From Pontixanthobacter sp. CEM42 (GTDB lineage: Bacteria; Pseudomonadota; Alphaproteobacteria; Sphingomonadales; Sphingomonadaceae): a DNA stretch of 64,000 nucleotides. Every line of letters starts with the position of its first letter. Position 1 is the stretch's first letter. Of this stretch, positions 1 to 64,000 are shown one piece after another. The stretch is from contig NZ_JADQTN010000001.1 of NCBI RefSeq assembly GCF_017812015.1, positions 1,652,501 to 1,716,500 of the forward strand. The letters are read 5' to 3'. Both the position numbers and the translations under genes were made by a program. The notes under the pieces are model-generated. The model was not told the DNA's origin. It saw only the letters and a program-made list of their open reading frames with translations, and did not search any database.

Positions 1-1257
1 CTAAAAGGGGGTGCGGCGATTGCTCTCGCGGGCGTGCAACTGGCAATCATTGCATTGCTAGCCCCAGTGCTCTTGCTGATGGTCTTCGGCTTGATGTTGA
101 TCGCTGCCGCAGTGACGATACCCCTGCTCCGAAAAGCTGATCGCTTAGGTCAGCGGCTAACCAAGTCGGGACGCAAGATACACAGCGTGCTGGGCGACTT
201 TCTCATCAGCCAGAAACTGGCGCGACTGAACAATGCCGAAAACGAGTTCTTTGATCGCTTTGACGGCTCGGTGCGCGATGTTCGCTCCCATCAGTCGGAG
301 TTTTTCGCGTCGCAAACTGCGGCAAGAGTAGGGTTCCAATTTGCAGCGGGCTGTGTGGTCGTTGCCGCGCTGCTGGTGGGTTTCTTCGCGCTCCAAACAC
401 CGTTGTCGATCTTGGCAGTGACGCTACTAGTGTTGGCCCGTTTGGTCGGCCCCGTGCAGATGATCGCGCAAACAGGGCAAGCGATTGCCAACACTCTTCC
501 GGCCTATTCATCTCTGCAAAACACCTTGGCTGAACTTCAGGCCAATGCGGAGCCGTCCATCAATCTTGACGACATCGAACCGAAGACCGGTCCGGCCGCG
601 CTCACGCTTTCAGCTATCTCGTTCGCATATTCCGAGAATAGTTCACCAGTCCTGCAAGGGATCAATTTGTCCGTCGCTCCGGGCGAAATCGTGGCGATTG
701 CAGGCGTATCGGGAAACGGAAAAACTACTCTACTCGATATCGTCAGCGGACTGCACAAATGCGCCGAGGGAACTGTCGCGGTTGATGGCAAGCAGCTCAT
801 TGAACCTTCTGATTTCCGTAATTGGCGCTCCCAATCGGCCTACCTCCCGCAAGATCCATTTCTGTTCGACAGCAGTTTGCGCGAGAACCTCACTTGGTCT
901 GCACGGGAAGTCAGCGATGACGCTTTATGGACGGCGCTCGAAACCGCCGAAGCAGACCAGTTCGTCCGCAAAATGCCTGATGGTTTGGGTAGCCGTGCAG
1001 GTGAACGAGGGCAAAACCTATCGGGCGGCCAACGCCAGCGAATATGCATCGCGCGAGCACTCCTTCGAAAGCCGCGATTGTTGATTCTAGACGAGGCGAC
1101 AAATGCCCTCGATGCACAGCTAGAGAAAGATATCCTGCACCGACTCATTGCTATGCGCGACCAATTTTCGATAATCTTGGTCACACACCGGCCCGATACG
1201 CAGCGTCTGGCTGATCGCATTGTAACACTCTCTGGCGGGACGATTGTAAGCCGATGA
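1..1257 (+). CDS. ABC transporter, 5' partial (probable lasso peptide exporter)
   Basis: The frame is open from the first base, so the N-terminus and several membrane helices lie upstream. What remains is hydrophobic membrane-domain sequence (two helical stretches in the first 150 codons) followed by a complete ABC ATPase: Walker A GVSGNGKTT near codon 236, signature LSGGQRQR near codon 340 and Walker B LLILDEA near codon 362. The GTG at 34 is only an internal codon. It is coupled to the next gene by an ATGA overlap. In a RiPP operon the natural role is export of the finished peptide and self-immunity (D protein). Whether an N-terminal peptidase domain exists cannot be seen. ABC assignment is certain; the lasso role is inferred from context. 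Confidence 0.85.
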   Translation, partial: LKGGAAIALAGVQLAIIALLAPVLLLMVFGLMLIAAAVTIPLLRKADRLGQRLTKSGRKIHSVLGDFLISQKLARLNNAENEFFDRFDGSVRDVRSHQSEFFASQTAARVGFQFAAGCVVVAALLVGFFALQTPLSILAVTLLVLARLVGPVQMIAQTGQAIANTLPAYSSLQNTLAELQANAEPSINLDDIEPKTGPAALTLSAISFAYSENSSPVLQGINLSVAPGEIVAIAGVSGNGKTTLLDIVSGLHKCAEGTVAVDGKQLIEPSDFRNWRSQSAYLPQDPFLFDSSLRENLTWSAREVSDDALWTALETAEADQFVRKMPDGLGSRAGERGQNLSGGQRQRICIARALLRKPRLLILDEATNALDAQLEKDILHRLIAMRDQFSIILVTHRPDTQRLADRIVTLSGGTIVSR

Positions 1258-2066
1258 GCAGCGAACTGATTGAACAGCGCCGCGCTTCCATCAAGCGACA
1301 TCTATTCCTGCTGTGTCCCAACAACAGCGGCTCGACCTATCTGTCTCGCGCACTTGCGACATCGCAATCTGTGTGGAGCCTGGAGCGCGAAGGGCAGCAC
1401 ACGCTAGGTTTTGCAGGACCGCATACAGGCGCGTCACCCTGGCCGCTGATCTGGGCCGCGGAAGAGAAGTCACTCACACATTTCCGCAATTCGCGTGATT
1501 ATGATTGGGAACGGACCAAGAAAGCCTGGTATTTCCATGCAACCGCAGCTCGCGATGATGCCCCGGTTTTCCATACTAAGTCTCCCCCGTTTCTACTGAT
1601 CGCAGACCAATTGGCCGCGAATTTCGAGAACCCGTCTTTCTTGTTCATGGTCCGCAATCCATATGCCGCGCTTGAAGGGATTCTAAGGCGACGTAAGCCA
1701 GTCGACGACGGGGACCTTCAACTTAACATGCCCAGGATTGCGGCGCGGCATCTAATTACGTGTTTCAAATACCAGCGCGACAATATCGCGCGTTATGCTG
1801 ACGATTCTTTCGCCTTTTCCTATGAGGCCTTGTGCAGCGATCCTGCCGAGATCGCACGCGGAATATCGGAGCTTGCTCCCGAACTGAACGATCTTCACCT
1901 ATCGCAAAGGCTCGCTGTAAAGGGCACTTATGACGAGACACTGCGCAACATGAACGATGACCAGATTGCCCGACTGACCGACGCGCAAATCGCGATGGCA
2001 AACGAGGTTTTTCGCCCAAATGCGGAACTGCTGTCGCATTTTGACTATTCACTGATCAGAACCTAG
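1254..2066 (+). CDS. Sulfotransferase family protein (first of two in the RiPP operon)
   Basis: 270 residues. The N-terminal NNSGSTYL (about residues 23-30) is a variant of the PAPS 5'-phosphosulfate loop, and FMVRNPYAALEG near residue 130 matches the 3'-phosphate-binding RNP element. These are sulfotransferase-fold hallmarks, so the enzyme probably moves sulfate from PAPS to a hydroxyl. The start ATG overlaps the stop of the ABC gene, so it is translationally coupled. The acceptor is unknown; inside this operon the precursor peptide (Tyr, Thr, Ser side chains in the tail) or a sugar on it is the obvious candidate. It is only distantly similar to the second sulfotransferase, which suggests different acceptors rather than duplication. 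Confidence 0.75.
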   Translation: MSSELIEQRRASIKRHLFLLCPNNSGSTYLSRALATSQSVWSLEREGQHTLGFAGPHTGASPWPLIWAAEEKSLTHFRNSRDYDWERTKKAWYFHATAARDDAPVFHTKSPPFLLIADQLAANFENPSFLFMVRNPYAALEGILRRRKPVDDGDLQLNMPRIAARHLITCFKYQRDNIARYADDSFAFSYEALCSDPAEIARGISELAPELNDLHLSQRLAVKGTYDETLRNMNDDQIARLTDAQIAMANEVFRPNAELLSHFDYSLIRT

Positions 2067-2118
2067 GCGTAGACTGAACATATCACGATATGATGTGATG
2101 TGTTGAGGAATCGGAATA

Positions 2119-2715
2119 GTGCCGCCTAAGGTTCAAAAACCACTGAATATCAGGCTTTTAAACTCGGTTGACGCACAGAAGTTGACGGCGCTCGCGCAGC
2201 GCGTATCGTCAACCACCTGGGGCGACGAAGACGGGCGAAAAGAAAACGATTTCGACGTATTCCATCACACGCAACATGTGATTTTTCGCTTCATTCGTGA
2301 CAACCGTGATCCAGAGGATTGCTACGCCAACCCCGCTTGGGATATTTGGGAGCCGGTGCTGATGCCGGTTATGCAGGCAGCGATTGCGCCCTATCAATTC
2401 CGCAAGCCGCAATTTCCGAAAGCGATGCTGGCCAAACTCGCTGCGGGACACACAATCGATCCGCATTATGACGGGGCTGGATCGAACCAGCGTGTCCACA
2501 AAATTCATGTCCCGCTGGTCACCAATTCCGAAGCAACGTTTCTCGTCAACGGCGAGAACTTCCACTTGGAGACGGGCAAAGCTTACGAAGTGAACAACAT
2601 CGTTTCCCACGGCGCGGCAAATGGCGGACCAGAGGACCGCATCCATTTCATCTTCGAGGTGTTTGAAAGCGACTACGAAGACGCCCAGCAGAACGGCGCG
2701 ACCGCCAATGTATAG
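2119..2715 (+). CDS. Aspartyl/asparaginyl beta-hydroxylase-like 2-oxoglutarate oxygenase
   Basis: 198 residues from a GTG preceded by GAGGA at about 2104. The Fe(II)/2-oxoglutarate signature is visible: HxD (H116, D118 in PHYDGAG), a distal His at 154 (SHG) and Arg164 in EDRIHF for 2-oxoglutarate. The layout fits the Asp/Asn beta-hydroxylase family (PF05118). An Fe/2OG enzyme of this general type hydroxylates an Asp in the lasso peptide canucin (knowledge of that pathway). Here the core holds two Asn and one Glu but no Asp, so Asn31 or Asn37 of the precursor would be the candidates. The kinase gene starts inside its last codons, so the two are co-translated. Family is well supported; substrate is inference. 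Confidence 0.8.
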   Translation: MPPKVQKPLNIRLLNSVDAQKLTALAQRVSSTTWGDEDGRKENDFDVFHHTQHVIFRFIRDNRDPEDCYANPAWDIWEPVLMPVMQAAIAPYQFRKPQFPKAMLAKLAAGHTIDPHYDGAGSNQRVHKIHVPLVTNSEATFLVNGENFHLETGKAYEVNNIVSHGAANGGPEDRIHFIFEVFESDYEDAQQNGATANV

Positions 2716-3613
2716 CGCCTATGGGTTGGCAATACAGTCGGACATAGCACTCCCCGCCCTAACCCGGATCGAACCAACAACGCCAAATATTACCATCGCG
2801 GCGGCAAACATCCCCGCAGATGCAGGCGGCAAAACCAAGTTTCGCAATTGGGAAGCCGAGCCTAACCGCTTCCTAAGCCACTTCTTTGGTATCGGGCGGT
2901 TTCTCGTCACAGGCGGCGACACCATCCACTACACCCCTGAAGACGGCGCGGACGACACGCAGATCATTTCGATCCTTCTGGGAACCGCACTTGCTGCTGC
3001 TCTGATGCAGCGCAGGATCCTGCCGATCCATTCGTGCAGCGTGTTGACGGACAAGGGCGCAGTGCTGGTGATGGGGCGTTCCGGCGCCGGTAAATCGACC
3101 ATGCTCGGCGGATTGCTCGCGCTGGACCTGCCGATGCTGGCCGACGATGTGACCGGACTCGATGTGGACGCAGCTGGAATCCCCATGGCCATTCCCGGCT
3201 TTCCGGCAATGCGGCTTTGGGAGGACTCGCTAACCGAACTCGGCCACACATCTGATGGTCTTGCGCAAGTTCGCAGAGACATCAGCAAGTTTTATCTACC
3301 GGTCTCAAAATTCCATGGCGCACCCGAACCGATCAGGGCGATCATCCATCTGACAGCCAGCAACGAATCCGAGGCACGGATCGAGACGATGAACCAAGCG
3401 GAGCGCGTCGAATGCCTATCCCGCTTCATCTTCCGCAAGAAGTTCATTGACGGCATGGGCATGCGTCGCTTTGCTTTCCAGCAAGTTGCGAAAACAATCA
3501 ATCACGTCACTCTCCTCAGGGTTACCCGCCCGGCTGCCACGATAGAGCCCAAACAGCTTGCGCAAACGATGCTGGATCAGATTGCAGAAACCGAAGCGGC
3601 GACAGCCCCGTGA
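2708..3613 (+). CDS. HPr kinase/phosphorylase-like peptide kinase (lasso tailoring kinase)
   Basis: 301 residues starting at the ATG that overlaps the preceding stop by 8 bp; a longer upstream frame exists but lies wholly inside the hydroxylase gene. Walker A GRSGAGKS is at residues 123-130 and the acidic pair DD at 146-147, as in HprK catalytic cores. HprK relatives in lasso clusters (paeninodin PadeK, ThcoK) phosphorylate the C-terminal Ser of the precursor. The precursor encoded at 4942-5073 ends in Ser, which supports this function. HprK-related genes also occur beside PqqD-like genes in exopolysaccharide/exosortase loci, but no exosortase is seen. Overlaps the next gene through GTGA. Confidence 0.8.
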   Translation: MYSAYGLAIQSDIALPALTRIEPTTPNITIAAANIPADAGGKTKFRNWEAEPNRFLSHFFGIGRFLVTGGDTIHYTPEDGADDTQIISILLGTALAAALMQRRILPIHSCSVLTDKGAVLVMGRSGAGKSTMLGGLLALDLPMLADDVTGLDVDAAGIPMAIPGFPAMRLWEDSLTELGHTSDGLAQVRRDISKFYLPVSKFHGAPEPIRAIIHLTASNESEARIETMNQAERVECLSRFIFRKKFIDGMGMRRFAFQQVAKTINHVTLLRVTRPAATIEPKQLAQTMLDQIAETEAATAP

Positions 3614-4485
3614 CCACAGCCCAGTTCAACAATGACCAAAAGCTGGTCTGGCTTGCCTCTTATCCAAAGTCCGGCAGCACTTGGTTGCGCAGTTTGTTGA
3701 CTGCCTATCTGCTGCCCGGCGATGAGTTTGATCTCAACGCTATGGTCGGTGAGCATGACCCGTTTGATAGGCAGATGTTGGATGATCATGCTGGCATCAG
3801 TTCCGCGGATTTCCTGCCGCACGAGCTGATGCCATATCAAGCGCAGCTTCACTGCGATATGGCGCGCGAAAGCGACGATTGGCGATTAATCAAAACGCAT
3901 AGCGCCTATCTAACGGCGGATGGAGGAAAAGAACTGTTCCCGGCCTCAGCCAGCGCCGGAGCCATCGTAATCGTGCGCAATCCGATCGACATTGTCCCTT
4001 CCTATGCCCACCACGAGGGCAGGGATTACGACTGGATAATCGCACATATGCGCAACGAGGATGCCGGTGCCGATAGCTGGCGCAATCGCAGTACCCCGAT
4101 GCTCCCACAGCAAATGTCGAGTTGGTCGATTAATGTCGAGAGCTGGCTCAGCCAGTCCAAAATCCCGATCCTAATGCTGCGGTATGAAGATATGCATCGC
4201 GATCCTGAAACTAGCTTAACTGCGGTTCTGCGCTTTTGTGCAATCGATGTCGAACCGGACTTGGTAACAAAGGCAATCGCCCGGTGTAGTATCGACCGCC
4301 TAAGAGCGGATGAGAAACAAACGGGATTTAACGAAAGACCGTCTACCCGACGAACTTTCTTTCGTTCGGGGACAATTGGAGATGGCCTAAGAAGCCTATC
4401 GCATGAACAAATCAAGATGATATTGGCCGATCATGGCAAACTCATGGATACCGTCGGCTACAATTCCGAAGTGCCAGTTATCTAG
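3610..4485 (+). CDS. Sulfotransferase family protein (second of two)
   Basis: 291 residues from a GTG overlapping the kinase stop by 4 bp. It has a textbook PAPS loop, YPKSGSTWLRS (residues 18-28), and the 3'-phosphate element IVRNPIDIVPSYA near residue 122, as in cytosolic sulfotransferase-fold enzymes. A C-terminal RRTFFRSGTIGDG stretch resembles the conserved RKG-type PAPS-binding region (here RSG). It most likely transfers sulfate from PAPS to an alcohol or phenol. Presence of two dissimilar sulfotransferases within five genes of a RiPP precursor is unusual. Function on the peptide is inferred from operon context only. Confidence 0.8.
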   Translation: MTTAQFNNDQKLVWLASYPKSGSTWLRSLLTAYLLPGDEFDLNAMVGEHDPFDRQMLDDHAGISSADFLPHELMPYQAQLHCDMARESDDWRLIKTHSAYLTADGGKELFPASASAGAIVIVRNPIDIVPSYAHHEGRDYDWIIAHMRNEDAGADSWRNRSTPMLPQQMSSWSINVESWLSQSKIPILMLRYEDMHRDPETSLTAVLRFCAIDVEPDLVTKAIARCSIDRLRADEKQTGFNERPSTRRTFFRSGTIGDGLRSLSHEQIKMILADHGKLMDTVGYNSEVPVI

Positions 4486-4511
4486 AAAAAAGTGAATAAG
4501 CAGAGAAATTT

Positions 4512-4808
4512 ATGAATCAGTCCAAGTCAACACTGTCGACGGATAGCGTCGTCAAGCACAATGAAGATGTGCTGTTCAGCGAAGTGGCCGATGGCATGTC
4601 ACTGATGGATATCGAGAGCGGGAAGTACTTCCATTTTGACGAGACCGGCGCACGCATCTGGAAGCAGATAAATGGTGAGATGCAGATCAGCGAAATCTGC
4701 GACAAACTGCAATACGAATTCGACGTGGAAGCCGAAACCTGCCAAAGAGATACGCTAGAGTTCCTCCAAGAACTAGCGGATATGGACCTCGTAAAGACCG
4801 GAGGATAG
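4512..4808 (+). CDS. PqqD-like RiPP recognition element (lasso B1 protein)
   Basis: 98 residues. The pattern is that of PqqD/RRE proteins: an early beta region (VLFSEVADGMSLMDIESGKYFHFDE), then GARIWKQI and a helical C-terminal half (ISEICDKLQYEFDVEAETCQRDTLEFL). Such proteins bind the leader peptide and deliver the precursor to the protease and cyclase. It sits directly upstream of the precursor gene. In split lasso systems B1 partners with a B2 transglutaminase-like peptidase, which is not found in this window. The same fold occurs in HprK-linked exopolysaccharide loci, but the adjacent small peptide and cyclase favour the RiPP reading. Confidence 0.8.
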   Translation: MNQSKSTLSTDSVVKHNEDVLFSEVADGMSLMDIESGKYFHFDETGARIWKQINGEMQISEICDKLQYEFDVEAETCQRDTLEFLQELADMDLVKTGG

Positions 4809-4863
4809 TCGGGTTCGTACAATTCTTACCCGGCTGGAAACTATAGGTAAAACTACAATATTC

Positions 4864-4892
4864 TTGCCAGAGCTCCATTTCTCATCTTTAAG
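4864..4892 (+). promoter_or_regulatory. Candidate promoter for the precursor peptide
   Basis: TTGCCA at 4864-4869 and TTTAAG at 4887-4892 are spaced by 17 bp in the 133-bp gap between the B1 gene and the precursor. An internal promoter here would allow the precursor to be made in excess over the upstream genes. The -10 match is weak. Confidence 0.3.
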
Positions 4893-4941
4893 AGACGGAG
4901 CAATGGGCAATTTCTAGCGATTATATCGAGGGGTACCGACC

Positions 4942-5073
4942 ATGAGCAATGCAAAAGATAACCGGACGGAATGGAAAAAGCCGCAGGTGACTGCAATCAC
5001 ACCGGTACGCCGTACGCGCGGTGGTCCGGGTAACATCCGTCCAGTGGAAAACGCTTTTTACGCGACCTCGTAA
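4942..5073 (+). CDS. Lasso-type RiPP precursor peptide (43 aa)
   Basis: A 43-codon gene with GAGGGG at 4929-4934 as ribosome-binding site, 7 bases before the ATG. The leader carries WKKPQVTAITPV, resembling the KP-hydrophobic motif bound by lasso RREs, then RRTR. The putative core is GGPGNIRPVENAFYATS (residues 27-43). With Thr25 at position -2 the core starts at Gly27 and aligns with paeninodin (AGPGTSTPD, recalled from the literature). The only acidic acceptor is Glu36, which is core position 10 in that register and position 9 if the core starts at Gly28. The terminal Ser43 is the expected kinase target; Tyr40, Thr42 and Asn31/37 are candidates for the other tailoring enzymes. TAA is followed at once by TAG. 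No experimental proof; the assignment rests on sequence and context. Confidence 0.78.
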   Translation: MSNAKDNRTEWKKPQVTAITPVRRTRGGPGNIRPVENAFYATS

Positions 5074-5113
5074 TAGAAGCGATTTGTATTCGTCATTTGG
5101 CGACACAAAAATG

Positions 5114-5148
5114 AAAACGGGCGCAACTGAAGAGTTCGCGCCCGTTTT
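5114..5148 (+). terminator. Hairpin terminator/attenuator between precursor and cyclase
   Basis: AAAACGGGCG (5114-5123) pairs perfectly with CGCCCGTTTT (5139-5148). The stem extends inward by C-G and, past a bulged C, AACT/AGTT, closing on a GAAG loop. The 3' arm ends in TTTT, as in Rho-independent terminators. It lies between precursor and cyclase, where lasso operons commonly carry such a hairpin. It probably lowers cyclase expression relative to precursor while letting some readthrough pass. Confidence 0.75.
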
Positions 5149-5195
5149 GCTATTTCCTGTTGCCATGTCTGACAGCAGGGTAAAGACAATCGATC

Positions 5196-6851
5196 ATGCT
5201 GCTCGCTAAATTCGACAGGCAATCACCAACAACGCGCGATGCGCCCGGCGACACCGTAATCCTCGCTGATGCCCGGATTGATGACCGCCAGGCACTGCTG
5301 GCGAAGTTGGGGATCACACAGCCCATAGCTGACGAAGGGCTAATCCTCGAAGCCTATGCACGATGGGGCGAAAAATGCGTCGATCATCTGATCGGTGACT
5401 TCGCATTTGTCATTGTCGACGCGCGGCGCAAGCAAATTTTCTGCGCGCGGGATTACATCGGCGCGCGGCCACTGTTTTACTCGCTCGACCATGACGAGTT
5501 ACATATCGCCGGCGATATCGCAGGCCTAGCGAATGATCGGTCGCGCGAATTTGATCATCGCGTCGTCGCCTCAGTCCTCGCGTTCAACACCTACTTCCCA
5601 ACAGACCGCACGCTCTTAAAACACGTCAAAAGGCTTCCACCCGGTCATACTCTAACCGTTCGCGCTGATAGCCACACGTTGGAACGATATTGGGAACCAC
5701 GCAATTTTTCGCTGCTGAAACTGCCAAGCGACGATGACTACATTGAGTCTGGTCGTGAGCTTCTAGCCCAAGCAGTTTCGGACAGATTGCGCGATACGGC
5801 GCGACCGTCAGTACATCTGAGCGGCGGGCTGGACTCATCGGCTGTCGCCGCGCTCGTCACGAACTCGCAACGCGAAGCTGGCCACTCCGATCCGCTAGCT
5901 TACGCGTGGTATCTGGGCGATACTGACAATCCAGCAGACGACGAAACGCGGTGGGCAGAAGCTACCCGATCGGCGCTCGATGTAGTCATGCACGCACCAA
6001 CAGCCACAGTCGATGGACTCACCGCGATTTTACGGGCTGACTGGTGCCTCGCGCCCGATGCATCCAACCTGTTTGGCGAAACCGCAATACTGGACCACGC
6101 CCGCTCTCACGGTGTGGACACCATTTTGTCCGGCTGGGGCGGTGACGAGGGATTATCTTTCAACGGGCGCGGGTACCGCGCGGAATTGCTGATGAGCCTG
6201 CGATGGCGAGAGCTCGCGTCCATCTGCAAAGGTCCATTTCCTGCATCGCTGGCGCGCGGCATCAAGCAGGGACTCGGAGAACTTGCTCAATCAAAGACTG
6301 GTGAGCAAGCGAAGGCAAAAATCTGCACAAGTTACTTGAGGCCAGAAATCGTCGCCGACGTAGAGCTATTTACCCCTGCACCAATATCACTTCATAGTTC
6401 CCGTCAGGCGATGGCAAGTTTGCTGGAAACGGGCGCGCAAACTGCACGGCTTGAAGATTGGGCAATTGCCGGTCGATCCCACGGAATAACCTATTCTTAT
6501 CCGCTATTGGATCGCCGGGTCATCGAGTTTGCTTTGTCGCTTCCCGGGCATTTATTCTATCGGCCGGAGGCGCGGCGTTGGATCATGCGCAAAGTACTTG
6601 ATCCAAAACTGCCCGATTTGGTCCGTTGGAACGATAGCAAGCTGGAGCTCGCCCGTGTGAACCATCTCAAAGCGCTTATGGCAGAAGCTTTCGAGCAATG
6701 CGCTGATTTGCTCGAAGGATGCAGCGATTTTGAAGGCAGAGAGCAGTTTGTTAATGTAGACAGACTCATCGATGATTTGCGCGGCCCGAAGGAAAACCTG
6801 TTGGACAATTTTTCAAACAAGCGCCGCGCGCTGCAATTCCTGAAATTCTAA
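5196..6851 (+). CDS. Asparagine synthetase-like lasso cyclase (C protein)
   Basis: 551 residues; the ATG follows an in-frame stop at 5181-5183. The N-terminal half has the class II glutamine-amidotransferase fold (GDFAFVIVDARRKQIFCARDYIGARPLFY), but residue 2 is Leu rather than the Cys nucleophile, so glutaminase activity is absent, as in lasso cyclases. The C-terminal synthetase domain has the ATP pyrophosphatase loop SGGLDSS (209-215) and later GWGGDEG. These enzymes adenylate the Asp/Glu side chain of the core so that the new N-terminal amine closes the macrolactam. It follows the precursor gene and hairpin and is 1 bp from the glycosyltransferase gene. A true asparagine synthetase is unlikely given the missing Cys. 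Confidence 0.85.
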   Translation: MLLAKFDRQSPTTRDAPGDTVILADARIDDRQALLAKLGITQPIADEGLILEAYARWGEKCVDHLIGDFAFVIVDARRKQIFCARDYIGARPLFYSLDHDELHIAGDIAGLANDRSREFDHRVVASVLAFNTYFPTDRTLLKHVKRLPPGHTLTVRADSHTLERYWEPRNFSLLKLPSDDDYIESGRELLAQAVSDRLRDTARPSVHLSGGLDSSAVAALVTNSQREAGHSDPLAYAWYLGDTDNPADDETRWAEATRSALDVVMHAPTATVDGLTAILRADWCLAPDASNLFGETAILDHARSHGVDTILSGWGGDEGLSFNGRGYRAELLMSLRWRELASICKGPFPASLARGIKQGLGELAQSKTGEQAKAKICTSYLRPEIVADVELFTPAPISLHSSRQAMASLLETGAQTARLEDWAIAGRSHGITYSYPLLDRRVIEFALSLPGHLFYRPEARRWIMRKVLDPKLPDLVRWNDSKLELARVNHLKALMAEAFEQCADLLEGCSDFEGREQFVNVDRLIDDLRGPKENLLDNFSNKRRALQFLKF

Positions 6852-6852
6852 T

Positions 6853-7737
6853 ATGGCAGCGCCCACACAAATATCAGAGATCGTGACTGTCACATCGCGC
6901 GGCTATTTGCCAGGCACACAGGTGATGCTGCATTCGTTCTTGCACCACAATCCATGGTTCGACGGACAGATTACAATCTTGCACGACGATTTGTTGGCCG
7001 ACGATATGGCTACGCTTCGCCTCGGTTTTCCAGCCATCACATTTGTGGGTCCGTCGACCGAACTGACGGCGGCGATGGACACGCTGGTAGCGGACTTCCC
7101 AAATTTGAAAGACCGACAGCGGCGCTTCCTCTCATTAGAAGCATTTCACCCTGATCGCATTGGCCGCGCACTGTTTTGTGACGGCGATCTTCTGTTCCGC
7201 AACGATGTCTCTGCGATACTTGGTGCCAACGCCCAACTGATCGCATGCGGTGATCGCGCACAGATCGCTGGCGCTGGGCGCGATCCCGCGTCCATGAAAG
7301 AGCGCAGCGCATGCGATCCAAAGACCGATTCTGATAGCTTCAATGCAGGGCTAATGGTGATTGATGAGTCACTTCGAACAGAAATTGTCTGGAACCAGCT
7401 TCTGGGCCAACTCGATCCTCAAGCATGGCAATCGGTAACCTCAGACCATACCGACCAAACCGTTTTTAACCGCCAGTTCGGCAATCAAGTGACGCTCGCC
7501 GATCCTGCCTACAACTATCTGGTTGGCCATGCCGGACGCGTACGTTCGGCAATAGCAAGCCCAATGAGCGATGCAAAAGTCCTCCACTTCAATGGTCCTG
7601 CAAAGCCGTGGAATTTCGGCGCGCATCTGGCAGCGACAGCGAACGACGCAAGCTTTGTGAAGGCCATGCAGCACTGGTTTGATGCCTACATCGAATTCTT
7701 GTCATCCTATCATTTCGCGCTTGGTTCGCCGGATTAA
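6853..7737 (+). CDS. GT8-like glycosyltransferase
   Basis: 294 residues. The N-terminus (VTVTSRGYLPGTQVMLHSFLHHNPWF) and the CDGDLLFRND element carrying a DxD-type metal/nucleotide-sugar site fit glycosyltransferase family 8 or a close GT-A relative. HFNGPAKPW near residue 243 matches the C-terminal H-x-x-G-x-x-KPW motif of GT8. It begins 1 bp after the cyclase stop, so it is almost surely co-transcribed with it. In this operon it may glycosylate the peptide, or add a sugar that is then sulfated. It is the last gene of the operon and converges on the minus-strand permease fusion. Confidence 0.78.
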   Translation: MAAPTQISEIVTVTSRGYLPGTQVMLHSFLHHNPWFDGQITILHDDLLADDMATLRLGFPAITFVGPSTELTAAMDTLVADFPNLKDRQRRFLSLEAFHPDRIGRALFCDGDLLFRNDVSAILGANAQLIACGDRAQIAGAGRDPASMKERSACDPKTDSDSFNAGLMVIDESLRTEIVWNQLLGQLDPQAWQSVTSDHTDQTVFNRQFGNQVTLADPAYNYLVGHAGRVRSAIASPMSDAKVLHFNGPAKPWNFGAHLAATANDASFVKAMQHWFDAYIEFLSSYHFALGSPD

Positions 7738-7741
7738 CGGT

Positions 7742-10700
7742 TCAGCGGGTACGACGGACAACCAACTCGCTATTGGCGTCGAATGGTCCCTTTAGCGCAG
7801 TCTTGCCGCCATCGCGCCATGTTACCTGGACGGACTTCACTGTCATCGCGTTACCCAAGCCAAAATGCGCTTGCGGGTGAATTCCCGTCGCAAAACCGCC
7901 GCTCTGGCGGATCTCACGGAGCTGTTTGCCGTTTTCGGTTTCAATCACGACTTGTGCACCAACTCCCGCACGATTGCCGATAGAATCTTCTAAACGCACC
8001 CAGAACGCTCTTCCCGATGGCGCATCGTTGCGATGGACGATCGGCTGCGTCAGGGCCGATGCGCGGATAACATCCATATCGCCGTCACGATCATAATCGG
8101 CCAGCACATAGCTGCTTGTTGCCATGCCATCCGCTAGGCCAAACCGCGCCTCATCACGTACAAATTTCTTGCCTTTCAGGTTGCGATAGAATGCGTTGGG
8201 AACGGTGGTCCTATGATAGGTCATCCCCGATCCGACGAATACATCCTGCCAACCATCCTGATCGAGATCTACGAAGCGCGAGTTCCAACTCCAGCCGGGC
8301 CGGTCAAGGCCTAGCTCTTCACTGCGATCCTGATATTTGTCCCGGGCATCCATCTGCAGAAAGACATTACGGCGGCCAATTCCGCCGACATAATCCATCT
8401 TCTCGATTGCCTTTTTCGCATCAGGGAATCGTTCGGATGCGGCCCGAATGCAGTGACGGACAAATATCTCGCCCAGACCTGCAACATTATCACAATCGCC
8501 TGTATCCGATACGTAACCAGCCCGTTGGATTGCACTGATCCCGGCACACATTGCGCGATAAGTCGGATCGCCGATGCGATCACATTTGGAGTATGTGGCA
8601 TGGGCAAATTCCATCGGTTCCGACCGGTACCGCGTATTTAAATAGCACTCGCCAACCGATCCGATGTTAAGCTGCGCGTCCTCACAATATTTGAATGAGG
8701 GAGCGTCTTGCATGCGCGTCGTCGGCATAGCGATCTGCGCAGAATAGAGTTCTTGGCGCAGATCGTTATCGATATCCCCCATATCGTAGCTCATGGTGGT
8801 GCGTGTGAGATACGGGATCAGGCCTGACGACTTCTTGGCGAGTTCAAATGTCCGGTCACCGCGATTGAGATAAATCTTGTCAGCCGTCGAAACATCATCG
8901 CCAATCGCGATGTCGGGGCGCCCATCCAGATCGATATCAGCGACCAATGATGTAAGGGATTCTCCAGGAATACCCTCAAGCTCCTGCGCTTCGAATGTGC
9001 CATCGCCCTCGTTCCAGAAAATCCGGTCTTGCGAGGCCATTAGATAGGGATCGTTGTTGTTGCCGACCGTGCCCAGTGACCAGTTTGCGGCAACGATATC
9101 CAGATCACCATCATCGTCGAGATCAGCAAACGCTGGCGCACCCATCATCCCGGCGTTGCCGTTGGGCAGAAGCGTGCGATTTGCGTAGGAAAATTTGCCA
9201 TCAACGTTCCACAAAATGTTGGTGTCATGCATGAAATTGGAGATCAGTAGATCAGGTAGGCCGTCACCATTCAGATCAGTAAATGCCATAGAGCCGACAA
9301 ATTGATCTGCAGTAGGGCCTAAATCAATCGGAACTTCGACAAAACGCCCGCCACGATTGGAAAAAAGTTGCAAACCGCCGACCGAGGGATTGCGCGCGAT
9401 CGCAACATCAACCCAGCCATCCTGCTCCAAATCGCTAGCCGCCATCGCCCAATACATCAGGTACGGCTCCAACACATCCATACCGATCGCATATGGTTCG
9501 ACATCGATACCCACTTCCGGACCAAGCAAGCGCTCGAAACCTGTCTCGACTGCGGGAGCATAGGTTTGTGTCATCACAGGAGAAACCAACGCCGAAACGG
9601 CACCTTCGCCGGAATGTGCAATGTCAGCACCTGCTGCGCTATACAAAACAGGTTCCGCCGCCGGTTCATCGACTACCGTGTCAGCGGCCATCAATGGCGC
9701 GACCGGACGTTCCAATTCGAAGCCATCAAGATAGCTGATATTTGCACGGTGCGTTTCCAGCACGACATACTTGTCAGCATAGTTCGCCGCCACCCCGCAG
9801 ACGACTGCGAGGCCTGCCAATGAGGCCATCATGCCGCTGGCAATCTTCCACGACACGGCTCTCCCCACGATCATGTAAGAATAGATGCTAAAGCAGCCGA
9901 GCGCGAACATCAGCGTCATCGCATATTTCACTGGCCACCCGGCATTGACCAAGATCACCGCCAAAATAACGTCGAACGCGATTGGTACCGGCAAAACAAT
10001 GCCCAGCACGGCGATCCCGACCATTGTGATCAGGATCATGATTTCGGAACGCGGTGCACCAATTGCACGGCGAAAATCATTCCAGTCGAATACCGTCACC
10101 ATGATCGCACCGAGAACGCCCGCGAGGATCATCAGTGGCACTGTCACCGCAACGATAAACATCAAATTGCGACCAAACGTCTTGGCAAGCCAGGCTGCTG
10201 CTTTGGGCCAACTATCGACATCGGATGCGGGAACAGGCAGCGGACGCAAAGCCTCTAACTTGCGGGCGATCCAACCGCGTTTGTCGTCGAGTTCGTTATG
10301 CGCCCGATCGAGCGCCTCTTCGCGGAAGCCGGAACTTCCCAGAATGCGCGTCAGGATCGGCACACCGATGATTACAAATGCCAATGCGCCAAGCAGCTTG
10401 ATCGCGGCCATGTGCGTGGGCAGCAGCGCGAAAGACATACTCACCACAATCACATTCAACGTCGGCGACGCAACGAGCGCACTCAGTGTCGTTTCCAACC
10501 GCATCCCCGCGCTATGTAGGCCACGTGCGATAGGCGCAGCGCAGTTCACGCACACGCCCAACGGCGTACCGATGGCGGCACCTAAAGCAGCGTTGGCAAA
10601 CGGATTCTCGAAGCCCCGCCGTTCGATCAAGCCGAACAATGTGAGCGCGCATGCAGCGAACAGCACGCCGAAAGTCATGCCCTTCCAATTGGTGTACATC

Positions 10701-10954
10701 CAATTGATTGAGTTGACGAAAACTTCCCACAAAATACTGCTATTGGGTAGCATTTCGAGGACCTGGTCGAAGGCGATACCGCTCATATCGGCGTCGCCGC
10801 CCATCATCGCTTTCTCATCAAGCGCGGGATATCGTGACTGGGTCCAGAAATAGAGCGCGATGAATGCCGTCAACAAAGCCGCCAGCACTAACCGGCGGTC
10901 GCTCAATAGCCGCGCCAGCATGCCTTGCTCCGAAGGTACTTCAAGCGTGTTCAT
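7742..10954 (-). CDS. Permease-FG-GAP-ASPIC/UnbV fusion protein
   Basis: 1070 residues. The first ~410 hold about nine hydrophobic helices with GVCVNCAAPIARGL, matching the predicted permease family PF03773 (ArsP_1-like). The remainder carries a series of FG-GAP/VCBS calcium-binding blades (DLNGDGLPDLLIS, DLDDDGDLDIVAA, DIDLDGRPDIAIG, DLDQDGWQDVFVG, DYDRDGDMDVIRA) and a C-terminal ASPIC/UnbV domain (GNRAGVGAQV ... HFGLGN). So a membrane transporter-like unit bears a large, probably periplasmic, beta-propeller. It is transcribed toward the RiPP operon, 4 bp from the glycosyltransferase stop. The substrate is unknown. The frame is continuous across the joint with no sign of a frameshift. Confidence 0.85.
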   Translation of the reverse strand: MNTLEVPSEQGMLARLLSDRRLVLAALLTAFIALYFWTQSRYPALDEKAMMGGDADMSGIAFDQVLEMLPNSSILWEVFVNSINWMYTNWKGMTFGVLFAACALTLFGLIERRGFENPFANAALGAAIGTPLGVCVNCAAPIARGLHSAGMRLETTLSALVASPTLNVIVVSMSFALLPTHMAAIKLLGALAFVIIGVPILTRILGSSGFREEALDRAHNELDDKRGWIARKLEALRPLPVPASDVDSWPKAAAWLAKTFGRNLMFIVAVTVPLMILAGVLGAIMVTVFDWNDFRRAIGAPRSEIMILITMVGIAVLGIVLPVPIAFDVILAVILVNAGWPVKYAMTLMFALGCFSIYSYMIVGRAVSWKIASGMMASLAGLAVVCGVAANYADKYVVLETHRANISYLDGFELERPVAPLMAADTVVDEPAAEPVLYSAAGADIAHSGEGAVSALVSPVMTQTYAPAVETGFERLLGPEVGIDVEPYAIGMDVLEPYLMYWAMAASDLEQDGWVDVAIARNPSVGGLQLFSNRGGRFVEVPIDLGPTADQFVGSMAFTDLNGDGLPDLLISNFMHDTNILWNVDGKFSYANRTLLPNGNAGMMGAPAFADLDDDGDLDIVAANWSLGTVGNNNDPYLMASQDRIFWNEGDGTFEAQELEGIPGESLTSLVADIDLDGRPDIAIGDDVSTADKIYLNRGDRTFELAKKSSGLIPYLTRTTMSYDMGDIDNDLRQELYSAQIAMPTTRMQDAPSFKYCEDAQLNIGSVGECYLNTRYRSEPMEFAHATYSKCDRIGDPTYRAMCAGISAIQRAGYVSDTGDCDNVAGLGEIFVRHCIRAASERFPDAKKAIEKMDYVGGIGRRNVFLQMDARDKYQDRSEELGLDRPGWSWNSRFVDLDQDGWQDVFVGSGMTYHRTTVPNAFYRNLKGKKFVRDEARFGLADGMATSSYVLADYDRDGDMDVIRASALTQPIVHRNDAPSGRAFWVRLEDSIGNRAGVGAQVVIETENGKQLREIRQSGGFATGIHPQAHFGLGNAMTVKSVQVTWRDGGKTALKGPFDANSELVVRRTR

Positions 10955-11123
10955 TCGGCCCCATCATGATCGATCAGACTATGCAAACCCAATTGCGCGT
11001 TCCTAGCCGGTAAGATCGCTCCGGCAAGTGTCGAAAGCCTTGCCTATCGCAATCGTGTGCTTCTAGGACAAATCAGACAATGCGCGGCAGATTTGTGGCG
11101 CTGGTACAATTGAAAGAATCGTA

Positions 11124-12338
11124 ATGGACGATAAACGTGATCTGCTGATTTTAGGCGGCGGCTTGGTGGGCATGACGCTGGCGCTGACGGCTGCCCGGAA
11201 AGGCATCTCCAGCCACGTCGTGGACCGTGCAGATCCGGCTGAGTTGACAGCAGACGGATTCGACGGACGCGCATCGGCCATCTCCACGGCGAGTTGGAAC
11301 CTGTTCACCAATATCGGACTTGCGGATCGGTTGGAGCCCCATGGCTGCGATATTGCTTCCATTGCGGTGACCGACCAGATGAAGCAGGGATTTCTCGATT
11401 TCACACCAGAGCCGCATGAGGGCACTCTTGGCCGGATGTTTGCCAATCGCGATCTGCGTTTGGCGCTTTTCGAAGCGGCGAGCGAAGAACCGCTGATCGC
11501 ATGGCACGCCAAGAGCGAAATCACACAGCGACACCGCGACGAACACGGTGTTTCGGCCATGCTCAGTGATGGGCGCGAACTACGAGGCGATCTAATGATT
11601 GCAGCCGAAGGTCGTGCCTCCCCGACGCGCGATGATGCTGGCATCGTGATTGCCAAATGGACCTATAGCCATCGCGCAATCATCGCAGGCCTCGTTCATG
11701 AGAAGCCGCATGACAATGTCGCTTGGGAAATATTCTACTCGACCGGCCCATTTGCTCTGCTGCCGATGCTGGACCTGCCCGATGGATCGCATCGCAGCGC
11801 GCTCGTCTGGACTGTGGATGAAAATGATGCAGCGGGCACGCTCAAACTATCAGACCGTGCCTTTCTGGCCGAAGTGGCCAAGCGAATGGGCGATATGTTC
11901 GGCCAGATAACCTCTGTCGGGCCGCGCTCATCATATCCGCTAGGCTTCCACCACACAGCAAAGATTGTCGATCACCGACTCGCCCTGATTGGCGATGCAG
12001 CGCACGGGATTCATCCGATTGCGGGCCAAGGCCTCAATCTGGGGCTGCGTGATGTTGGCGCGCTTGTCGATGTACTGGCCGACGGCATGCGTCTGGGTCT
12101 CGAACCCGGCGATGCCCAATTGCTCGACAAATATGAAAAATGGCGCGGGCTTGATGCGTTCTCAGTCGCGCTGGCAACAGACGGGCTTACGCGTATCTTC
12201 GGCATTCCGGGCAAAACCGCTTCTGCGGTCCGCCGCCTCGGAATGGCCGGTATTCAACGCACGCCGATACTGAAGACGTTCTTCATGGACGAAGCGCGCG
12301 GCGTAACGGGCGACATGCCCGACCTGCTCAAAGCCTGA
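11124..12338 (+). CDS. UbiH/COQ6-family FAD-dependent monooxygenase
   Basis: 404 residues. The FAD dinucleotide-binding GGGLVGMTLAL sits at the N-terminus, GRASAIS is the UbiH/F/COQ6 substrate-side motif and GDAAHGIHPIAGQGLNLGLRD is the second FAD motif. These enzymes hydroxylate the benzoquinone ring during ubiquinone synthesis. It stands alone between the permease fusion and the minus-strand hem block, so it probably has its own promoter in the 169-bp upstream gap. Which ring position it hydroxylates cannot be told from sequence. Confidence 0.85.
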   Translation: MDDKRDLLILGGGLVGMTLALTAARKGISSHVVDRADPAELTADGFDGRASAISTASWNLFTNIGLADRLEPHGCDIASIAVTDQMKQGFLDFTPEPHEGTLGRMFANRDLRLALFEAASEEPLIAWHAKSEITQRHRDEHGVSAMLSDGRELRGDLMIAAEGRASPTRDDAGIVIAKWTYSHRAIIAGLVHEKPHDNVAWEIFYSTGPFALLPMLDLPDGSHRSALVWTVDENDAAGTLKLSDRAFLAEVAKRMGDMFGQITSVGPRSSYPLGFHHTAKIVDHRLALIGDAAHGIHPIAGQGLNLGLRDVGALVDVLADGMRLGLEPGDAQLLDKYEKWRGLDAFSVALATDGLTRIFGIPGKTASAVRRLGMAGIQRTPILKTFFMDEARGVTGDMPDLLKA

Positions 12339-12356
12339 TCGCAGCGATTGCGGTTC

Positions 12357-13277
12357 TTAGGTTCCGCTGTCTTCGGCGGGACTAGCTTGCTCGATTGTCT
12401 GGCCTTCACGGTCGCGAAGTTGGCTACGCTCTTTCACGGCCGATGTTTCCAGAATATCTAGCGCGTTTTGAACCGCTGCATATCTACGCGCATCAGCGAT
12501 CCAGTTTTCGGCCTTTTCTGCACCCGGCATCGTCTCGACTTCTTTGATCGCACTTCTCACCCGGCCTACACCAAGAGCCAAGCGTGCGCGTTCCAACGCA
12601 CGGTCCGGGCGAGGCGAAGCGGTATCTTCGCTCCGAATTACGAAGAGCTGGCTAAGTTCGCGTTGGAAACGCGCAAAGGATGGCCCTTCATCGGATTTTA
12701 CCAGATCAGGGCCCAACCCTTCCAAACGGGCAATCAATTCGTCGGCCCGGATCGGGTTTGCCGAAGCTTCAATGATTGTCGCTACAGCCTCAGGTTGCGC
12801 CGCGCCAAAGCGTAGCCGCAATTGATCGATCAAATAACCGAGCTGCTCGCCCTTCTCCAAGGTGCGCCGCGCGGCGAAGGCAATTAGCAGTCCCTCGGCC
12901 CGGCCCGCATTACCCGAAGCCGCTTCGGCTTGAAGCACCAGCCGATCCAAGCGTTGCTCGGCGGCGGCAAGACGCTGGTCCAAACCGCCTGCTTGTTCCT
13001 CAACGCGTTCCACTGCTTCGGTCGCTTCTTCTGCTGCTTGTTCGGCAGCCTCGGTCTCCGTCGCATTGGGCGCCGGTGAAGCACTGGGTGATGCCAGCGC
13101 CTGCGGAGCGACATCAACCGCTGCAGGCTCCTCCACTTCATCACTCATGAAGGCATAATCGCCGTCCCAAAAAAGGTAGCCGACCAAAATGGCGCCGAGC
13201 AGAAACGCGCTCAACGCAACGCCAAGTATGGCGCTCCATGAGCTGCTTCTCCGGCGTTTTGTGAGTGTGCTGTCCAT
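12357..13277 (-). CDS. Mitofilin/COG4223-like membrane protein
   Basis: 306 residues from the ATG at 13277 (a TTG three bases upstream is possible). A single membrane helix (about residues 15-38, ILGVALSAFLLGAILVGYLF) follows a basic cytoplasmic tail. Next come a Pro/Ala/Glu-rich linker and a helical coiled-coil domain (EAAEQAAEEATEAVERVEEQ and beyond). Proteins of this layout (COG4223, related to mitofilin) are commonly encoded beside hemC-hemD in alphaproteobacteria. Some relatives shape inner membranes; the specific function here is unknown. It lies 50 bp downstream of hemD on the same strand. Confidence 0.65.
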   Translation of the reverse strand: MDSTLTKRRRSSSWSAILGVALSAFLLGAILVGYLFWDGDYAFMSDEVEEPAAVDVAPQALASPSASPAPNATETEAAEQAAEEATEAVERVEEQAGGLDQRLAAAEQRLDRLVLQAEAASGNAGRAEGLLIAFAARRTLEKGEQLGYLIDQLRLRFGAAQPEAVATIIEASANPIRADELIARLEGLGPDLVKSDEGPSFARFQRELSQLFVIRSEDTASPRPDRALERARLALGVGRVRSAIKEVETMPGAEKAENWIADARRYAAVQNALDILETSAVKERSQLRDREGQTIEQASPAEDSGT

Positions 13278-13327
13278 CAATGTCCGTTCGTGATCCGCAC
13301 AAGCTTAGGCGGGTAAATCTTGATCCA

Positions 13328-14023
13328 TCATTTTTGCAGGTTTTGGCACATGTTCTTGGCCAATGCCAGCAAGGCAACATCATTGGGCTGCTCCGCCACC
13401 GCCACGCCCGCCCATCCATCACCGGCAGCCTCAGCGACGCGCGGGCCAAACGCAGCGATGCGAATATCTGCTTTGTTCATAGCCATGCGATTGCATTCAT
13501 TATTGAAATGCTCCGCTGCGACTGCGGAATGAAGCATCACAATCCCGCCTTCTCCCACCATTGCGCGAAAAGCGTCCGATGCCGAAAGCGTGCATGATTC
13601 ATACAGTACTCTGTCCACGATCGAATGCGAGCGAGGCGGCGTCAACTCGACATGATCGCGTCCCGATAGGCGCAAGAACTTGATCGCTTTGTGGGAAAGC
13701 GAGTCGACAAGAGACTGTAACCCGCCAGAACCCACCCCAGCGATATCAAAGCCCGCGTTGCGAGCAGTCCGCGCTGTCGTCTCGCCGACTGCATAGACCG
13801 GGATATCCAGCAGCAACGCCAGTTGCGTACCACCATGCCGGATGGCGTTCGCGCTACCGATCAACAGCGCATCGAATGCTAGATCATCGGGCACTGACCA
13901 GTTGACAGGCTTCACTTCAAACAGCGGATATCCAGCGACCGTAAGTCCGGCTTCGCGCGCGCGCTCGATTGTCTGGGATAGGCCGGGTTCTGGCCGGATC
14001 GCCACAATCGACGGTTGCATCAT
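13328..14023 (-). CDS. hemD: Uroporphyrinogen-III synthase
   Basis: 231 residues. Recognised from its overall pattern (AIRPEPGLSQTIERAREAGLTVAGYPLFEVKPV at the start and a two-lobed HemD fold with low conservation) and from position: its ATG overlaps the hemC stop through ATGA. It cyclises hydroxymethylbilane with inversion of ring D to give uroporphyrinogen III in tetrapyrrole synthesis. HemD sequences diverge strongly, so context carries much of the weight. Confidence 0.85.
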   Translation of the reverse strand: MMQPSIVAIRPEPGLSQTIERAREAGLTVAGYPLFEVKPVNWSVPDDLAFDALLIGSANAIRHGGTQLALLLDIPVYAVGETTARTARNAGFDIAGVGSGGLQSLVDSLSHKAIKFLRLSGRDHVELTPPRSHSIVDRVLYESCTLSASDAFRAMVGEGGIVMLHSAVAAEHFNNECNRMAMNKADIRIAAFGPRVAEAAGDGWAGVAVAEQPNDVALLALAKNMCQNLQK

Positions 14024-14946
14024 TGCCCCTCGAACAAAGCAGAGATTCCCGGTGTCCCGCGCGCCAGAAGATCCCGGCCAAAGGCCCGTACTTCATCCAG
14101 TGCGTCAGCTTTGCAATCTAGCGAACCATCGACCCGCTCCGCACCGTCCGCGCTAAACAATGACGCTTTCATTGCGATCCTATCGTCATTGATAGCGCTC
14201 AGAACCGCAATCGGACTGTGACAGGTACCACCAAGTGCCTCCAGCAAGGCACGCTCGGCCATTACCGTTAGATGGCTATCGCGGTGGTCAATCGCATCCA
14301 ACAGCTCGCGGGTTTTGGTGTCCGCAGTATTGCACTCGATACCGATTGCCCCCTGCGCTGGAGCTGGAAGCCAATCATCGGCATCGAGTGGTGTGCCCGT
14401 GCTAGTCTGGTCAAGCCTTTGCAGTCCCGCAGCCGCCAGCAAGGTCACATCAGCTTCTCCCGCCGCAAGCTTCGCCAACCGCGTCGCCACATTCCCGCGG
14501 AATGAGACAATCGTGCAATCAGGCCGGTGATGCAGCATTTGCGAAGCACGGCGCGGCGCGCTCGTTCCAACGACCGCGTCGCGCGGGATAAGTGCAATCG
14601 AGGACGCACCGATCAATACGTCGCGCACATCGACACGCGGCAGAATTGCAGCAATCGTCAGACTATCGGGTCGTAGCGTCTCGACATCTTTCATCGAATG
14701 CACGGCAGCGTCGATCTTACCTTCCGCCAGCCAGACATCGAGCTCGCGCGTCCACAGCGCCTTACCGCCAATATCTGCCAGCGGGCGATCCTGGATTTTG
14801 TCACCGCTGGCGCGGACCTTAACCAGTTCGATCTGATCCTCGCTCCAACCATGCGCTTCGCAAAGTCTCCGCCGTGTTTCCTCGGCTTGAGCAACTGCCA
14901 GAGGGGATTGCCGTGTGCCCAGCCTTAGTCGTGCATGGTCAGTCAT
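14020..14946 (-). CDS. hemC: Hydroxymethylbilane synthase
   Basis: 308 residues. The N-terminal RLGTRQSPLAVAQAEETRRRL, the substrate-binding MKDVETLRPD region and GGTCHSPIAV, which carries the Cys that holds the dipyrromethane cofactor, are all present. It polymerises four porphobilinogen units to the linear tetrapyrrole. It is the first gene of a hemC-hemD-COG4223-like operon and diverges from tsaD across a 43-bp gap that must contain both promoters. Confidence 0.95.
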   Translation of the reverse strand: MTDHARLRLGTRQSPLAVAQAEETRRRLCEAHGWSEDQIELVKVRASGDKIQDRPLADIGGKALWTRELDVWLAEGKIDAAVHSMKDVETLRPDSLTIAAILPRVDVRDVLIGASSIALIPRDAVVGTSAPRRASQMLHHRPDCTIVSFRGNVATRLAKLAAGEADVTLLAAAGLQRLDQTSTGTPLDADDWLPAPAQGAIGIECNTADTKTRELLDAIDHRDSHLTVMAERALLEALGGTCHSPIAVLSAINDDRIAMKASLFSADGAERVDGSLDCKADALDEVRAFGRDLLARGTPGISALFEGQ

Positions 14947-14989
14947 AGGTCGCTTGCCCTAGCCATTCATCTGGTTCAGGGGAAGTCCC

Positions 14990-16024
14990 ATGGGCATGAT
15001 CCTCGGCATCGAATCCAGCTGTGACGAGACTGCGGCAGCGTTGGTCGCAACCGACCGACGCATTATTGCTCAGCGGATTGCTTCTCAGATAGAGGAGCAC
15101 GCGCCCTATGGTGGCGTAGTACCTGAGATCGCAGCACGCGCGCACGCAGAGAAGCTGGCGCCGATGATCGCTGACGTTATGGCCGAAGCCGAACTGGAAC
15201 TATCCGATCTCGATGCAATTGCTGCGACTGCCGGACCCGGCTTGATCGGCGGCGTGATGGTCGGACTGGTCAGTGCAAAGGCACTGGCCATGGCAAGCGG
15301 TGTTCCGTTGATCGCTATCAATCATCTGGAAGGCCATGCGCTATCGCCCCGATTGGCAGATGAGAGCTTGGATTTTCCCTATGCTCTGCTGCTGGTATCC
15401 GGCGGACACTGCCAAATTCTGATGGTCGAGGGCGTTGGTAAGTACCGCCGTCTCGCGACAACAATTGACGACGCGCTCGGCGAGGCATTTGACAAAACTG
15501 CCAAGATATTGGGGTTGGGATACCCTGGCGGACCTGCCGTCGAGCAACTTGCCAAACAAGGTAATCCCAAGGCCGTTCCGCTCCCGCGCCCCTTAGTCGG
15601 TAGCGGCGAACCGCATTTCTCTTTTGCCGGCCTGAAAAGCGCGGTCTTGCGCGCCAAAGATAGCGGCCAGCATAAGGACGCGGATATCGCCGCCAGTTTC
15701 CAGCAGGCCGCTGTTGACTGTTTGCTCGACAGGTTGCGTGTATCGCTGGACGAAGCTGATAGCGTCCCTGCGCTCGTTGTTGCCGGAGGCGTCGCAGCCA
15801 ACCAGACTATTCGTAAAGCGTTGGAAGGCTTTGCCGATGATCGTGCAATGCGCTTCGTCGCGCCGCCGCTGGCTTTGTGTACCGATAACGCTGCGATGAT
15901 CGCATGGGCTGGTGCCGAACGGCTGGCATCAGGACAGTCAGATCCGTTAGACTTTGTCGCAAGGCCGCGCTGGCCGCTCGATCCCGATGCGGAACCAGTT
16001 CGCGGTGCAGGAGCGAAGGCATGA
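14990..16024 (+). CDS. tsaD: tRNA threonylcarbamoyladenosine biosynthesis protein TsaD
   Basis: 344 residues. [14 protein letters not shown] at the start and the metal-binding HLEGH (about residues 111-115) with ASHK-family motifs identify the catalytic subunit of the t6A modification complex, which moves threonylcarbamoyl to A37 of ANN-decoding tRNAs. AGGVAANQ near residue 265 is the usual C-terminal nucleotide motif. The ATG at 14990 is preceded by AGGGGAAG. A second ATG six bases downstream is possible. Coupled to gpsA through ATGA. Confidence 0.95.
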
Positions 16025-17013
16025 AAGTTGTAGGAGTTCTTGGCGGTGGCGCTTGGGGGACTGCCCTCGCACAGATGCTCGCTTCGGATGGCCGCGATGT
16101 GTTGCTGTGGGCGCGCGAGACGGAACTGGTCGAAGAGATCAACACCAAGCATACCAACAGCCTGTTCTTGCCATCCGCAAAGCTCGCGCAAACTATCCGC
16201 GCGACGAGCGATCTTTCGGACATGGCTGCGTGTGAAGTCATTCTGGCCGTGACACCCGCGCAGCATCTCGGTTCTGTGCTGGACGCAATGCCAACCAAAC
16301 CGCGCGACCTGATATTGTGCAGCAAAGGTATCGAGGCCACCACTGGCCGCTTGATGAACGATGTAGCAAAGGATGCCGCGCCAGACAGCGATATAGCGAT
16401 TCTGTCAGGCCCGACATTTGCGCATGAAGTCGCCGATGGACTGCCCACTGCCGTTACTCTCGCTTGCGGCGGCGGTGAGGAACAATGGCAACGGATCAAA
16501 CCGGTCATCGCACGTCCACAATTCCGTCCCTATTACTCCGACGATGTGGTTGGGGCTGAAATTGGCGGTGCGGTGAAGAATGTTCTCGCGATAGCGTGCG
16601 GCGTGGTGGACGGGCTTGGTCTCGGTCAGAATGCCCGGGCAGCTCTAATTGCTCGCGGCTATGCCGAAATGCTGCGCTTTGGCGGCGCGCTGGGCGCGCG
16701 AGGCGAGACGCTCGCTGGCTTATGCGGGCTTGGTGATCTGGTCCTCACCTGCTCTTCAACTTCCAGTCGAAATTTCTCGCTCGGCAAAGCGCTCGGCGAA
16801 GGGCAATCCGCCAATGACCTTATGTCCGACCGCCGGACCGTAGCCGAAGGCGCGCATTCCGCACCCGTCCTCAATCAGCTCGCGCACGATCGCGATATTG
16901 CAATGCCAATTGTCGAGGCAGTGAACACTCTTCTCAGTGGCGCGCCCGCAAAAGAAGTCGTGTCCAAGCTCCTCTCCCGGCCGCTACGCGCCGAACATGG
17001 GTCCGCCGCGTGA
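16021..17013 (+). CDS. gpsA: NAD(P)H-dependent glycerol-3-phosphate dehydrogenase
   Basis: 330 residues starting at the ATG inside the tsaD stop. The frame stays open upstream to 15904, but the Rossmann motif [14 protein letters not shown] lies at the very start of this shorter product, as in the family. [12 protein letters not shown] and [11 protein letters not shown] are characteristic GpsA segments. It reduces dihydroxyacetone phosphate to sn-glycerol-3-phosphate for phospholipid synthesis. The tsaD-gpsA pair is coupled in turn to the flippase gene by a GTGA overlap. Confidence 0.95.
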
Positions 17014-18509
17014 CAACTGCCGCGCAACCAACGGGTGACGATCCGGGCGATATGGCCGCGCTCGCCAAAGGCGGGCGGACCAACATGTTCGGCTTCGTGT
17101 TGAGATTGGCCGCACGTATACCCTTCCTGTTTATCGCCGGACGGCTCTACGGGACCGAGGCGCTCGGCGTCTTTGCCTTCGCACTGGTCGTTATCGAGTT
17201 GGCTGCACTGGTTTGTTCACTTGGTGAGAAGCGCGGATTGGCACAACGTCTGACCGAGAGCGAAGAGCATCCATCCAATCTGGTGTTCGATGCGATGCTG
17301 GTCGCGGTGGTTCTTTCCGCAATCCCCGCGCTGATATTCTGGTTTGCGCCGATCACCATGTTCCCCAGCGGCCAGTTCAATGATCTCGACAAACTGATCG
17401 TCTGGGCCATTCCAGGATACGCGCTGACCGAGATTGTTCTCGCGGCGCAAGCCTATCGATATGACATCGCGACCACAGTCCGCGCTCGCGCCGTGGTCGA
17501 GCCATGGACGATTTCGATCATGGCCGGCGTGTTCTTCTACATCATTCCTGAGAGCGGCCTGACGATGGCCTATCTGGTCTCGATCTATACTGGCCTTGCA
17601 GTCGGCGTATGGTCGCTCCTGCGCACCTACGGCCTCCCTAAAGGTTGGCGGCCAACGCCAGCGCGCCACGCGAAGCTGGTCTGGCGTGCGCTGCCGCTAG
17701 TAACTGCCGATGCGGTTGAATGGGGCACGCGGCGGCTCGACATCTTCATTCTCGGCTGGTTTGCAGGGCCTGCAGCTGTCGGGATCTACTGGATGGCGCA
17801 GCAAATCGCGAGCCTGCCGCAGAAGCTCAAAACCAGTTTTGAGCCCGTGCTTGGTCCGGTTATTACCAAGAACCTGAAGACCAAGAATTACGGCGCTATT
17901 GCGCGGCAGGTTTGCCAAGTTGGCTTCTGGATACTCGCAGCACAGGCGGGCATCGCGCTGGCGCTCGGAGTACCGGGCGAAGCAGTTATGGGTCTGACCG
18001 GACCAGACTTTGTCGGCGGAACCGGCGCGCTAGCATTCCTGCTGGCGGCGGAGGTGGTCGCGGCAACCGCAGTCGTGGCCGAGGCGGTGCTGGTCTATGT
18101 CGCGCGGGTACGTAATCTGTGGTTGTCCATCGGCACTATCGCGTTGCAAGCGGTGCTGACGGTCGCGCTAATCCAGCTGGTCGTGCATCTCGGCTATGGA
18201 GAGCCATTCAAAGCAGCCGCAGCCGCAGCGGCACTGATGATCGCACTGGGCACGGCATCACTCGTCAAAGCATGGTTCCTCTCGCGGATACTCGGTCACC
18301 CAATCAACAATTGGCGCTGGGCGTTGGTGTGGGCGACTGGCCCCGCTGTCGTGGTCGGCTTCCTTGCGACGATGCTACCCGAATGGGCCGAGCTGATCTT
18401 CGGAATCCCGGCGATTCTGCTGACGTATGGCTGGATCATCTGGCACAAAGGCTTTGGCGAAGACGACCGCGTTCTATTCCGGAAGAACATGGCCAAGTCC
18501 GAAGAGTAA
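17010..18509 (+). CDS. Oligosaccharide flippase / polysaccharide biosynthesis membrane protein
   Basis: 499 residues with about 12-14 hydrophobic helices spread across the whole length and an N-terminal GGRTNMFGFVLRLAARIPFLFIAGRLYG typical of Wzx-like oligosaccharide flippases (MOP superfamily). Such proteins move lipid-linked sugar units across the inner membrane. The GTG start overlaps the gpsA stop. No glycosyltransferases are adjacent, so the glycan is unknown. Other MOP members (MATE exporters, MurJ) are less likely from the N-terminal pattern. Confidence 0.75.
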   Translation: MTTAAQPTGDDPGDMAALAKGGRTNMFGFVLRLAARIPFLFIAGRLYGTEALGVFAFALVVIELAALVCSLGEKRGLAQRLTESEEHPSNLVFDAMLVAVVLSAIPALIFWFAPITMFPSGQFNDLDKLIVWAIPGYALTEIVLAAQAYRYDIATTVRARAVVEPWTISIMAGVFFYIIPESGLTMAYLVSIYTGLAVGVWSLLRTYGLPKGWRPTPARHAKLVWRALPLVTADAVEWGTRRLDIFILGWFAGPAAVGIYWMAQQIASLPQKLKTSFEPVLGPVITKNLKTKNYGAIARQVCQVGFWILAAQAGIALALGVPGEAVMGLTGPDFVGGTGALAFLLAAEVVAATAVVAEAVLVYVARVRNLWLSIGTIALQAVLTVALIQLVVHLGYGEPFKAAAAAAALMIALGTASLVKAWFLSRILGHPINNWRWALVWATGPAVVVGFLATMLPEWAELIFGIPAILLTYGWIIWHKGFGEDDRVLFRKNMAKSEE

Positions 18510-18642
18510 ATCTGCCGCACTTGCTACGGTTTTGCCGGCGCTACTCGGTAATATGACCGTTTCCTTGCAATGCCATTCAGAGGCCGTTCACTGCCCGAGG
18601 CGATCTTATGTGATCACTAGGGACTGAAGCGGAGGGGACCCC

Positions 18643-20409
18643 ATGCGTTTTACAAAAACGATCATCACCACAACATCTGTTGTACTTTTGGCCGGGTGCG
18701 CGACTGCGCCAAATGACGGCTATAAATCGGCAAGTGATGACACCGCAGCAAGCCCGGCCCCTGTACCGTTGCCGCCAGTTGTCGCTCCGCCGCCGCCTAT
18801 AGTGGCACCGGCACCCACGGCAAGGACGGGCGCTGTCAGGGAATCTGAAGCTATCGTCGTGACCGGGACGCGCGTTCAACGGCAATCTTTCCACAGCATT
18901 GCACCGCTTGCTGTCGTAGACGCCAGTGAAGTGCCGCCATCACAGGCAACCAAAGGCTTGCGTTACGTACCGCCGGTGATTGTCCCACAAGACCCAGGCC
19001 GCGAGAGATATGATGGAAAGGAAGTTTCCCCTGTCAAACTGGTCGCGACTGACCCGCTATCCACTTTCTCGGTCGATGTGGATACTGGCGCCTACGCCAA
19101 TGCACGCCGCTTCCTGACACAAGGTCAGATGCCGCCTCGCGATGCCGTGCGAACCGAGGAAATGATCAACTATTTCCGGTACGACTATGACCGTCCATCC
19201 AGCCGCGATGTTCCCTTCAGCGTAAACACCGATGTCGCGATCACCCCATGGAACAACAATACGCGGCTGCTGCGGATTGGCTTGCGCGGATATGACCTTC
19301 CCCAATCCGAACGACCGCCAGCCAACCTCGTATTTCTCATGGATGTGTCAGGCTCTATGCGCAGCGCCGATAAATTGCCGCTCGTGAAGACCGCACTCAA
19401 AGGCCTCGCGGGCGAGCTGTCACCACACGATAAGGTATCAATCGTAGTCTACGCTGGCGCAGCGGGACTGGTGCTGCAACCGACCAGTGACGAGCGCGAA
19501 ATCAGGCAAGCATTGGACAAGCTCTCAGCTGGCGGCTCTACCGCTGGTGGCGCAGGAATTGAGCTCGCTTATCAGATCGCTGAAGACAATATGGTCAAAG
19601 GCGGCGTCAACCGCGTCATTCTGGCGACCGACGGCGACTTCAATGTCGGCCTGCGCGACCAGAAGCAGCTAATCGAACTGATCGAGAGGAAGCGCGACAG
19701 CGGTATCACACTCACCACTCTCGGCTTTGGTACTGGCAATTACAACGAAGCGATGATGGAACAGATCGCCAATCACGGTAACGGCAATTATGCCTATATC
19801 GACAGCGCTCTGGAAGCCAAAAAAGTACTGGGAGACGAGATGTCTTCGACCCTCTTCACCATCGCAAAAGATGTGAAAATACAAGTCGAGTTCAACGCCG
19901 AAGTGGTCAGCCAATACCGTCTAATCGGATATGAGAACCGCGCGCTACGCAACGAAGACTTTGACAACGATCGCGTCGATGCAGGCGATATCGGCGCAGG
20001 ACATCAGGTTACCGCAATCTACGAAGTGGTTCCTGCCGGTGCAAAAGGCTGGGTCGGTCCGCGCCGCTATGACCGAACAAGCGCCGGTGCTGGCGCGGCT
20101 GAGAATCGCTTGGCCGAGGCCGCCTATATCAAGCTGCGCTACAAAATGCCCGACGGCAAAACATCGAAACTGATCGACACAATCGTGCCTTCGATTGCAA
20201 TGCGCAATGCACGCGCTCCCCGCGGCGACTTTGCCTTTGCGACGGCAGTCGCTGCATTCGGGCAGAAGCTCCGAAAGGACGATCTGCTGGGCGACTATGA
20301 CTTTAACGATATCGAAAAGCTGGCAGGCAATCAGAGCGATTTCTGGCGGCAGGAATTCAAGCGCCTGACCGACGTCGCGGACAGCATGGACAGCCAATTG
20401 GGCGGATAG
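18643..20409 (+). CDS. VWA-domain lipoprotein (YfbK-like)
   Basis: 588 residues. It has a lipoprotein signal peptide with lipobox LAGC (Cys19) and then a Pro/Ala-rich linker containing IVVTGTRV, a string typical of TonB-receptor N-termini. Next is the VWA N-terminal region (STFSVDVDTGAYANARRFL). A von Willebrand A domain follows with the MIDAS motif DVSGSM near residue 235 and a C-terminal DUF3520-type domain. Expected at the cell envelope; the ligand is unknown. It is preceded by GGAGGGG a few bases before the ATG. The downstream OmpA-like gene starts 49 bp later on the same strand. Confidence 0.85.
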   Translation: MRFTKTIITTTSVVLLAGCATAPNDGYKSASDDTAASPAPVPLPPVVAPPPPIVAPAPTARTGAVRESEAIVVTGTRVQRQSFHSIAPLAVVDASEVPPSQATKGLRYVPPVIVPQDPGRERYDGKEVSPVKLVATDPLSTFSVDVDTGAYANARRFLTQGQMPPRDAVRTEEMINYFRYDYDRPSSRDVPFSVNTDVAITPWNNNTRLLRIGLRGYDLPQSERPPANLVFLMDVSGSMRSADKLPLVKTALKGLAGELSPHDKVSIVVYAGAAGLVLQPTSDEREIRQALDKLSAGGSTAGGAGIELAYQIAEDNMVKGGVNRVILATDGDFNVGLRDQKQLIELIERKRDSGITLTTLGFGTGNYNEAMMEQIANHGNGNYAYIDSALEAKKVLGDEMSSTLFTIAKDVKIQVEFNAEVVSQYRLIGYENRALRNEDFDNDRVDAGDIGAGHQVTAIYEVVPAGAKGWVGPRRYDRTSAGAGAAENRLAEAAYIKLRYKMPDGKTSKLIDTIVPSIAMRNARAPRGDFAFATAVAAFGQKLRKDDLLGDYDFNDIEKLAGNQSDFWRQEFKRLTDVADSMDSQLGG

Positions 20410-20458
20410 AACACCGCAGGCTCTTTTCGGCAGCGTCGGGCATGGCTAAGGACACACC

Positions 20459-21199
20459 ATGCCCGTTCGCCCTACCATTGCTATCGCCGCCGGAGGCCTA
20501 ACATGCGCTGCCCTGGCATTTGTCGGGTCGGCATGGACCGCGGATACATTTGCATCAAAATTGTCGGAACGCGCAGCGGCAGCGGCAACCGAAGCGGGCG
20601 CGCCTGATGTTTCCGCCGATTTCACCGCCATCAATGGCTGGCCTTCGCGCCACCCGCTGCTTGGCGGAGGCGAAGGGCTCGATGAACAATCCCGCGCTAA
20701 CGCGGCGCAAGCCATCGCTGAAATTCCCGGTGTCGGCGGAATTCGCTGGTCTGACGGGACGATGGCCGCAGAAAGCGGCGCGGTTCCGCTCAAGCCGATG
20801 CATTGTCAGGAGGATGTCGAGGCGCTGCTGCGCGCGCGCACTGTGCGTTTCGAGGAATCGTCCAGCGCCATGGATACTGCCAGCCGTGAATTGCTGGACG
20901 AGGTAGAAGCGGCCCTGCGCCCTTGCCTCGGGTCCATCATCGCAATTACCGGCCACACGGATAATTCCGGACCCGAACCAGGCAACTTGGCCCTGTCGAG
21001 GGAGCGTGCGAACGCAGTGCGCGATGCCCTAATTAGTCGCGGGATACCGGCTGATGGGCTGCGGGCCATAGGGCATGGATCGAGCAAACCGGTCGACGGT
21101 CTTGATCCTGCCGACCCCGCCAACCGCCGGATTGAATTCTCGGTCATCGCGACAGAGCCGCTTGCTCCGACTCCCGTCGACACACCGGGAGCCCGCTGA
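20459..21199 (+). CDS. OmpA-like peptidoglycan-binding protein
   Basis: 246 residues. An N-terminal hydrophobic signal/anchor (residues 6-28) precedes a BON-like region (about 30-110) and a C-terminal OmpA domain: TGHTDNSGPEPGNLALSRERANAVRDAL and NRRIEFSV carry the Asp and Arg that bind diaminopimelate. It probably tethers the envelope to peptidoglycan. It heads a small same-strand group with the next two membrane proteins, spaced by one base or overlapping, which suggests one envelope-related operon. Confidence 0.8.
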   Translation: MPVRPTIAIAAGGLTCAALAFVGSAWTADTFASKLSERAAAAATEAGAPDVSADFTAINGWPSRHPLLGGGEGLDEQSRANAAQAIAEIPGVGGIRWSDGTMAAESGAVPLKPMHCQEDVEALLRARTVRFEESSSAMDTASRELLDEVEAALRPCLGSIIAITGHTDNSGPEPGNLALSRERANAVRDALISRGIPADGLRAIGHGSSKPVDGLDPADPANRRIEFSVIATEPLAPTPVDTPGAR

Positions 21200-21200
21200 G

Positions 21201-21329
21201 ATGCCAATATGGTTTGAATTGATCGTAATGACACTCGCCGCCTATGCCGTGGGACTGACCATTGGCTGGGCGCTGTGGGGGCGTGATCCAGCATCTGATA
21301 TCGATAGTGAGGAGGAAGCAGAGCAATGA
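21201..21329 (+). CDS. Small single-pass membrane protein (42 aa)
   Basis: A 42-codon gene starting 1 bp after the OmpA-like stop and overlapping the next gene by ATGA. One helix (about residues 4-26, FELIVMTLAAYAVGLTIGWALW) is followed by a very acidic tail (DPASDIDSEEEAEQ). The upstream in-frame extension belongs to the OmpA-like gene. The tight coupling on both sides is the main support that it is real. Function unknown. Confidence 0.65.
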   Translation: MPIWFELIVMTLAAYAVGLTIGWALWGRDPASDIDSEEEAEQ

Positions 21330-21826
21330 TGGAACTGGCGCAGGCCAACTGGCCGCTTTTGGTGGCCGCTTTGGTCATCGGCCTATTGGTCGCTTGGTGG
21401 ATATTCGTCGCGATGCGGCGAACGAAAGTGGATACCGATACGTCGGATGTTCTGGACGAAGGCAAAGGTCCAGCGAACCGCAATCAAGCGCTGATTGACG
21501 CGCCTGCAGCTGCTGAAGCCCCGCCGGCGGTGCCTGAACCAACTGCGGCCGCGGCCGAACCGGCAAAGGTCGCGGCGGTGGAAAGTGAAGCCGATGACCT
21601 GACGCGCATCAAAGGCGTTGGGCCGAAGCTAAAGACTCTTCTCATCTCACTCGGTGTGACAAAATTTGACCAGATCGCCAATTGGACCGATGCAGAGATC
21701 GACAATATTGACGCACAGCTTGGTCGGTTTGAAGGCCGCATCCGCCGAGACAATTGGATGGATCAAGCGAAGTTTCTAGCGGCTGACGATACTGCAGGAT
21801 ACGAAGACAAATTCGGCAAGCTGTAA
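21326..21826 (+). CDS. Membrane-anchored helix-hairpin-helix protein
   Basis: 166 residues. An N-terminal helix (about 8-29, WPLLVAALVIGLLVAWWIFVAM) is followed by an Ala/Pro/Glu-rich linker and a C-terminal helix-hairpin-helix segment, LTRIKGVGPKLKTLLISLGVTKFDQIANW. That segment resembles domains annotated in ribosomal L21-like and NADH:ubiquinone-oxidoreductase-associated small proteins of alphaproteobacteria. The HxH fold usually contacts nucleic acid or protein; here it would be tethered to the membrane. Co-transcribed with the 42-residue protein. Confidence 0.7.
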   Translation: MMELAQANWPLLVAALVIGLLVAWWIFVAMRRTKVDTDTSDVLDEGKGPANRNQALIDAPAAAEAPPAVPEPTAAAAEPAKVAAVESEADDLTRIKGVGPKLKTLLISLGVTKFDQIANWTDAEIDNIDAQLGRFEGRIRRDNWMDQAKFLAADDTAGYEDKFGKL

Positions 21827-21847
21827 GCGAATTCAGGAGAACATTGA

Positions 21848-23800
21848 GTGACTGAAGAACTTTTTCCGGTTCCGTCCGAATGGGCCGAAAGCGCGCTTAT
21901 CGACAACGCGACATATCTGGAAAAGTACCAGCGCTCTATCGATGATCCCGATGGGTTTTGGAGAGACGAAGCGCAGCGGATCGACTGGATTGAGCCGTTC
22001 CACACGGTCAAAGACACGTCCTATGACCAAGCCGACTTTCACATCAAATGGTTCGAAGGCGGGAAACTCAATATCGCCGCTAATGCGCTCGATCGGCATC
22101 TCGCCGAACGCGGCGATCAGATCGCGATTATCTGGGAACCAGATGATCCCTCAACACAGGGCCGCACGCTAACCTACCGCGAATTGCATGCCGAGGTTTG
22201 CCGTTTTGCCAATGTGCTGAAAGCCAATGGCGTCAACAAGGGTGACCGTGTCACAATCTATCTACCGATGGTGCCCGAAGCCGCTATTGCGATGCTGGCC
22301 TGCGCGCGGATCGGCGCGGTGCACTCGGTTGTCTTCGCTGGCTTTAGCCCAGACGCGTTGGCGGGCCGGATTGAAGATTGCCAATCCAGCATCGTACTCA
22401 CCGCCGATGAAGGCCTGCGAGGAGGCAAGCCGATCCCGCTCAAAGCCAATGTCGATGCGGCGTGCGAGAAAGTATCGGTCGATACCGTAATCATGCTCCG
22501 GCACACGCGCGCAGACGTCCCCTTTGTCGAAGGCCGTGATATTGATTGGGCTGAGGCGATGGGTGCTGCCTCGCCGGATTGCCCGGCAGAGGTGATGGAT
22601 GCGGAAGATCCACTGTTCATTCTCTACACATCAGGTTCCACCGGGAAGCCTAAGGGTGTACTGCACACTACCGGCGGCTATGCTGTGTGGACCAGCATGA
22701 CGCAGGAATATGTGTTCGATTATCAGCCTAAGGCAGATGGTTCGATGCCGGTCTATTGGTGCGCCGCCGATGTTGGTTGGGTCACTGGACACAGCTACGT
22801 CGTCTACGCTCCGCTAATCAACGGCGCGACGCAGGTGATGTTTGAAGGCGTGCCGAACTTCCCCGACCATTCGCGGTTCTGGAATGTCATCGACAAGCAC
22901 CAGGTCGAGATATTCTACGCTGCGCCGACAGCGCTGCGCGCCCTTATGCGCGAAGGAGACGAATACGTCACCAAAACCAGCCGCAAGAGCCTGCGTCTAC
23001 TCGGATCAGTCGGAGAGCCGATCAACCCCGAAGCATGGGACTGGTATCACCGCGTAGTCGGCGACCGGCGCTGCCCAATCGTCGATACGTGGTGGCAAAC
23101 CGAAACTGGCGCGGCAATGATTACGCCGATGCCCGGAGCAAATGCTCTCAAACCCGGTAGCGCGACCCGCCCTATGTTCGGCGTAAAGCCCGCTATTCTC
23201 GATCCAGAGAAAGGGACCGTGCTCGACGGCGCAACGCAAGGCGCGCTGGTAATTACCGATAGCTGGCCCGGCCAAATGCGGACTGTGTATGGCGACCATC
23301 AACGCTTCTTCGACACCTATTTCAGCCAATATCCGGGATACTACTTCACCGGCGATGGCTGCCGCCGTGACGAGGATGACTATTACTGGATCACCGGACG
23401 GATTGACGATGTTATCAATGTCTCCGGACATCGCATGGGCACCGCCGAGGTTGAAAGCGCCTTGGTCGCGCATGAACTCGTATCCGAAGCCGCCGTCGTT
23501 GGCATGCCGCACGACATTAAGGGTCAAGGCATCTACGCCTATGTCACGACCAATGCGGGAGTTGAGGATAGCGACGACCTGCGCGCGGAGCTGGTCAAAT
23601 GGGTTCGCAAGGAAATCGGCCCTATAGCGACACCCGATGTCCTGCAATTCGCCCCCGGCTTGCCCAAGACCCGCAGCGGCAAGATTATGCGACGTATTCT
23701 GCGCAAGATCGCCGAGAACGACACAAGCAATCTGGGCGACACTTCAACGCTCGCTGATCCATCGGTGGTCGATGACTTGCTGGCGAACAGAGCGCAGTGA
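21848..23800 (+). CDS. acs: Acetate--CoA ligase
   Basis: 650 residues, the usual length for acetyl-CoA synthetase. It starts at GTG behind CAGGAGA. The adenylation motif [11 protein letters not shown] is near residue 260, WWQTETG near residue 417 and the C-terminal acetylatable lysine motif [11 protein letters not shown] near residue 610. It activates acetate to acetyl-CoA through acetyl-AMP. The next gene, a CoA-ester lyase, starts inside its stop codon. Confidence 0.95.
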
Positions 23801-24662
23801 CGGACAACATTCGCCCGCTCCGCAGTGCGCTTTATCTACCGGCCAACCGAGCCAGTGCAGTCGCGAAAGCGCGGCAGGCGGATTGTGATGCGGTTATCCT
23901 CGATCTTGAAGACGCGGTTGCGCCTGAAGCGAAAGCTGAGGCACGCGCGGCGGCGGTCGCGGCGGTCAATGACGGTGGATTCGGTCATCGTACACGGTCG
24001 TTCGCGTCAACGCGCTTGATACCGAATGGGGACCAGCCGATCTTGCTGCACTTTCCGGATGCCAGCCGCAGGCCGTGCTCGTCCCGAAGCTCTGCCATCC
24101 CGATGAAGCGGGCATTTATAGAGGGCAACTTGGCGGCGGGCCGGAATTATGGGCGATGCTCGAAACCTGTATTGCTTTCACCCAGCTGAGTCAGATTTCG
24201 GCGAAGGCTGCCGCAGCTAGGCTCACCACTTATGTTATGGGCACCAACGACCTCGCGCTGGAAATGCGGGCGAAGCTCGACACCAAGCGCGCGCCGTTTC
24301 AACCGATACTCACCCAAGCAGTCATCAATGCCCGCGCATACGGCCTCTCTGTCCTAGACGGGGTCTTCAACGATATCGCCGACGAGGACGGGCTGGCAGC
24401 ACAATGCCGGCAAGGCGCAGATATGGGTTTTGACGGGAAGACTCTGATCCACCCGAAACAGCTCTCGATTGCCAATGCGGCCTTCAGCCCTTCTGCTGAT
24501 GTGGTGGCCAAAGCACAATCGATCCGCGATGCATTTGCTCTGCCCGAAAATGCTGGAAAGGGCGTGATCAAAGTCGATGGCCGGATGACTGAAATTCTCC
24601 ATTTGCGCGAGGCCCAACGCACTCTCGCCCTGCATGCAGCAACACAGCGCAACACCCCTTGA
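23797..24662 (+). pseudogene. HpcH/HpaI (CitE-like) CoA-ester lyase, interrupted by a frameshift
   Basis: The gene begins at a GTG overlapping the acs stop. The first ~66 codons match the CitE-like start (RSALYLPANRASAVAKARQADCDAVILDLEDAV). The frame then shifts at about 23995-23998: after ACA-CG the homologous reading (VVRVNALDTEWGPADLAAL) continues in the next frame from 23997 to the TGA at 24662. One missing base explains it. The rest keeps family features (VLVPKLCHPDEAG, GTNDLALEMR, GFDGKTLIHPKQ). Intact relatives cleave L-malyl-CoA, citramalyl-CoA or similar esters. It could be a genuine pseudogene or a sequencing error; everything else in the gene looks functional. Confidence 0.8.
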
Positions 24663-24728
24663 TAAGACTGCACTTGCGGCGCAGGATGAGTCCTGCAAGA
24701 GGACGGAAAACTAGTTTCAGGAGTAACT

Positions 24729-25913
24729 ATGGCTGGCATGGTGCCATTTAACTGGGAAGATCCGTTCAATCTGGAATCCCAGCTGACCGAAGACGAACGC
24801 ATGATCCGCGATGCCGCGCATGGTTTCGCGCAAAGCGAATTGCAGCCGCGCGTTCAAGAGGCCTATCGCAACGAAACCAGCGCTCCCGAACTGTTCCCGC
24901 TTATGGGTCAGGCTGGCTTGCTGGGCGCGACCGTTCCCGAGCAATATGGCGGCGCAGATGCAAGCTATGTCGCTTATGGACTGATTGCCCGTGAAATTGA
25001 GCGTGTAGACTCTGGCTACCGCTCGATGGCATCAGTTCAATCCAGCCTCGTGATGTATCCTATCCAAGCCTACGGTTCGGAGGAGCAGCGACAAAAGTAC
25101 CTGCCCGGCCTAGCATCGGGCGAATTGATCGGTTGCTTCGGCCTGACCGAACCTGACGCCGGTTCCGACCCCGGGTCCATGCGGACATACGCGAAGAAAG
25201 ACGGCGACGGCTATTCGCTGTCGGGCGCGAAGACATGGATTTCGAACTCTCCCTTCGCTGATGTGTTCGTTGTGTGGGCAAAGAGCGAAGCGCATGGTGA
25301 TGGCATTCGCGGCTTTGTGCTGGAGAAAGGCATGGAAGGCCTCTCCGCGCCGAAGATTGAAGGCAAGCTTTCGCTCCGCGCATCGACCACCGGCATGATC
25401 ATGATGGACGAGGTCAAACTGCCTGCAAGTGCGCTTTTACCCGACGTGCAGGGCTTGAAAGGCCCATTCGGCTGCCTCAACCGCGCCCGCTACGGCATCA
25501 GCTGGGGCAGTATGGGTGCGGCAGAATTCTGCCTCCACGCCGCGCGCCAATATGGCCTTGATCGAAAGCAGTTCGGTCGCCCTCTCGCCAATACGCAGCT
25601 CTACCAAAAGAAACTCGCCGATATGATGAGCGATATTGGTTTGGGCCTACAAGCATCGCTGCAAGTCGGCCGTTTGATGGACAAGGGTGAGTTCGCGCCG
25701 GAAATGATTAGCATCGTCAAACGCAACAATGTCGGCAAAGCGCTCGATATCGCTCGCCAGGCCCGCGACATGCATGGCGGCAACGGCATCAGTGACGAAT
25801 ATCAAGTGATCCGCCATATGGTGAACCTCGAAACGGTGAACACTTATGAAGGCACGCACGATGTCCACGCGCTGATCCTTGGCCGCGCAATCACCGGGCT
25901 CGCTGCATTCTGA
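24729..25913 (+). CDS. gcdH: Acyl-CoA dehydrogenase, glutaryl-CoA dehydrogenase type
   Basis: 394 residues. The acyl-CoA dehydrogenase fold is clear: [14 protein letters not shown] and AKTWISNSP (FAD and substrate loops), RYGISWG, and [20 protein letters not shown] with the catalytic Glu. The start ([22 protein letters not shown]) and NTYEGTHD region match glutaryl-CoA dehydrogenase, which converts glutaryl-CoA to crotonyl-CoA in lysine/tryptophan breakdown. AGGAGT lies just upstream of the ATG. Adjacent to aromatic-amino-acid catabolic genes. Confidence 0.88.
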
Positions 25914-26566
25914 TGAAGCTTCATGGATATTATCGCAGCTCCACCAGCTATCGCCTGCGCATTGCGCTGGAGCTGAAAGGACTCGATTACGAGAATGTGC
26001 CAGTCAATCTGCTTGAAGGCGAGCAGAAGGGTGAAGCTTTCTCGAGCCGCAATCCATTTGCGACTGTCCCTATGCTGGAGGCCGGTGGCCGCGACCGTGC
26101 GCAGAGCATGGCATTGATCGAATGGCTGGATGAGGCCTATCCCGATGCGCCGTTGATGCCCTCTTCAGCAGAAGATCGTTATACCGCACGCGAACTCACC
26201 TACGCGATTGCAACCGAATTGCACGCGCCTCTCAACCTACCAGTGCTGAAATTTCTCAAAGAGGAATATGGGAAGTCGCAGGACGAGGTTGGCGAATGGT
26301 ATCGCCATTGGCTCGCAAAGACACTCGTTCCGGTCGAGGCGCGCTTGGCGCAGCTGGGTACCGGAGATTTCCTGTTCGATGGCCCGGGCATCCTTGAGGT
26401 CGTTCTTCTGCCGCAGCTCTATAATGCGCGGCGGTTCGATTATGATCTTCGGAACAGCCCGCATATGACACGCATTGAAACAGCATGCCTCGCTCTTGCG
26501 TCATTCCAGCGCGCGCACCCTGATAATCAACCCGACAATCCCGAGATTGGCCCAGAGAAAGTATAA
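25913..26566 (+). CDS. maiA: Maleylacetoacetate isomerase
   Basis: 217 residues. GST-zeta N-terminus LHGYYRSSTSYRLRIALELKGLDYENVPVNL with the SSxxxR glutathione-site motif, then NPFATVPMLE. The enzyme isomerises maleylacetoacetate to fumarylacetoacetate in tyrosine/homogentisate breakdown. The ATG overlaps the gcdH stop by one base (TGATG), and the FAH-family hydrolase that would act next is 3 bp downstream, which supports the assignment. Confidence 0.9.
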   Translation: MKLHGYYRSSTSYRLRIALELKGLDYENVPVNLLEGEQKGEAFSSRNPFATVPMLEAGGRDRAQSMALIEWLDEAYPDAPLMPSSAEDRYTARELTYAIATELHAPLNLPVLKFLKEEYGKSQDEVGEWYRHWLAKTLVPVEARLAQLGTGDFLFDGPGILEVVLLPQLYNARRFDYDLRNSPHMTRIETACLALASFQRAHPDNQPDNPEIGPEKV

Positions 26567-26569
26567 TCC

Positions 26570-27580
26570 ATGAAACTTGCAACGCTAAAAGACGGTACCC
26601 GCGACGGCAAGCTGGTAGTCGTGTCAAAGGATATCACGCGCTATTGCGCCGCGGATAACATCGCCCCGACAATGCAATACGCGCTCGACAATTGGGACGA
26701 GGTCTCGCCCAATCTGGAAGCGCTATACCGCGATGTTGAGCATCAGACTGTACCGTGTGAGCGCTTCCATGAAAATGACGCACATTCGCCGCTTCCCCGC
26801 GCCTATCAATGGGCCGATGGCAGCGCTTACATCAACCACGTCGAGCTGGTCCGCAAAGCACGCAATTCCGAAGTTCCAGAGAGTTTCTATTTCGACCCGC
26901 TAATGTACCAAGGAGGCAGCGACACATTCCTCGCACCGCGTGACGACATTCCTTTGGGCGACACAGCTTGGGGCTGCGACATGGAAGGCGAAGTCGCGGT
27001 CATTACCAATGATGTACCGATGGGCGTATCCGCAGAGGACGCCGCCGAACATATCAAACTGGTGATGCTGGTGAATGATGTATCGCTGCGCGGTCTGATT
27101 CCGGGTGAGTTGGCGAAAGGCTTCGGCTTCTTCCAGTCCAAACCCTCCAGTGCATTTTCTCCGGTAGCAATCACACCTGACGAGTTGGGTGACGCATGGC
27201 AGGACAGCCTGATCCATCTTCCGCTGTTAGTCGATTACAATCGCGAGCCCTTCGGCCGTGCCGAAGCAGGCGTCGACGCCACATTCAACCTAGCCCAGTT
27301 GGTCGCTCACGCCGCTAAGACTCGCAATCTCGCGGCCGGAGCGATTGTCGGCTCGGGTACCGTCTCCAACAAAGGCGGAGATGGCGGCCCTGGCAAACCA
27401 GTAAGCGAAGGCGGCGCAGGCTATAGCTGCATCGCCGAAATCCGGATGATCGAAACGATTTATGATGGCGGGGCCAAAACCCGCTTTATGCAGCCAGGCG
27501 ATACGGTGAAGATCGAGATGAAGGACAAGGACGGCCACACCATCTTCGGCGCGATCAAGCAGGAAGTTGTGCAGGCCTAA
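26570..27580 (+). CDS. Fumarylacetoacetate hydrolase family protein
   Basis: 336 residues. FAH-superfamily features include the metal-binding WGCDMEGEVAVI region, VMLVNDVSLRGLIPGELAKGFGFFQSKPS and SGTVSNKGGDGGPGKP. In this position it most likely hydrolyses fumarylacetoacetate to fumarate and acetoacetate after MaiA. It is shorter than animal-type FAH and belongs to the broader FAH family found in bacteria, so other diketo substrates are possible. Confidence 0.85.
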   Translation: MKLATLKDGTRDGKLVVVSKDITRYCAADNIAPTMQYALDNWDEVSPNLEALYRDVEHQTVPCERFHENDAHSPLPRAYQWADGSAYINHVELVRKARNSEVPESFYFDPLMYQGGSDTFLAPRDDIPLGDTAWGCDMEGEVAVITNDVPMGVSAEDAAEHIKLVMLVNDVSLRGLIPGELAKGFGFFQSKPSSAFSPVAITPDELGDAWQDSLIHLPLLVDYNREPFGRAEAGVDATFNLAQLVAHAAKTRNLAAGAIVGSGTVSNKGGDGGPGKPVSEGGAGYSCIAEIRMIETIYDGGAKTRFMQPGDTVKIEMKDKDGHTIFGAIKQEVVQA

Positions 27581-27722
27581 CCCCACAGTTCCCCTGTCTG
27601 AACCAAGGTCTATGGGGCTAAATCCAAAACCCGTTTGACTGCCGCCACGCTTTCGCGGATGGTCCTCGTTTACAGAGGCGGGAGGGCCGCCCTTTTGACA
27701 GTTATTTGTTCAGGGATCTGCG

Positions 27723-28982
27723 ATGTTTAAAGCTTGGTTTTCCATTCCCCTTTGGCAACGCGTTATAGGGGCGCTGATACTCGGTATAATTGTCGGCTGG
27801 GCATGGGGCCCAGAGGCAGAGAGCATCAAGATTATTGGCGACATTTTCGTCGCCTTCATCAAAATGCTGGTCGTTCCGCTAATCTTCTTCAGCTTGGTTG
27901 CTGGCGTTGCTTCTATCGGCGACATCCGCAAATTGGGTAGCGTCGGCTGGCGGGCCCTGCTGATCTTCGTGGTCACTGGACAGATGGCGGTTTGGCTGGG
28001 TTTGGGTCTCGGAACGCTGACGCAGCCGGGTTCGGGCGTTGATACCAGTGTGATCGAGATGGATCAGTCGCGGCTGGAAAGAGCGCAGGACGCACAAGAC
28101 AACGCCAAATCGCTATCCGAGATGGTTCTTGAGATCGTTCCCTCCAGTCCGGTCCAGGTCATGGCAGACGTCAACGTTCTGCCGCTGATCGTGTTCTCTC
28201 TGTTGCTAGGCATCGGGATATTGATGGCAAAGGAGGAGGGCGAACCGGTCTTAAAGATATTCGAGTCCGGATCGGTGGTGATGCAGAAGGTCACGATGGT
28301 GGTGATGGAACTAACCCCATTCGGTGTTTTCGCACTTATGGCGTGGGTCGCAGGCACACTGGGTTTTGACGCACTTCAAGCACTCGGGATTTTGGTCCTG
28401 CTGAACTATCTGGGCTGCTTCCTAATCATCGGCTTGATCTACGCAAGCATGATTAAATTCGTTGCGAAGCTGCCAGTCATAGACTTCTTCCGCGGCATCA
28501 TTGATGCAATTGCGGTCAGCTATTCCACCGCCAGTTCCAACGCGACTTTGCCGGTGACACTGCGCTGCGCACGTCGCAATCTGGGTGTCAGCAATTCCGT
28601 GGCAAGCTTCGTGATCTCATTAGGCGCGACGATCAACATGAACGGCACGGCGATGTATCTGGGGCTGGCGACCTTGTTCGGTGCACAAATATTTGGTGTC
28701 GATCTGACATGGGGTGATTATTTCCTGATCTCAGTCTTGGGTACGCTGGGCGCAATCGGCGCGGCCGGCATTCCGGGATCAGGTCTCATCATGATGGCGC
28801 TCGTGTTTGGCGCAGTCGATGTTCCGCTTGAGACAATTGCACTTGTTGCCGGTGTGGACCGGATCATGGACATGATGCGCACCACAACCAATGTCAGCGG
28901 CGATGCTGCTGTCGCGACAACCGTGGCTTCGCTCACAGGCGAGCTCGATCGTGAAGAAATGATCAGCGCTGACGACGTCTAA
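27723..28982 (+). CDS. Dicarboxylate/amino acid:cation symporter (DAACS family)
   Basis: 419 residues with about eight membrane segments and two re-entrant loops: YSTASSNATLPVTLRC (serine-rich loop) and GATINMNGTAMYLG (the NMNGTA motif that binds cation and substrate). The C-terminal GVDRIMDMMRTTTNVSGDA is also typical of GltP/DctA-like carriers. It would import a C4-dicarboxylate or acidic amino acid with Na+ or H+. The upstream 142-bp gap carries TTGACA 27 bases before the ATG. The following hydrolase gene starts 15 bp downstream. Confidence 0.9.
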   Translation: MFKAWFSIPLWQRVIGALILGIIVGWAWGPEAESIKIIGDIFVAFIKMLVVPLIFFSLVAGVASIGDIRKLGSVGWRALLIFVVTGQMAVWLGLGLGTLTQPGSGVDTSVIEMDQSRLERAQDAQDNAKSLSEMVLEIVPSSPVQVMADVNVLPLIVFSLLLGIGILMAKEEGEPVLKIFESGSVVMQKVTMVVMELTPFGVFALMAWVAGTLGFDALQALGILVLLNYLGCFLIIGLIYASMIKFVAKLPVIDFFRGIIDAIAVSYSTASSNATLPVTLRCARRNLGVSNSVASFVISLGATINMNGTAMYLGLATLFGAQIFGVDLTWGDYFLISVLGTLGAIGAAGIPGSGLIMMALVFGAVDVPLETIALVAGVDRIMDMMRTTTNVSGDAAVATTVASLTGELDREEMISADDV

Positions 28983-28997
28983 CCGAGGGCAAAGTAT

Positions 28998-30386
28998 ATG
29001 AAAAAACGTCACATCGCGCTGGGTATCATCGGCGTTCTGGCCGCTGGTGCAGCGGCAACTGCCTATGTTGTCTCGCCGACAATCCATGCAGGCGAAAGCG
29101 GCGAGACGCCCGAATTGGGTCGCACTGGCGACTATGCAGTTGGCACCTTCGTAAAGGACTATGCGCTGCCTGATCGCACACAGATCGGCGGGATGAGCAT
29201 GGTGACCGGCGGCCTCAACGAGAGTGAACGCACGCTGTCGGTTCGTTTCTGGTATCCATCTGAAACTGACACTGCGAGCGAAACAGTCATATACACTCAT
29301 GTGATGAAGCCTCAGGGACAAGACCCCGTTGAAGTGTCCACCAACGGTATCGCCCGCGATGGGACTGCTCCAATTACCGGTGAGAAATTCCCGCTGGTCA
29401 TCATGTCGCATGGCTATCGCGGATGGCGCGAACAGTTCAGCAATCTTGGCGAACACCTCGCGTCGCACGGCTATGTTGTAGCGTCGATCAATCATGCGGA
29501 TATGCCCGCTGATGGGCTTGCTTCACTGGCGATTTCGTTCGGCAATGTGCTGGTCGACCGAACACAAGATCAGCGGCAAGTGCTGAGTGCGATCCAAGAG
29601 CAGGTCGACGCAGGCCAAGACGCACGCTTTGCCTTGATCGACACGGGTAAGACCGGCCTAATCGGCTATTCGATGGGCGGTTATGGCGCACTCGCGACTG
29701 CTGGCGCACCCTACCAGTTCGCCAATGATCCCATGTCCAATATTCCAGCAGATTCGCAGAGGAAGCTGACCGAAGTTTCTGAAAAGGCAGCACCAATAGA
29801 TGCGCTGGTGACCTTCGCACCATGGGGCGGACAGCCAGACAATCGCGCCTGGACGACCGAGGCGCTTGCCAAAATTGAAGCTCCTGTGCTCGTGGTCTCG
29901 GGCAATCAGGATGATGTCGTCAATTTCGATCAGGGCGTTACGTGGCTGTTCAACAACCTCACCGGCGCCGATCGCCATATGCTGGTATTCCGCGAGGCGC
30001 GGCACAACATCGTCGGCAACGATTTCCAAACCTCTACCGATACGGGATTTCAAGCGCTTGAGTTCGTCAAGGAACCCGTCTGGCGCAGCGACCGCTTGAA
30101 CGGCATCAACCAGCATTTCGTAACGGCATTCCTTGATCTGCACTTAAAAGATGACGCAGACAAAGCCAGCTATCTCAATGTCCCAACCATCGACTCCAAT
30201 GGTAGCACTTGGGATGTCGCCTTCCGCGAACAGCTCAATGGTGAGTTCGCCGGACCAAAGCAGGATCAGCATTGGCGCGGTTTTCAACGTCGCTGGGCCC
30301 TGGGGCTGGAAATGCATCGTGCCGTAAAGGGCACCAACGGTATACGCACGGAGCAGACCGGTGCAGAATCGACGAACGGCAAATAA
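28998..30386 (+). CDS. Secreted alpha/beta hydrolase (dienelactone hydrolase/PAF-acetylhydrolase-like)
   Basis: 462 residues. A hydrophobic N-terminus (residues 5-27) acts as signal peptide or anchor. LVIMSHGYRGWREQF gives the HG oxyanion strand, GLIGYSMGGYGAL holds the nucleophile Ser, and APVLVVSGNQDDVVNFDQG and REARHNIVG carry probable catalytic Asp and His. The layout resembles bacterial PAF-acetylhydrolase-like or dienelactone-hydrolase-like esterases. It lies 15 bp after the symporter and may be co-transcribed with it, perhaps releasing a carboxylate that the symporter imports. Confidence 0.75.
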   Translation: MKKRHIALGIIGVLAAGAAATAYVVSPTIHAGESGETPELGRTGDYAVGTFVKDYALPDRTQIGGMSMVTGGLNESERTLSVRFWYPSETDTASETVIYTHVMKPQGQDPVEVSTNGIARDGTAPITGEKFPLVIMSHGYRGWREQFSNLGEHLASHGYVVASINHADMPADGLASLAISFGNVLVDRTQDQRQVLSAIQEQVDAGQDARFALIDTGKTGLIGYSMGGYGALATAGAPYQFANDPMSNIPADSQRKLTEVSEKAAPIDALVTFAPWGGQPDNRAWTTEALAKIEAPVLVVSGNQDDVVNFDQGVTWLFNNLTGADRHMLVFREARHNIVGNDFQTSTDTGFQALEFVKEPVWRSDRLNGINQHFVTAFLDLHLKDDADKASYLNVPTIDSNGSTWDVAFREQLNGEFAGPKQDQHWRGFQRRWALGLEMHRAVKGTNGIRTEQTGAESTNGK

Positions 30387-30580
30387 CATCCGACAGGTGC
30401 ACTCGATTGATGCCGGCTCGTTACTACATAAAATAGGCAGGAAACATCTTCGTTCTTGGGGCGTTAGTGGAGGCAACATGACTTGCGTGTCCGACCATGA
30501 GCCAAAGATCAGGTGTCGTTCAGGCTAGTTTGGTACGCGTACAGCGCAAAAATTGGGAAACTGTGGGGTTCGATAGAATT

Positions 30581-31732
30581 ATGACCAAGACAATTTTCAC
30601 AACCGTCAGCCTCGCCGCTTTAATGTGCGCAGGAACCAGCCTCTCAGCTCAAGCTACTGATAGCGCACCAGCGACCGCGCAGGCTCCAGCAGGGTTTGAG
30701 CAATTTCAACCGAAGCAAAATCGTGTGAGAACCAAGATCGATTATACGATCTGGGACGAAGCACTTAGTGCGCTCGTAGTCCGCATGGGGAAATCCATTC
30801 GCGAAGGTGCCCCTCGGCCGACCGCCAATGTCGGCACACGGCGCATCTATGGTCATGATTCACGATTGCGGCTCGAAGGAAACCGGGTTGGCTTCTCCTT
30901 CTTCAGCGACGAGATCACGCAATCAATCGTCGATTATCGCAAGGATCTAGAGGATACCGCCAATGCGGTTGATATCTCTACACTGAGTAAGAACGAACAA
31001 CTCGCATTTTGGATGAACCTCCACAATGTCGCAATTATAGAGCAGATTGCTGTCGAATATCCGCTGAGCCAGCCTTCGAAGATGAAGATCGGCGATACCG
31101 GACTTCCTCTCGACGAGGCCCCCTTTATCACTGTGCGCGGTGTAAAGATGAGCCCAAAGGATATCCGGACAAAAATCGTCTATCCGAATTGGAAAGACCC
31201 GAAGGTCATTTATGGTTTCTTCCGCGGTGACATTGGTGGTCCGTCGATCCAGCGCGAAGCATACAGCGCGACCAATCTGAATCAGTTGCTTGATCGATCA
31301 GCGAAAGAGTTCATCAACTCGCTTCGCGGCACGGAAAAGTCGGGTAAGACCATGAAAGTCTCCGATATTTTTGCCGAAGCGCAGCCATTCTTCTTCCGGA
31401 ATTGGGCGGTTGATCTGAGAAATCACTACAGCAAGTATGCTGAGGAAGACGTGCAAGAGATCCTAGCTAAAACGACTGACGTTGAAGCCGCTCTGTATGA
31501 GACCGACATTGCAGACTTATCTAACGGCGAACGTGATCCCGAATACGCTTATAAGAGCCCTGATCCCGGGCAAGGCAAGCGTGCCATCGGTATTCCTGCC
31601 GCAATTCAGCGCCTGATGGTCGAGCGCCAGCAAAAAATCGACAAGATCATAAAACGCGGAGACCGCCAAGGTACCGTAACCTTCGTCGATATCGACTTGG
31701 ATGGTGATGGTGAGCCGGTCGAAGTCGAATAA
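30581..31732 (+). CDS. DUF547-domain secreted protein
   Basis: 383 residues from the ATG at 30581, which begins a clear signal peptide (TKTIFTTVSLAALMCAGTSLSAQA). The frame is open back to 30497, but that extension is not signal-like. The central region LSKNEQLAFWMNLHNVAIIEQIAVEYPLSQPSK with the following ITVRGVKMSPKDI is characteristic of DUF547. The C-terminal FVDIDLDGDGEPVEVE ends in a calcium-loop-like DxDxDG string. Function unknown; some DUF547 members are proposed to be papain/transglutaminase-like. Exported to the periplasm. Confidence 0.75.
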   Translation: MTKTIFTTVSLAALMCAGTSLSAQATDSAPATAQAPAGFEQFQPKQNRVRTKIDYTIWDEALSALVVRMGKSIREGAPRPTANVGTRRIYGHDSRLRLEGNRVGFSFFSDEITQSIVDYRKDLEDTANAVDISTLSKNEQLAFWMNLHNVAIIEQIAVEYPLSQPSKMKIGDTGLPLDEAPFITVRGVKMSPKDIRTKIVYPNWKDPKVIYGFFRGDIGGPSIQREAYSATNLNQLLDRSAKEFINSLRGTEKSGKTMKVSDIFAEAQPFFFRNWAVDLRNHYSKYAEEDVQEILAKTTDVEAALYETDIADLSNGERDPEYAYKSPDPGQGKRAIGIPAAIQRLMVERQQKIDKIIKRGDRQGTVTFVDIDLDGDGEPVEVE

Positions 31733-31900
31733 CGAGTTCAGGCTCTAGGCTGCCTACAGCATTCATTCGCACGCTGAACCCAGCGTGCAAATAGGCTTTT
31801 ACTCGTCTGAGTGAACGTAGCTGAGTTGCTACGACATCATGATTTGATTGACCGATAAAGCATCTGTTCGCGCTTTTATCACCTAACGCGCACAAACAAA

Positions 31901-31940
31901 AAGGGCGGCGGCATCTTCCCATGCCACCGCCCTTACTTTT
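31901..31940 (-). terminator. Rho-independent terminator, bidirectional-looking
   Basis: AAGGGCGGCGGCAT (31901-31914) pairs with ATGCCACCGCCCTT (31921-31934) with one mismatch and a 6-base loop. On the minus strand the stem runs into TTTTTG, so it should end the S9 peptidase transcript. On the plus strand it is followed by ACTTTTG and may also stop readthrough from the DUF547 gene. Confidence 0.8.
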
Positions 31941-31954
31941 GTAGTTCTTGAAGA

Positions 31955-33952
31955 TTACAGGCCGTCAGGTCCGCAATCATTCGCCAAGAAGTCCAGCATT
32001 TTCGTGTAGAACGCCTCTTGGTGGTTATACATCAGCGTCCGCGAGAAGTGGTCAGCACCTTCCAGCGTAAGATACTGCGCCGACTTACCGGCTTGTTCCA
32101 TAGCCTTCTTGTAGTCCTTGAAGTTGAAGTACATCACGCGTGCGTCAACATCACCATGCACCATCAGCAGCGGAATATTCGCTTTTGCAACTTCCTTGAT
32201 GGGGTTGATGCCGATAGTTCCGCGGCGCTTGCCCCAATCATCCAGAGCTTTCGGCGTGTTGGAACCACGGCGGTTGAGATAAACTTTCTCTGGGTCAGCA
32301 ACCGCTGCGCCAGCGATAGCACACTGATAGATGTTATCTTCACGCGACGTCGCGACCAGAGCGGCGTAGCCACCGTAGGACCAGCCAAACATTGCAATAC
32401 GATCAGGATCAACGAGACCTTGCTCTACCAGATAGAGCGCACCATCATCCTTATCGTCCTGCATTTTCAGACCATGCTCACCATAGCCCGCGTCAAAGTG
32501 CTCTTTGCCCCAGCCCACTGATATACGATACTGGGGTTGGAGCACCATGTAGCCGGCGTTAGCCAGCAATTGGCCCCACTCGTCATAAGCAATGACTTCG
32601 TTCACGTGAGGGCCGCCATGGGGCAGTACCACCAGTGGGAATGGACCTTCACCCTTCGGTTTAGTCACATAAGCAGGGATAGTCTTACCATCGCGAGCGG
32701 GATAACGGATGTATTCGACTTCCGATAGCTCCGCCTGCTTAACCAACGGGTTGCGGCTACCCAGCTTCGCCATTTTTTCGCCTTGGACTAGCCAATACGA
32801 ACCCGGATCCTGGGGACCGCGGTTCGTGACGATCATGGTTTCGCCATCGCGCGAACGGCTACCAATGCTAATCTGGTGCGAGTAAGGGATTTCGCGCTCG
32901 AGATTCTCGAACAGCTGTTTCTCTTCCATATCGAACCAGTGACGCTCATACTTTTCGCCAGGATAGATTGCAGCAACGAGCTTGTCGTTGCCGGCCCATG
33001 ACATCGAGTGGGTTTGAATGCCCATCACATCCGCATCAGGGTTCGAATAAATCTTCTCGCCGATCTGACCGGTGGTGAAGTCGAACTCATAGAGCCCCGC
33101 TTTGTCTTCACCGCGATTGTCGATGACATAACCTTTGGTCGGGTCTTCCTCGCTGACACCGGCGAAACCATAGACCCCGCCCAACACTCGGTAGAGGTTC
33201 TCGTGGTCGTCAAGATCATAGCGTTCGCCATACTCTTTCCATGACCCATCACCGACAGCCCGGTAATAATAAACAAGCTCATTGGTGCTTGCATCGAGAC
33301 CGGATGTAAAACGTGGGTTGCCATCATTGTCGAAACCGGCGTTGCGGTACTTCTCGCTACCCTTCAGGACCAGCTTGCGCGAACCGGTGCGCAGGTTGAA
33401 ACGATAATAAGATGTAGGACGAAACGCTGCAAAAGGATCGACACCAAGGCCGTCGCCCACAGGGTTTCCGCTTGCCACCAAAACTTCATCTGGATCATTT
33501 GGCAGGTTGTTGACGATGTTAAAGTTGTCAGAGACTTGCGTGAACTTGTTCGTATCCAGATTATACGCATAGGTTACGTAATTGCGAACGTCCTGCTCTG
33601 GACGCTTAACCGACTTGCGGCGAACCTGCCAAGCAGTACCGAAAATGTAGTTATCGCTTACCCAGCGTGCGCTGATAATCTCGGACGGATCAGCATTCAG
33701 ACGCCGAAGCGGCTTGGAGAGGTTCGCGGTTTCGTAAATCTCCATCACATATTCGGTCTCTGCTCCTTCAAGCTTGAGAACGAGCAAGTGCTTGCCGTCG
33801 GGAGATACCTGAACCGTGCTCATCATATCGCGAAGCGACCATGCCTCCACCGGTACGGTGGGCGCTGGTTTCGTTTGAGCAGTAACCGTGCTTCCGGTGA
33901 TCGACATAGCGCCGACCGCTGCAGCCATAAGGGATGCCTTAAAAATTCTCAT
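31955..33952 (-). CDS. S9 family (prolyl oligopeptidase-like) peptidase, secreted
   Basis: 665 residues. A cleavable signal peptide (FKASLMAAAVGAMSITGSTVTAQ) is followed by a beta-propeller region (TVQVSPDGKHLLVLKL and later repeats). A C-terminal alpha/beta hydrolase domain follows with nucleophile Ser in GWSYGGYAAL, Asp in VHGDVDARV and His in EGADHFSR. Exported S9 enzymes cleave peptides, often after Pro or at dipeptides; lasso-peptide isopeptidases of sphingomonads belong to the same superfamily. It lies downstream of a TonB receptor on the same strand, with a terminator between them. Confidence 0.85.
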   Translation of the reverse strand: MRIFKASLMAAAVGAMSITGSTVTAQTKPAPTVPVEAWSLRDMMSTVQVSPDGKHLLVLKLEGAETEYVMEIYETANLSKPLRRLNADPSEIISARWVSDNYIFGTAWQVRRKSVKRPEQDVRNYVTYAYNLDTNKFTQVSDNFNIVNNLPNDPDEVLVASGNPVGDGLGVDPFAAFRPTSYYRFNLRTGSRKLVLKGSEKYRNAGFDNDGNPRFTSGLDASTNELVYYYRAVGDGSWKEYGERYDLDDHENLYRVLGGVYGFAGVSEEDPTKGYVIDNRGEDKAGLYEFDFTTGQIGEKIYSNPDADVMGIQTHSMSWAGNDKLVAAIYPGEKYERHWFDMEEKQLFENLEREIPYSHQISIGSRSRDGETMIVTNRGPQDPGSYWLVQGEKMAKLGSRNPLVKQAELSEVEYIRYPARDGKTIPAYVTKPKGEGPFPLVVLPHGGPHVNEVIAYDEWGQLLANAGYMVLQPQYRISVGWGKEHFDAGYGEHGLKMQDDKDDGALYLVEQGLVDPDRIAMFGWSYGGYAALVATSREDNIYQCAIAGAAVADPEKVYLNRRGSNTPKALDDWGKRRGTIGINPIKEVAKANIPLLMVHGDVDARVMYFNFKDYKKAMEQAGKSAQYLTLEGADHFSRTLMYNHQEAFYTKMLDFLANDCGPDGL

Positions 33953-34003
33953 TATGCGACTCTCTCAATTTCCAATTTCCAAACTACGTGGTGCAATAAC
34001 ACA

Positions 34004-34040
34004 AAAAGCGGCCTCATACCAAATGTATGAGACCGCTTTT
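34004..34040 (-). terminator. Rho-independent terminator of the TonB receptor gene
   Basis: AAAAGCGGCCTCATAC (34004-34019) and GTATGAGACCGCTTTT (34025-34040) form a 16-bp stem with one mismatch and a 5-base loop. On the minus strand the 3' arm reads into TTTTTGTG, a proper U-tract. It separates the receptor from the S9 peptidase gene. Confidence 0.8.
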
Positions 34041-34068
34041 CGCTTAGTTCAATCGAAGTGATCCGAGC

Positions 34069-37000
34069 TTAGAAGCTCTTGTTGATCGAGAAGAAGAATT
34101 CCCGACCATCAAGGTCATAGCCGTTACCAATTGGAGTGTTCGAGATTGCGAACACCTCGTTGCTGTCAACCAACGGTGGAGCTGTATCGAACAGGTTGGT
34201 GATACCAGCACGGATCGTCATGGTCGAATTCGGACGGTAACGCAGTGCCACGGTGTGCACGTAGTAGTCGTCAGCGAAACCAATATCGCGGCAGGTGATA
34301 CCATCACCGGCAACGTTGGCGGTGCCTGCACCGGTACATGTGTCACCCAGGAACCCGGTTCCTTGGTTGCCGAAGGCATCATCGAATGGATCGATACCAT
34401 CAGCTTGTTGCTCAACCGAACCGATGAAGCGTGTCTGCCAGGTGAACTGGACGTCCTCGACTTCAGCGGTGAAGGTTGCACGACCGGTCCAGCTTGGGAA
34501 GCCGAACTCACCAGCATCTTCATCAAAGCTACTAACACCATTATCATCGATAAAGATGTTGCTCCGCTCGATCAGGTGGTTTGCGCGAATGTCCAAGCCG
34601 AGATCAACCAGCGTGCCGAACATCGGAACTTCTTTGCCGAAGAAGGCATTGACGTCGATACCACGGACAGATTCAGAATTCAGGTTAATGAAGCCCGAAT
34701 CGATATCCGAGATCAAGAAACGCGATGCCGGAGCGGCGCCCGTCGTGATCCGGTCGCAGAACTGACTGCGAATACCATCATCCCGTGTGAAGCAATCATT
34801 GATGATGAATTGCGACGAAGGCGTGATAATCGCGCCTTTGATCTTGATGTCGTAGTAGTTGAAGTTGATGTTGACGTCATAGCCGTCGCCGAAAGTCTCT
34901 TCGAACGCGAAACCAGCTGTGATCGACCGTGAGGTTTCTTCATCAAGGGTAAGACTACCGCCCGATGTCGCTTCAGCGCTTACTTGCTGAATGGTGTTCA
35001 GACCTTGCTGATCGATACCAACAGTCGTTGGATCACGGCCTTCACGAATACAGTTCGCAAGCGTTGTTGGATCGCGAGTATCCGTTGCCGCATTGTAAAC
35101 ATTGTTCACAAACGCCGCATCGGGAACCGCGCAAGGATCGAAGATCGTCGGGAAGCCAGACTGGCCAGCCAGGAAGTTCTCACGAAGGTTCGGCGCACGG
35201 AACGACGTACCATAGGTGGCTTTGAACAACAGCGAGCTGATCGGACGCCAACCGGCTTTCACCGAGTAGGTTCCAGCGGTGCCGTAGAACTGCTCGTCAG
35301 TCAGACGACCGGCCAAGTTGATGTTCAATTCTTCCACCCAAGGCTTACCAGCCTGAAGCGGAATATCGAGCTCGCCGTAGATTTCCTTGATGTCTTTGCT
35401 ACCAACAGCACCGCGGTCGGCGAAGAAGCCGAAGAGGAGGCCGTTCGACGCTTCAACCGAAGGTGTCGAGTTGATCCGGTCCTTGCGGTATTCAACACCG
35501 AGCACCGCACCGACTGGGCCAGCAGGCAGTTCGAACAAATTACCTGTAACGAAGCCGTTGATCAGGATCTGCTCATATGTCGTGTCGAAATTACGGAAGC
35601 CGAACAAGTAATCCCGCTCCGCCTGTGAAGCGAAGTCACCGATCGTCGAACCCAAAACGCTAGGAGCGAACAGATTCACCGGCACACAACCTGTTGTCAG
35701 GTCGGGAAGAGCCGCACCTGGATTCGCGAGCGTAGTCGCATCACAAGGCGTGTTACCACCGAAGAAGTCGACGTTATTGTCGTAATCATCGGCAATGCCA
35801 TCACCGTTGTTATCGATTACGCCATCACCGTCGAAATCAGCGGTCGGATCGATACCGATCGCAAATGCCAATTTGTCTTCACGGATACCTTGACGGATCG
35901 ACTTACCTTCTGACCGCGAATAAGTACCTGCGACCTCGAAGGTCCAGCTTGGCGAAATGAATGGCAAATCGCCTTTCACACCAAGTGTACCGCGATACTG
36001 TTCTTGCGTAATATTCACATTGTTCCGATCACCTTGGATGGTGAAAATCGGAGACACTGGCAGCAGGAACCCGGTCGACAGACCACCTGCCACACCGAGA
36101 GACGCACGCAGCGTGTTCTCAGCTGCGCGGCAATCTACGCCGTCTGGGTTGCCAACAAAGTTACAAGGGTTGAACGGGTTCGCACCCGGAACCGATGGGA
36201 AAATTTGCGGCGTACCGGTGTTAGCCAAGAAAATCTCGGCGCGTGTGTAGTTTGCCTCGAAGAACGGCGTGATGTTCGCATCACCAGGGAAGACATACTC
36301 ACCATAGGCCATCACGTTGTACAGCTTTTGCTCACTGATAAACGTCTGGTCGAGGTTTGCCGCGTTGTTGTTCACATTCTGGAAGTCAACATCACGAATG
36401 CCGTCATTGTTCAAGTCCAGATCGATACCGAATGCAGTATTCTCACTGAAGCCCGGGATGCCGGTGTTACCGCCACCTGGGTTACCAAAGTCGGTTGGAT
36501 CGAAGTAGATCGAACCCAAGTTGGTGAAGCCGTTGAAGATACGGCCAGAAATGCCGGAAATCTTACAAGGGCTTTCGGAGATCGAAACGCCAGGTGTCCG
36601 GTTCTGAACAACTGCGTTGCTGCGAACGTCGACCGTACGAATCGAGCCATCATCGCCAAGCTCGTAGTGCGTGTCACACCCTTGAAGGAAGCCACGATCA
36701 CGAAGCTGCACTTCGTCGCGGAACTGATATTCAGCGCCGATACCGAAGAAAGCACGGTCGGTATTGAAGCCGTATGCACCAGAGATCGTGTAGTCTTCAC
36801 CAGCACCTTGCGGGTTGATGTTACCACTCGCGAAAAGCTCTGGACCGTCAAAGTCTTTACGCAGAACGATGTTAACAACACCGGCAACCGCGTCCGAACC
36901 ATAAACCGACGAAGCACCGTCAGTCAGAATGTCATAACGATCAACCAGCGATGCAGGGATCAGGTTGATGGAAGGGTTAGCCGGAGCACCTTCAACACCC

Positions 37001-37443
37001 GCCGGCGCCAGACGGCGGCCATTCAGCAGGAGAAGTGTACGGTCAGCACCGAGGCCGCGAAGGTTGATGGTTTGCGAACCAGGACCGTTGTCGAGAACGA
37101 AACCCTGGAAGGTCGCGTCAATTTGTTGACCGGCAGCAGACTCAGAACGCTGCAACAGCGCAGCGGCGTCGAATTGGCCGGTATCCTGCGCAGCTTCGGT
37201 TGTCAGAACCTGAAGCGGGGAGATGCTCGAATATGTGTCACGCTTAATACGCGAACCCGTAACAACGATCGGATCGTCACTACCTTGGCCAGCCGCGCCA
37301 GTATCGGCAACGTCAACCTGCTCTTCGTCCTCAGTTGCCTCAGGATCAGTATCCTGCGCCATTGCTGGCGCGGACAAAACCATCGCCATTGCTGAGACAG
37401 AGCATGCAAGGCCCTTCAGCGTGTTCTCTTGAAACTTTTTCAT
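34069..37443 (-). CDS. TonB-dependent receptor
   Basis: 1124 residues from the ATG at 37443, which has GGAG 8 bases upstream and begins a signal peptide (FQENTLKGLACSVSAMAMVLSAPAMA). An earlier in-frame start 45 bp upstream is less likely. DDPIVVTGSRIKRD is the usual N-terminal element before the plug (LRGLGADRTLLLLNGRRLAP, SSVYGSDAVAGVVNIVLRKDF), and the barrel ends in SINKSF with a terminal Phe. Extracellular loops hold calcium-loop-like strings (DLDLNNDGIRDVDF, DFDGDGVIDNNGDG). The class resembles receptors for peptides or oligosaccharides found next to secreted peptidases. Ligand unknown. Confidence 0.92.
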   Translation of the reverse strand: MKKFQENTLKGLACSVSAMAMVLSAPAMAQDTDPEATEDEEQVDVADTGAAGQGSDDPIVVTGSRIKRDTYSSISPLQVLTTEAAQDTGQFDAAALLQRSESAAGQQIDATFQGFVLDNGPGSQTINLRGLGADRTLLLLNGRRLAPAGVEGAPANPSINLIPASLVDRYDILTDGASSVYGSDAVAGVVNIVLRKDFDGPELFASGNINPQGAGEDYTISGAYGFNTDRAFFGIGAEYQFRDEVQLRDRGFLQGCDTHYELGDDGSIRTVDVRSNAVVQNRTPGVSISESPCKISGISGRIFNGFTNLGSIYFDPTDFGNPGGGNTGIPGFSENTAFGIDLDLNNDGIRDVDFQNVNNNAANLDQTFISEQKLYNVMAYGEYVFPGDANITPFFEANYTRAEIFLANTGTPQIFPSVPGANPFNPCNFVGNPDGVDCRAAENTLRASLGVAGGLSTGFLLPVSPIFTIQGDRNNVNITQEQYRGTLGVKGDLPFISPSWTFEVAGTYSRSEGKSIRQGIREDKLAFAIGIDPTADFDGDGVIDNNGDGIADDYDNNVDFFGGNTPCDATTLANPGAALPDLTTGCVPVNLFAPSVLGSTIGDFASQAERDYLFGFRNFDTTYEQILINGFVTGNLFELPAGPVGAVLGVEYRKDRINSTPSVEASNGLLFGFFADRGAVGSKDIKEIYGELDIPLQAGKPWVEELNINLAGRLTDEQFYGTAGTYSVKAGWRPISSLLFKATYGTSFRAPNLRENFLAGQSGFPTIFDPCAVPDAAFVNNVYNAATDTRDPTTLANCIREGRDPTTVGIDQQGLNTIQQVSAEATSGGSLTLDEETSRSITAGFAFEETFGDGYDVNINFNYYDIKIKGAIITPSSQFIINDCFTRDDGIRSQFCDRITTGAAPASRFLISDIDSGFINLNSESVRGIDVNAFFGKEVPMFGTLVDLGLDIRANHLIERSNIFIDDNGVSSFDEDAGEFGFPSWTGRATFTAEVEDVQFTWQTRFIGSVEQQADGIDPFDDAFGNQGTGFLGDTCTGAGTANVAGDGITCRDIGFADDYYVHTVALRYRPNSTMTIRAGITNLFDTAPPLVDSNEVFAISNTPIGNGYDLDGREFFFSINKSF

Positions 37444-37755
37444 AATTACTCCGGTTGCGACTTTTAGCGACATTCGAGCGTTTGACACTCCATTACCTGC
37501 TAGTGATTCTCATCGTTTTCTAACGTTGGTAATGGCTTATCGGAGACCCCCAGTCCCTAGATGGTCGGATATCTGCAATAGGCGGCATAGCTTGTCAAAG
37601 CGGTTCACATGAGATTCACACTTTTCAACCTGCTGTTGCGTTAATCACACAGTCATATCCGGCAGGTTCGATGCAATCGTATGCCCCGAGGATCGGAAAA
37701 GCAGCATTGCAGCGATCTTGAAAAAGGAACATAAGAAGAACATAGTGATTCTCTT
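37444..37755. other. 312-bp divergent intergenic region (TonB receptor / imuA)
   Basis: No convincing gene is present. The left part holds the receptor's ribosome-binding site (GGAG near 37451-37454) and leader; the right end holds the LexA box described separately. I see no clear -35/-10 pair for the receptor and no RNA gene. Confidence 0.6.
37727..37741 (+). promoter_or_regulatory. LexA/SOS box of the imuA operon
   Basis: GAAC-ATAAGAA-GAAC is an exact GAAC-N7-GAAC, the reverse complement of the alphaproteobacterial LexA site GTTC-N7-GTTC. It lies 14 bp before the imuA ATG, where bound LexA would block the promoter. The mutasome operon is a known LexA target in this class. Confidence 0.85.
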
Positions 37756-38442
37756 ATGGTTGAAACTCTGTGCCGATTCCGTGCTGCCTCTCTCCCAACG
37801 CTTCCGCGTTCGTTGAATGCATTCAAGCCTGCTGCGCCCACGCTGCAAGAACTGTTCGCCGCCCCCGGCGATGCAGCTGTAAGCGGCTGGGCGCTGGCAC
37901 AGATCAAGCCGCAAGGGGATGGACCACTCTATTGGGTGCAGGAAGCGCGCACGCTCAGGGATATGGGCCGCGTCTTCGCTCACGGCCTGCCGCCTGTACT
38001 CCGCAGGCCGATCCTGCATGTCGTCACGCGCAATGCAAAAGACGCGCTGTGGGCGATGGAGGAAGGGCTGAAATGCTCCTCTCTCAGCGGAGTGATCGGG
38101 GAATTGCACGGCGATCCGCAAGCGCTCGACTTCACTGCGACGCGGCGCTTAGCAGTGGCCGCAGAGCGATATGGCGTCCCCGCTTTTCTGGTTCGCACAA
38201 ACGGGCAGGCCGATCTCAGCGGAGCACGCAGGCGTTGGCGGGTCGAAAGCCGTCCATCATTGCCGCACCTATACGATCCGAAAGCTCCTGGCCCCTCCGT
38301 TTGGTCGCTCGACCTGTTCCGCGCGCGCGATATGCAGCCCGGACAATGGGACGCCGCTTATGATCGGGCGGCGCATCATCTCAATCTGGTTCCCGCAAAT
38401 GGCGATGGAGCGGTGGCGCAAAGCACATCTCGATACGGATGA
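37756..38442 (+). CDS. imuA: ImuA, SOS mutasome protein
   Basis: 228 residues. TLQELFAAPGDAAVSGWALAQI and the RecA/SulA-like core (ILHVVTRNAKDALWAMEEGLKCSSLSGVIGEL) match the ImuA family that works with ImuB and DnaE2 in damage-induced mutagenic synthesis. It is the first gene behind the LexA box and is followed by the imuB frame, which overlaps its 3' end by 83 bp. No good Shine-Dalgarno is seen; the start is the first ATG after the box. Confidence 0.85.
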   Translation: MVETLCRFRAASLPTLPRSLNAFKPAAPTLQELFAAPGDAAVSGWALAQIKPQGDGPLYWVQEARTLRDMGRVFAHGLPPVLRRPILHVVTRNAKDALWAMEEGLKCSSLSGVIGELHGDPQALDFTATRRLAVAAERYGVPAFLVRTNGQADLSGARRRWRVESRPSLPHLYDPKAPGPSVWSLDLFRARDMQPGQWDAAYDRAAHHLNLVPANGDGAVAQSTSRYG

Positions 38443-39916
38443 CGCTCAACCCTTCGCATTGGTGAACGAGGGGCCACACGGCGTTATATTGGGCGCGGTA
38501 AATGATGCAGCGCGCGATGGCGGGGCAAAACCTAGCCAGCGGCTGACCGATGCACGTGCTATCTGCCCATCCCTCGCGATCGACTTCGGCGATCAAGCAG
38601 GTGATGCACGGCAGCTCACCCGGCTGGCCCGCTGGGCACAGCGCTGGAGCCCATGGAGCGCTGTCGATGGTGTAGATGGCTTGCTGCTCGACACCACCGG
38701 TTCAGACCATTGCTTTGGCGGTGAGGCAGCGATGCTGGAAGATATGCGGACCAGCTTTGGTGCGCTTGGCTTTACGGCGCGGATCGCAGCAGCTCCAACG
38801 ATAGGTGCGGCTTGGGCACTAGCACATTATGGCAAAGGGAACTTGGCCTCGACCGAGCCTAGCACGCTGAAAAGAATATTGGCGCAGCTACCAATCGAAA
38901 GTCTCCGGATTGATGACAAGGCCGCGCTGCTGCTGCGCCGCCTCGGTCTCAAAACAATCGGATCGCTCGCCGATATACCGACGACTGCCCTCGCCCGGCG
39001 TTTCCGCAAGCATGGGAACCAGCTCGCCAATCCATTGCAGCGACTGCAGCAGGCACTCGGGAACACGCCAGAAGTCGTCGAGCCACTCGCTCCAAAGACA
39101 ATCTACCGCGCTACGCAGCGTGTGGTTGAGCCGGTGCAATATGTTGCCATTGTCGAGCCAATCCTAGCCGATCTTGCCAGCCGTCTCTGTAGCGATCTGG
39201 AGAGCGCCCAGCGCGGATTGCGGCGGGTGCGTTTCGAAGCGTTTCGGGTGGATGGCCATATCGCACAATTGCAGGTCGAAACCGCCGCACCGGTGCGCGC
39301 GCCCGATCATATTGTGCGACTGTTTACAGAGAAGCTGGAGAGGCTCGATGCCGGTTTCGGCTTCGATACATTTGCCCTCACCGCGCTGTGGCATGAAGCA
39401 ATGGATGCACACCAGAAAGGGCTAGAGGAGGATGAAGTCGAGGGCATCACCTTGCCTCATCTCCTCGACCGGCTTCGCGCGCGACTGGGGCACGGTAGCA
39501 TTGCCTTACCTACGCCCTATGCCAGCCATATTCCCGAACGCTCGCTCGTGCGCAGCAGCGGGCAGGACGGCATTCCGTCATTGTCTTGCGCACCCAGCCC
39601 TACACAAGCGGCTACCACACAAGAACGCCCCATCCGCCTGTTCGATTATCCCGAGCCTGTTACCGTAATCTATGCCACGCCCGATGGCCCGCCCCGCCGG
39701 TTCCGGTGGCGGCGCAGGCTTCACGATGTCGCCAAAGCACAAGGGCCTGAACGCATCGCACCCGAATGGTGGCGGGAAAAATCCACTGTGCGTTTGCGCG
39801 ATTATTATAAGGTCGAGGATCAGGCAGGCCGCCGCTTTTGGATGTACCGGAATGGTGTGATCGATGACGGGCGCGGCGCTCCGCCCGATTGGTTCATGCA
39901 TGGGCTATTCGCGTAG
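38360..39916 (+). CDS. imuB: ImuB, Y-family-like DNA polymerase component
   Basis: 518 residues from the ATG at 38360 (RRIISIWFPQMAMERW), overlapping imuA by 83 bp. The frame is open back to 38171, but only this start gives the family N-terminus. DGVDGLLLDTTGSDHCFGGEAAM and the fingers/little-finger region (LRRLGLKTIGSLADIPTTALARRF) are Y-family-like. The acidic residues needed for catalysis look incomplete, as in ImuB proteins. It bridges the beta clamp, ImuA and DnaE2. The stop lies one base before the dnaE2 ATG. Confidence 0.9.
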   Translation: MIGRRIISIWFPQMAMERWRKAHLDTDDAQPFALVNEGPHGVILGAVNDAARDGGAKPSQRLTDARAICPSLAIDFGDQAGDARQLTRLARWAQRWSPWSAVDGVDGLLLDTTGSDHCFGGEAAMLEDMRTSFGALGFTARIAAAPTIGAAWALAHYGKGNLASTEPSTLKRILAQLPIESLRIDDKAALLLRRLGLKTIGSLADIPTTALARRFRKHGNQLANPLQRLQQALGNTPEVVEPLAPKTIYRATQRVVEPVQYVAIVEPILADLASRLCSDLESAQRGLRRVRFEAFRVDGHIAQLQVETAAPVRAPDHIVRLFTEKLERLDAGFGFDTFALTALWHEAMDAHQKGLEEDEVEGITLPHLLDRLRARLGHGSIALPTPYASHIPERSLVRSSGQDGIPSLSCAPSPTQAATTQERPIRLFDYPEPVTVIYATPDGPPRRFRWRRRLHDVAKAQGPERIAPEWWREKSTVRLRDYYKVEDQAGRRFWMYRNGVIDDGRGAPPDWFMHGLFA

Positions 39917-39917
39917 C

Positions 39918-42900
39918 ATGCCCGATCAACCGCTCACCCCCGCCAAGCGCGAACTGCGACCTGATGGCCCGCTTACGCTCAATCCGCGCGCGCAGTTCGT
40001 GGAGCTGGGCGTTGCGAGTTGCTTCTCTTTTCTGCGCGGTGCGTCCGATGCAGTCGATCTGGTGGAAACTGCCTATGAGGCAGGCTATGACGCTCTTGGC
40101 ATTGCCGATTGCAATACGATGGCGGGCGTCGTGCGCCTCCACAGCAATGCCAAACAGGCCGGGATACGCCCACTCATCGGCTGCCGGATTATCCTGATCG
40201 AAGGGCACGAATTCCTTGCCTATCCGCAAGACCGCGCATCCTATGGACGGCTTTGCGCACTGCTCTCCAAAGGCAAAATGCAAACTACCGATGGCGAGTG
40301 GCAGGACAAGGGCGCATGTGATCTGACGCTCTCGATGTTGGCTGAGCACAGCGAGGAAGTGCAGTTGATCTCGCTGCCGGAAGAAAACCTCGATAGCTTT
40401 GCCGATACACTCCCTCAGTTGACCCAGTATCTGCCGACCATGCGCCACATCGCTGCCGCCTATCTCTATCGCGGCGATGACCGCGGGCGAATCGGGCGCC
40501 TTAATGCTCTGGCCAAGGCCAACGGTCTGTCGATCCTCGCCACCAATGATGTCCATTATCATGTGCCCGCGCGTCGCCCGCTGCAGGATGTGATGACCTG
40601 CATCCGCGAGAAGACCGTCATCCAGGACGCAGGCTACCTCCTCCACGCCAATGCCGAGCGGCATCTGAAAAGCCCGGAGGAAATGGTCCGCCTGTTCGCC
40701 GAGTGGCCGCATGCGATCACCGCAGCGCGCGAAGTGGCGGACCGGTGCGACTTCTCGCTCGACGAACTTCAATATGAATATCCGGAAGAGACCGTACCGG
40801 GAGGCCGGTCACCGCAGGAATATCTCACTCAAGTGACGTGGGAAGGCGCGACAAGGCGTTATCCGGATGGCGTACCAGATAAGGTTCGTGGGCAGATTGA
40901 GCACGAGCTAACCCTAATCGCCAAGCTCGACATTGCGCGGTACTTCCTCACCATCAAGGATGTGGTCGATTATGCGCGCGGCTGCGAGCCGCCCATCCTG
41001 TGCCAAGGCCGCGGATCAGCCGCCAATAGCGCGGTCTGCTACTGCCTCGCCATAACCGCAGTCGACCCATCCGAAGTCGAATTACTGTTTGAGCGCTTCA
41101 TTTCTGAAGAGCGCAAAGAACCGCCAGATATCGACGTCGATTTCGAGCATGAGCGGCGCGAAGAGGTTATCCAGCATATTTACAAAAAATATGGTCGCCG
41201 CCGCGCTGGCCTATGCGCAACGGTTATCCATTATCGCCCGCGCTCTGCCATTCGCGAAGTGGGCAAGGCGATGGGCTTGTCTGAAGATGTGACATCGGCA
41301 TTGGCGCGAACGATCTGGGGAAGTTGGGGCAGCTCGGTCGATGAAGACAAAACTGAAGAGGCCGGCCTCGATCTAAGCGATCCCTATTTGAAACGCGTCA
41401 TTGCCTTGACCGACCAGCTAATCGGAATGCCCCGTCATCTATCGCAGCATGTTGGCGGTTTCATTCTTACCCAAGGGCCGTTGATAGAAACCGTCCCGAT
41501 TGGCAATGGCGCGATGGCAGATCGCAGTTTCATCGAATGGGACAAAGATGACATTGATGAACTGGGGATCATGAAGGTCGATGTCCTCGCGCTTGGAATG
41601 CTCACCTGCATCCAGAAATCCTTCGATCTGATCCATGCACATTACGGCAATCGCTACACTCTCGCGACCGTTCCGAAAGAGGATAAGGCCGTCTACGACA
41701 TGCTATGCAAGGCGGATTCCGTCGGCGTGTTCCAAGTCGAAAGCCGCGCGCAAATGAACATGTTACCCCGCCTGAGGCCGCGCAATTATTATGACCTCGT
41801 CATTGAAGTCGCAATTGTCCGCCCCGGCCCGATCCAGGGGGATATGGTACACCCCTATCTCAAACGCCGGTCGGGCAAAGAAAAGGTCGAGTTCCCCTCC
41901 CCTCACCCGGATCACGGCCCGCCAGACGAGTTGGAGAAAATCCTCAATCGCACCAAGGGCGTTCCAATCTTCCAAGAACAAGCGATGAAGATCGCTATCG
42001 ATGCCGCCAAATTCACTGCCGATGAAGCCAATGAACTGCGCAAAGCTATGGCGACTTTCCGTTCACGCGGGACGATTGGCCGGCTGGAAGATAAGATGGT
42101 CGGCCGGATGGTTGAACGCGGCTATGATCCCGATTTCGCCGGGCGCTGTTTCGATCAAATCAAGGGCTTTGGCGACTATGGTTTCCCCGAAAGCCATGCC
42201 GCCAGCTTCGCCCACCTTGTCTACGTGTCTAGCTGGATCAAATGCCACTTCCCAGACGTGTTCTGCGCCGGATTACTTAACTCGCAGCCAATGGGATTCT
42301 ATGCCCCGGCGCAAATCGTGCGCGATGCGAGAGAACATGATGTCGAGGTCCGCGAGCCTGATGTAAACTTTAGCGATTGGGACAATCTGCTTGAGCCTGC
42401 TGGCCATGGACGATGGGCTGTACGCCTCGGCTTCCGGCAGATTAGCGGCGTTGCGAAGGACGATGCTCAGGCGATCATGCATTATCGCAGTCAACCCTAT
42501 CGCGATGTTGAGGATTGCCGGACGCGGGCGCATATACCCGTCGCTACTATAGAGAAGCTCGCCGCTGCCGATGCCTTTCGCTCCATCAGCTTGGATCGTA
42601 GGCAAGCTCTGTGGGATGCACGGGCACTCAAGCAGGCCCCAGATTTGCCGTTATTCACTTTTTCTGAGGAACGCGATGAGGGTGAGGAAGTGCCAGTCGT
42701 GCTGCCCGCCATGCCTGCCTGCGAACACGTTGTGGCCGATTACCAAACAATGCGCTTATCGCTGAAAGCACATCCCTTCGAATTCCTGCGGAAGAGCTAC
42801 GAAGAACGCGGGTTCATTCGCAACGCCGATTTAGGTGAACGCAAATTTGGCGCACCTGTTCAAGTGGCGGGGATCGTTCTCATCCGCCAACGCCCGGGCA

Positions 42901-43229
42901 GCGCCAAAGGCGTGTGTTTCATAACGTTGGAGGATGAAAGCGGGATCGCCAATCTCGTCGTCTGGCCAGATGTTATGGCGCGGTATCGCAAGGTCATCAT
43001 GGGCGCACGGATGATGGAAGTGCGCGGCAGAGTGCAAAAAGACGGCGATGTAATCCATGTCGTCGTAGACAAGTTGGAAGACGCATCGCCGCGTCTGCTT
43101 GCGCTGTCCGACGATTTGCTCGCAACGCAAGTCGACCGGGCAGATCATGTCGTCAATCCAGTACCAAGCGGTCTTCACCGCCATCCGCGCAATGTACGGA
43201 TCATTCCGGCGTCACGGGACTTTCATTGA
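39918..43229 (+). CDS. dnaE2: Error-prone DNA polymerase (DnaE2/ImuC)
   Basis: 1103 residues from the ATG one base after the imuB stop; a start 54 bp upstream would lie inside imuB. The PHP domain (ELGVASCFSFLRGASDAVDLVETAYEAGYDALGIADCN) is followed by the palm with catalytic PDIDVDFEHERREEV, then helix-hairpin-helix and C-terminal OB-fold (VAGIVLIRQRPGSAKGVCFITLEDE). It performs translesion synthesis under SOS control. Third gene of the LexA-controlled operon. Its end overlaps the convergent hydrolase by 7 bp. Confidence 0.95.
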   Translation: MPDQPLTPAKRELRPDGPLTLNPRAQFVELGVASCFSFLRGASDAVDLVETAYEAGYDALGIADCNTMAGVVRLHSNAKQAGIRPLIGCRIILIEGHEFLAYPQDRASYGRLCALLSKGKMQTTDGEWQDKGACDLTLSMLAEHSEEVQLISLPEENLDSFADTLPQLTQYLPTMRHIAAAYLYRGDDRGRIGRLNALAKANGLSILATNDVHYHVPARRPLQDVMTCIREKTVIQDAGYLLHANAERHLKSPEEMVRLFAEWPHAITAAREVADRCDFSLDELQYEYPEETVPGGRSPQEYLTQVTWEGATRRYPDGVPDKVRGQIEHELTLIAKLDIARYFLTIKDVVDYARGCEPPILCQGRGSAANSAVCYCLAITAVDPSEVELLFERFISEERKEPPDIDVDFEHERREEVIQHIYKKYGRRRAGLCATVIHYRPRSAIREVGKAMGLSEDVTSALARTIWGSWGSSVDEDKTEEAGLDLSDPYLKRVIALTDQLIGMPRHLSQHVGGFILTQGPLIETVPIGNGAMADRSFIEWDKDDIDELGIMKVDVLALGMLTCIQKSFDLIHAHYGNRYTLATVPKEDKAVYDMLCKADSVGVFQVESRAQMNMLPRLRPRNYYDLVIEVAIVRPGPIQGDMVHPYLKRRSGKEKVEFPSPHPDHGPPDELEKILNRTKGVPIFQEQAMKIAIDAAKFTADEANELRKAMATFRSRGTIGRLEDKMVGRMVERGYDPDFAGRCFDQIKGFGDYGFPESHAASFAHLVYVSSWIKCHFPDVFCAGLLNSQPMGFYAPAQIVRDAREHDVEVREPDVNFSDWDNLLEPAGHGRWAVRLGFRQISGVAKDDAQAIMHYRSQPYRDVEDCRTRAHIPVATIEKLAAADAFRSISLDRRQALWDARALKQAPDLPLFTFSEERDEGEEVPVVLPAMPACEHVVADYQTMRLSLKAHPFEFLRKSYEERGFIRNADLGERKFGAPVQVAGIVLIRQRPGSAKGVCFITLEDESGIANLVVWPDVMARYRKVIMGARMMEVRGRVQKDGDVIHVVVDKLEDASPRLLALSDDLLATQVDRADHVVNPVPSGLHRHPRNVRIIPASRDFH

Positions 43230-44269
43230 GGTGATGCATCCGCTTCCAGCTTACCAAGAATGTGGTCCGCTAAGGCTGTATTGACCGCTTCGGTCGCTTC
43301 AAACTGCGGCGCATGCCCAACCCCATCGAGACGCACGACTGAAAAATCATCGCTAATCTTGCGCGTCAGATCAATGAATTGCGGATCGAATACCGTATCA
43401 TCCTCGCCCCAAATCAATAGCGTGGGAACCTCAAACCGAGCGTCACGGCTTGGCCAGTAATCGTCTTCGGAGACTTCATCAGGCGCAGGAAGATTGGCGC
43501 GATACCAGTTGATATGGCGATTGATCCGGCGCAAATCCGACGCTGCATTCTGCAGCACATCAGCTTCTACACGAGACATACGCCCCGCCTTGAAGTGGTT
43601 TTCCGGCCCGGTTGCAATCCGGCCTCCTGCCCCGCTCGCCCACATCAGTATTGGCGAAGCGTCCTTGAGCATTTCAACATATGCCGACTTCTCGCGTTGC
43701 TCCGACGACGTACGCAGCAGTTCCACCGCGATATTCTGAGGCGGCGCGCTCATCCCGGTGGCAGTGAGAATACGCTCAGGACGGCTCTGCGCGTAGGCTA
43801 GCCCAAAGGCTGAGCCCCAATCATGCCCCACGATATGGACTTTCTCGACGCCGAGTTTGTCGATCAAGGCATCGAGGTGGAGTGCCATATTCTCCAACCG
43901 GTACTGTTCTTGTCCCGCAGGGGCATCCGAATGCCCGGCCCCAAGTCCGTCGATTGCTACGACGCGGTGCGTGTCTCTCAGTGCCTCCATTGGCCGAATC
44001 ATCGAATACCAAGAGGATGGAAAGCCATGGATGAACAAAACGGCATCGCCTTCACCCGCCTCCACGACATGAAGCTTGTTCACGCCGAACTCGTGGCACC
44101 ATTCACGGTAAGGAACCTTCTCTCCCGCGCGTTCATTCGCGAGCGCTAAGGCCGGGTCGCGGCCAATCTCGCAACCAACCGGCGAGCTATAGTTCCAGAT
44201 TGCAGCACCAGCCCCAGCGACGCCGATTAGTAACGCCATGATCATCAAGAACCGGTTCAAACGTTTCAT
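43223..44269 (-). CDS. Membrane-anchored/exported alpha/beta hydrolase (epoxide hydrolase/haloalkane dehalogenase-like)
   Basis: 348 residues. An N-terminal hydrophobic stretch (RFLMIMALLIGVAGAGAAIW) indicates export or anchoring. FIHGFPSSWYS gives the HGxP oxyanion motif, and GHDWGSAFGLAYA places Asp as nucleophile, as in epoxide hydrolases and haloalkane dehalogenases rather than Ser esterases. LIWGEDDTVF and GVGHAPQFE supply the remaining acid and His. It is the last gene of a four-gene operon, coupled by a 4-bp overlap to the PQQ dehydrogenase. Substrate unknown. Confidence 0.82.
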   Translation of the reverse strand: MKRLNRFLMIMALLIGVAGAGAAIWNYSSPVGCEIGRDPALALANERAGEKVPYREWCHEFGVNKLHVVEAGEGDAVLFIHGFPSSWYSMIRPMEALRDTHRVVAIDGLGAGHSDAPAGQEQYRLENMALHLDALIDKLGVEKVHIVGHDWGSAFGLAYAQSRPERILTATGMSAPPQNIAVELLRTSSEQREKSAYVEMLKDASPILMWASGAGGRIATGPENHFKAGRMSRVEADVLQNAASDLRRINRHINWYRANLPAPDEVSEDDYWPSRDARFEVPTLLIWGEDDTVFDPQFIDLTRKISDDFSVVRLDGVGHAPQFEATEAVNTALADHILGKLEADASPQ

Positions 44270-46704
44270 TCAGCCTCCACCTCGTCGGGCAATGCATAGG
44301 CGATAACGTAGCCGCCTTTTCCATCGCGCTCGCTTTGCGGGTCGAGATAGCCGGTCTCCGAGTCAGCAGGGTAGCGCCAGGTCGGATTGGGCACTGTAAC
44401 AATCACCATCTGCCTCCCCGATTCCGGAGCTACAAATGACATCGGCGTCGACTGGCCGTTACCAGGTAGGTCCGCGGACCATTTGACCTCGCCAGTGCGC
44501 ACATCGAAAGCGCGCACCATCGAATCCATCGTCGAGCTGACAAAGGTGAGCCCGCCGCGTGTGGTCATCGTGCCAGCGCGCACTGCCGTTCCAACATCGA
44601 TCGGCAAGCCGCTGCGCAAATTGAACGGCCCGGCATCGCGCATATTGCCGAGCGGCCGCGACCACAGCAGTTCCTTTGTATTGAGATCAATCACAGCGAT
44701 GCGTGACCACGGTGGTTCGAAACATGGCACAGACGTGCCCAACCGGGACATAAATGGCATGGGCAAGCCATAGAAGCTCACTTGCTCGTAACTATACGGA
44801 TCGTCGGGATCTGCTTCAGGTGCCGGAGCATTTGGATCCATCCGTACTGCGGGATGGTCTTCACCAAGCAGCAAAGCCGCTCTGGGCCCGGCATCAGCGA
44901 CTTGCTCAGGTGTGACCAATAGCAGTCGATGAGCAAGCAACATCGGGGCCGCTACCAACAGACCGTTGTCCGCATCGACCGACACACTGCCCCAATTAAA
45001 CCCGCCGAAATTGCCCGGTGCAATCAACGTCCCCGAGCGTGTGGGCGGCGTATACATCCCCTCATACCGCATCATTCGGTACTCAATCCGGCACACCATC
45101 TGATCGATGGGTGTGAGGCCCCACATGTCTTTCTCATACCTGTAGGGATGAAAGTTGGGCAACGGAGAGAAAGGCTGGGTATCAGCCAGATATTCGCCAA
45201 GCTCTGGGTCTTGCGGAACCGGGCGTTCTTCAATCGGATAGACCGGCGTGCCATCGCGCCGGTCGAGCAGGAATATCTCGCCCATCTTGGTGGGCACAGC
45301 GACCGATGGAATACGCTCCCCATCGCGCTCAACATCGACCAGAACCGGCTGAGCTGGCACGTCATAATCCCAGATGTCATGCTTCACCGTCTGGAAGGTC
45401 CAGCGCTCCTCCCCTGTCGCCGCATCAATCGCGACAATTGCGGACGAATATTTGTCATCAAACTCGCGGCGTTTGCCGCCGAAATAGTCCGGATTGGCAT
45501 TGCCGGTGGGCGCAAAGACAGTGTCCAGTTCCGGGTCGTAGCCCATGACCGACCAGACATTGGGCGTTCCGGGCGTGTAGCGTTCACCTACCGGCGGCAT
45601 TCCGCGATTGCCCGGATTTCCGAGATCCCATGCCCATGCGAGCTCACCGGTAACCGCATCAAATGCGCGGACCACGCCGGATGGAAGACCGAGGCGCTGA
45701 TTATCCAGCACCAGCCCACCGACGACCAGATTGTCTCCGGCTACGGTGGGTGGCGAAGTATGATAATACTCCTTCGGTGCATGCTCACCCATACCTGCCC
45801 GCAAATCAACTATTCCGCCCTCGCCGAAATCACTGCACAACTCGCCAGTATCAGCATCGACGGCGATCAGGCTTGCGTCGACAGTCGCCGTGACAACACG
45901 CTTGCGGCAAACACCGGTATAGTCTTGGGGCCCTTCATGATAGGCAACGCCGCGACAGGTGATCGCATATTGGTGCTTGTCTGGCGGCGCGATCTTCGGA
46001 TCGTGACGCCAGATTTCCTCGCCGGTCTCCGCGTCGACGGCCATCATCACGTTGGCCGCACCGCATAAGTACAGACGCCCATCAATCGCAAGCGGGGTGG
46101 CCTTGAAGTCTTCCTCCAGTCCCGTGCGATAGCGCCATACTTCTTCGAGACCATCCACGGTCTCAGTATTGATCTGATCGATAGCCGCGAACCGCGTTCC
46201 GCCGGCGGTATTGCCATAATGCTTCCAGTCGGTCGCCAGCGCAGAAGCAACCTCCCGCTCACTGCCCGTACCGTTCCGGACATAGCCCTGCAGGCTCGCA
46301 ACGAGCAGCAACGCAACGCTTGTCAAAGCAGGCCCACCGATGAGCCAGCCGCTTGGTGCAGTGACCTCATCACCGGCCTTACTTCGCAACGATTGGCGAT
46401 ACCACGGAGTGAGGAAGTAAAGCCCCACGACAACCCATGCCGATAGCCGAGGGAGAAGCGCGAACAGATCGAAACCCGCTTCGTGGATCGACCACACCAG
46501 CGTCACGCCCAGAATAACGGCATAGATCGTTGGTGCTTTAGAGCTGCGGCGGATCACCAATACCGCAACTACGATCGTCGCCAAACCCACCAACACGTAA
46601 TAGGGGCTACCGCCGAGATAGGTGAGAAAGCCGCCGGGAACGGTCAGCACCAGCCCGATCAACAGCAGCAGGATCGCAAAAATCCAGTGGGCCAAACCAC
46701 GCAT
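44266..46704 (-). CDS. Membrane-bound PQQ-dependent dehydrogenase (glucose/quinate type)
   Basis: 812 residues from the ATG at 46704, preceded by AGGGAGAG; a start 78 bp upstream lacks such a site. Four to five N-terminal helices (residues ~5-130) are followed by a quinoprotein propeller with repeating blades (AVDAETGEEIWRHDP, AIDAATGEERWTF, AFDVRTGEVKWSADL). The architecture is that of mGDH-like enzymes that oxidise sugars or cyclic alcohols at the periplasmic face and pass electrons to ubiquinone. No PQQ-synthesis gene is seen nearby. Third gene of the operon. Confidence 0.9.
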   Translation of the reverse strand: MRGLAHWIFAILLLLIGLVLTVPGGFLTYLGGSPYYVLVGLATIVVAVLVIRRSSKAPTIYAVILGVTLVWSIHEAGFDLFALLPRLSAWVVVGLYFLTPWYRQSLRSKAGDEVTAPSGWLIGGPALTSVALLLVASLQGYVRNGTGSEREVASALATDWKHYGNTAGGTRFAAIDQINTETVDGLEEVWRYRTGLEEDFKATPLAIDGRLYLCGAANVMMAVDAETGEEIWRHDPKIAPPDKHQYAITCRGVAYHEGPQDYTGVCRKRVVTATVDASLIAVDADTGELCSDFGEGGIVDLRAGMGEHAPKEYYHTSPPTVAGDNLVVGGLVLDNQRLGLPSGVVRAFDAVTGELAWAWDLGNPGNRGMPPVGERYTPGTPNVWSVMGYDPELDTVFAPTGNANPDYFGGKRREFDDKYSSAIVAIDAATGEERWTFQTVKHDIWDYDVPAQPVLVDVERDGERIPSVAVPTKMGEIFLLDRRDGTPVYPIEERPVPQDPELGEYLADTQPFSPLPNFHPYRYEKDMWGLTPIDQMVCRIEYRMMRYEGMYTPPTRSGTLIAPGNFGGFNWGSVSVDADNGLLVAAPMLLAHRLLLVTPEQVADAGPRAALLLGEDHPAVRMDPNAPAPEADPDDPYSYEQVSFYGLPMPFMSRLGTSVPCFEPPWSRIAVIDLNTKELLWSRPLGNMRDAGPFNLRSGLPIDVGTAVRAGTMTTRGGLTFVSSTMDSMVRAFDVRTGEVKWSADLPGNGQSTPMSFVAPESGRQMVIVTVPNPTWRYPADSETGYLDPQSERDGKGGYVIAYALPDEVEAE

Positions 46705-46739
46705 TGTCTTGCTCTCCCTATCCCGCCCTATTCGCCAGT

Positions 46740-47498
46740 TTACAGTGGATGGATTGTATGGCCGCCGTCCAAAATCAGACATCGCCCTGTCATGAAATCG
46801 CTCTCGTCAGATGCGAGATAGACGGCCGCACCTTCCATGTCTTCCAGCTGGCCAATCCGGCCGATAGCTGACCTGCGCCTTGCGGCATCTTGAAACGCTT
46901 CACTTGTGTCGAGCGACATCTCGGTTTCGATGAAGCCGGGAAGGATGGCGTTGGCCCGAATACCTGCTGCGCCAAGCTCCAACGCGAGCGCTTGGATCAA
47001 TCCAATGACCGCAGCCTTGGTCGTCGAATATCCAGCAGCGCCGCCAGTTCCGATCAGCGCCGCCACCGAGGACGTCACGACAAGCCTCCCACCAGCCCGG
47101 CGCTTCAGCATATGCTCTGTCACGGGTGCAAATGTCTGCACCACACTCATCAAATTTAGGTCTACGGTAGCAAGCCAATCGCTACGGCTGGTTTTGTGCG
47201 AAGCGCCGCGGAAACCGCCACCGCCAGCGTTGGCAAAACAACTGTCTACCTGACCAAATCGCTCCAGCGTAGCGGCGAAGGCTTGGGCGATCTGTTCTTC
47301 GTCGGTAACGTCACAGGCATAGGCTTCGACATCGCCTCCCATGCTGCGAAGTTCTTCGACGGCGACCGCGTTCTTTTCGGCGTTGCGCCCCCAAACTGCG
47401 ACCGACGCACCAGCTTTGACCAAACCGCGTCCATAGGCCAGTCCCAGCCCGCCATTGCCACCGGTAACCAGCGCGACTTTGCCATTCAAATTGAACAT
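46740..47498 (-). CDS. SDR-family oxidoreductase
   Basis: 252 residues. The cofactor motif TGGNGGLG (12-19), NAG at about 90, the Ser around 143 and YSTTK (Tyr157, Lys161) complete the classical short-chain dehydrogenase set. The C-terminal ASDESDFMTGRCLILDGGH is also typical. It reduces or oxidises an alcohol/ketone with NAD(P). Its ATG abuts the stop of the VOC lipoprotein gene, so it is co-translated. Unlike its exported partners it has no signal peptide and is cytoplasmic. Confidence 0.88.
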   Translation of the reverse strand: MFNLNGKVALVTGGNGGLGLAYGRGLVKAGASVAVWGRNAEKNAVAVEELRSMGGDVEAYACDVTDEEQIAQAFAATLERFGQVDSCFANAGGGGFRGASHKTSRSDWLATVDLNLMSVVQTFAPVTEHMLKRRAGGRLVVTSSVAALIGTGGAAGYSTTKAAVIGLIQALALELGAAGIRANAILPGFIETEMSLDTSEAFQDAARRRSAIGRIGQLEDMEGAAVYLASDESDFMTGRCLILDGGHTIHPL

Positions 47499-48566
47499 CT
47501 ATCGTACCTCTACACCGTTGCCATCAAAGTTCTTGGCAGAGTAAATTGAGCTTTCCGGCAATTGCTGGAGCCCGAGCAAGTTGCCATCCGGGTCACGCCC
47601 GAACACAGTCATCGCACCATCAAGCGATCCTGCTCCGTCAACAATCGTTCCGCCCGCGTCGAGCAGACGCTGACGCGCGCGATCAAGATCGGCAACATCA
47701 AACATGACGATGTTGTAGCCGGGCGCATCGAGTGGACGGGGTACACCGGGCAGCGCGGTATCTTCGCTGTGATATTGCGCGATCTCGATTTCTAAGTTCC
47801 GCAATTGGAACCAGGCCATTTCAATTTCACTGTCTTTGAGGCCGGAAACCTTGTCGACGTTTTCACCCGATATTGCGAACCAGTTTCCGATCCGGCGCGG
47901 CTCTTGCCCGCCAAGGAAAGCAGAATAGAATTGCACCATCGCCTCGAGATTGGGCGTGGCCATCGCGACATGCCGCATACGATATTTGTTCTTCGGTGGT
48001 TCGGGCAGATCAAGTTGCGATACATCCACCTCTTCGACTTCGGTGATGATACCCTGAGCATCTCTGATGTAGCCGTATTTCACTGGGTTGCGGCTGCTTA
48101 ACGACACAAGTTCTTTGGCACCGATCGGCTCAGCACCGGCCTCCAGTGCGCGCTCATAGGCATTGGTATCCTGCACCGCTTGAAAGCAGACATGCATGAT
48201 ACCGGGTCCTTGAACAGGAACCGCCGAGTGGTTCGTATGCGCCTCACTATTACCAAAAGACATCAAACGCAGTTGAGCGTTGCTGGACCGCAAGAGCTTC
48301 GAGCGCGCTTGCGCAAAGTCATTCGGCGCTAGGCCGGTTGGCAAAGAGGCATCCGAGAAATCTCCGTCACCAATCTGCTCCACACCGAAGGCTGCGCTGT
48401 AATACTCTGTCGACGCGTCCACATCCGCGACGCTGACACCGACGTAGTTAACGCCCACGATCAGATCATCGAGCTCCTGCTCAGGCGCACCGCCCACTAA
48501 CCCGCACGCAGCAAGCAGTGGGATAGTAACCATCGCCATGGCGGTTCGTAAATTGGTCAAGCGCAT
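47499..48566 (-). CDS. Two-domain VOC (glyoxalase-fold) lipoprotein
   Basis: 355 residues from the ATG at 48566, which follows GGAGAAG and begins a lipoprotein signal with lipobox LAAC. The open frame extends 156 bp further upstream but is not needed. Two vicinal-oxygen-chelate modules follow (about 40-175 and 195-345: VGVSVADVDASTEYYSAAF and HVAMATPNLEAMVQFYSAF). Exported VOC lipoproteins are uncommon, since most glyoxalase/dioxygenase members are cytoplasmic. It is a paralogue of the product at 52090-53202 and heads the operon controlled by the 48685-48704 motif. Confidence 0.8.
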   Translation of the reverse strand: MRLTNLRTAMAMVTIPLLAACGLVGGAPEQELDDLIVGVNYVGVSVADVDASTEYYSAAFGVEQIGDGDFSDASLPTGLAPNDFAQARSKLLRSSNAQLRLMSFGNSEAHTNHSAVPVQGPGIMHVCFQAVQDTNAYERALEAGAEPIGAKELVSLSSRNPVKYGYIRDAQGIITEVEEVDVSQLDLPEPPKNKYRMRHVAMATPNLEAMVQFYSAFLGGQEPRRIGNWFAISGENVDKVSGLKDSEIEMAWFQLRNLEIEIAQYHSEDTALPGVPRPLDAPGYNIVMFDVADLDRARQRLLDAGGTIVDGAGSLDGAMTVFGRDPDGNLLGLQQLPESSIYSAKNFDGNGVEVR

Positions 48567-48684
48567 TCGGGCTTCTCCATAACTCCCAGATTTCAAAACC
48601 AGCGCAGCAGCACCAGCATCACAATTCAGTATTCGCCAAACCCACCGTCCGGATTCGGGCGAACTGCACACAGTGATGAAACTT

Positions 48685-48704
48685 GATAGACAAATAGTCA
48701 ATAA
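48685..48704 (-). promoter_or_regulatory. Candidate TetR operator, copy 1 (upstream of the VOC-SDR-PQQ-hydrolase operon)
   Basis: On the minus strand this reads TTATTGACTATTTGTCTATC. Its first ten bases are identical to those of two other copies at 48755-48774 and 55065-55084. With copy 2 it forms a perfect 14-bp inverted repeat (48695-48708 and 48751-48764), placing symmetric sites in a divergent promoter region. Confidence 0.6.
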
Positions 48705-48754
48705 AAGATGATTGAAACGCAAAATTCGGTGATTTCTCCGCCTTTCAGGCTCTT

Positions 48755-48774
48755 TTATTGACTAATCATCCAAC
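48755..48774 (+). promoter_or_regulatory. Candidate TetR operator, copy 2 (upstream of the TonB receptor)
   Basis: TTATTGACTAATCATCCAAC. It contains TTGACT (48758-48763), which with TATTTG at 48781-48786 and a 17-bp spacer forms a plausible promoter for the receptor gene, so a bound repressor would cover the -35. Confidence 0.6.
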
Positions 48775-48820
48775 AATGGCTATTTGGCGATTCAACGAAC
48801 AAAATCGTGGGGAGAACGAA

Positions 48821-51322
48821 ATGTCTGGATTCGAATTTAGGCGCACCATGCTGTGCGGTACCGGCGCAATCGCGCTGATGGCACCTATGCAAGCGTTTGC
48901 GCAGGACGCAGACGGCGAGGCGGAAGCGGCGCCGGACAATAACGTTATTGTTGTGACCGCCTCGAAGCGTGAGACAACGCTTCAAGAGACCCCCATTGCC
49001 GTTTCGGTCACCAGTTCAGAACAGATCGAACAATCGCAAGTGCGCGATCTGTTGGACATTCAGACCTTGGTTCCATCGCTGAGAGTGAACCAGCTTCAAT
49101 CGTCAGCCAACACCAACTTCATCATTCGCGGCTTCGGTAACGGCGCCAACAACGCAGGGATCGAACCGTCGGTTGGCGTCTTTATCGATGGTGTTTACCG
49201 GTCCAGATCAGCTGCGCAGATCGGCGATTTGCCAAACCTACAACGCGTAGAGGTACTGCGCGGCCCGCAATCAACTCTGTTCGGTAAGAATGCGTCGGCG
49301 GGTATCATCAGCATCGTAACGCAAAAGCCGCAATTTGAATTCGGTGGTTCAGCCGAGCTTTCCTACGGCAATTTCAATGCCATCGTAGCCAAAGCAGACG
49401 TTACCGGACCGATCAGCGAATCGATCGCGGTTAGTCTGTCCGGCAATCTCAACAAGCGCGACGGCTATGTGCAAGACCTCAATCTCGGCATCGATAATAA
49501 CGAGCGTAATCGCTGGGGTGTCAGGGGCCAATTGCTCATCGAGCCAAGTTCGGATCTGAGCTTCCGCTTCATCGCCGATTACGACAAGATCGACGAGAAT
49601 TGTTGCTCGGTTGTGAACATCGTCGACGGGCCAACCGGTAATGCAATTCGCGCATTGGGCGGACAAATTGTCTCAAACGACCGGTTCGGCACTACCAACG
49701 CGCTCAACTACGCATCGATCAACGAAATCGAGAATTACGGCGTATCGATGCAGGCCGATTGGTCGCTGGACACCATCGATATCACTGCGATCAGTTCCTA
49801 TCGCGGAGTCCGCACGTTCGCCGACCAAGACATCGATTTCACTAGCGCTGACATCGTCCAACGTAGCGAGGGTCGCGGCGATCTTGATACTTATACGCTG
49901 GAATTGCGTGCAGCCTCAAATTTCGACGGGCCGATCAACTTCCTTGTTGGCGGCTTCCTGTTCAAAGAGGACATCGAGACGAATGGCGCCCTTGAATATG
50001 GCGCGGACTTCAAGGGTTATGCCGACCTTCTCACCGGAGGGGCCTATAGCAACCTAGAGCCCACGCTGCGCGCGCTGGTCCCCGGTATTCCGGTCGGTAC
50101 ATTCGGCGGCCAAGGCCAAGGCCGGATAACCAACTTCATGTATAGCAATGACGCGATCTCGATCTTCGGACAGCTTGATTTTGCGATTACAGACGATCTC
50201 ACCTTCACCGTTGGCGGTAACTACACCAACGATAAAAAGGCGGTGATCCAGAACAATGTCAGCACCGACGTATTTTCCGGCATCGACTTGGTACAAGCAG
50301 GTGTGGCTGCCGGTGTCCCAGCGACGGTAGCAGCAGATGCGAACTTTAACCCGTTCCTGGCCTTGCGCGGCTTGCAATTCATTCCACCTTACTTGAACTT
50401 CCCGAATGCAATCGAGGATGGCCGGACCGAGGATAATGATCTGTCCTACACATTCCGCTTGTCCTATGATTTCCCGGACAATGTCAGCGTATATGCGACC
50501 TACGCGACAGGCTTCAAAGCATCGTCGGTCAACCTCTCAACCGACAGCCGTCCGTTTCCTGCAGACTTCATTCCGGGTTCGCCATTCCAATCGCCACCTC
50601 CCGCAGCGTCACCGATCCGCGATGCTGGGCTGGCTGTTACCAACCTCAGCACCGGCTCACGCTTTGCTGAGCCTGAAGAAGCCAAGGTCTACGAAGTTGG
50701 CGTCAAGGGACAATGGCCGGGGTTTGCATTCAATCTGGCGCTGTTTGACCAGACGTTGAATGGCTTCCAGGGCAATGTGTTCACGGGCACCGGCTTCGTT
50801 CTGGGGAATGCTGAGCAACAATCGGTTCGCGGCTTCGAGTTCGATACGTCGATCTCGCCAACGGACGGGCTCACTTTCACTGCTGCGGTCACACATTTGG
50901 ATGCAGAATATGATAGCTACGCCGGAGGTTCGGCGTTCAACCCTGCCACGCTCGGTGTGGTTCCAACCGATCTAACGGGCCTGCGGCCTGCCGGTATTCC
51001 GGAGTGGAACATTACGGTTGGCGGCACATATAATCTGGAATTCAACAGCGGCCATGTACTGACATTCCACGCCGACTTCCTGCATGAAAGCAACACGCAG
51101 ATCGCTGAAGGCCTGCCGCAGTTCCGCCGCGAAGTGAACCAGCTCAACAGTTCCATCAGCTTTGCGCTCAACAACGGACTGCAACTATCGATCTGGGGGC
51201 GCAATCTGACCGACGAGGTATACAACACAACTGTGTTCCCAGCGGTTGCGCAAGCTGGATCGCTCAACGGTTACCGTAACTTCCCACGGACCTACGGCGG
51301 TTCAATCAAGTTTGAATTCTGA
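48821..51322 (+). CDS. TonB-dependent receptor
   Basis: 833 residues from the ATG at 48821 behind GGGGAGA; an earlier ATG-like start in the operator region is rejected. Signal peptide (FRRTMLCGTGAIALMAPMQAFA), then NVIVVTASKRETTLQETPIAVSV, the pattern of the sphingomonad receptor class with the plug motif VEVLRGPQSTLFGKNASAGIISIVTQKP. The barrel ends in SIKFEF with terminal Phe. It probably imports the compound handled by the flanking oxidases. Divergent from the VOC-led operon and followed by a strong terminator. Confidence 0.93.
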   Translation: MSGFEFRRTMLCGTGAIALMAPMQAFAQDADGEAEAAPDNNVIVVTASKRETTLQETPIAVSVTSSEQIEQSQVRDLLDIQTLVPSLRVNQLQSSANTNFIIRGFGNGANNAGIEPSVGVFIDGVYRSRSAAQIGDLPNLQRVEVLRGPQSTLFGKNASAGIISIVTQKPQFEFGGSAELSYGNFNAIVAKADVTGPISESIAVSLSGNLNKRDGYVQDLNLGIDNNERNRWGVRGQLLIEPSSDLSFRFIADYDKIDENCCSVVNIVDGPTGNAIRALGGQIVSNDRFGTTNALNYASINEIENYGVSMQADWSLDTIDITAISSYRGVRTFADQDIDFTSADIVQRSEGRGDLDTYTLELRAASNFDGPINFLVGGFLFKEDIETNGALEYGADFKGYADLLTGGAYSNLEPTLRALVPGIPVGTFGGQGQGRITNFMYSNDAISIFGQLDFAITDDLTFTVGGNYTNDKKAVIQNNVSTDVFSGIDLVQAGVAAGVPATVAADANFNPFLALRGLQFIPPYLNFPNAIEDGRTEDNDLSYTFRLSYDFPDNVSVYATYATGFKASSVNLSTDSRPFPADFIPGSPFQSPPPAASPIRDAGLAVTNLSTGSRFAEPEEAKVYEVGVKGQWPGFAFNLALFDQTLNGFQGNVFTGTGFVLGNAEQQSVRGFEFDTSISPTDGLTFTAAVTHLDAEYDSYAGGSAFNPATLGVVPTDLTGLRPAGIPEWNITVGGTYNLEFNSGHVLTFHADFLHESNTQIAEGLPQFRREVNQLNSSISFALNNGLQLSIWGRNLTDEVYNTTVFPAVAQAGSLNGYRNFPRTYGGSIKFEF

Positions 51323-51345
51323 TCCCTTCCCATCGGGATATACTG

Positions 51346-51374
51346 GGCGGGTGGAGCAATCCATCCGCCTTTTT
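51346..51374 (+). terminator. Rho-independent terminator of the TonB receptor gene
   Basis: GGCGGGTGGA (51346-51355) pairs with TCCATCCGCC (51360-51369), one pair being G-U, around a GCAA tetraloop, and is followed by TTTTT. It lies in the 88-bp gap before the convergent TetR gene. Confidence 0.85.
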
Positions 51375-51410
51375 CCTTACCAATATTGAGAGAGCCGCTA
51401 TCGGCAGCGT

Positions 51411-52052
51411 TTAGTCTGCTTTGCGCCTACGTAGCTGGGTTCTGCGCACCATATAATCGGTTTTTAGCGAAGTGAGCGACCCGAGAATCATCGTGGTCGT
51501 CAATTGTTCGACTTCATCCAGCGGAAGCCGGCGGCGTAATAGATAGGCTCCCGCTGCCGCAGGAATTCCGAAACTGATATCAGTTGCTGCGCGGGCAAGT
51601 TCAGGCGGCAGATCGAGTACGCGCTCGGCAATCTCCGTCACATAATCGACGGCCGTATCCCGGCTATATTCAGTCGGATCATGCATGTCGCTGACCGATG
51701 GCTCGGCCTGTAGCCGCTCGATAATCAAACCACGTTCGTCGATATATTTGAGGTAGGCATGCGTCACCGCACGAACGAGCCCTTCGAGCGTATCCGCATT
51801 TTCTGCGGCCTCTGCCTGAGAGCGCCTGAGCCGCCGCAGCTCGCGATCAAGCAAGACTTTGAGCATTTCTGTGAGATTGCTGAAGTAGTTATAGATCAGT
51901 GATTTACTGATACCCGCTTCACGACCAATGCTCTCCATCGACAAAGTCGCCACACCGTCACGCGCAACAATTTCGGCTGCGTGGTCAAGGATCAACTCAC
52001 GTCGCTTCTCTGGACTTAGCCGGGTTCTTTGTTTCGCAGCGCTTCGTGTCAT
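51411..52052 (-). CDS. TetR-family transcriptional regulator
   Basis: 213 residues from the ATG at 52052 (a GTG two codons earlier is possible). The N-terminal RRELILDHAAEIVARDGVATLSMESIGREAGISKSLIYNYFSNLTEML is a standard TetR helix-turn-helix. The C-terminal ligand domain is specific and unassigned. It is the last gene of the cytochrome-VOC-TetR operon, whose promoter carries operator copy 3, which would give autoregulation. It is the natural candidate to bind all three motif copies. Confidence 0.88.
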   Translation of the reverse strand: MTRSAAKQRTRLSPEKRRELILDHAAEIVARDGVATLSMESIGREAGISKSLIYNYFSNLTEMLKVLLDRELRRLRRSQAEAAENADTLEGLVRAVTHAYLKYIDERGLIIERLQAEPSVSDMHDPTEYSRDTAVDYVTEIAERVLDLPPELARAATDISFGIPAAAGAYLLRRRLPLDEVEQLTTTMILGSLTSLKTDYMVRRTQLRRRKAD

Positions 52053-52089
52053 ATTCACTCACTAACAGAGCAATCGCAGTGTGCCAGCT

Positions 52090-53202
52090 TCAATCGACCT
52101 TTGGCCCGGTTGGCGAACGCGTTTCGGCAAACCACCGCACGCTTTCGATTGAATATGGGTCAGAGCCGCCAAGCCGTTCCTGAAACGCGATCAGATTGCC
52201 TTCGGGATCGCGAGCGAAGCGGATCATGCGCCCGCCGAGCTCGAACGATTGACCAGCGAAGACCATACCTTCGCTCTCCAGCCGTGCTGCTGTGCCCGCG
52301 AGATCGATCACTTCGAACACGACACTGCTATATCCAATTTCATCAAGCATTCGCGGTTGATCGTGCACCGGCGTCTTTGGTTTCGTGTAATGCCACAGCT
52401 CGATCTGGAGATTACCCACATCAAACCAACTCGCGGCAATTTCGATGTCGTCCATGTCGGCAATATCGTCGAATGTCTGGCGCTTGGTAGGCGGAATTTC
52501 TCGCTTCGGACCATAACCCAATATCGTGCTGTAAAACTCAACCATGGCTGGCTTATCACCCGTGACATTGGCCACATGAGATATCCAAGCAGTGTGTCCG
52601 ATTTTCTTGCGTCCCAGCTCTCCGGAAGCCGCAATGGCCCGCGTTTCCAACTGTTCCATTTCAATCATGATACCGTCGGGGTCGTAGCCATAAGCATAAG
52701 TGACGCCATAGCCGCCGAGGTCGACCGGGCGGTCTCCGCGCGATACCATGTCGAGGCCGAGCTCCTTGAACCGGTCATATTTCGGCGCAGCCGCATGCGA
52801 CTGAAAGCAGATATGCGTGTATCCCGGACCGATGACCGGCCGCCGGTTCGGTTCGGCGGCATTGTCCGGATCAATGTCGAGCAATCGCAGGAATACGGTC
52901 GGGGTGCGTATGAAAGCGATTTCAACTTCGCCGTCGCGCTTGGCCAAAAGTTCCGCTGGGAAAGTTGCAGCCGGAATTCGCCTTCGCTCGACCAGTTCAT
53001 AAGGAACCGCTGCGCCGTAAAAGGCTAGTGTCTCGTCGATATCAGAAACTGTAATGCCGACGTTGTGGATCCCGCGGATCGCCTCGTGCGATGCCGCCTG
53101 AACGCCTACAGTCGCACTCTCGACTACCCGAACTTTCTCATGCGCAGTGCAGCCAACTAGCAGCGAAGTCGCGGCAATTACCAAGGATAGTCTGCTGAGC
53201 AT
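52090..53202 (-). CDS. Two-domain VOC (glyoxalase-fold) lipoprotein
   Basis: 370 residues. The signal ends in the lipobox LVGC. Two VOC modules follow (IHNVGITVSDIDETLAFYGAA; HVANVTGDKPAMVEFYSTILGYG), each with His/Glu positions suitable for a metal site (for example IELWHY in the second). It aligns by eye along its length with the other VOC lipoprotein at 47499-48566, so they are paralogues placed in two operons of the same regulon. It begins 3 bp after the cytochrome/PQQ gene stop. Reaction unknown. Confidence 0.8.
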   Translation of the reverse strand: MLSRLSLVIAATSLLVGCTAHEKVRVVESATVGVQAASHEAIRGIHNVGITVSDIDETLAFYGAAVPYELVERRRIPAATFPAELLAKRDGEVEIAFIRTPTVFLRLLDIDPDNAAEPNRRPVIGPGYTHICFQSHAAAPKYDRFKELGLDMVSRGDRPVDLGGYGVTYAYGYDPDGIMIEMEQLETRAIAASGELGRKKIGHTAWISHVANVTGDKPAMVEFYSTILGYGPKREIPPTKRQTFDDIADMDDIEIAASWFDVGNLQIELWHYTKPKTPVHDQPRMLDEIGYSSVVFEVIDLAGTAARLESEGMVFAGQSFELGGRMIRFARDPEGNLIAFQERLGGSDPYSIESVRWFAETRSPTGPKVD

Positions 53203-53205
53203 CGA

Positions 53206-55050
53206 CTAGTCCTTCTTCACGCGGTAAACGAGCAAGACATTGCCGGGTATTTCACCGAATTTGTCATATCCCGAATTGACGATGACCATGCCCCCGGCGA
53301 CCACCACACCGGCGCTGTCGATGGTGCCGCCTTTGGCTTCCACGCCGTTGACAGTCTCAAACGCGCGATTGGTTTCCTGCTTCCACAGCACCGCCCCGTC
53401 TTTGTCAGAATAGGCCAGCAGCCGACCATTATGCGCACCGGCAAAAATCGCGCCGCGAATGGCCGTTGGCGGGGCGGAGAGCGCGGTCATGCAAGCGTAG
53501 CTCACCTCCGGGCAAGTCGGGGGTTCGATGCGGGACCAAAGTGGCTTTCCGGTGGCAGCTTCAAAGGCGTGTATCCCGGGACGCGGCGGCCCCTCGGCAA
53601 AGCGGTTGCCCGGTGTATCGGCGATGCCGACCCACAGCGTCTGGCCATCGCTTGCCATGCCCCAGTGAATTCCGCCGTTGAAGCCACCCATGCCAACGCG
53701 GCGGCGCCAGAGAATTTGTCCGTCATCGTCGGGATCCAAGCCAAATATCTCGCCTGACTTCTGGCCGGCGAGCAGGATGTCCTTACCCGATGCCAATGTC
53801 GTCAGGATCGGAGGCGCGCCGAAATCGAAATCCGGACCATCTTCCTCAGGACAATTGGCACGTGGATCACGGCCGCATGCAGCATTCCAAGAATCGCCAG
53901 CTATGGTTTGCGTGATCCAGCGCTCGCGGCCAGACTTCAAATCCAGCGCGACGATTGCATCGCTCTTGTCATTCGCAGGAGACGAATAGTTTTCACCAGT
54001 ACCGACATAGAGCAGGCCGCGTTCGACATCGATTGTCGGCGTAGACCATACGGGCGCACCGCTCGGCGCCAGAATATCAACGCCTTTGGATGACTTACCA
54101 GCATTCGTTGGCTTCCCGGTGGTATACCAGCGCCACAGATGCTCGCCATTTTTGGCGTTCAGCGCAGTGACACCACCCCTAAACGTGCAGCACTCATAGT
54201 CGTCGGCATATGCGCTGATAACCTCGGTTGAAGACATCGGCACGAACAGTATGCCATCGTGCAGACTGATGCTGCCCGTAATTGTGCCGTCTGGATGATC
54301 CTTGATCGAGCGGGTCCATTTTTCCTCGCCGGTCAGCGTATCGACCGCATGAACGCGCCCATCGACATCGCCGAAGTAGAGTGTCTCCGGTCTGCCGTTG
54401 GATGCCTCAGCGATCACCGGAGCATTGCGCACTTCGGCCCCAGCTTCATAAGTCCACCAAGCACAACCGGTTTCGGTATCAAGCGCATAGACTCTGCCCG
54501 ATTGACTCCCTGTGAAAATTGCTTCGCGCGTTACCGCCGGTTGAGATCGCGCCCGCTGAGCGCCAGGGAAGCCGAATGCCCAAGCCAGTTCGAGTTCCGG
54601 GATATCGGAGGCGGAAAGCCCAGCCGATTGCTCCGTTTGGAAGCGTGAGTTGCGCTTATCAACGCCCCAACGGTTCCACAGCGGCGCTCCTGCGAATTGT
54701 AGACGATCTGCACAATAATCGACTGCAACATCGGCTTCAGCGGCTCCGTCGCCGAGATATTCCGCCAGAATGAATCGATCGACACGGTCAAGTGCGTTCC
54801 CCTGCTCGCGCATCACTCCGGTAGTCAGCGCAGCGGTGATCGCCGCCGGAGTCATGCCTTCCAGCGCCTCACGGCTCGGCGCTCCGGCGACCTGCTCATC
54901 GTGACAACTTGCACAATTTTCCGCATAAAGAGCTTCCGCGCGAACAGCCTGGCCGCTTGGCGCGAGTTGCTCTTCTGGCTGCTCATCCGCGATCGAGCAT
55001 CCACCCAGAGCAAGTACCAATCCCAAAACGACGCTGACTGATCGTGTCAC
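53206..55050 (-). CDS. PQQ-dependent alcohol dehydrogenase with c-type cytochrome domain (polyvinyl-alcohol-dehydrogenase-like)
   Basis: 614 residues. I prefer the GTG at 55050, with GGAGG 9 bases upstream, over the ATG at 55065, which overlaps the operator. A lipoprotein signal (lipobox LGGC) precedes a cytochrome c domain with heme motif CASCH. A quinoprotein propeller follows (ALDTETGCAWWTYEA, AVDTLTGEEKW, ALDLKSGRERW). Heme-first order and WGVDKRNSRFQTEQSAGLSASDIPELELAWAFGFPGA match the polyvinyl-alcohol dehydrogenase (cytochrome) family, which oxidises secondary alcohols. CC in YECCTF may be the vicinal disulfide seen near PQQ in related enzymes. Confidence 0.85.
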   Translation of the reverse strand: MTRSVSVVLGLVLALGGCSIADEQPEEQLAPSGQAVRAEALYAENCASCHDEQVAGAPSREALEGMTPAAITAALTTGVMREQGNALDRVDRFILAEYLGDGAAEADVAVDYCADRLQFAGAPLWNRWGVDKRNSRFQTEQSAGLSASDIPELELAWAFGFPGAQRARSQPAVTREAIFTGSQSGRVYALDTETGCAWWTYEAGAEVRNAPVIAEASNGRPETLYFGDVDGRVHAVDTLTGEEKWTRSIKDHPDGTITGSISLHDGILFVPMSSTEVISAYADDYECCTFRGGVTALNAKNGEHLWRWYTTGKPTNAGKSSKGVDILAPSGAPVWSTPTIDVERGLLYVGTGENYSSPANDKSDAIVALDLKSGRERWITQTIAGDSWNAACGRDPRANCPEEDGPDFDFGAPPILTTLASGKDILLAGQKSGEIFGLDPDDDGQILWRRRVGMGGFNGGIHWGMASDGQTLWVGIADTPGNRFAEGPPRPGIHAFEAATGKPLWSRIEPPTCPEVSYACMTALSAPPTAIRGAIFAGAHNGRLLAYSDKDGAVLWKQETNRAFETVNGVEAKGGTIDSAGVVVAGGMVIVNSGYDKFGEIPGNVLLVYRVKKD

Positions 55051-55064
55051 TAACCGCACCTCCA

Positions 55065-55084
55065 TTATTGACTATTAGTCCAAT
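55065..55084 (+). promoter_or_regulatory. Candidate TetR operator, copy 3 (cytochrome-VOC-TetR operon)
   Basis: TTATTGACTATTAGTCCAAT, a near-palindrome and the third copy of the motif. On the minus strand TTGACC, a 17-bp spacer and CTAATA form a reasonable promoter whose -10 lies inside this site, so binding would block transcription. Confidence 0.6.
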
Positions 55085-55184
55085 AGATGAAGTGCGGTCA
55101 ATGCAAATCACGGTCCAACCCTAGGCAGCCTCGCCACACATCGCCTGCCTCGCCGCGTATTATCCTGGAAGGGTGTCTGGGCCG

Positions 55185-55625
55185 CTAATCGTCGTCGTCA
55201 TCCGACAAATGCCAGAATTTTTCCATAGCAAGATAGGTGTAGGATGCAGTCCAGCCGACCATGACAAGGCCGTTCAAGGCCTCCAGTCCGGAGATTGTCC
55301 GCAACGCGCCATGCGGGAACAAATCTCCAATCCCCAACGTGGTGTAGGAGGTGATTGAAAAATAGAAAGCCTCAGCAAAGTCCAGCTTCTCGGACCCACC
55401 AATATCTCCATACTGCCCGTTCGCATGCAGCCACATATAAACCATTGCATACAGCACAATATGGAGCGTGTGCGATGCTGTCGCCACCGTCAGGACAACT
55501 AGGATACGTGCGCGCGCCGGGATCGGCAGGTCCACCAATCTGATCGATGTCTGGCGCAGTACTTCATAGTGAATCAGGATCGTTAGCCCGATAAGCACCA
55601 GCGAAATTGTCAGTCCGATAAACAT
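55185..55625 (-). CDS. Potassium-channel-like membrane protein
   Basis: 146 residues from the ATG at 55625 (purine-rich GGAGGGACAAGGG upstream); the open frame extends 99 bp further but that part is basic and not membrane-like. Hydrophobic helices at the N-terminus (FIGLTISLVLIGLTILIHY), the middle (ILVVLTVATASHTLHIVLYAMVYMW) and C-terminus flank a pore loop, FSITSYTTLGIGDLFP, with TLGIGD in place of TVGYGD. This matches the ion-channel family PF07885. The tail ends in six acidic residues. Last gene of a five-gene minus-strand run. Confidence 0.8.
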   Translation of the reverse strand: MFIGLTISLVLIGLTILIHYEVLRQTSIRLVDLPIPARARILVVLTVATASHTLHIVLYAMVYMWLHANGQYGDIGGSEKLDFAEAFYFSITSYTTLGIGDLFPHGALRTISGLEALNGLVMVGWTASYTYLAMEKFWHLSDDDDD

Positions 55626-55662
55626 GCTAGGCCCTTGTCCCTCCGCGCCAGTTCTCGTCCGC

Positions 55663-57549
55663 CTAAGCAGGCACCGCGATAGTCTTGCCGCTGAAAACCG
55701 CTTGCCAGTTTTGTATCTCTGCAAACACTACTTCATCAGTCGCACGCGCAATGTCGGCGATATGACCATAAGTCATGCTATGCTCAGAAGCATTCAGCAT
55801 TGTATCAATGCGCACCGCAATACCGTCCAGCTTCTCGGCAGTGATCTCGGAAATCTCCGCGAACCGCTCAAAGTCACCAAAATACCGAATACCGGCCAGC
55901 GCACCGCCCAATGTTGGCAGCGCGACGGCGAGAACGGTGAACCACTTTGCCGATTTTATTGACCAGGATGGATCGACCAATCCCCAATGAGCGCCAGCGA
56001 CCAGCGCCAGATAGGCAGAGACAAGGAACACAGCGCCAACGAACAATCGCTCTGACAACCGGTCCAACCCATGATGCACAAGGGCCAGATGTTGAGATTT
56101 TTCTCGATGATATGCACGCTGCGGATCGACATGATGGTCACGGAGTGCCTCGATCGCACTACGCAGATATTTCATGTCTACCTTCGCATTCGGCAATCCA
56201 ACGGCACGGATAGCGTGCCGAGCATACCATTCAGGCCACCAGCTATTGGTGCCTTGCGGCCAATGTCCTGACGGACGTGCAACCCCCATCACAGCCAGAA
56301 CCGGGCTGTGCCGCAAATATTCGGCGGCTCGCCGCGTCTCAAACCAACGGCCATGCAGACGCAGCTTTCTACCGGCCGCCGTGTTTATGATAATCGCGAG
56401 TAGCAACCCCAATTCGATTCCGGCGAATATCCATTTTTGATCAACATCGACGAGCGGCAAATAAAGCGTACCCGCAACAATCGCTGAAGCGCCGAGCAAA
56501 AAGTTGATGACCATCCCTGATCTGTGCCGGTCGGAAAGATGCGCTGAAATTCCGTCGAGCCACGCAAAACGCGTCAATATCTGGTCAGCAATCTTCGCTC
56601 GCAGCGATCCGGTGCCTGCACCAATTGCTTCTATTGCGGCCAGCATTGGTTTGGCATTTCCCTGCGCGATCTGGTCAGGATGTTCATAAGACTGTCGGAC
56701 CGATGCAAATTTCTTACCCAGCGATCGCTGTCCAAACATTGCCTCGATCCGCCGAAAGGCATGGCTCCGAACGGAGCTTTGATCACGCCAATTCTGCGCG
56801 CTAAGCGCGGCCAAGCCAGCATACGGACCGTCGCTGGATGGCGCGGCCAGAGTGACAGCCTGTTCAATCAAGTGCTTCAGATCGGCCTCACCGCTCGCCC
56901 GCTCGCTAACGTCCGCCTTCCCGTTGAGAGCTTCGGGCGAGGATATGACTTGCCAATCTTCCGGCTGCTGCGGATCGATCCACAATACCGGTGATCCCAA
57001 CTTCAACGCCGCCATCGCAGTATGTCCAGTTCCGCCGGCATTGGCGAAAGATTGCCCATCCCACACAGCAATAATCAAATCGGATTGTTCGATTAATATC
57101 CGGCCGGCGAGCGCAGCCCGCCGCCCGGACTCCGCCGCGAACAGGCCCACAGTATTTGGATCACGTGGCCCTTCAATCGCCTTTAGGAACAGATCCGCTA
57201 GACGCTCATCTTCATCTGCAAGCTCGAATATCGTTCCACGATCTGCGAGATCCATAATCGCAGCAACGCGCGCAGCCACCCCTTCGTCCGTGATCGCCTC
57301 GCCCGCGAGTATGGCTCTGGCGTCAATAGGATCAACCGGCGCAGCATTGATTGCCGCATTGAGTTGGCGACCGAAGGGTAATGGGATCGTCAAATCCCAA
57401 CCGCGATCCAATCCCAACTGTGCCGCTTGGTGATCCGTGCCATCGGCCAATAAGGTCAGCAGCCGAGTTGAGCAGTCTCCAACCGACTCTGAACCACCTG
57501 ACACATCTGCAAGCGCGACGTCGATCTGCGCAAATATCTGGTCGAGCAC
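55663..57549 (-). CDS. SLOG-like nucleotide sensor fused to SLATT-like membrane domain (start uncertain)
   Basis: 628 residues from GTG 57549, but the true N-terminus is probably upstream (see findings). The N-terminal half looks like a SLOG/LOG Rossmann domain: SDLIIAVWDGQSFANAGGTGHTAMAALKLGSPVLWID with a GGT motif. The C-terminal half has four membrane helices in two pairs, and GRWFETRRAAEYLRH resembles SLATT/DUF4231 domains. SLOG domains sense or process nucleotides; SLATT domains are predicted pore-forming effectors in conflict systems. Its neighbours are a trypsin-like protease upstream and a channel-like protein 37 bp downstream. Domain calls are by eye. Confidence 0.65.
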   Translation of the reverse strand: MLDQIFAQIDVALADVSGGSESVGDCSTRLLTLLADGTDHQAAQLGLDRGWDLTIPLPFGRQLNAAINAAPVDPIDARAILAGEAITDEGVAARVAAIMDLADRGTIFELADEDERLADLFLKAIEGPRDPNTVGLFAAESGRRAALAGRILIEQSDLIIAVWDGQSFANAGGTGHTAMAALKLGSPVLWIDPQQPEDWQVISSPEALNGKADVSERASGEADLKHLIEQAVTLAAPSSDGPYAGLAALSAQNWRDQSSVRSHAFRRIEAMFGQRSLGKKFASVRQSYEHPDQIAQGNAKPMLAAIEAIGAGTGSLRAKIADQILTRFAWLDGISAHLSDRHRSGMVINFLLGASAIVAGTLYLPLVDVDQKWIFAGIELGLLLAIIINTAAGRKLRLHGRWFETRRAAEYLRHSPVLAVMGVARPSGHWPQGTNSWWPEWYARHAIRAVGLPNAKVDMKYLRSAIEALRDHHVDPQRAYHREKSQHLALVHHGLDRLSERLFVGAVFLVSAYLALVAGAHWGLVDPSWSIKSAKWFTVLAVALPTLGGALAGIRYFGDFERFAEISEITAEKLDGIAVRIDTMLNASEHSMTYGHIADIARATDEVVFAEIQNWQAVFSGKTIAVPA

Positions 57550-57779
57550 CGCATCGAGCCGACTTGCATCCTCGGGATAGGACGGATGTGAGGCCCGGTG
57601 GCCAGTTACCCCGACCGCAAAACATGCGCGAGGGATCGGTGGAGCACCCGCTTCAACTCTTGCACGATCAGTCTGGGTGTGAATTGCGGCTCGCCTCTTG
57701 CTCTAAATTTGGCATTGCCAAGTAAAACGGGCGGCCGCACAACTCAAGCTCAGCACGTTCGATCTTATGGCGCTCGGTG

Positions 57780-59234
57780 TCATAGGGTGGTTTTGGTCCC
57801 GTTCGGTGACCGGCGCGCGAGAGCCTTGGCATCAGCGATCCAGTCGAGATAATAGGCGACATCCACAAAAGTTGTGGGATGGTCTGGTTGGCCACATCCT
57901 ATTGCATGCGACACAATCCCGATCAGCGTTCTGGTGCGAGTATCGACTAGCGGCCCGCCACTATCGCCCCGGCAACTGCCAACTCCGGTGCGAGTGCCCG
58001 CACATAACTCCCCGGCGGCAGCATTGCAGCTCGAGTTTCTCATTTGCCGGACTACACCTTTTTGCAGCCGAGCCATTGCTGGTACTTGATGGGTCCGCCC
58101 AATCGCACCGGGCCGACTGAGGTCTTTGGTAGGCCAACTGAAGCCCCACCCGGTGAGCAGCAACGGGCTGCCCGCCATCGGTCGATATCCTTCCCGCGGC
58201 GGCAGCTTTGCTCGTTCCAGACTGGCTTGCCGCGGCACCCGTTTCAATCGGATGAGAGCGATGTCGTTGCGAAAGGTACGGCTATTATAGGACCGATGCG
58301 TGATGACTGCACCGATCTCTTCCAGCGCAGTTTCCTTGTCGATCCGCTGCGTTCCCACCCGAACTCTCCGACCGGCAAAAAACTTGGTGGCACTAATTGG
58401 ACCGATGCAGTGGGCCGCAGTGAGCAAAAACTCCTCGCCGATATATACGGCTCCGCAGGTATGCTCACGCTCCCAGCGATCAAGCGTTCTGCCGAACCAT
58501 TCGCGTTGCGTTTTTAGTGCTCGCCGGGAGGTTTGGGCTATCGAGCTTGGACCATGTAACAGGAACTGGGCCTGCCACCGCGCCTCGCCGGACTGCGCTG
58601 TTGAACCGCGTATAACCCGGTGGACAGTCCTTACATAATCTCTCTTGAACTGAGCAACCGGTGCCGTGCATGTCTTCGCCCCAGCCGGCCGATCCGGATC
58701 GAATCCGTCATTGCCAATCACATCGTCTGGTTCTTCCACCCAACACTGCTTGTTGAAGTCGGGCAGAAATTCGTTTCGCACATTCTCGATCGATTCCACC
58801 TTAAGCAAAGCAATAATCGCAAGCCACTTTCGATAGTCGCGCGCTCGTAGCTCATCGGTGGCGTATTCGAACTCTGCGTCGCTCAGGCTATCGAACAAGG
58901 CCAGCATATCGTTCGCTGCTTCCCTGTCCGCATAGGCCAGCAGCATTCCGAAGGATCCCCTTTGTCCTTGGTATAGCCGCGCATTTATTCGTTCGAGCAC
59001 GCCGCGACCGTGGTCGGTAAAGTCACGATAAAATACGTCGAAATAGGCCTTCTCGGAAGGGTAGAGTTCGTCCGTTATTTGCGAATAGGCGCCTTCCGAG
59101 GATGACGTAACCCGTTCTTGCGCGTGTACCATCGGGCTGGAAAATGTTGCGAGAGAGCCAACAAAACAAAGGCCCAGGATCGCTCTGATCCCGGGCCTCT
59201 TGTTTGGTGTATGATGTGTCCCTGCCGCCATCAA
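57780..59234 (-). CDS. Secreted trypsin-like serine protease with a novel N-terminal region
   Basis: 484 residues. The N-terminus (KRPGIRAILGLCFVGSLATFSSPMVHAQ) is a signal peptide. About 200 residues of unrecognised, helix-rich sequence follow, then an S1 domain with catalytic His (LLTAAHC), Asp (NDIALIRL) and Ser (CRGDSGGPL). The unusual leader domain may control activity or bind a partner. The coding DNA for the signal peptide contains a terminator-like hairpin. Follows the small acidic lipoprotein gene by 46 bp. Confidence 0.85.
   Translation of the reverse strand: MMAAGTHHTPNKRPGIRAILGLCFVGSLATFSSPMVHAQERVTSSSEGAYSQITDELYPSEKAYFDVFYRDFTDHGRGVLERINARLYQGQRGSFGMLLAYADREAANDMLALFDSLSDAEFEYATDELRARDYRKWLAIIALLKVESIENVRNEFLPDFNKQCWVEEPDDVIGNDGFDPDRPAGAKTCTAPVAQFKRDYVRTVHRVIRGSTAQSGEARWQAQFLLHGPSSIAQTSRRALKTQREWFGRTLDRWEREHTCGAVYIGEEFLLTAAHCIGPISATKFFAGRRVRVGTQRIDKETALEEIGAVITHRSYNSRTFRNDIALIRLKRVPRQASLERAKLPPREGYRPMAGSPLLLTGWGFSWPTKDLSRPGAIGRTHQVPAMARLQKGVVRQMRNSSCNAAAGELCAGTRTGVGSCRGDSGGPLVDTRTRTLIGIVSHAIGCGQPDHPTTFVDVAYYLDWIADAKALARRSPNGTKTTL
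59161..59198 (-). terminator. Terminator-like hairpin inside the protease signal-peptide codons
   Basis: Bases 59170-59181 pair with 59187-59198 (12 bp, one mismatch, 5-base loop). On the minus strand the stem runs into TTTGTTTTGT. It may end part of the transcript of the small lipoprotein gene just upstream, giving more lipoprotein than protease. The overlap with coding sequence could instead be chance. Confidence 0.5.
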
Positions 59235-59280
59235 TCAGTCACAACCCAGTGATAATCGAAACGCGGGCAGGCAATCACTA

Positions 59281-59520
59281 TTATTCGCCGATCGGATTAC
59301 CGTGACCGGTTCCGTCTTCGCCGCCTTCGGCTTCCGGATCGGCGCCGTCTTCAGTCGCTCCACCTTCGTCAGTAGCAGGCTCTTCAGACGTCATTGCCTC
59401 TTCCGCCGGAGCTTCAGTAGCCGCTTCCTCAGCAGGTGCTTCCTCTTCAGCGGCCTGTGAACATGCGCCAAGGCCCAAGGCGATGCTGAGCGCAGCGCCG
59501 GTAATAACAAATTTCCTCAT
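59281..59520 (-). CDS. Small acidic lipoprotein (79 aa)
   Basis: 79 residues with a clear lipoprotein signal (KFVITGAALSIALGLGAC) and lipobox LGAC. The mature part is almost wholly Ala, Glu, Pro, Thr, Gly and Asp, probably disordered and strongly negative, ending in GHGNPIGE. It lies 20 bp after the TIR-TPR gene. No known family recognised; low-complexity acidic lipoproteins of this kind occur widely in sphingomonads. Confidence 0.7.
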   Translation of the reverse strand: MRKFVITGAALSIALGLGACSQAAEEEAPAEEAATEAPAEEAMTSEEPATDEGGATEDGADPEAEGGEDGTGHGNPIGE

Positions 59521-59540
59521 AAATCCCCCATCAATTGGTC

Positions 59541-61484
59541 TCAGTCGAATCCGAGACGTTTTTGTAATGCCTTAAATTCAGATGTTTGTCGAACAGGGTC
59601 GAGATTCTGATCTGACCGTGAGGTAACAAGTCCAGAGTCACCAATCGCATAAGCCCGTTCGAGCGTATCCAACGCATCTTGCGAGCGCCCCCATTGCGCG
59701 AAGATCTGAGCCTGCTGGTAAAGGCTGTTGTCGCCAAATTGCTGCACAAGATTGTCGAACATGTCTTGGGCCAAATCCGCATTGCCTTCCTGCGCCTCCA
59801 ATATTGCCAGGCCGGTCAGCTTGGACAGGATGTTCGGCTCGGCATCATAGAATGCGCGCGCCTCGTCAATTCGACCATCAAACCGTGCGATATCGCCCAA
59901 AATCCGGTTTACAATGCTGGTTTCAGCGCTGAGTGCCAAAGCGCGCCGTGCAGCAGTGCTTGCCCGATCATAATCTCTTGCAGCAAATTCCAGGACAGCC
60001 TCGGCCCGGAACACCGGTGCATTAAGCGGGTCAAGCCGCTCGGCCCGTGCAATCGCACTACGCCCCTTTTCAAATGCCCCGATGAATGATGCGAAGAGCG
60101 TGTACCCCCTCAAAATCCAGGCATTGCCATAGCCGAGTTCAAAGCTCTGATCGTAGGGGCTGAGCGCACCTGCGATATCAAGTTCGCCATTCGCAAGAAC
60201 ATAACCAAGAGCAGCATATCCCTCAGCCAGTTCGGGCGCCAAATCGATAGCTGTCCGGGCGGCTTCCATTGAACGGTCGTAATACCCTCTCAATTCGCTG
60301 CCAGTCGCATGGCGATTGCCAATCGAGGTCAGGACACGCGACCTTGCAGCATGTGCAGCCGCATAGCTGCGATCAATCGCAACCGCTTCATCCAATGCTG
60401 CCAAGGCTTCCCGGTCGGTTTCTTCTCTTGCATCGCTACGCGCGTAGAGATCGACGCCGAGCAGATAGGCATCGAGTGCATCGGGGTTTTCCGTTCCACC
60501 TACCCGGATTGTCCCTGCACTGTCGGTTTCAGAGAAATTCGCGACCAGCGAGTCCACAACCGTTGTCGCAATCTCAGATTGGACAGCCAGCACATCGTCA
60601 AGCTCTCGCTCAAACACGTCCGACCAGACATCAAGGTCGGTTTTCCCATCGATCAGCCTGACAGCGACGCGCAATTGATCACCTGCGCGGCGAACGCTTC
60701 CTTCCAGAACATGTGCAACATCCAATGCGCTGGCGATTGCACTCGCAGTTTCGCTTCCGTCGCTAAATTTATCAGATGATGTTTGCGCAGCCACTGAAAG
60801 CTGGCGGTTTAGGCTCAGAATACTGCGTAACTCCTCGGCCAAACCTGCTGAGAAATAATCTTGGTCCGGATTGTTGCTGAGGTTTTCGAAAGTCATCACG
60901 GCAATGCTATTTGGCCGACCAGAGCCAACGAACATTCCGCTCTGCCATGCCGCGAAACCTCCGCCTGCTGCGAGCAATCCAGCGCCGCCCGCAATCATCA
61001 GGCTGCGGCGCGAAATGCCTTTTTCCCCGTCAGATACAGACGAAAACGTCAAACGCGTGCCGGCTTTCGCTTCTGCTTCGCTGAGCGCGCCCAACACTTC
61101 GCCAAACGCCGGGCGGTCTGGAACAGGTCCGCCGCCGGACAGGTCAACATATTGGATCTGCCGGAAACCCAGTGGTGGGCTGGTGCCATCTAGCGACACC
61201 GAAAGCAGACGCCCGCGATCACGTCCACTCGTGGCCTCATCTCTAACCCAATGCGAATTGATGGAAATGGCGGTCCAGATGACGAGTACGGTATCGGCGG
61301 TCTCTAACGCCTTCTCGGTCACGTGCGAGAACCGGTCGCCGCCTTTCAGCAGCCCGTCCCACCAGACCGAATAACCGTTTTGCTCCAGAGCCTCGATAAT
61401 CGGCAGGACAGCGTCCCGATCATCCCGAGAATAACTCAGGAAGATCGATCGCTTCTCTCCGCCGGCAGATATCGCTTCACTCAA
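59541..61484 (-). CDS. TIR domain-TolB-like-TPR membrane protein
   Basis: 647 residues. The N-terminal TIR domain (SIFLSYSRDDRDAVLPIIEALEQNGYSVWWD ... SINSHWVRDEA, with a Glu suited to the NADase site) spans about residues 10-135. A membrane helix follows (about 160-180, SLMIAGGAGLLAAGGGFAAW), then a TolB/FlgO-like domain (IAVMTFENLSNNPDQDYFSAGLAEELRSIL) and tetratricopeptide repeats to the C-terminus. The same architecture without known function is frequent in alphaproteobacteria. TIR domains act as scaffolds or NAD-cleaving effectors. First gene of the five-gene run. Confidence 0.82.
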   Translation of the reverse strand: MSEAISAGGEKRSIFLSYSRDDRDAVLPIIEALEQNGYSVWWDGLLKGGDRFSHVTEKALETADTVLVIWTAISINSHWVRDEATSGRDRGRLLSVSLDGTSPPLGFRQIQYVDLSGGGPVPDRPAFGEVLGALSEAEAKAGTRLTFSSVSDGEKGISRRSLMIAGGAGLLAAGGGFAAWQSGMFVGSGRPNSIAVMTFENLSNNPDQDYFSAGLAEELRSILSLNRQLSVAAQTSSDKFSDGSETASAIASALDVAHVLEGSVRRAGDQLRVAVRLIDGKTDLDVWSDVFERELDDVLAVQSEIATTVVDSLVANFSETDSAGTIRVGGTENPDALDAYLLGVDLYARSDAREETDREALAALDEAVAIDRSYAAAHAARSRVLTSIGNRHATGSELRGYYDRSMEAARTAIDLAPELAEGYAALGYVLANGELDIAGALSPYDQSFELGYGNAWILRGYTLFASFIGAFEKGRSAIARAERLDPLNAPVFRAEAVLEFAARDYDRASTAARRALALSAETSIVNRILGDIARFDGRIDEARAFYDAEPNILSKLTGLAILEAQEGNADLAQDMFDNLVQQFGDNSLYQQAQIFAQWGRSQDALDTLERAYAIGDSGLVTSRSDQNLDPVRQTSEFKALQKRLGFD

Positions 61485-61582
61485 GACCCGTCCCCTGGGC
61501 GCTCGTTACACTGTAGAAGCTTGTTCACGATTGGCGCGAGTGTGGCAAGGCCGTTCCGCTCCATCTAATGAATGCGTCTGGT

Positions 61583-62158
61583 CTAGCCGCTGTAGGTAAC
61601 GACCAGATAGCAACTCGCCGCTACATCAGCGCCATTGATGATCGAATGGGTGCAGTCCGCCTGATAGTGCGCGGAGTCACCTTCGCTTAGCTCGGCAAGC
61701 TGGCTATCGCTCTGGACGGTGACACTGCCCGACGCGACAGTTAGCAGTTCGCGCGTTCCGCGGTGATGCGCTTCGCTGTCCAGCCGTGCGCCGGGTTCAA
61801 GAATGAGTTCGTAGAACTCGATATCCTTCTCCATCCGCAATGGTGAAAGCGTGCGGATACGGCAGCCCTGCTGTGCCGGAAAAAGCGTTTTGGGATCATT
61901 CGCCCGTACAACATCAACCGAGGCCGCATTCCAGCTCGAACCGAGCAGCTCGCCAATCGAGGTACCGAAACCTTCCGCGATCTTGAACGATACGGCGAGC
62001 GTCGGATTGGCGCTACCACGTTCGATTTGCGACAGCATTGAGCGGCTGACACCCGACGCTACCGCAAGCTGCTCAAGCGTCATTTTGCGCTGCTTACGCA
62101 ATGCCGCAACGCGCTCGGCGAGGTTGCGATTGGCTGGATGGGTGCGCGCGTCCGTCAT
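61583..62158 (-). CDS. XRE-family regulator with C-terminal cupin domain
   Basis: 191 residues. The N-terminal helix-turn-helix (RVAALRKQRKMTLEQLAVASGVSRSMLSQIERGSANPTLAVSFKIAEGFG) is followed by a cupin (ILEPGARLDSEAHHRGTRELLTVASGSVTV) that senses a small ligand. Proteins of this build often control amino-acid catabolism. It diverges from tdh across a 72-bp gap with a short palindrome, which supports it as the tdh-kbl regulator. Confidence 0.85.
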   Translation of the reverse strand: MTDARTHPANRNLAERVAALRKQRKMTLEQLAVASGVSRSMLSQIERGSANPTLAVSFKIAEGFGTSIGELLGSSWNAASVDVVRANDPKTLFPAQQGCRIRTLSPLRMEKDIEFYELILEPGARLDSEAHHRGTRELLTVASGSVTVQSDSQLAELSEGDSAHYQADCTHSIINGADVAASCYLVVTYSG

Positions 62159-62182
62159 AAGAGAATTGATCTTGTATTATGG

Positions 62183-62197
62183 AATATCTGATATATT
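62183..62197. promoter_or_regulatory. Candidate operator over the tdh promoter
   Basis: AATATCTGATATATT contains the perfect palindrome ATATC-T-GATAT (62184-62194). TTGATC (62166-62171), 17 bp and TGATAT (62189-62194) form a plausible tdh promoter, so the palindrome overlaps the -10 and would allow repression by the divergent XRE-cupin protein. Confidence 0.45.
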
Positions 62198-62230
62198 AGA
62201 GAGCCTCTCCTAAAACGGAAGGAACTCTGT

Positions 62231-63259
62231 GTGAAGGCCTTGGTTAAAGCGAAATCCGAACCCGGTTTATGGCTTCAAGATGTGCCAATGCCGGAAGTCG
62301 GTATTAACGATGCGCTCATCAAGATTAAGCGCACTGCGATTTGCGGCACCGACATGCACATCTGGAAGTGGGACGAATGGGCGCAGGAAACCATTCCTGT
62401 ACCGATGGTCGTGGGGCACGAATTCGTCGGTGAGATTGTCGAAGTTGGCGCAAATGTCAGTGACTATACGCCGGGCCAGATTGTCTCGGGCGAAGGTCAT
62501 GTCGTTTGCGGCAATTGCCGCAATTGCATGGCCGGTCGCCGTCACATGTGCGCCAATGCCAAGGGTATCGGGGTCAATCGCCAGGGTGCCTTCGCCGAAT
62601 ATCTGGCAATCCCGGCTGCCAATCTGTGGCTGCATAATCCCGATATTGATCTGGATGTCGCATCATTGTTCGATCCCTTCGGTAACGCAGTGCATACCGC
62701 GCTGCAATTCGACGTTCTGGGCGAGGATGTCCTGATCGTTGGCGCTGGACCAATCGGCATCATGGCCGCTGCGGTGTGTCGCCACGCGGGTGCGCGCCAC
62801 ATCGTTGTCACAGACCTCAACGATGGCCGGTTGGAACGCGCCAAAGCGATGGGCGCAACACGTACAGTCAACGTCACTAAAGAAGATCTGAAAGCAGTTC
62901 AGGCCGACCTAGGCATGACTGAAGGTTTTGATGTCGGTCTGGAGATGTCAGGCTCTGAGAAGGGCTTTGCGCAGATGGTCGACAATATGTGCCATGGCGG
63001 CAAGATCGCAATCCTCGGTCTTCCTTCAAGCGAGGTTTCAATCGACTGGCATAAGGTCATCTTCAACATGCTGACGTTGAAGGGCGTCTATGGCCGCGAG
63101 ATTTTTGAGACGTGGTACAAGATGTCGGTCTTTATCGAGAGCGGTCTGGACCTTTCCGGTGTAATCACGCACCGCCTACCGGTTGATCGCTTTGAAGATG
63201 GTTTCGCCGCGATGCTGGATGGATCGGCCTGCAAAGTCGTTCTGAACTGGGAAGAATAA
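62231..63259 (+). CDS. tdh: L-threonine 3-dehydrogenase
   Basis: 342 residues, starting at GTG behind GGAAGGA. Catalytic zinc ligands CGTDMHIW and GHEFVGE, structural zinc cysteines in [19 protein letters not shown] and the Rossmann [10 protein letters not shown] are all present. It oxidises L-threonine to 2-amino-3-ketobutyrate with NAD. Immediately followed by kbl, which uses the product, 1 bp after the stop. Confidence 0.95.
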
Positions 63260-63260
63260 T

Positions 63261-64000
63261 ATGTACGGGCAATTTCAAGATCACCTCGCTGCACAGCTCG
63301 CCGAGATTGACGAGCAAGGACTGACGAAGATGGAGCGCGAGATTACCTCCCGCCAAGGACCGCATGTTGGCCTAGGCGCGGATAACGTGATCAATCTGTG
63401 TGCGAATGATTACCTTGGACTTGCCGGCGATCAACGCCTCGCGGACGCGGCTGCCGAAGGACTTAAAACGCATGGCTATGGCATGGCGTCGGTTCGCTTC
63501 ATTTGCGGTACGCAGGACATTCACAAGCAGTTGGAAGAACGCATCTCCAGCTTCCTCGGGTTCGAGAATACGATCCTTTATCCCTCTTGCTTCGATGCCA
63601 ATGGCGGCTTGTTCGAAACGCTGCTGACTGACGAGGACGCGGTGATCTCTGACGAGCTCAACCATGCCAGCATCATCGACGGAATTCGCCTCTCGAAAGC
63701 CAAGCGCTTTCGGTACAAGAATAATGACATGGCTGATCTCGAGGCCAAGTTGAAAGAAGCCGACGCGGCTGGTGCTCGCTTCAAACTGATTACCACTGAC
63801 GGCGTGTTCTCTATGGACGGCTTTGTCGCACGGCTTGATGAAGTCTGCGATCTCGCGGACAAATATGGCGCATTGGTGCATTTCGATGATTGCCATGCAA
63901 CCGGTTTCCTAGGCGACACTGGACGCGGAACGCATGAATATCGGGGCTGTATGGACCGGGTGGACATCACCACCGGAACGCTCGGCAAAGCGCTAGGCGG
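63261..64000 (+). CDS. kbl: 2-amino-3-ketobutyrate CoA ligase (glycine C-acetyltransferase), 3' partial
   Basis: About 246 residues are visible before the window ends. [40 protein letters not shown] (PLP-binding Asp/His) and the final GTLGKALGG with the PLP lysine identify the alpha-oxoamine synthase family. It splits 2-amino-3-ketobutyrate with CoA into glycine and acetyl-CoA. The pairing with tdh settles the choice over other members such as BioF. Confidence 0.93.

Follow-up and report, generated by a model that had tools for sequence, protein, structure and literature searches.

What does the operon at the start of this window (the whole 64,000-nucleotide stretch of Pontixanthobacter sp. 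CEM42 DNA that was analysed) produce, and what do its many modifying enzymes act on? A preliminary description had read it as a tightly packed, heavily tailored lasso-type operon of nine genes, all of which are present on the + strand, together with a hairpin and a convergent neighbour:

1..1257, + strand: 3' part of the ABC exporter gene (lasso D; PF00005/PF00664), whose start lies upstream of the window (ORF L008:11958-13757)
1254..2066, + strand: sulfotransferase ST1 (Sulfotransfer_3)
2119..2715, + strand: AspH, an Fe/2OG oxygenase of the Asp/Asn beta-hydroxylase family (PF05118, E 4e-11)
2708..3613, + strand: HprK-like peptide kinase (start more likely at the ATG at 2708 than at the first one, 2621)
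3610..4485, + strand: sulfotransferase ST2 (Sulfotransfer_1)
4512..4808, + strand: B1, a discrete RRE of the PqqD type (PF05402; best NCBIfam model NF033536)
4942..5073, + strand: precursor peptide A, a small ORF of 43 aa
5114..5148, + strand: terminator-like hairpin directly 3' of the precursor (-23.2 kcal/mol, z -5.4)
5196..6851, + strand: lasso cyclase C, asparagine-synthetase-like, without N-terminal Cys (PF00733, GATase_7)
6853..7737, + strand: GT8 glycosyltransferase (PF01501, E 1e-15)
7742..10954, - strand: convergent gene for a 1070-aa fusion of an ArsP_1-type permease, FG-GAP repeats and a UnbV_ASPIC domain

The packing is as described, with overlaps of 4, 8 and 4 bases and gaps of 52, 26, 133, 122 and 1 bases; the 8-base overlap assumes the kinase start at 2708 and becomes 95 bases if counted from the first ATG. 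Genes for B2 and a nucleotidyltransferase are located just upstream of the window. Besides the permease fusion, the operon flanks contain what we take, by likeness, to be DsbD-, UvrB- and UbiH-like genes.

Homologous clusters, not always complete, were found in 12 other genomes. Among the 13 loci, counted by tblastn and with profiles built from these same loci, C, B1, the kinase, AspH and ST2 occur in all 13, ST1 in 12, and GT8 in 12, the contig of the thirteenth ending before GT8. The nucleotidyltransferase is present at ten loci (not found in three fetched stretches) and an exporter homolog at six (none in seven fetched stretches), and B2 was not found in four of the 13 fetched stretches. 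The small ORF of 43 aa is under purifying selection, with 23 synonymous vs. 3 replacing codon changes, all three within the first 10 residues. Since 12 other genomes carry homologous clusters and this ORF is so constrained, the gene grouping is more than a chance arrangement. Mirror-tree correlations of 0.73-0.98 over 45 family pairs, uncorrected for the species tree, fit co-inheritance and were given little weight.

The conserved small peptide sought in the preliminary description has a counterpart inside 11 of the 13 clusters: nine carry it between B1 and the cyclase, and in L045 and L046 it occupies another place in the cluster; the genomes of the two clusters without an internal precursor encode precursors far away. 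Precursor A consists of a leader of the form W..P.V...TPV..T-R and the core GGPGNIRPVENAFYATS. As a whole, 29 precursors were gathered by pattern or profile; all end in Ser and have a Tyr 3-4 residues from the end, features that this mode of selection favours, and their cores are short (15-18 residues), with the Tyr conserved. The hairpin that follows the precursor recurs in L036 (-25.2, z -4.1), and a consensus scan did not list it.

Concerning the modifying enzymes, all five tailoring candidates proposed earlier are present, but their number rises to six with the nucleotidyltransferase (PF14907, E 4e-50), which is transcribed divergently. Among solved structures, the kinase profile matches HprK best (E 1.8e-6), and H137, K158, D175 and D176 are invariant in 15/15 sequences; this His-Lys-Asp-Asp motif was mutated in ThcoK, according to the available text of PMC9266682. 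Two features of phosphorylated lasso peptides are found together here, namely an HprK-like kinase with that motif and a precursor ending in Ser. In AspH, H116-x-D118, H164 and R174 are invariant in 14 sequences. ST1 keeps SGST and RNP-type motifs in 13 sequences, which we take to be the PAPS site, and its nearest solved structures are the CurM sulfotransferase, then protein-tyrosine sulfotransferases. As for ST2, its motifs are conserved and its nearest structures are Teg14/Teg12/StaL (best E 5e-30), while GT8 matches structure 3tzt (E 9e-9). An APS kinase gene is also present in the genome.

A core Tyr occurs in 13/13 AspH-type clusters with a precursor vs. 2/11 others (raw counts, kinship ignored). 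As a separate observation, L130 has a second precursor-like ORF, without Tyr. The core Tyr was rejected as the ST2 target, since ST2 is also found in six clusters devoid of AspH (L050, L110, L111, L112, L115 and L117), four of them without core Tyr. Because of this distribution, the Tyr is better linked to AspH, ST1 and GT8, an association that fails to tell ST1 from GT8. The core of precursor A contains Asn5 and Asn11, the latter directly after the ring acid. Residues at this place are Asn or Asp in 10/11 in-cluster precursors (Gln in L040) and Ser, Val, Ala, Gly, Thr or Met in 11/18 remote ones; given this variability, and with 7/29 cores lacking Asp and Asn, Asn11 was dropped as the AspH target. 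AspH homologs alone were likewise rejected as a lasso marker, since the family sample has 12 further AspH loci (L118-L129) without a cyclase match in the fetched stretch. Among these, L120, a contig of 7.5 kb that carries an exporter homolog, may be a truncated cluster.

Of the 22 places that could be assessed in the family sample, 19 have the permease/FG-GAP/ASPIC gene and a lasso-cyclase homolog together in one fetched stretch; in a phylum sample of 378, the gene was matched only in G417 besides the window's own genome. No B1, B2, C or kinase profile match was found around the best permease place in 8/8 Rhodobacterales plasmid records, nor around G417, and the gene was therefore rejected as a lasso-only marker. 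Two weak ST2 matches lie near these plasmid and G417 places. On the Rhodobacterales plasmids, sulfotransferase, glycan, surface-protein and type II secretion genes are the varying neighbours of this permease family. Such lasso-free surroundings suggest another division of labour, as do AspH relatives (37-41% identity) in stretches without lasso genes, one of which (L119) proved on gene-by-gene reading to contain TonB-receptor-like and sulfotransferase genes: the peptide could be modified by the kinase, the nucleotidyltransferase and ST2 only, with AspH, ST1 and GT8 targeting the permease/propeller protein, a surface glycan or something else. We regard this as unlikely, since AspH and GT8 belong to the operon or cluster at all loci uncut by a contig end, ST1 at 12 of the 13, and the three enzymes track the core Tyr.

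The lasso-type reading itself is supported by the core machinery, including B2, which lay outside the view of the preliminary description. B1 has the lasso PqqD model NF033536 as its best NCBIfam match (69.5 bits vs. a cut-off of 80) and scores far over the PF05402 cut-off. B2 matches NF033537 (66 bits vs. a cut-off of 33) and is the sole PF13471 match in the genome. For the cyclase, the best NCBIfam model is the lasso cyclase NF033535 (250 bits vs. a cut-off of 525), and a scan of genome contigs gave only distant Asn-synthase relatives (23-30%). With Thr taken as residue -2, the ring acid occupies position 10 here and positions 8-11 over the 29 precursors; with the core starting one residue later, the acid falls at 9, a better fit, but Thr is then at -3. 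In natural lasso peptides, the ring acid is known at positions 7-9. The leader of precursor A fits [Y/W]xxPx[hydrophobic], given as the lasso leader consensus in the available text of PMC13381572, and the cluster has a discrete RRE in B1. This acid position, more variable than in known lassos, and the four stretches in which B2 was not found would also agree with a modified peptide that is not threaded, either an unthreaded macrolactam or a linear product like the Bacillota polyphosphorylated peptides, which have kinase, NTP-transferase and RRE in common with lasso clusters (PMC13381572, available text). We hold this to be improbable: this cluster has both B2 and C, the latter being found at every locus, the linear family is described in that text without a macrolactam cyclase, and a lasso analogue with a ten-residue ring has been made in vitro (PMC8498205, available text). 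Finally, an operon for salt tolerance or for a polysaccharide, with the Asn-synthase protein making asparagine and glutamate and the transferases decorating a glycan, is very hard to defend: although the available text of PMC10040529 places the gene set among halotolerance-co-occurring ORF clusters of six Pontixanthobacter/Allopontixanthobacter strains, reading the protein as an asparagine synthase and not recognising a lasso cluster, cyclase C lacks the N-terminal Cys for glutamine hydrolysis, the genome holds two stronger Asn-synthase matches, the cluster includes B1, B2 and a conserved precursor, and neither a polysaccharide gene set around the operon nor, apart from GT8, any glycan assembly gene around its sulfotransferases was seen.

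Eighteen further precursors are located far from the cluster, in 6 of the 13 related genomes, including both genomes without an in-cluster precursor. Sixteen of them lie at two shared hot spots, and one carries Ala at -2 and is without the Pro of the leader. The precursor profile, built from 11 of the 13 cluster-bearing genomes, matched all 13 (E 4e-11 or better); in 12 other genomes, the single match below 0.05 was a leader-only fragment (9e-4). Lasso clusters can encode several precursors and the citrulassin deiminase is encoded remotely, according to the available literature; among the lasso papers searched by term, the text at hand described no remotely encoded precursor. One enzyme set may thus make several products in some relatives. 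More tentatively, and doubtful as a whole, the system could pair one tailoring cluster with a library of precursors dispersed over the genome. Up to six enzymes would then work in trans on several precursors with a constant Tyr-x-x-Ser tail and a hypervariable ring; the products would be phosphorylated, sulfated, hydroxylated and glycosylated lassos whose rings span 8 to 11 residues, and a dedicated permease/propeller protein would receive them.

The direct evidence consists of gene content and its conservation, intact active-site motifs, precursor conservation, the remote precursor genes and neighbourhood conservation. The cluster is probably of the phosphorylated (paeninodin/SyanK/pseudomycoidin) lasso kind, with an unusually large tailoring set. 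As for the chemical steps and their order, the residues that serve as acceptors, the function of the permease and whether the cluster uses remote precursors, we infer the following. The precursor would be produced from a short unit ending in the hairpin, and B1 would bind its W..P.V leader. Modification would take place while the precursor is still linear: the kinase would phosphorylate the conserved C-terminal Ser, whose phosphate the nucleotidyltransferase may extend as PsmN does; AspH would hydroxylate a core residue; sulfates would come from ST1 and ST2 and a sugar from GT8, with the conserved Tyr close to the C-terminus as the likeliest acceptor of ST1 or GT8. B2 would then cut the leader off after Thr-Arg, C would link Gly1 to the conserved Glu, and the ABC protein would export the product, on which the permease/propeller protein may act in uptake, retention or self-protection. 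Some relatives may process additional, remotely encoded precursors with this machinery.

If true, the product would be, as far as could be found, the most heavily tailored lasso peptide and the first sulfated one: by term, the available text of reviews of 2021 and 2022 gives no sulfated lasso product, although one of them notes a sulfotransferase gene in Firmicutes clusters. As far as could be found, it would also be the first lasso system with precursors in islands far from the enzymes, and mining restricted to the surroundings of the cyclase would therefore count too few products. Since the tail is shared and the ring varies, the modified tail may be a common handle and the ring a variable message, the permease/FG-GAP/ASPIC neighbour being a candidate receptor, transporter or self-protection protein.

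Compared with known systems, the cluster shares with the paeninodin type (PadeK, ThcoK and SyanK of Sphingobium) the split B1/B2, C, the ABC protein, the HprK-like kinase with His-Lys-Asp-Asp and the C-terminal Ser of the precursor; it differs by the addition of AspH, two sulfotransferases and GT8, and by cores of 15-18 residues with a conserved Tyr and the acid at 8-11 by the Thr(-2) rule. Phosphoglycosylated pseudomycoidin (psm) likewise has a kinase and a nucleotidyltransferase beside the lasso genes, whereas four more candidate tailoring enzymes are found here and the nucleotidyltransferase is divergent. Canucin A also has a 2OG oxygenase in its cluster (CanE, an Fe/2OG beta-hydroxylase), but CanE hydroxylates a C-terminal Asp, in contrast to the C-terminal Ser seen here and to the 7/29 cores free of Asp and Asn. 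The available text on the bsf cluster of Bradymonas sediminis describes a kinase, a nucleotidyltransferase, B1/B2/C/D and a border FG-GAP repeat protein presumed uninvolved by its authors; there, however, the kinase acts on Ser3, Ile stands at -2, and the seven named genes include no sulfotransferase or AspH. Prochlorosins, for which one enzyme serves many dispersed precursors, likewise have precursors away from one enzyme set, but are lanthipeptides and not lasso peptides.

The lasso-type RiPP cluster at 1-7737 of the window (C1:1652501-1716500, in a genome of 3.08 Mb, two contigs and completeness 100) is real and is a variety of the phosphorylated lasso kind, with a chemistry predicted from sequence. 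All nine genes listed in the preliminary description were recovered in place on the + strand. Their tight packing was also confirmed, with overlaps of 4, 8 and 4 bases (the kinase start being set at 2708 for this count; its first ATG is at 2621) and gaps of 52, 26, 133, 122 and 1 bases. The exporter gene begins upstream of the window. In L008, a larger stretch around the same cluster, the following genes were located:

L008:10784-12028, opposite strand, nucleotidyltransferase (NT; PF14907, E 4e-50)
within L008:10158-10781, + strand, leader peptidase B2 (PF13471, E 7e-18; NF033537, 66 bits for a cut-off of 33)

B2 is the sole PF13471 match in the genome. The full set, i.e. B2, NT, exporter (D), sulfotransferase ST1, Asp/Asn beta-hydroxylase-family oxygenase (AspH), HprK-like kinase (K), sulfotransferase ST2, PqqD-type B1, precursor (A), asparagine-synthetase-like cyclase (C) and glycosyltransferase GT8, is a lasso core with six candidate tailoring enzymes. 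The five proposed in the preliminary description all stand as candidates, and only their total is revised, as NT, upstream of the window, makes six.

As a whole, at least 17 of the 397 family genomes, the window's own included, have a cyclase match (E 1e-40 or better, at most three candidates being scored per genome). Larger stretches were taken around 12 of the 17 besides the window's own, then around the remaining four, with a further match in G222 added. Using role profiles built from the same 13 main loci in which they were counted, with pairwise tblastn alongside, C, B1, K, AspH and ST2 were found in 13/13 loci and GT8 in 12/13 (the contig ends in the thirteenth), followed, in the fetched stretches, by ST1 (12/13), NT (10/13), B2 (9/13) and the ABC exporter (6/13). 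That B2 and the exporter are sometimes missing from the fetched stretch speaks against complete units everywhere. The conserved small peptide that the preliminary description called for in homologous loci is present, a precursor lying within 11 of the 13 clusters: in the B1-C interval in nine, upstream of AspH in L045 and downstream of GT8 in L046.

AspH of the window's type occurs in seven of the eight genomes of the genus. At E 1e-15, AspH matches were found in 26 of 397 family genomes, non-lasso relatives included, and at 1e-20 in two of 385 genomes of a class-wide sample, namely the window's own and one of 33% identity. In the accessible text of PMC10040529, orthogroups 1738-1748 (1745 not listed) co-occur with halotolerance in Pontixanthobacter/Allopontixanthobacter. 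They are named there B2, nucleotidyltransferase, ABC, sulfotransferase, aspartyl beta-hydroxylase, hypothetical protein, sulfotransferase, PqqD, asparagine-synthase-related and glycosyltransferase, their numbering runs in the window's gene order, and the cyclase is taken for asparagine synthase.

Several other loci were observed. The divergent cluster of G089 (L048:7679-17388) has two AspH matches, two kinase matches and another 2OG oxygenase (PF13640). L130:8312-12490 carries GT8, AspH, kinase, B1 and ST1 beside precursor-like ORFs, with no cyclase match within 20 kb. A Thalassobaculum plasmid (L145:8369-20894) holds a lasso-type cluster in a different gene order (B2, two PqqD, asparagine-synthase-related, kinase homolog, sulfotransferase, ABC and nucleotidyltransferase). 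In L119, L122-L124 and L126-L129 there are AspH relatives of 37-40% identity, in each case with another AspH-profile match close by and no lasso core genes; L119, read gene by gene, also encodes Sulfotransfer_2, TonB-receptor-like and TPR-like proteins. These stretches are a cassette separate from the lasso cluster.

Compared with L036, the window's nearest relative, the precursor ORF has 26 differing codons, of which 23 are synonymous (one being the stop codon) and three replacing, all three within the first ten residues. Matching bases amount to 104/132 in the ORF, 92/133 in the gap before it and 87/122 in the gap after it. The precursor had no match among NCBIfam models. Directly 3' of it lies a hairpin (-23.2 kcal/mol, z -5.4), whose L036 counterpart (-25.2) has changed stem bases and a conserved fold; in L037 and L038, where longer stretches were folded, z was -3.2 and -1.9. 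The hairpin was not among the sites found by a consensus terminator scan. It could end a short transcript, raising the precursor relative to the enzymes.

As the loci of G179 and G322 hold no precursor, these genomes were searched elsewhere: G179 has four copies inside 1.5 kb, 1.2 Mb away from its cluster, and G322 (a broken assembly) has three. A profile of 11 in-cluster precursors, searched against 25 chosen genomes, matched 13/13 main-cluster genomes with E values of 4e-11 or lower; since the profile was itself drawn from 11 of them, the independent matches are confined to G179, G322 and the remote copies. Among the 12 genomes without the main cluster, eight gave no match, G205, G151 and G089 matched at 0.06-0.09 (the G089 match coinciding with the precursor-like ORF of L048), and G037 gave a leader-only fragment (9e-4). 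G037 belongs to the genus and lacks the AspH cluster; its fragment (L191:8150-8266) is leader-like (W..P) with the core absent, and is possibly the relic of a lost system.

Eighteen remote precursors were found in six genomes (G179, 4; G322, 3; G291, 7; G044, 2; G259, 1; G015, 1). Two shared places hold 16 of them, those of G044 being elsewhere: the interval from an S9-peptidase gene to an HhH-GPD glycosylase gene, in five genomes of two genera (L182, L183, L186, L188, L190), and the region upstream of a BamD-type (YfiO) gene, in two genomes. Pfam was used to identify four of the flanking proteins (one S9, one HhH-GPD, two YfiO), the rest being named by likeness. The window's genome shows a single, in-cluster copy.

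All 29 precursors (11 in-cluster, 18 remote) have a C-terminal Ser, with Tyr at position -4 or -3 counted from the C-terminus; the pattern and profile searches that found them favour Ser/Tyr-type ends. In the 26 tabulated, core residue 1 is G, A or S and residue 2 is G or A; Thr stands at -2 in 25, the exception having Ala there and no leader Pro. When the Asp/Glu that precedes Tyr by 4-5 residues is taken as the ring acid and numbered from Thr(-2) (26 tabulated, three by hand), its position is 8 in two, 9 in 13, 10 in 12 and 11 in two precursors. If the core begins one residue later, the acid falls at 7-10, Thr at -3, and the window's leader W and P at -17 and -14, a register that agrees with the accessible text of PMC10368454. 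Known lasso rings have 7-9 residues, and one of ten residues has been obtained in vitro (PMC8498205, partial text).

As for the enzymes, the Pfam match of the kinase is weak. Its profile (15 homologs), compared with solved structures, is led by HPr kinases (1jb1, 2qmh, 1ko7, with 3tqf sixth; E 2e-6 to 8e-5) and also reaches P-loop ABC proteins down to E 5e-5. AspH belongs to PF05118, its best solved relatives being 'Beta-hydroxylase' chains (E 5e-4); His116-x-Asp118, His164 and Arg174 are invariant in 14/14 sequences and presumably fit the Fe/2OG site. For ST1, the CurM sulfotransferase is the nearest structure (2e-8), followed by protein-tyrosine sulfotransferases at about 1e-3; the nearest to ST2 are Teg14, Teg12 and StaL (5e-30 to 5e-25), which are glycopeptide-antibiotic sulfotransferases. 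GT8 matches 3tzt, the cyclase has no N-terminal Cys, and the genome encodes an APS kinase for sulfate-donor synthesis.

A core Tyr occurs in 13/13 AspH-type clusters with a precursor (the 11, L048 and L130, the last also having a second precursor-like ORF without Tyr) vs. 2/11 others (Fisher 4e-5, kinship between clusters being ignored). Since glycogenin, a Tyr-glucosylating enzyme, is a member of the GT8 family and ST1 tends towards the tyrosine sulfotransferases, Tyr is a candidate acceptor for GT8 or ST1. Asp and Asn are both absent from 7/29 cores, so AspH cannot always act on them.

The convergent neighbour of the cluster is a fusion protein:

7742-10954, - strand, permease fusion (ArsP_1, 35 bits for a cut-off of 32; FG-GAP repeats; UnbV_ASPIC)

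It was found in at least 21 of 397 family genomes, at 23 distinct places (at most two candidates scored per genome; the second copy in G377 is partial). A cyclase-profile match lies in the same fetched stretch (≤20 kb) at 19 of 22 places, the 23rd, a 3.5-kb contig, being left out; the number of independent events is lower, as many of these 19 have a common ancestry (genera g1 and g16). The pairing takes several arrangements, even without DsbD-/UbiH-like flanks, and extends to AspH-less clusters. The three places without a cyclase match are in G037, G023 and G089. No fusion was seen near cluster L042, and the L047 stretch ends too early to show one. Outside the family, B1, B2, C and kinase matches were absent nearby in 8/8 plasmid records and G417. 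We infer that the permease-fusion protein handles exported, anionic products. On Rhodobacterales plasmids (L132-L139) and in L140, the neighbours of the fusion vary, including very large Ig-like or tail-fiber-like proteins, type II secretion genes and sulfotransferases. The Parasedimentitalea annotation splits it into permease and CRTAC1 proteins, and L116:7358-7516 is a precursor-like ORF ahead of another copy.

In the accessible parts of PMC8498205 and PMC9266682, a kinase, a nucleotidyltransferase and a sulfotransferase gene are already noted in Firmicutes lasso clusters, and lassos bearing hydroxyl or phosphoglycosyl groups are already characterised. Among the papers listed by a literature search of partly accessible texts, covering few subscription journals, none was seen to describe a sulfated lasso product or to present this six-enzyme set as a lasso cluster. 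The window kinase's H137, K158, D175 and D176, invariant in 15/15 sequences, match the His-Lys-Asp-Asp motif known for lasso kinases (PMC9266682, in part). By analogy with paeninodin and SyanK (PMC8498205, PMC9266682, both in part), it follows that the kinase target would be the C-terminal Ser, unlike BsfK, which modifies Ser3 according to the accessible text of PMC10368454. In that text, an FG-GAP repeat protein, presumed not involved, stands at one border of the Bradymonas bsf cluster, just as the FG-GAP-bearing permease fusion adjoins the cluster of the window.
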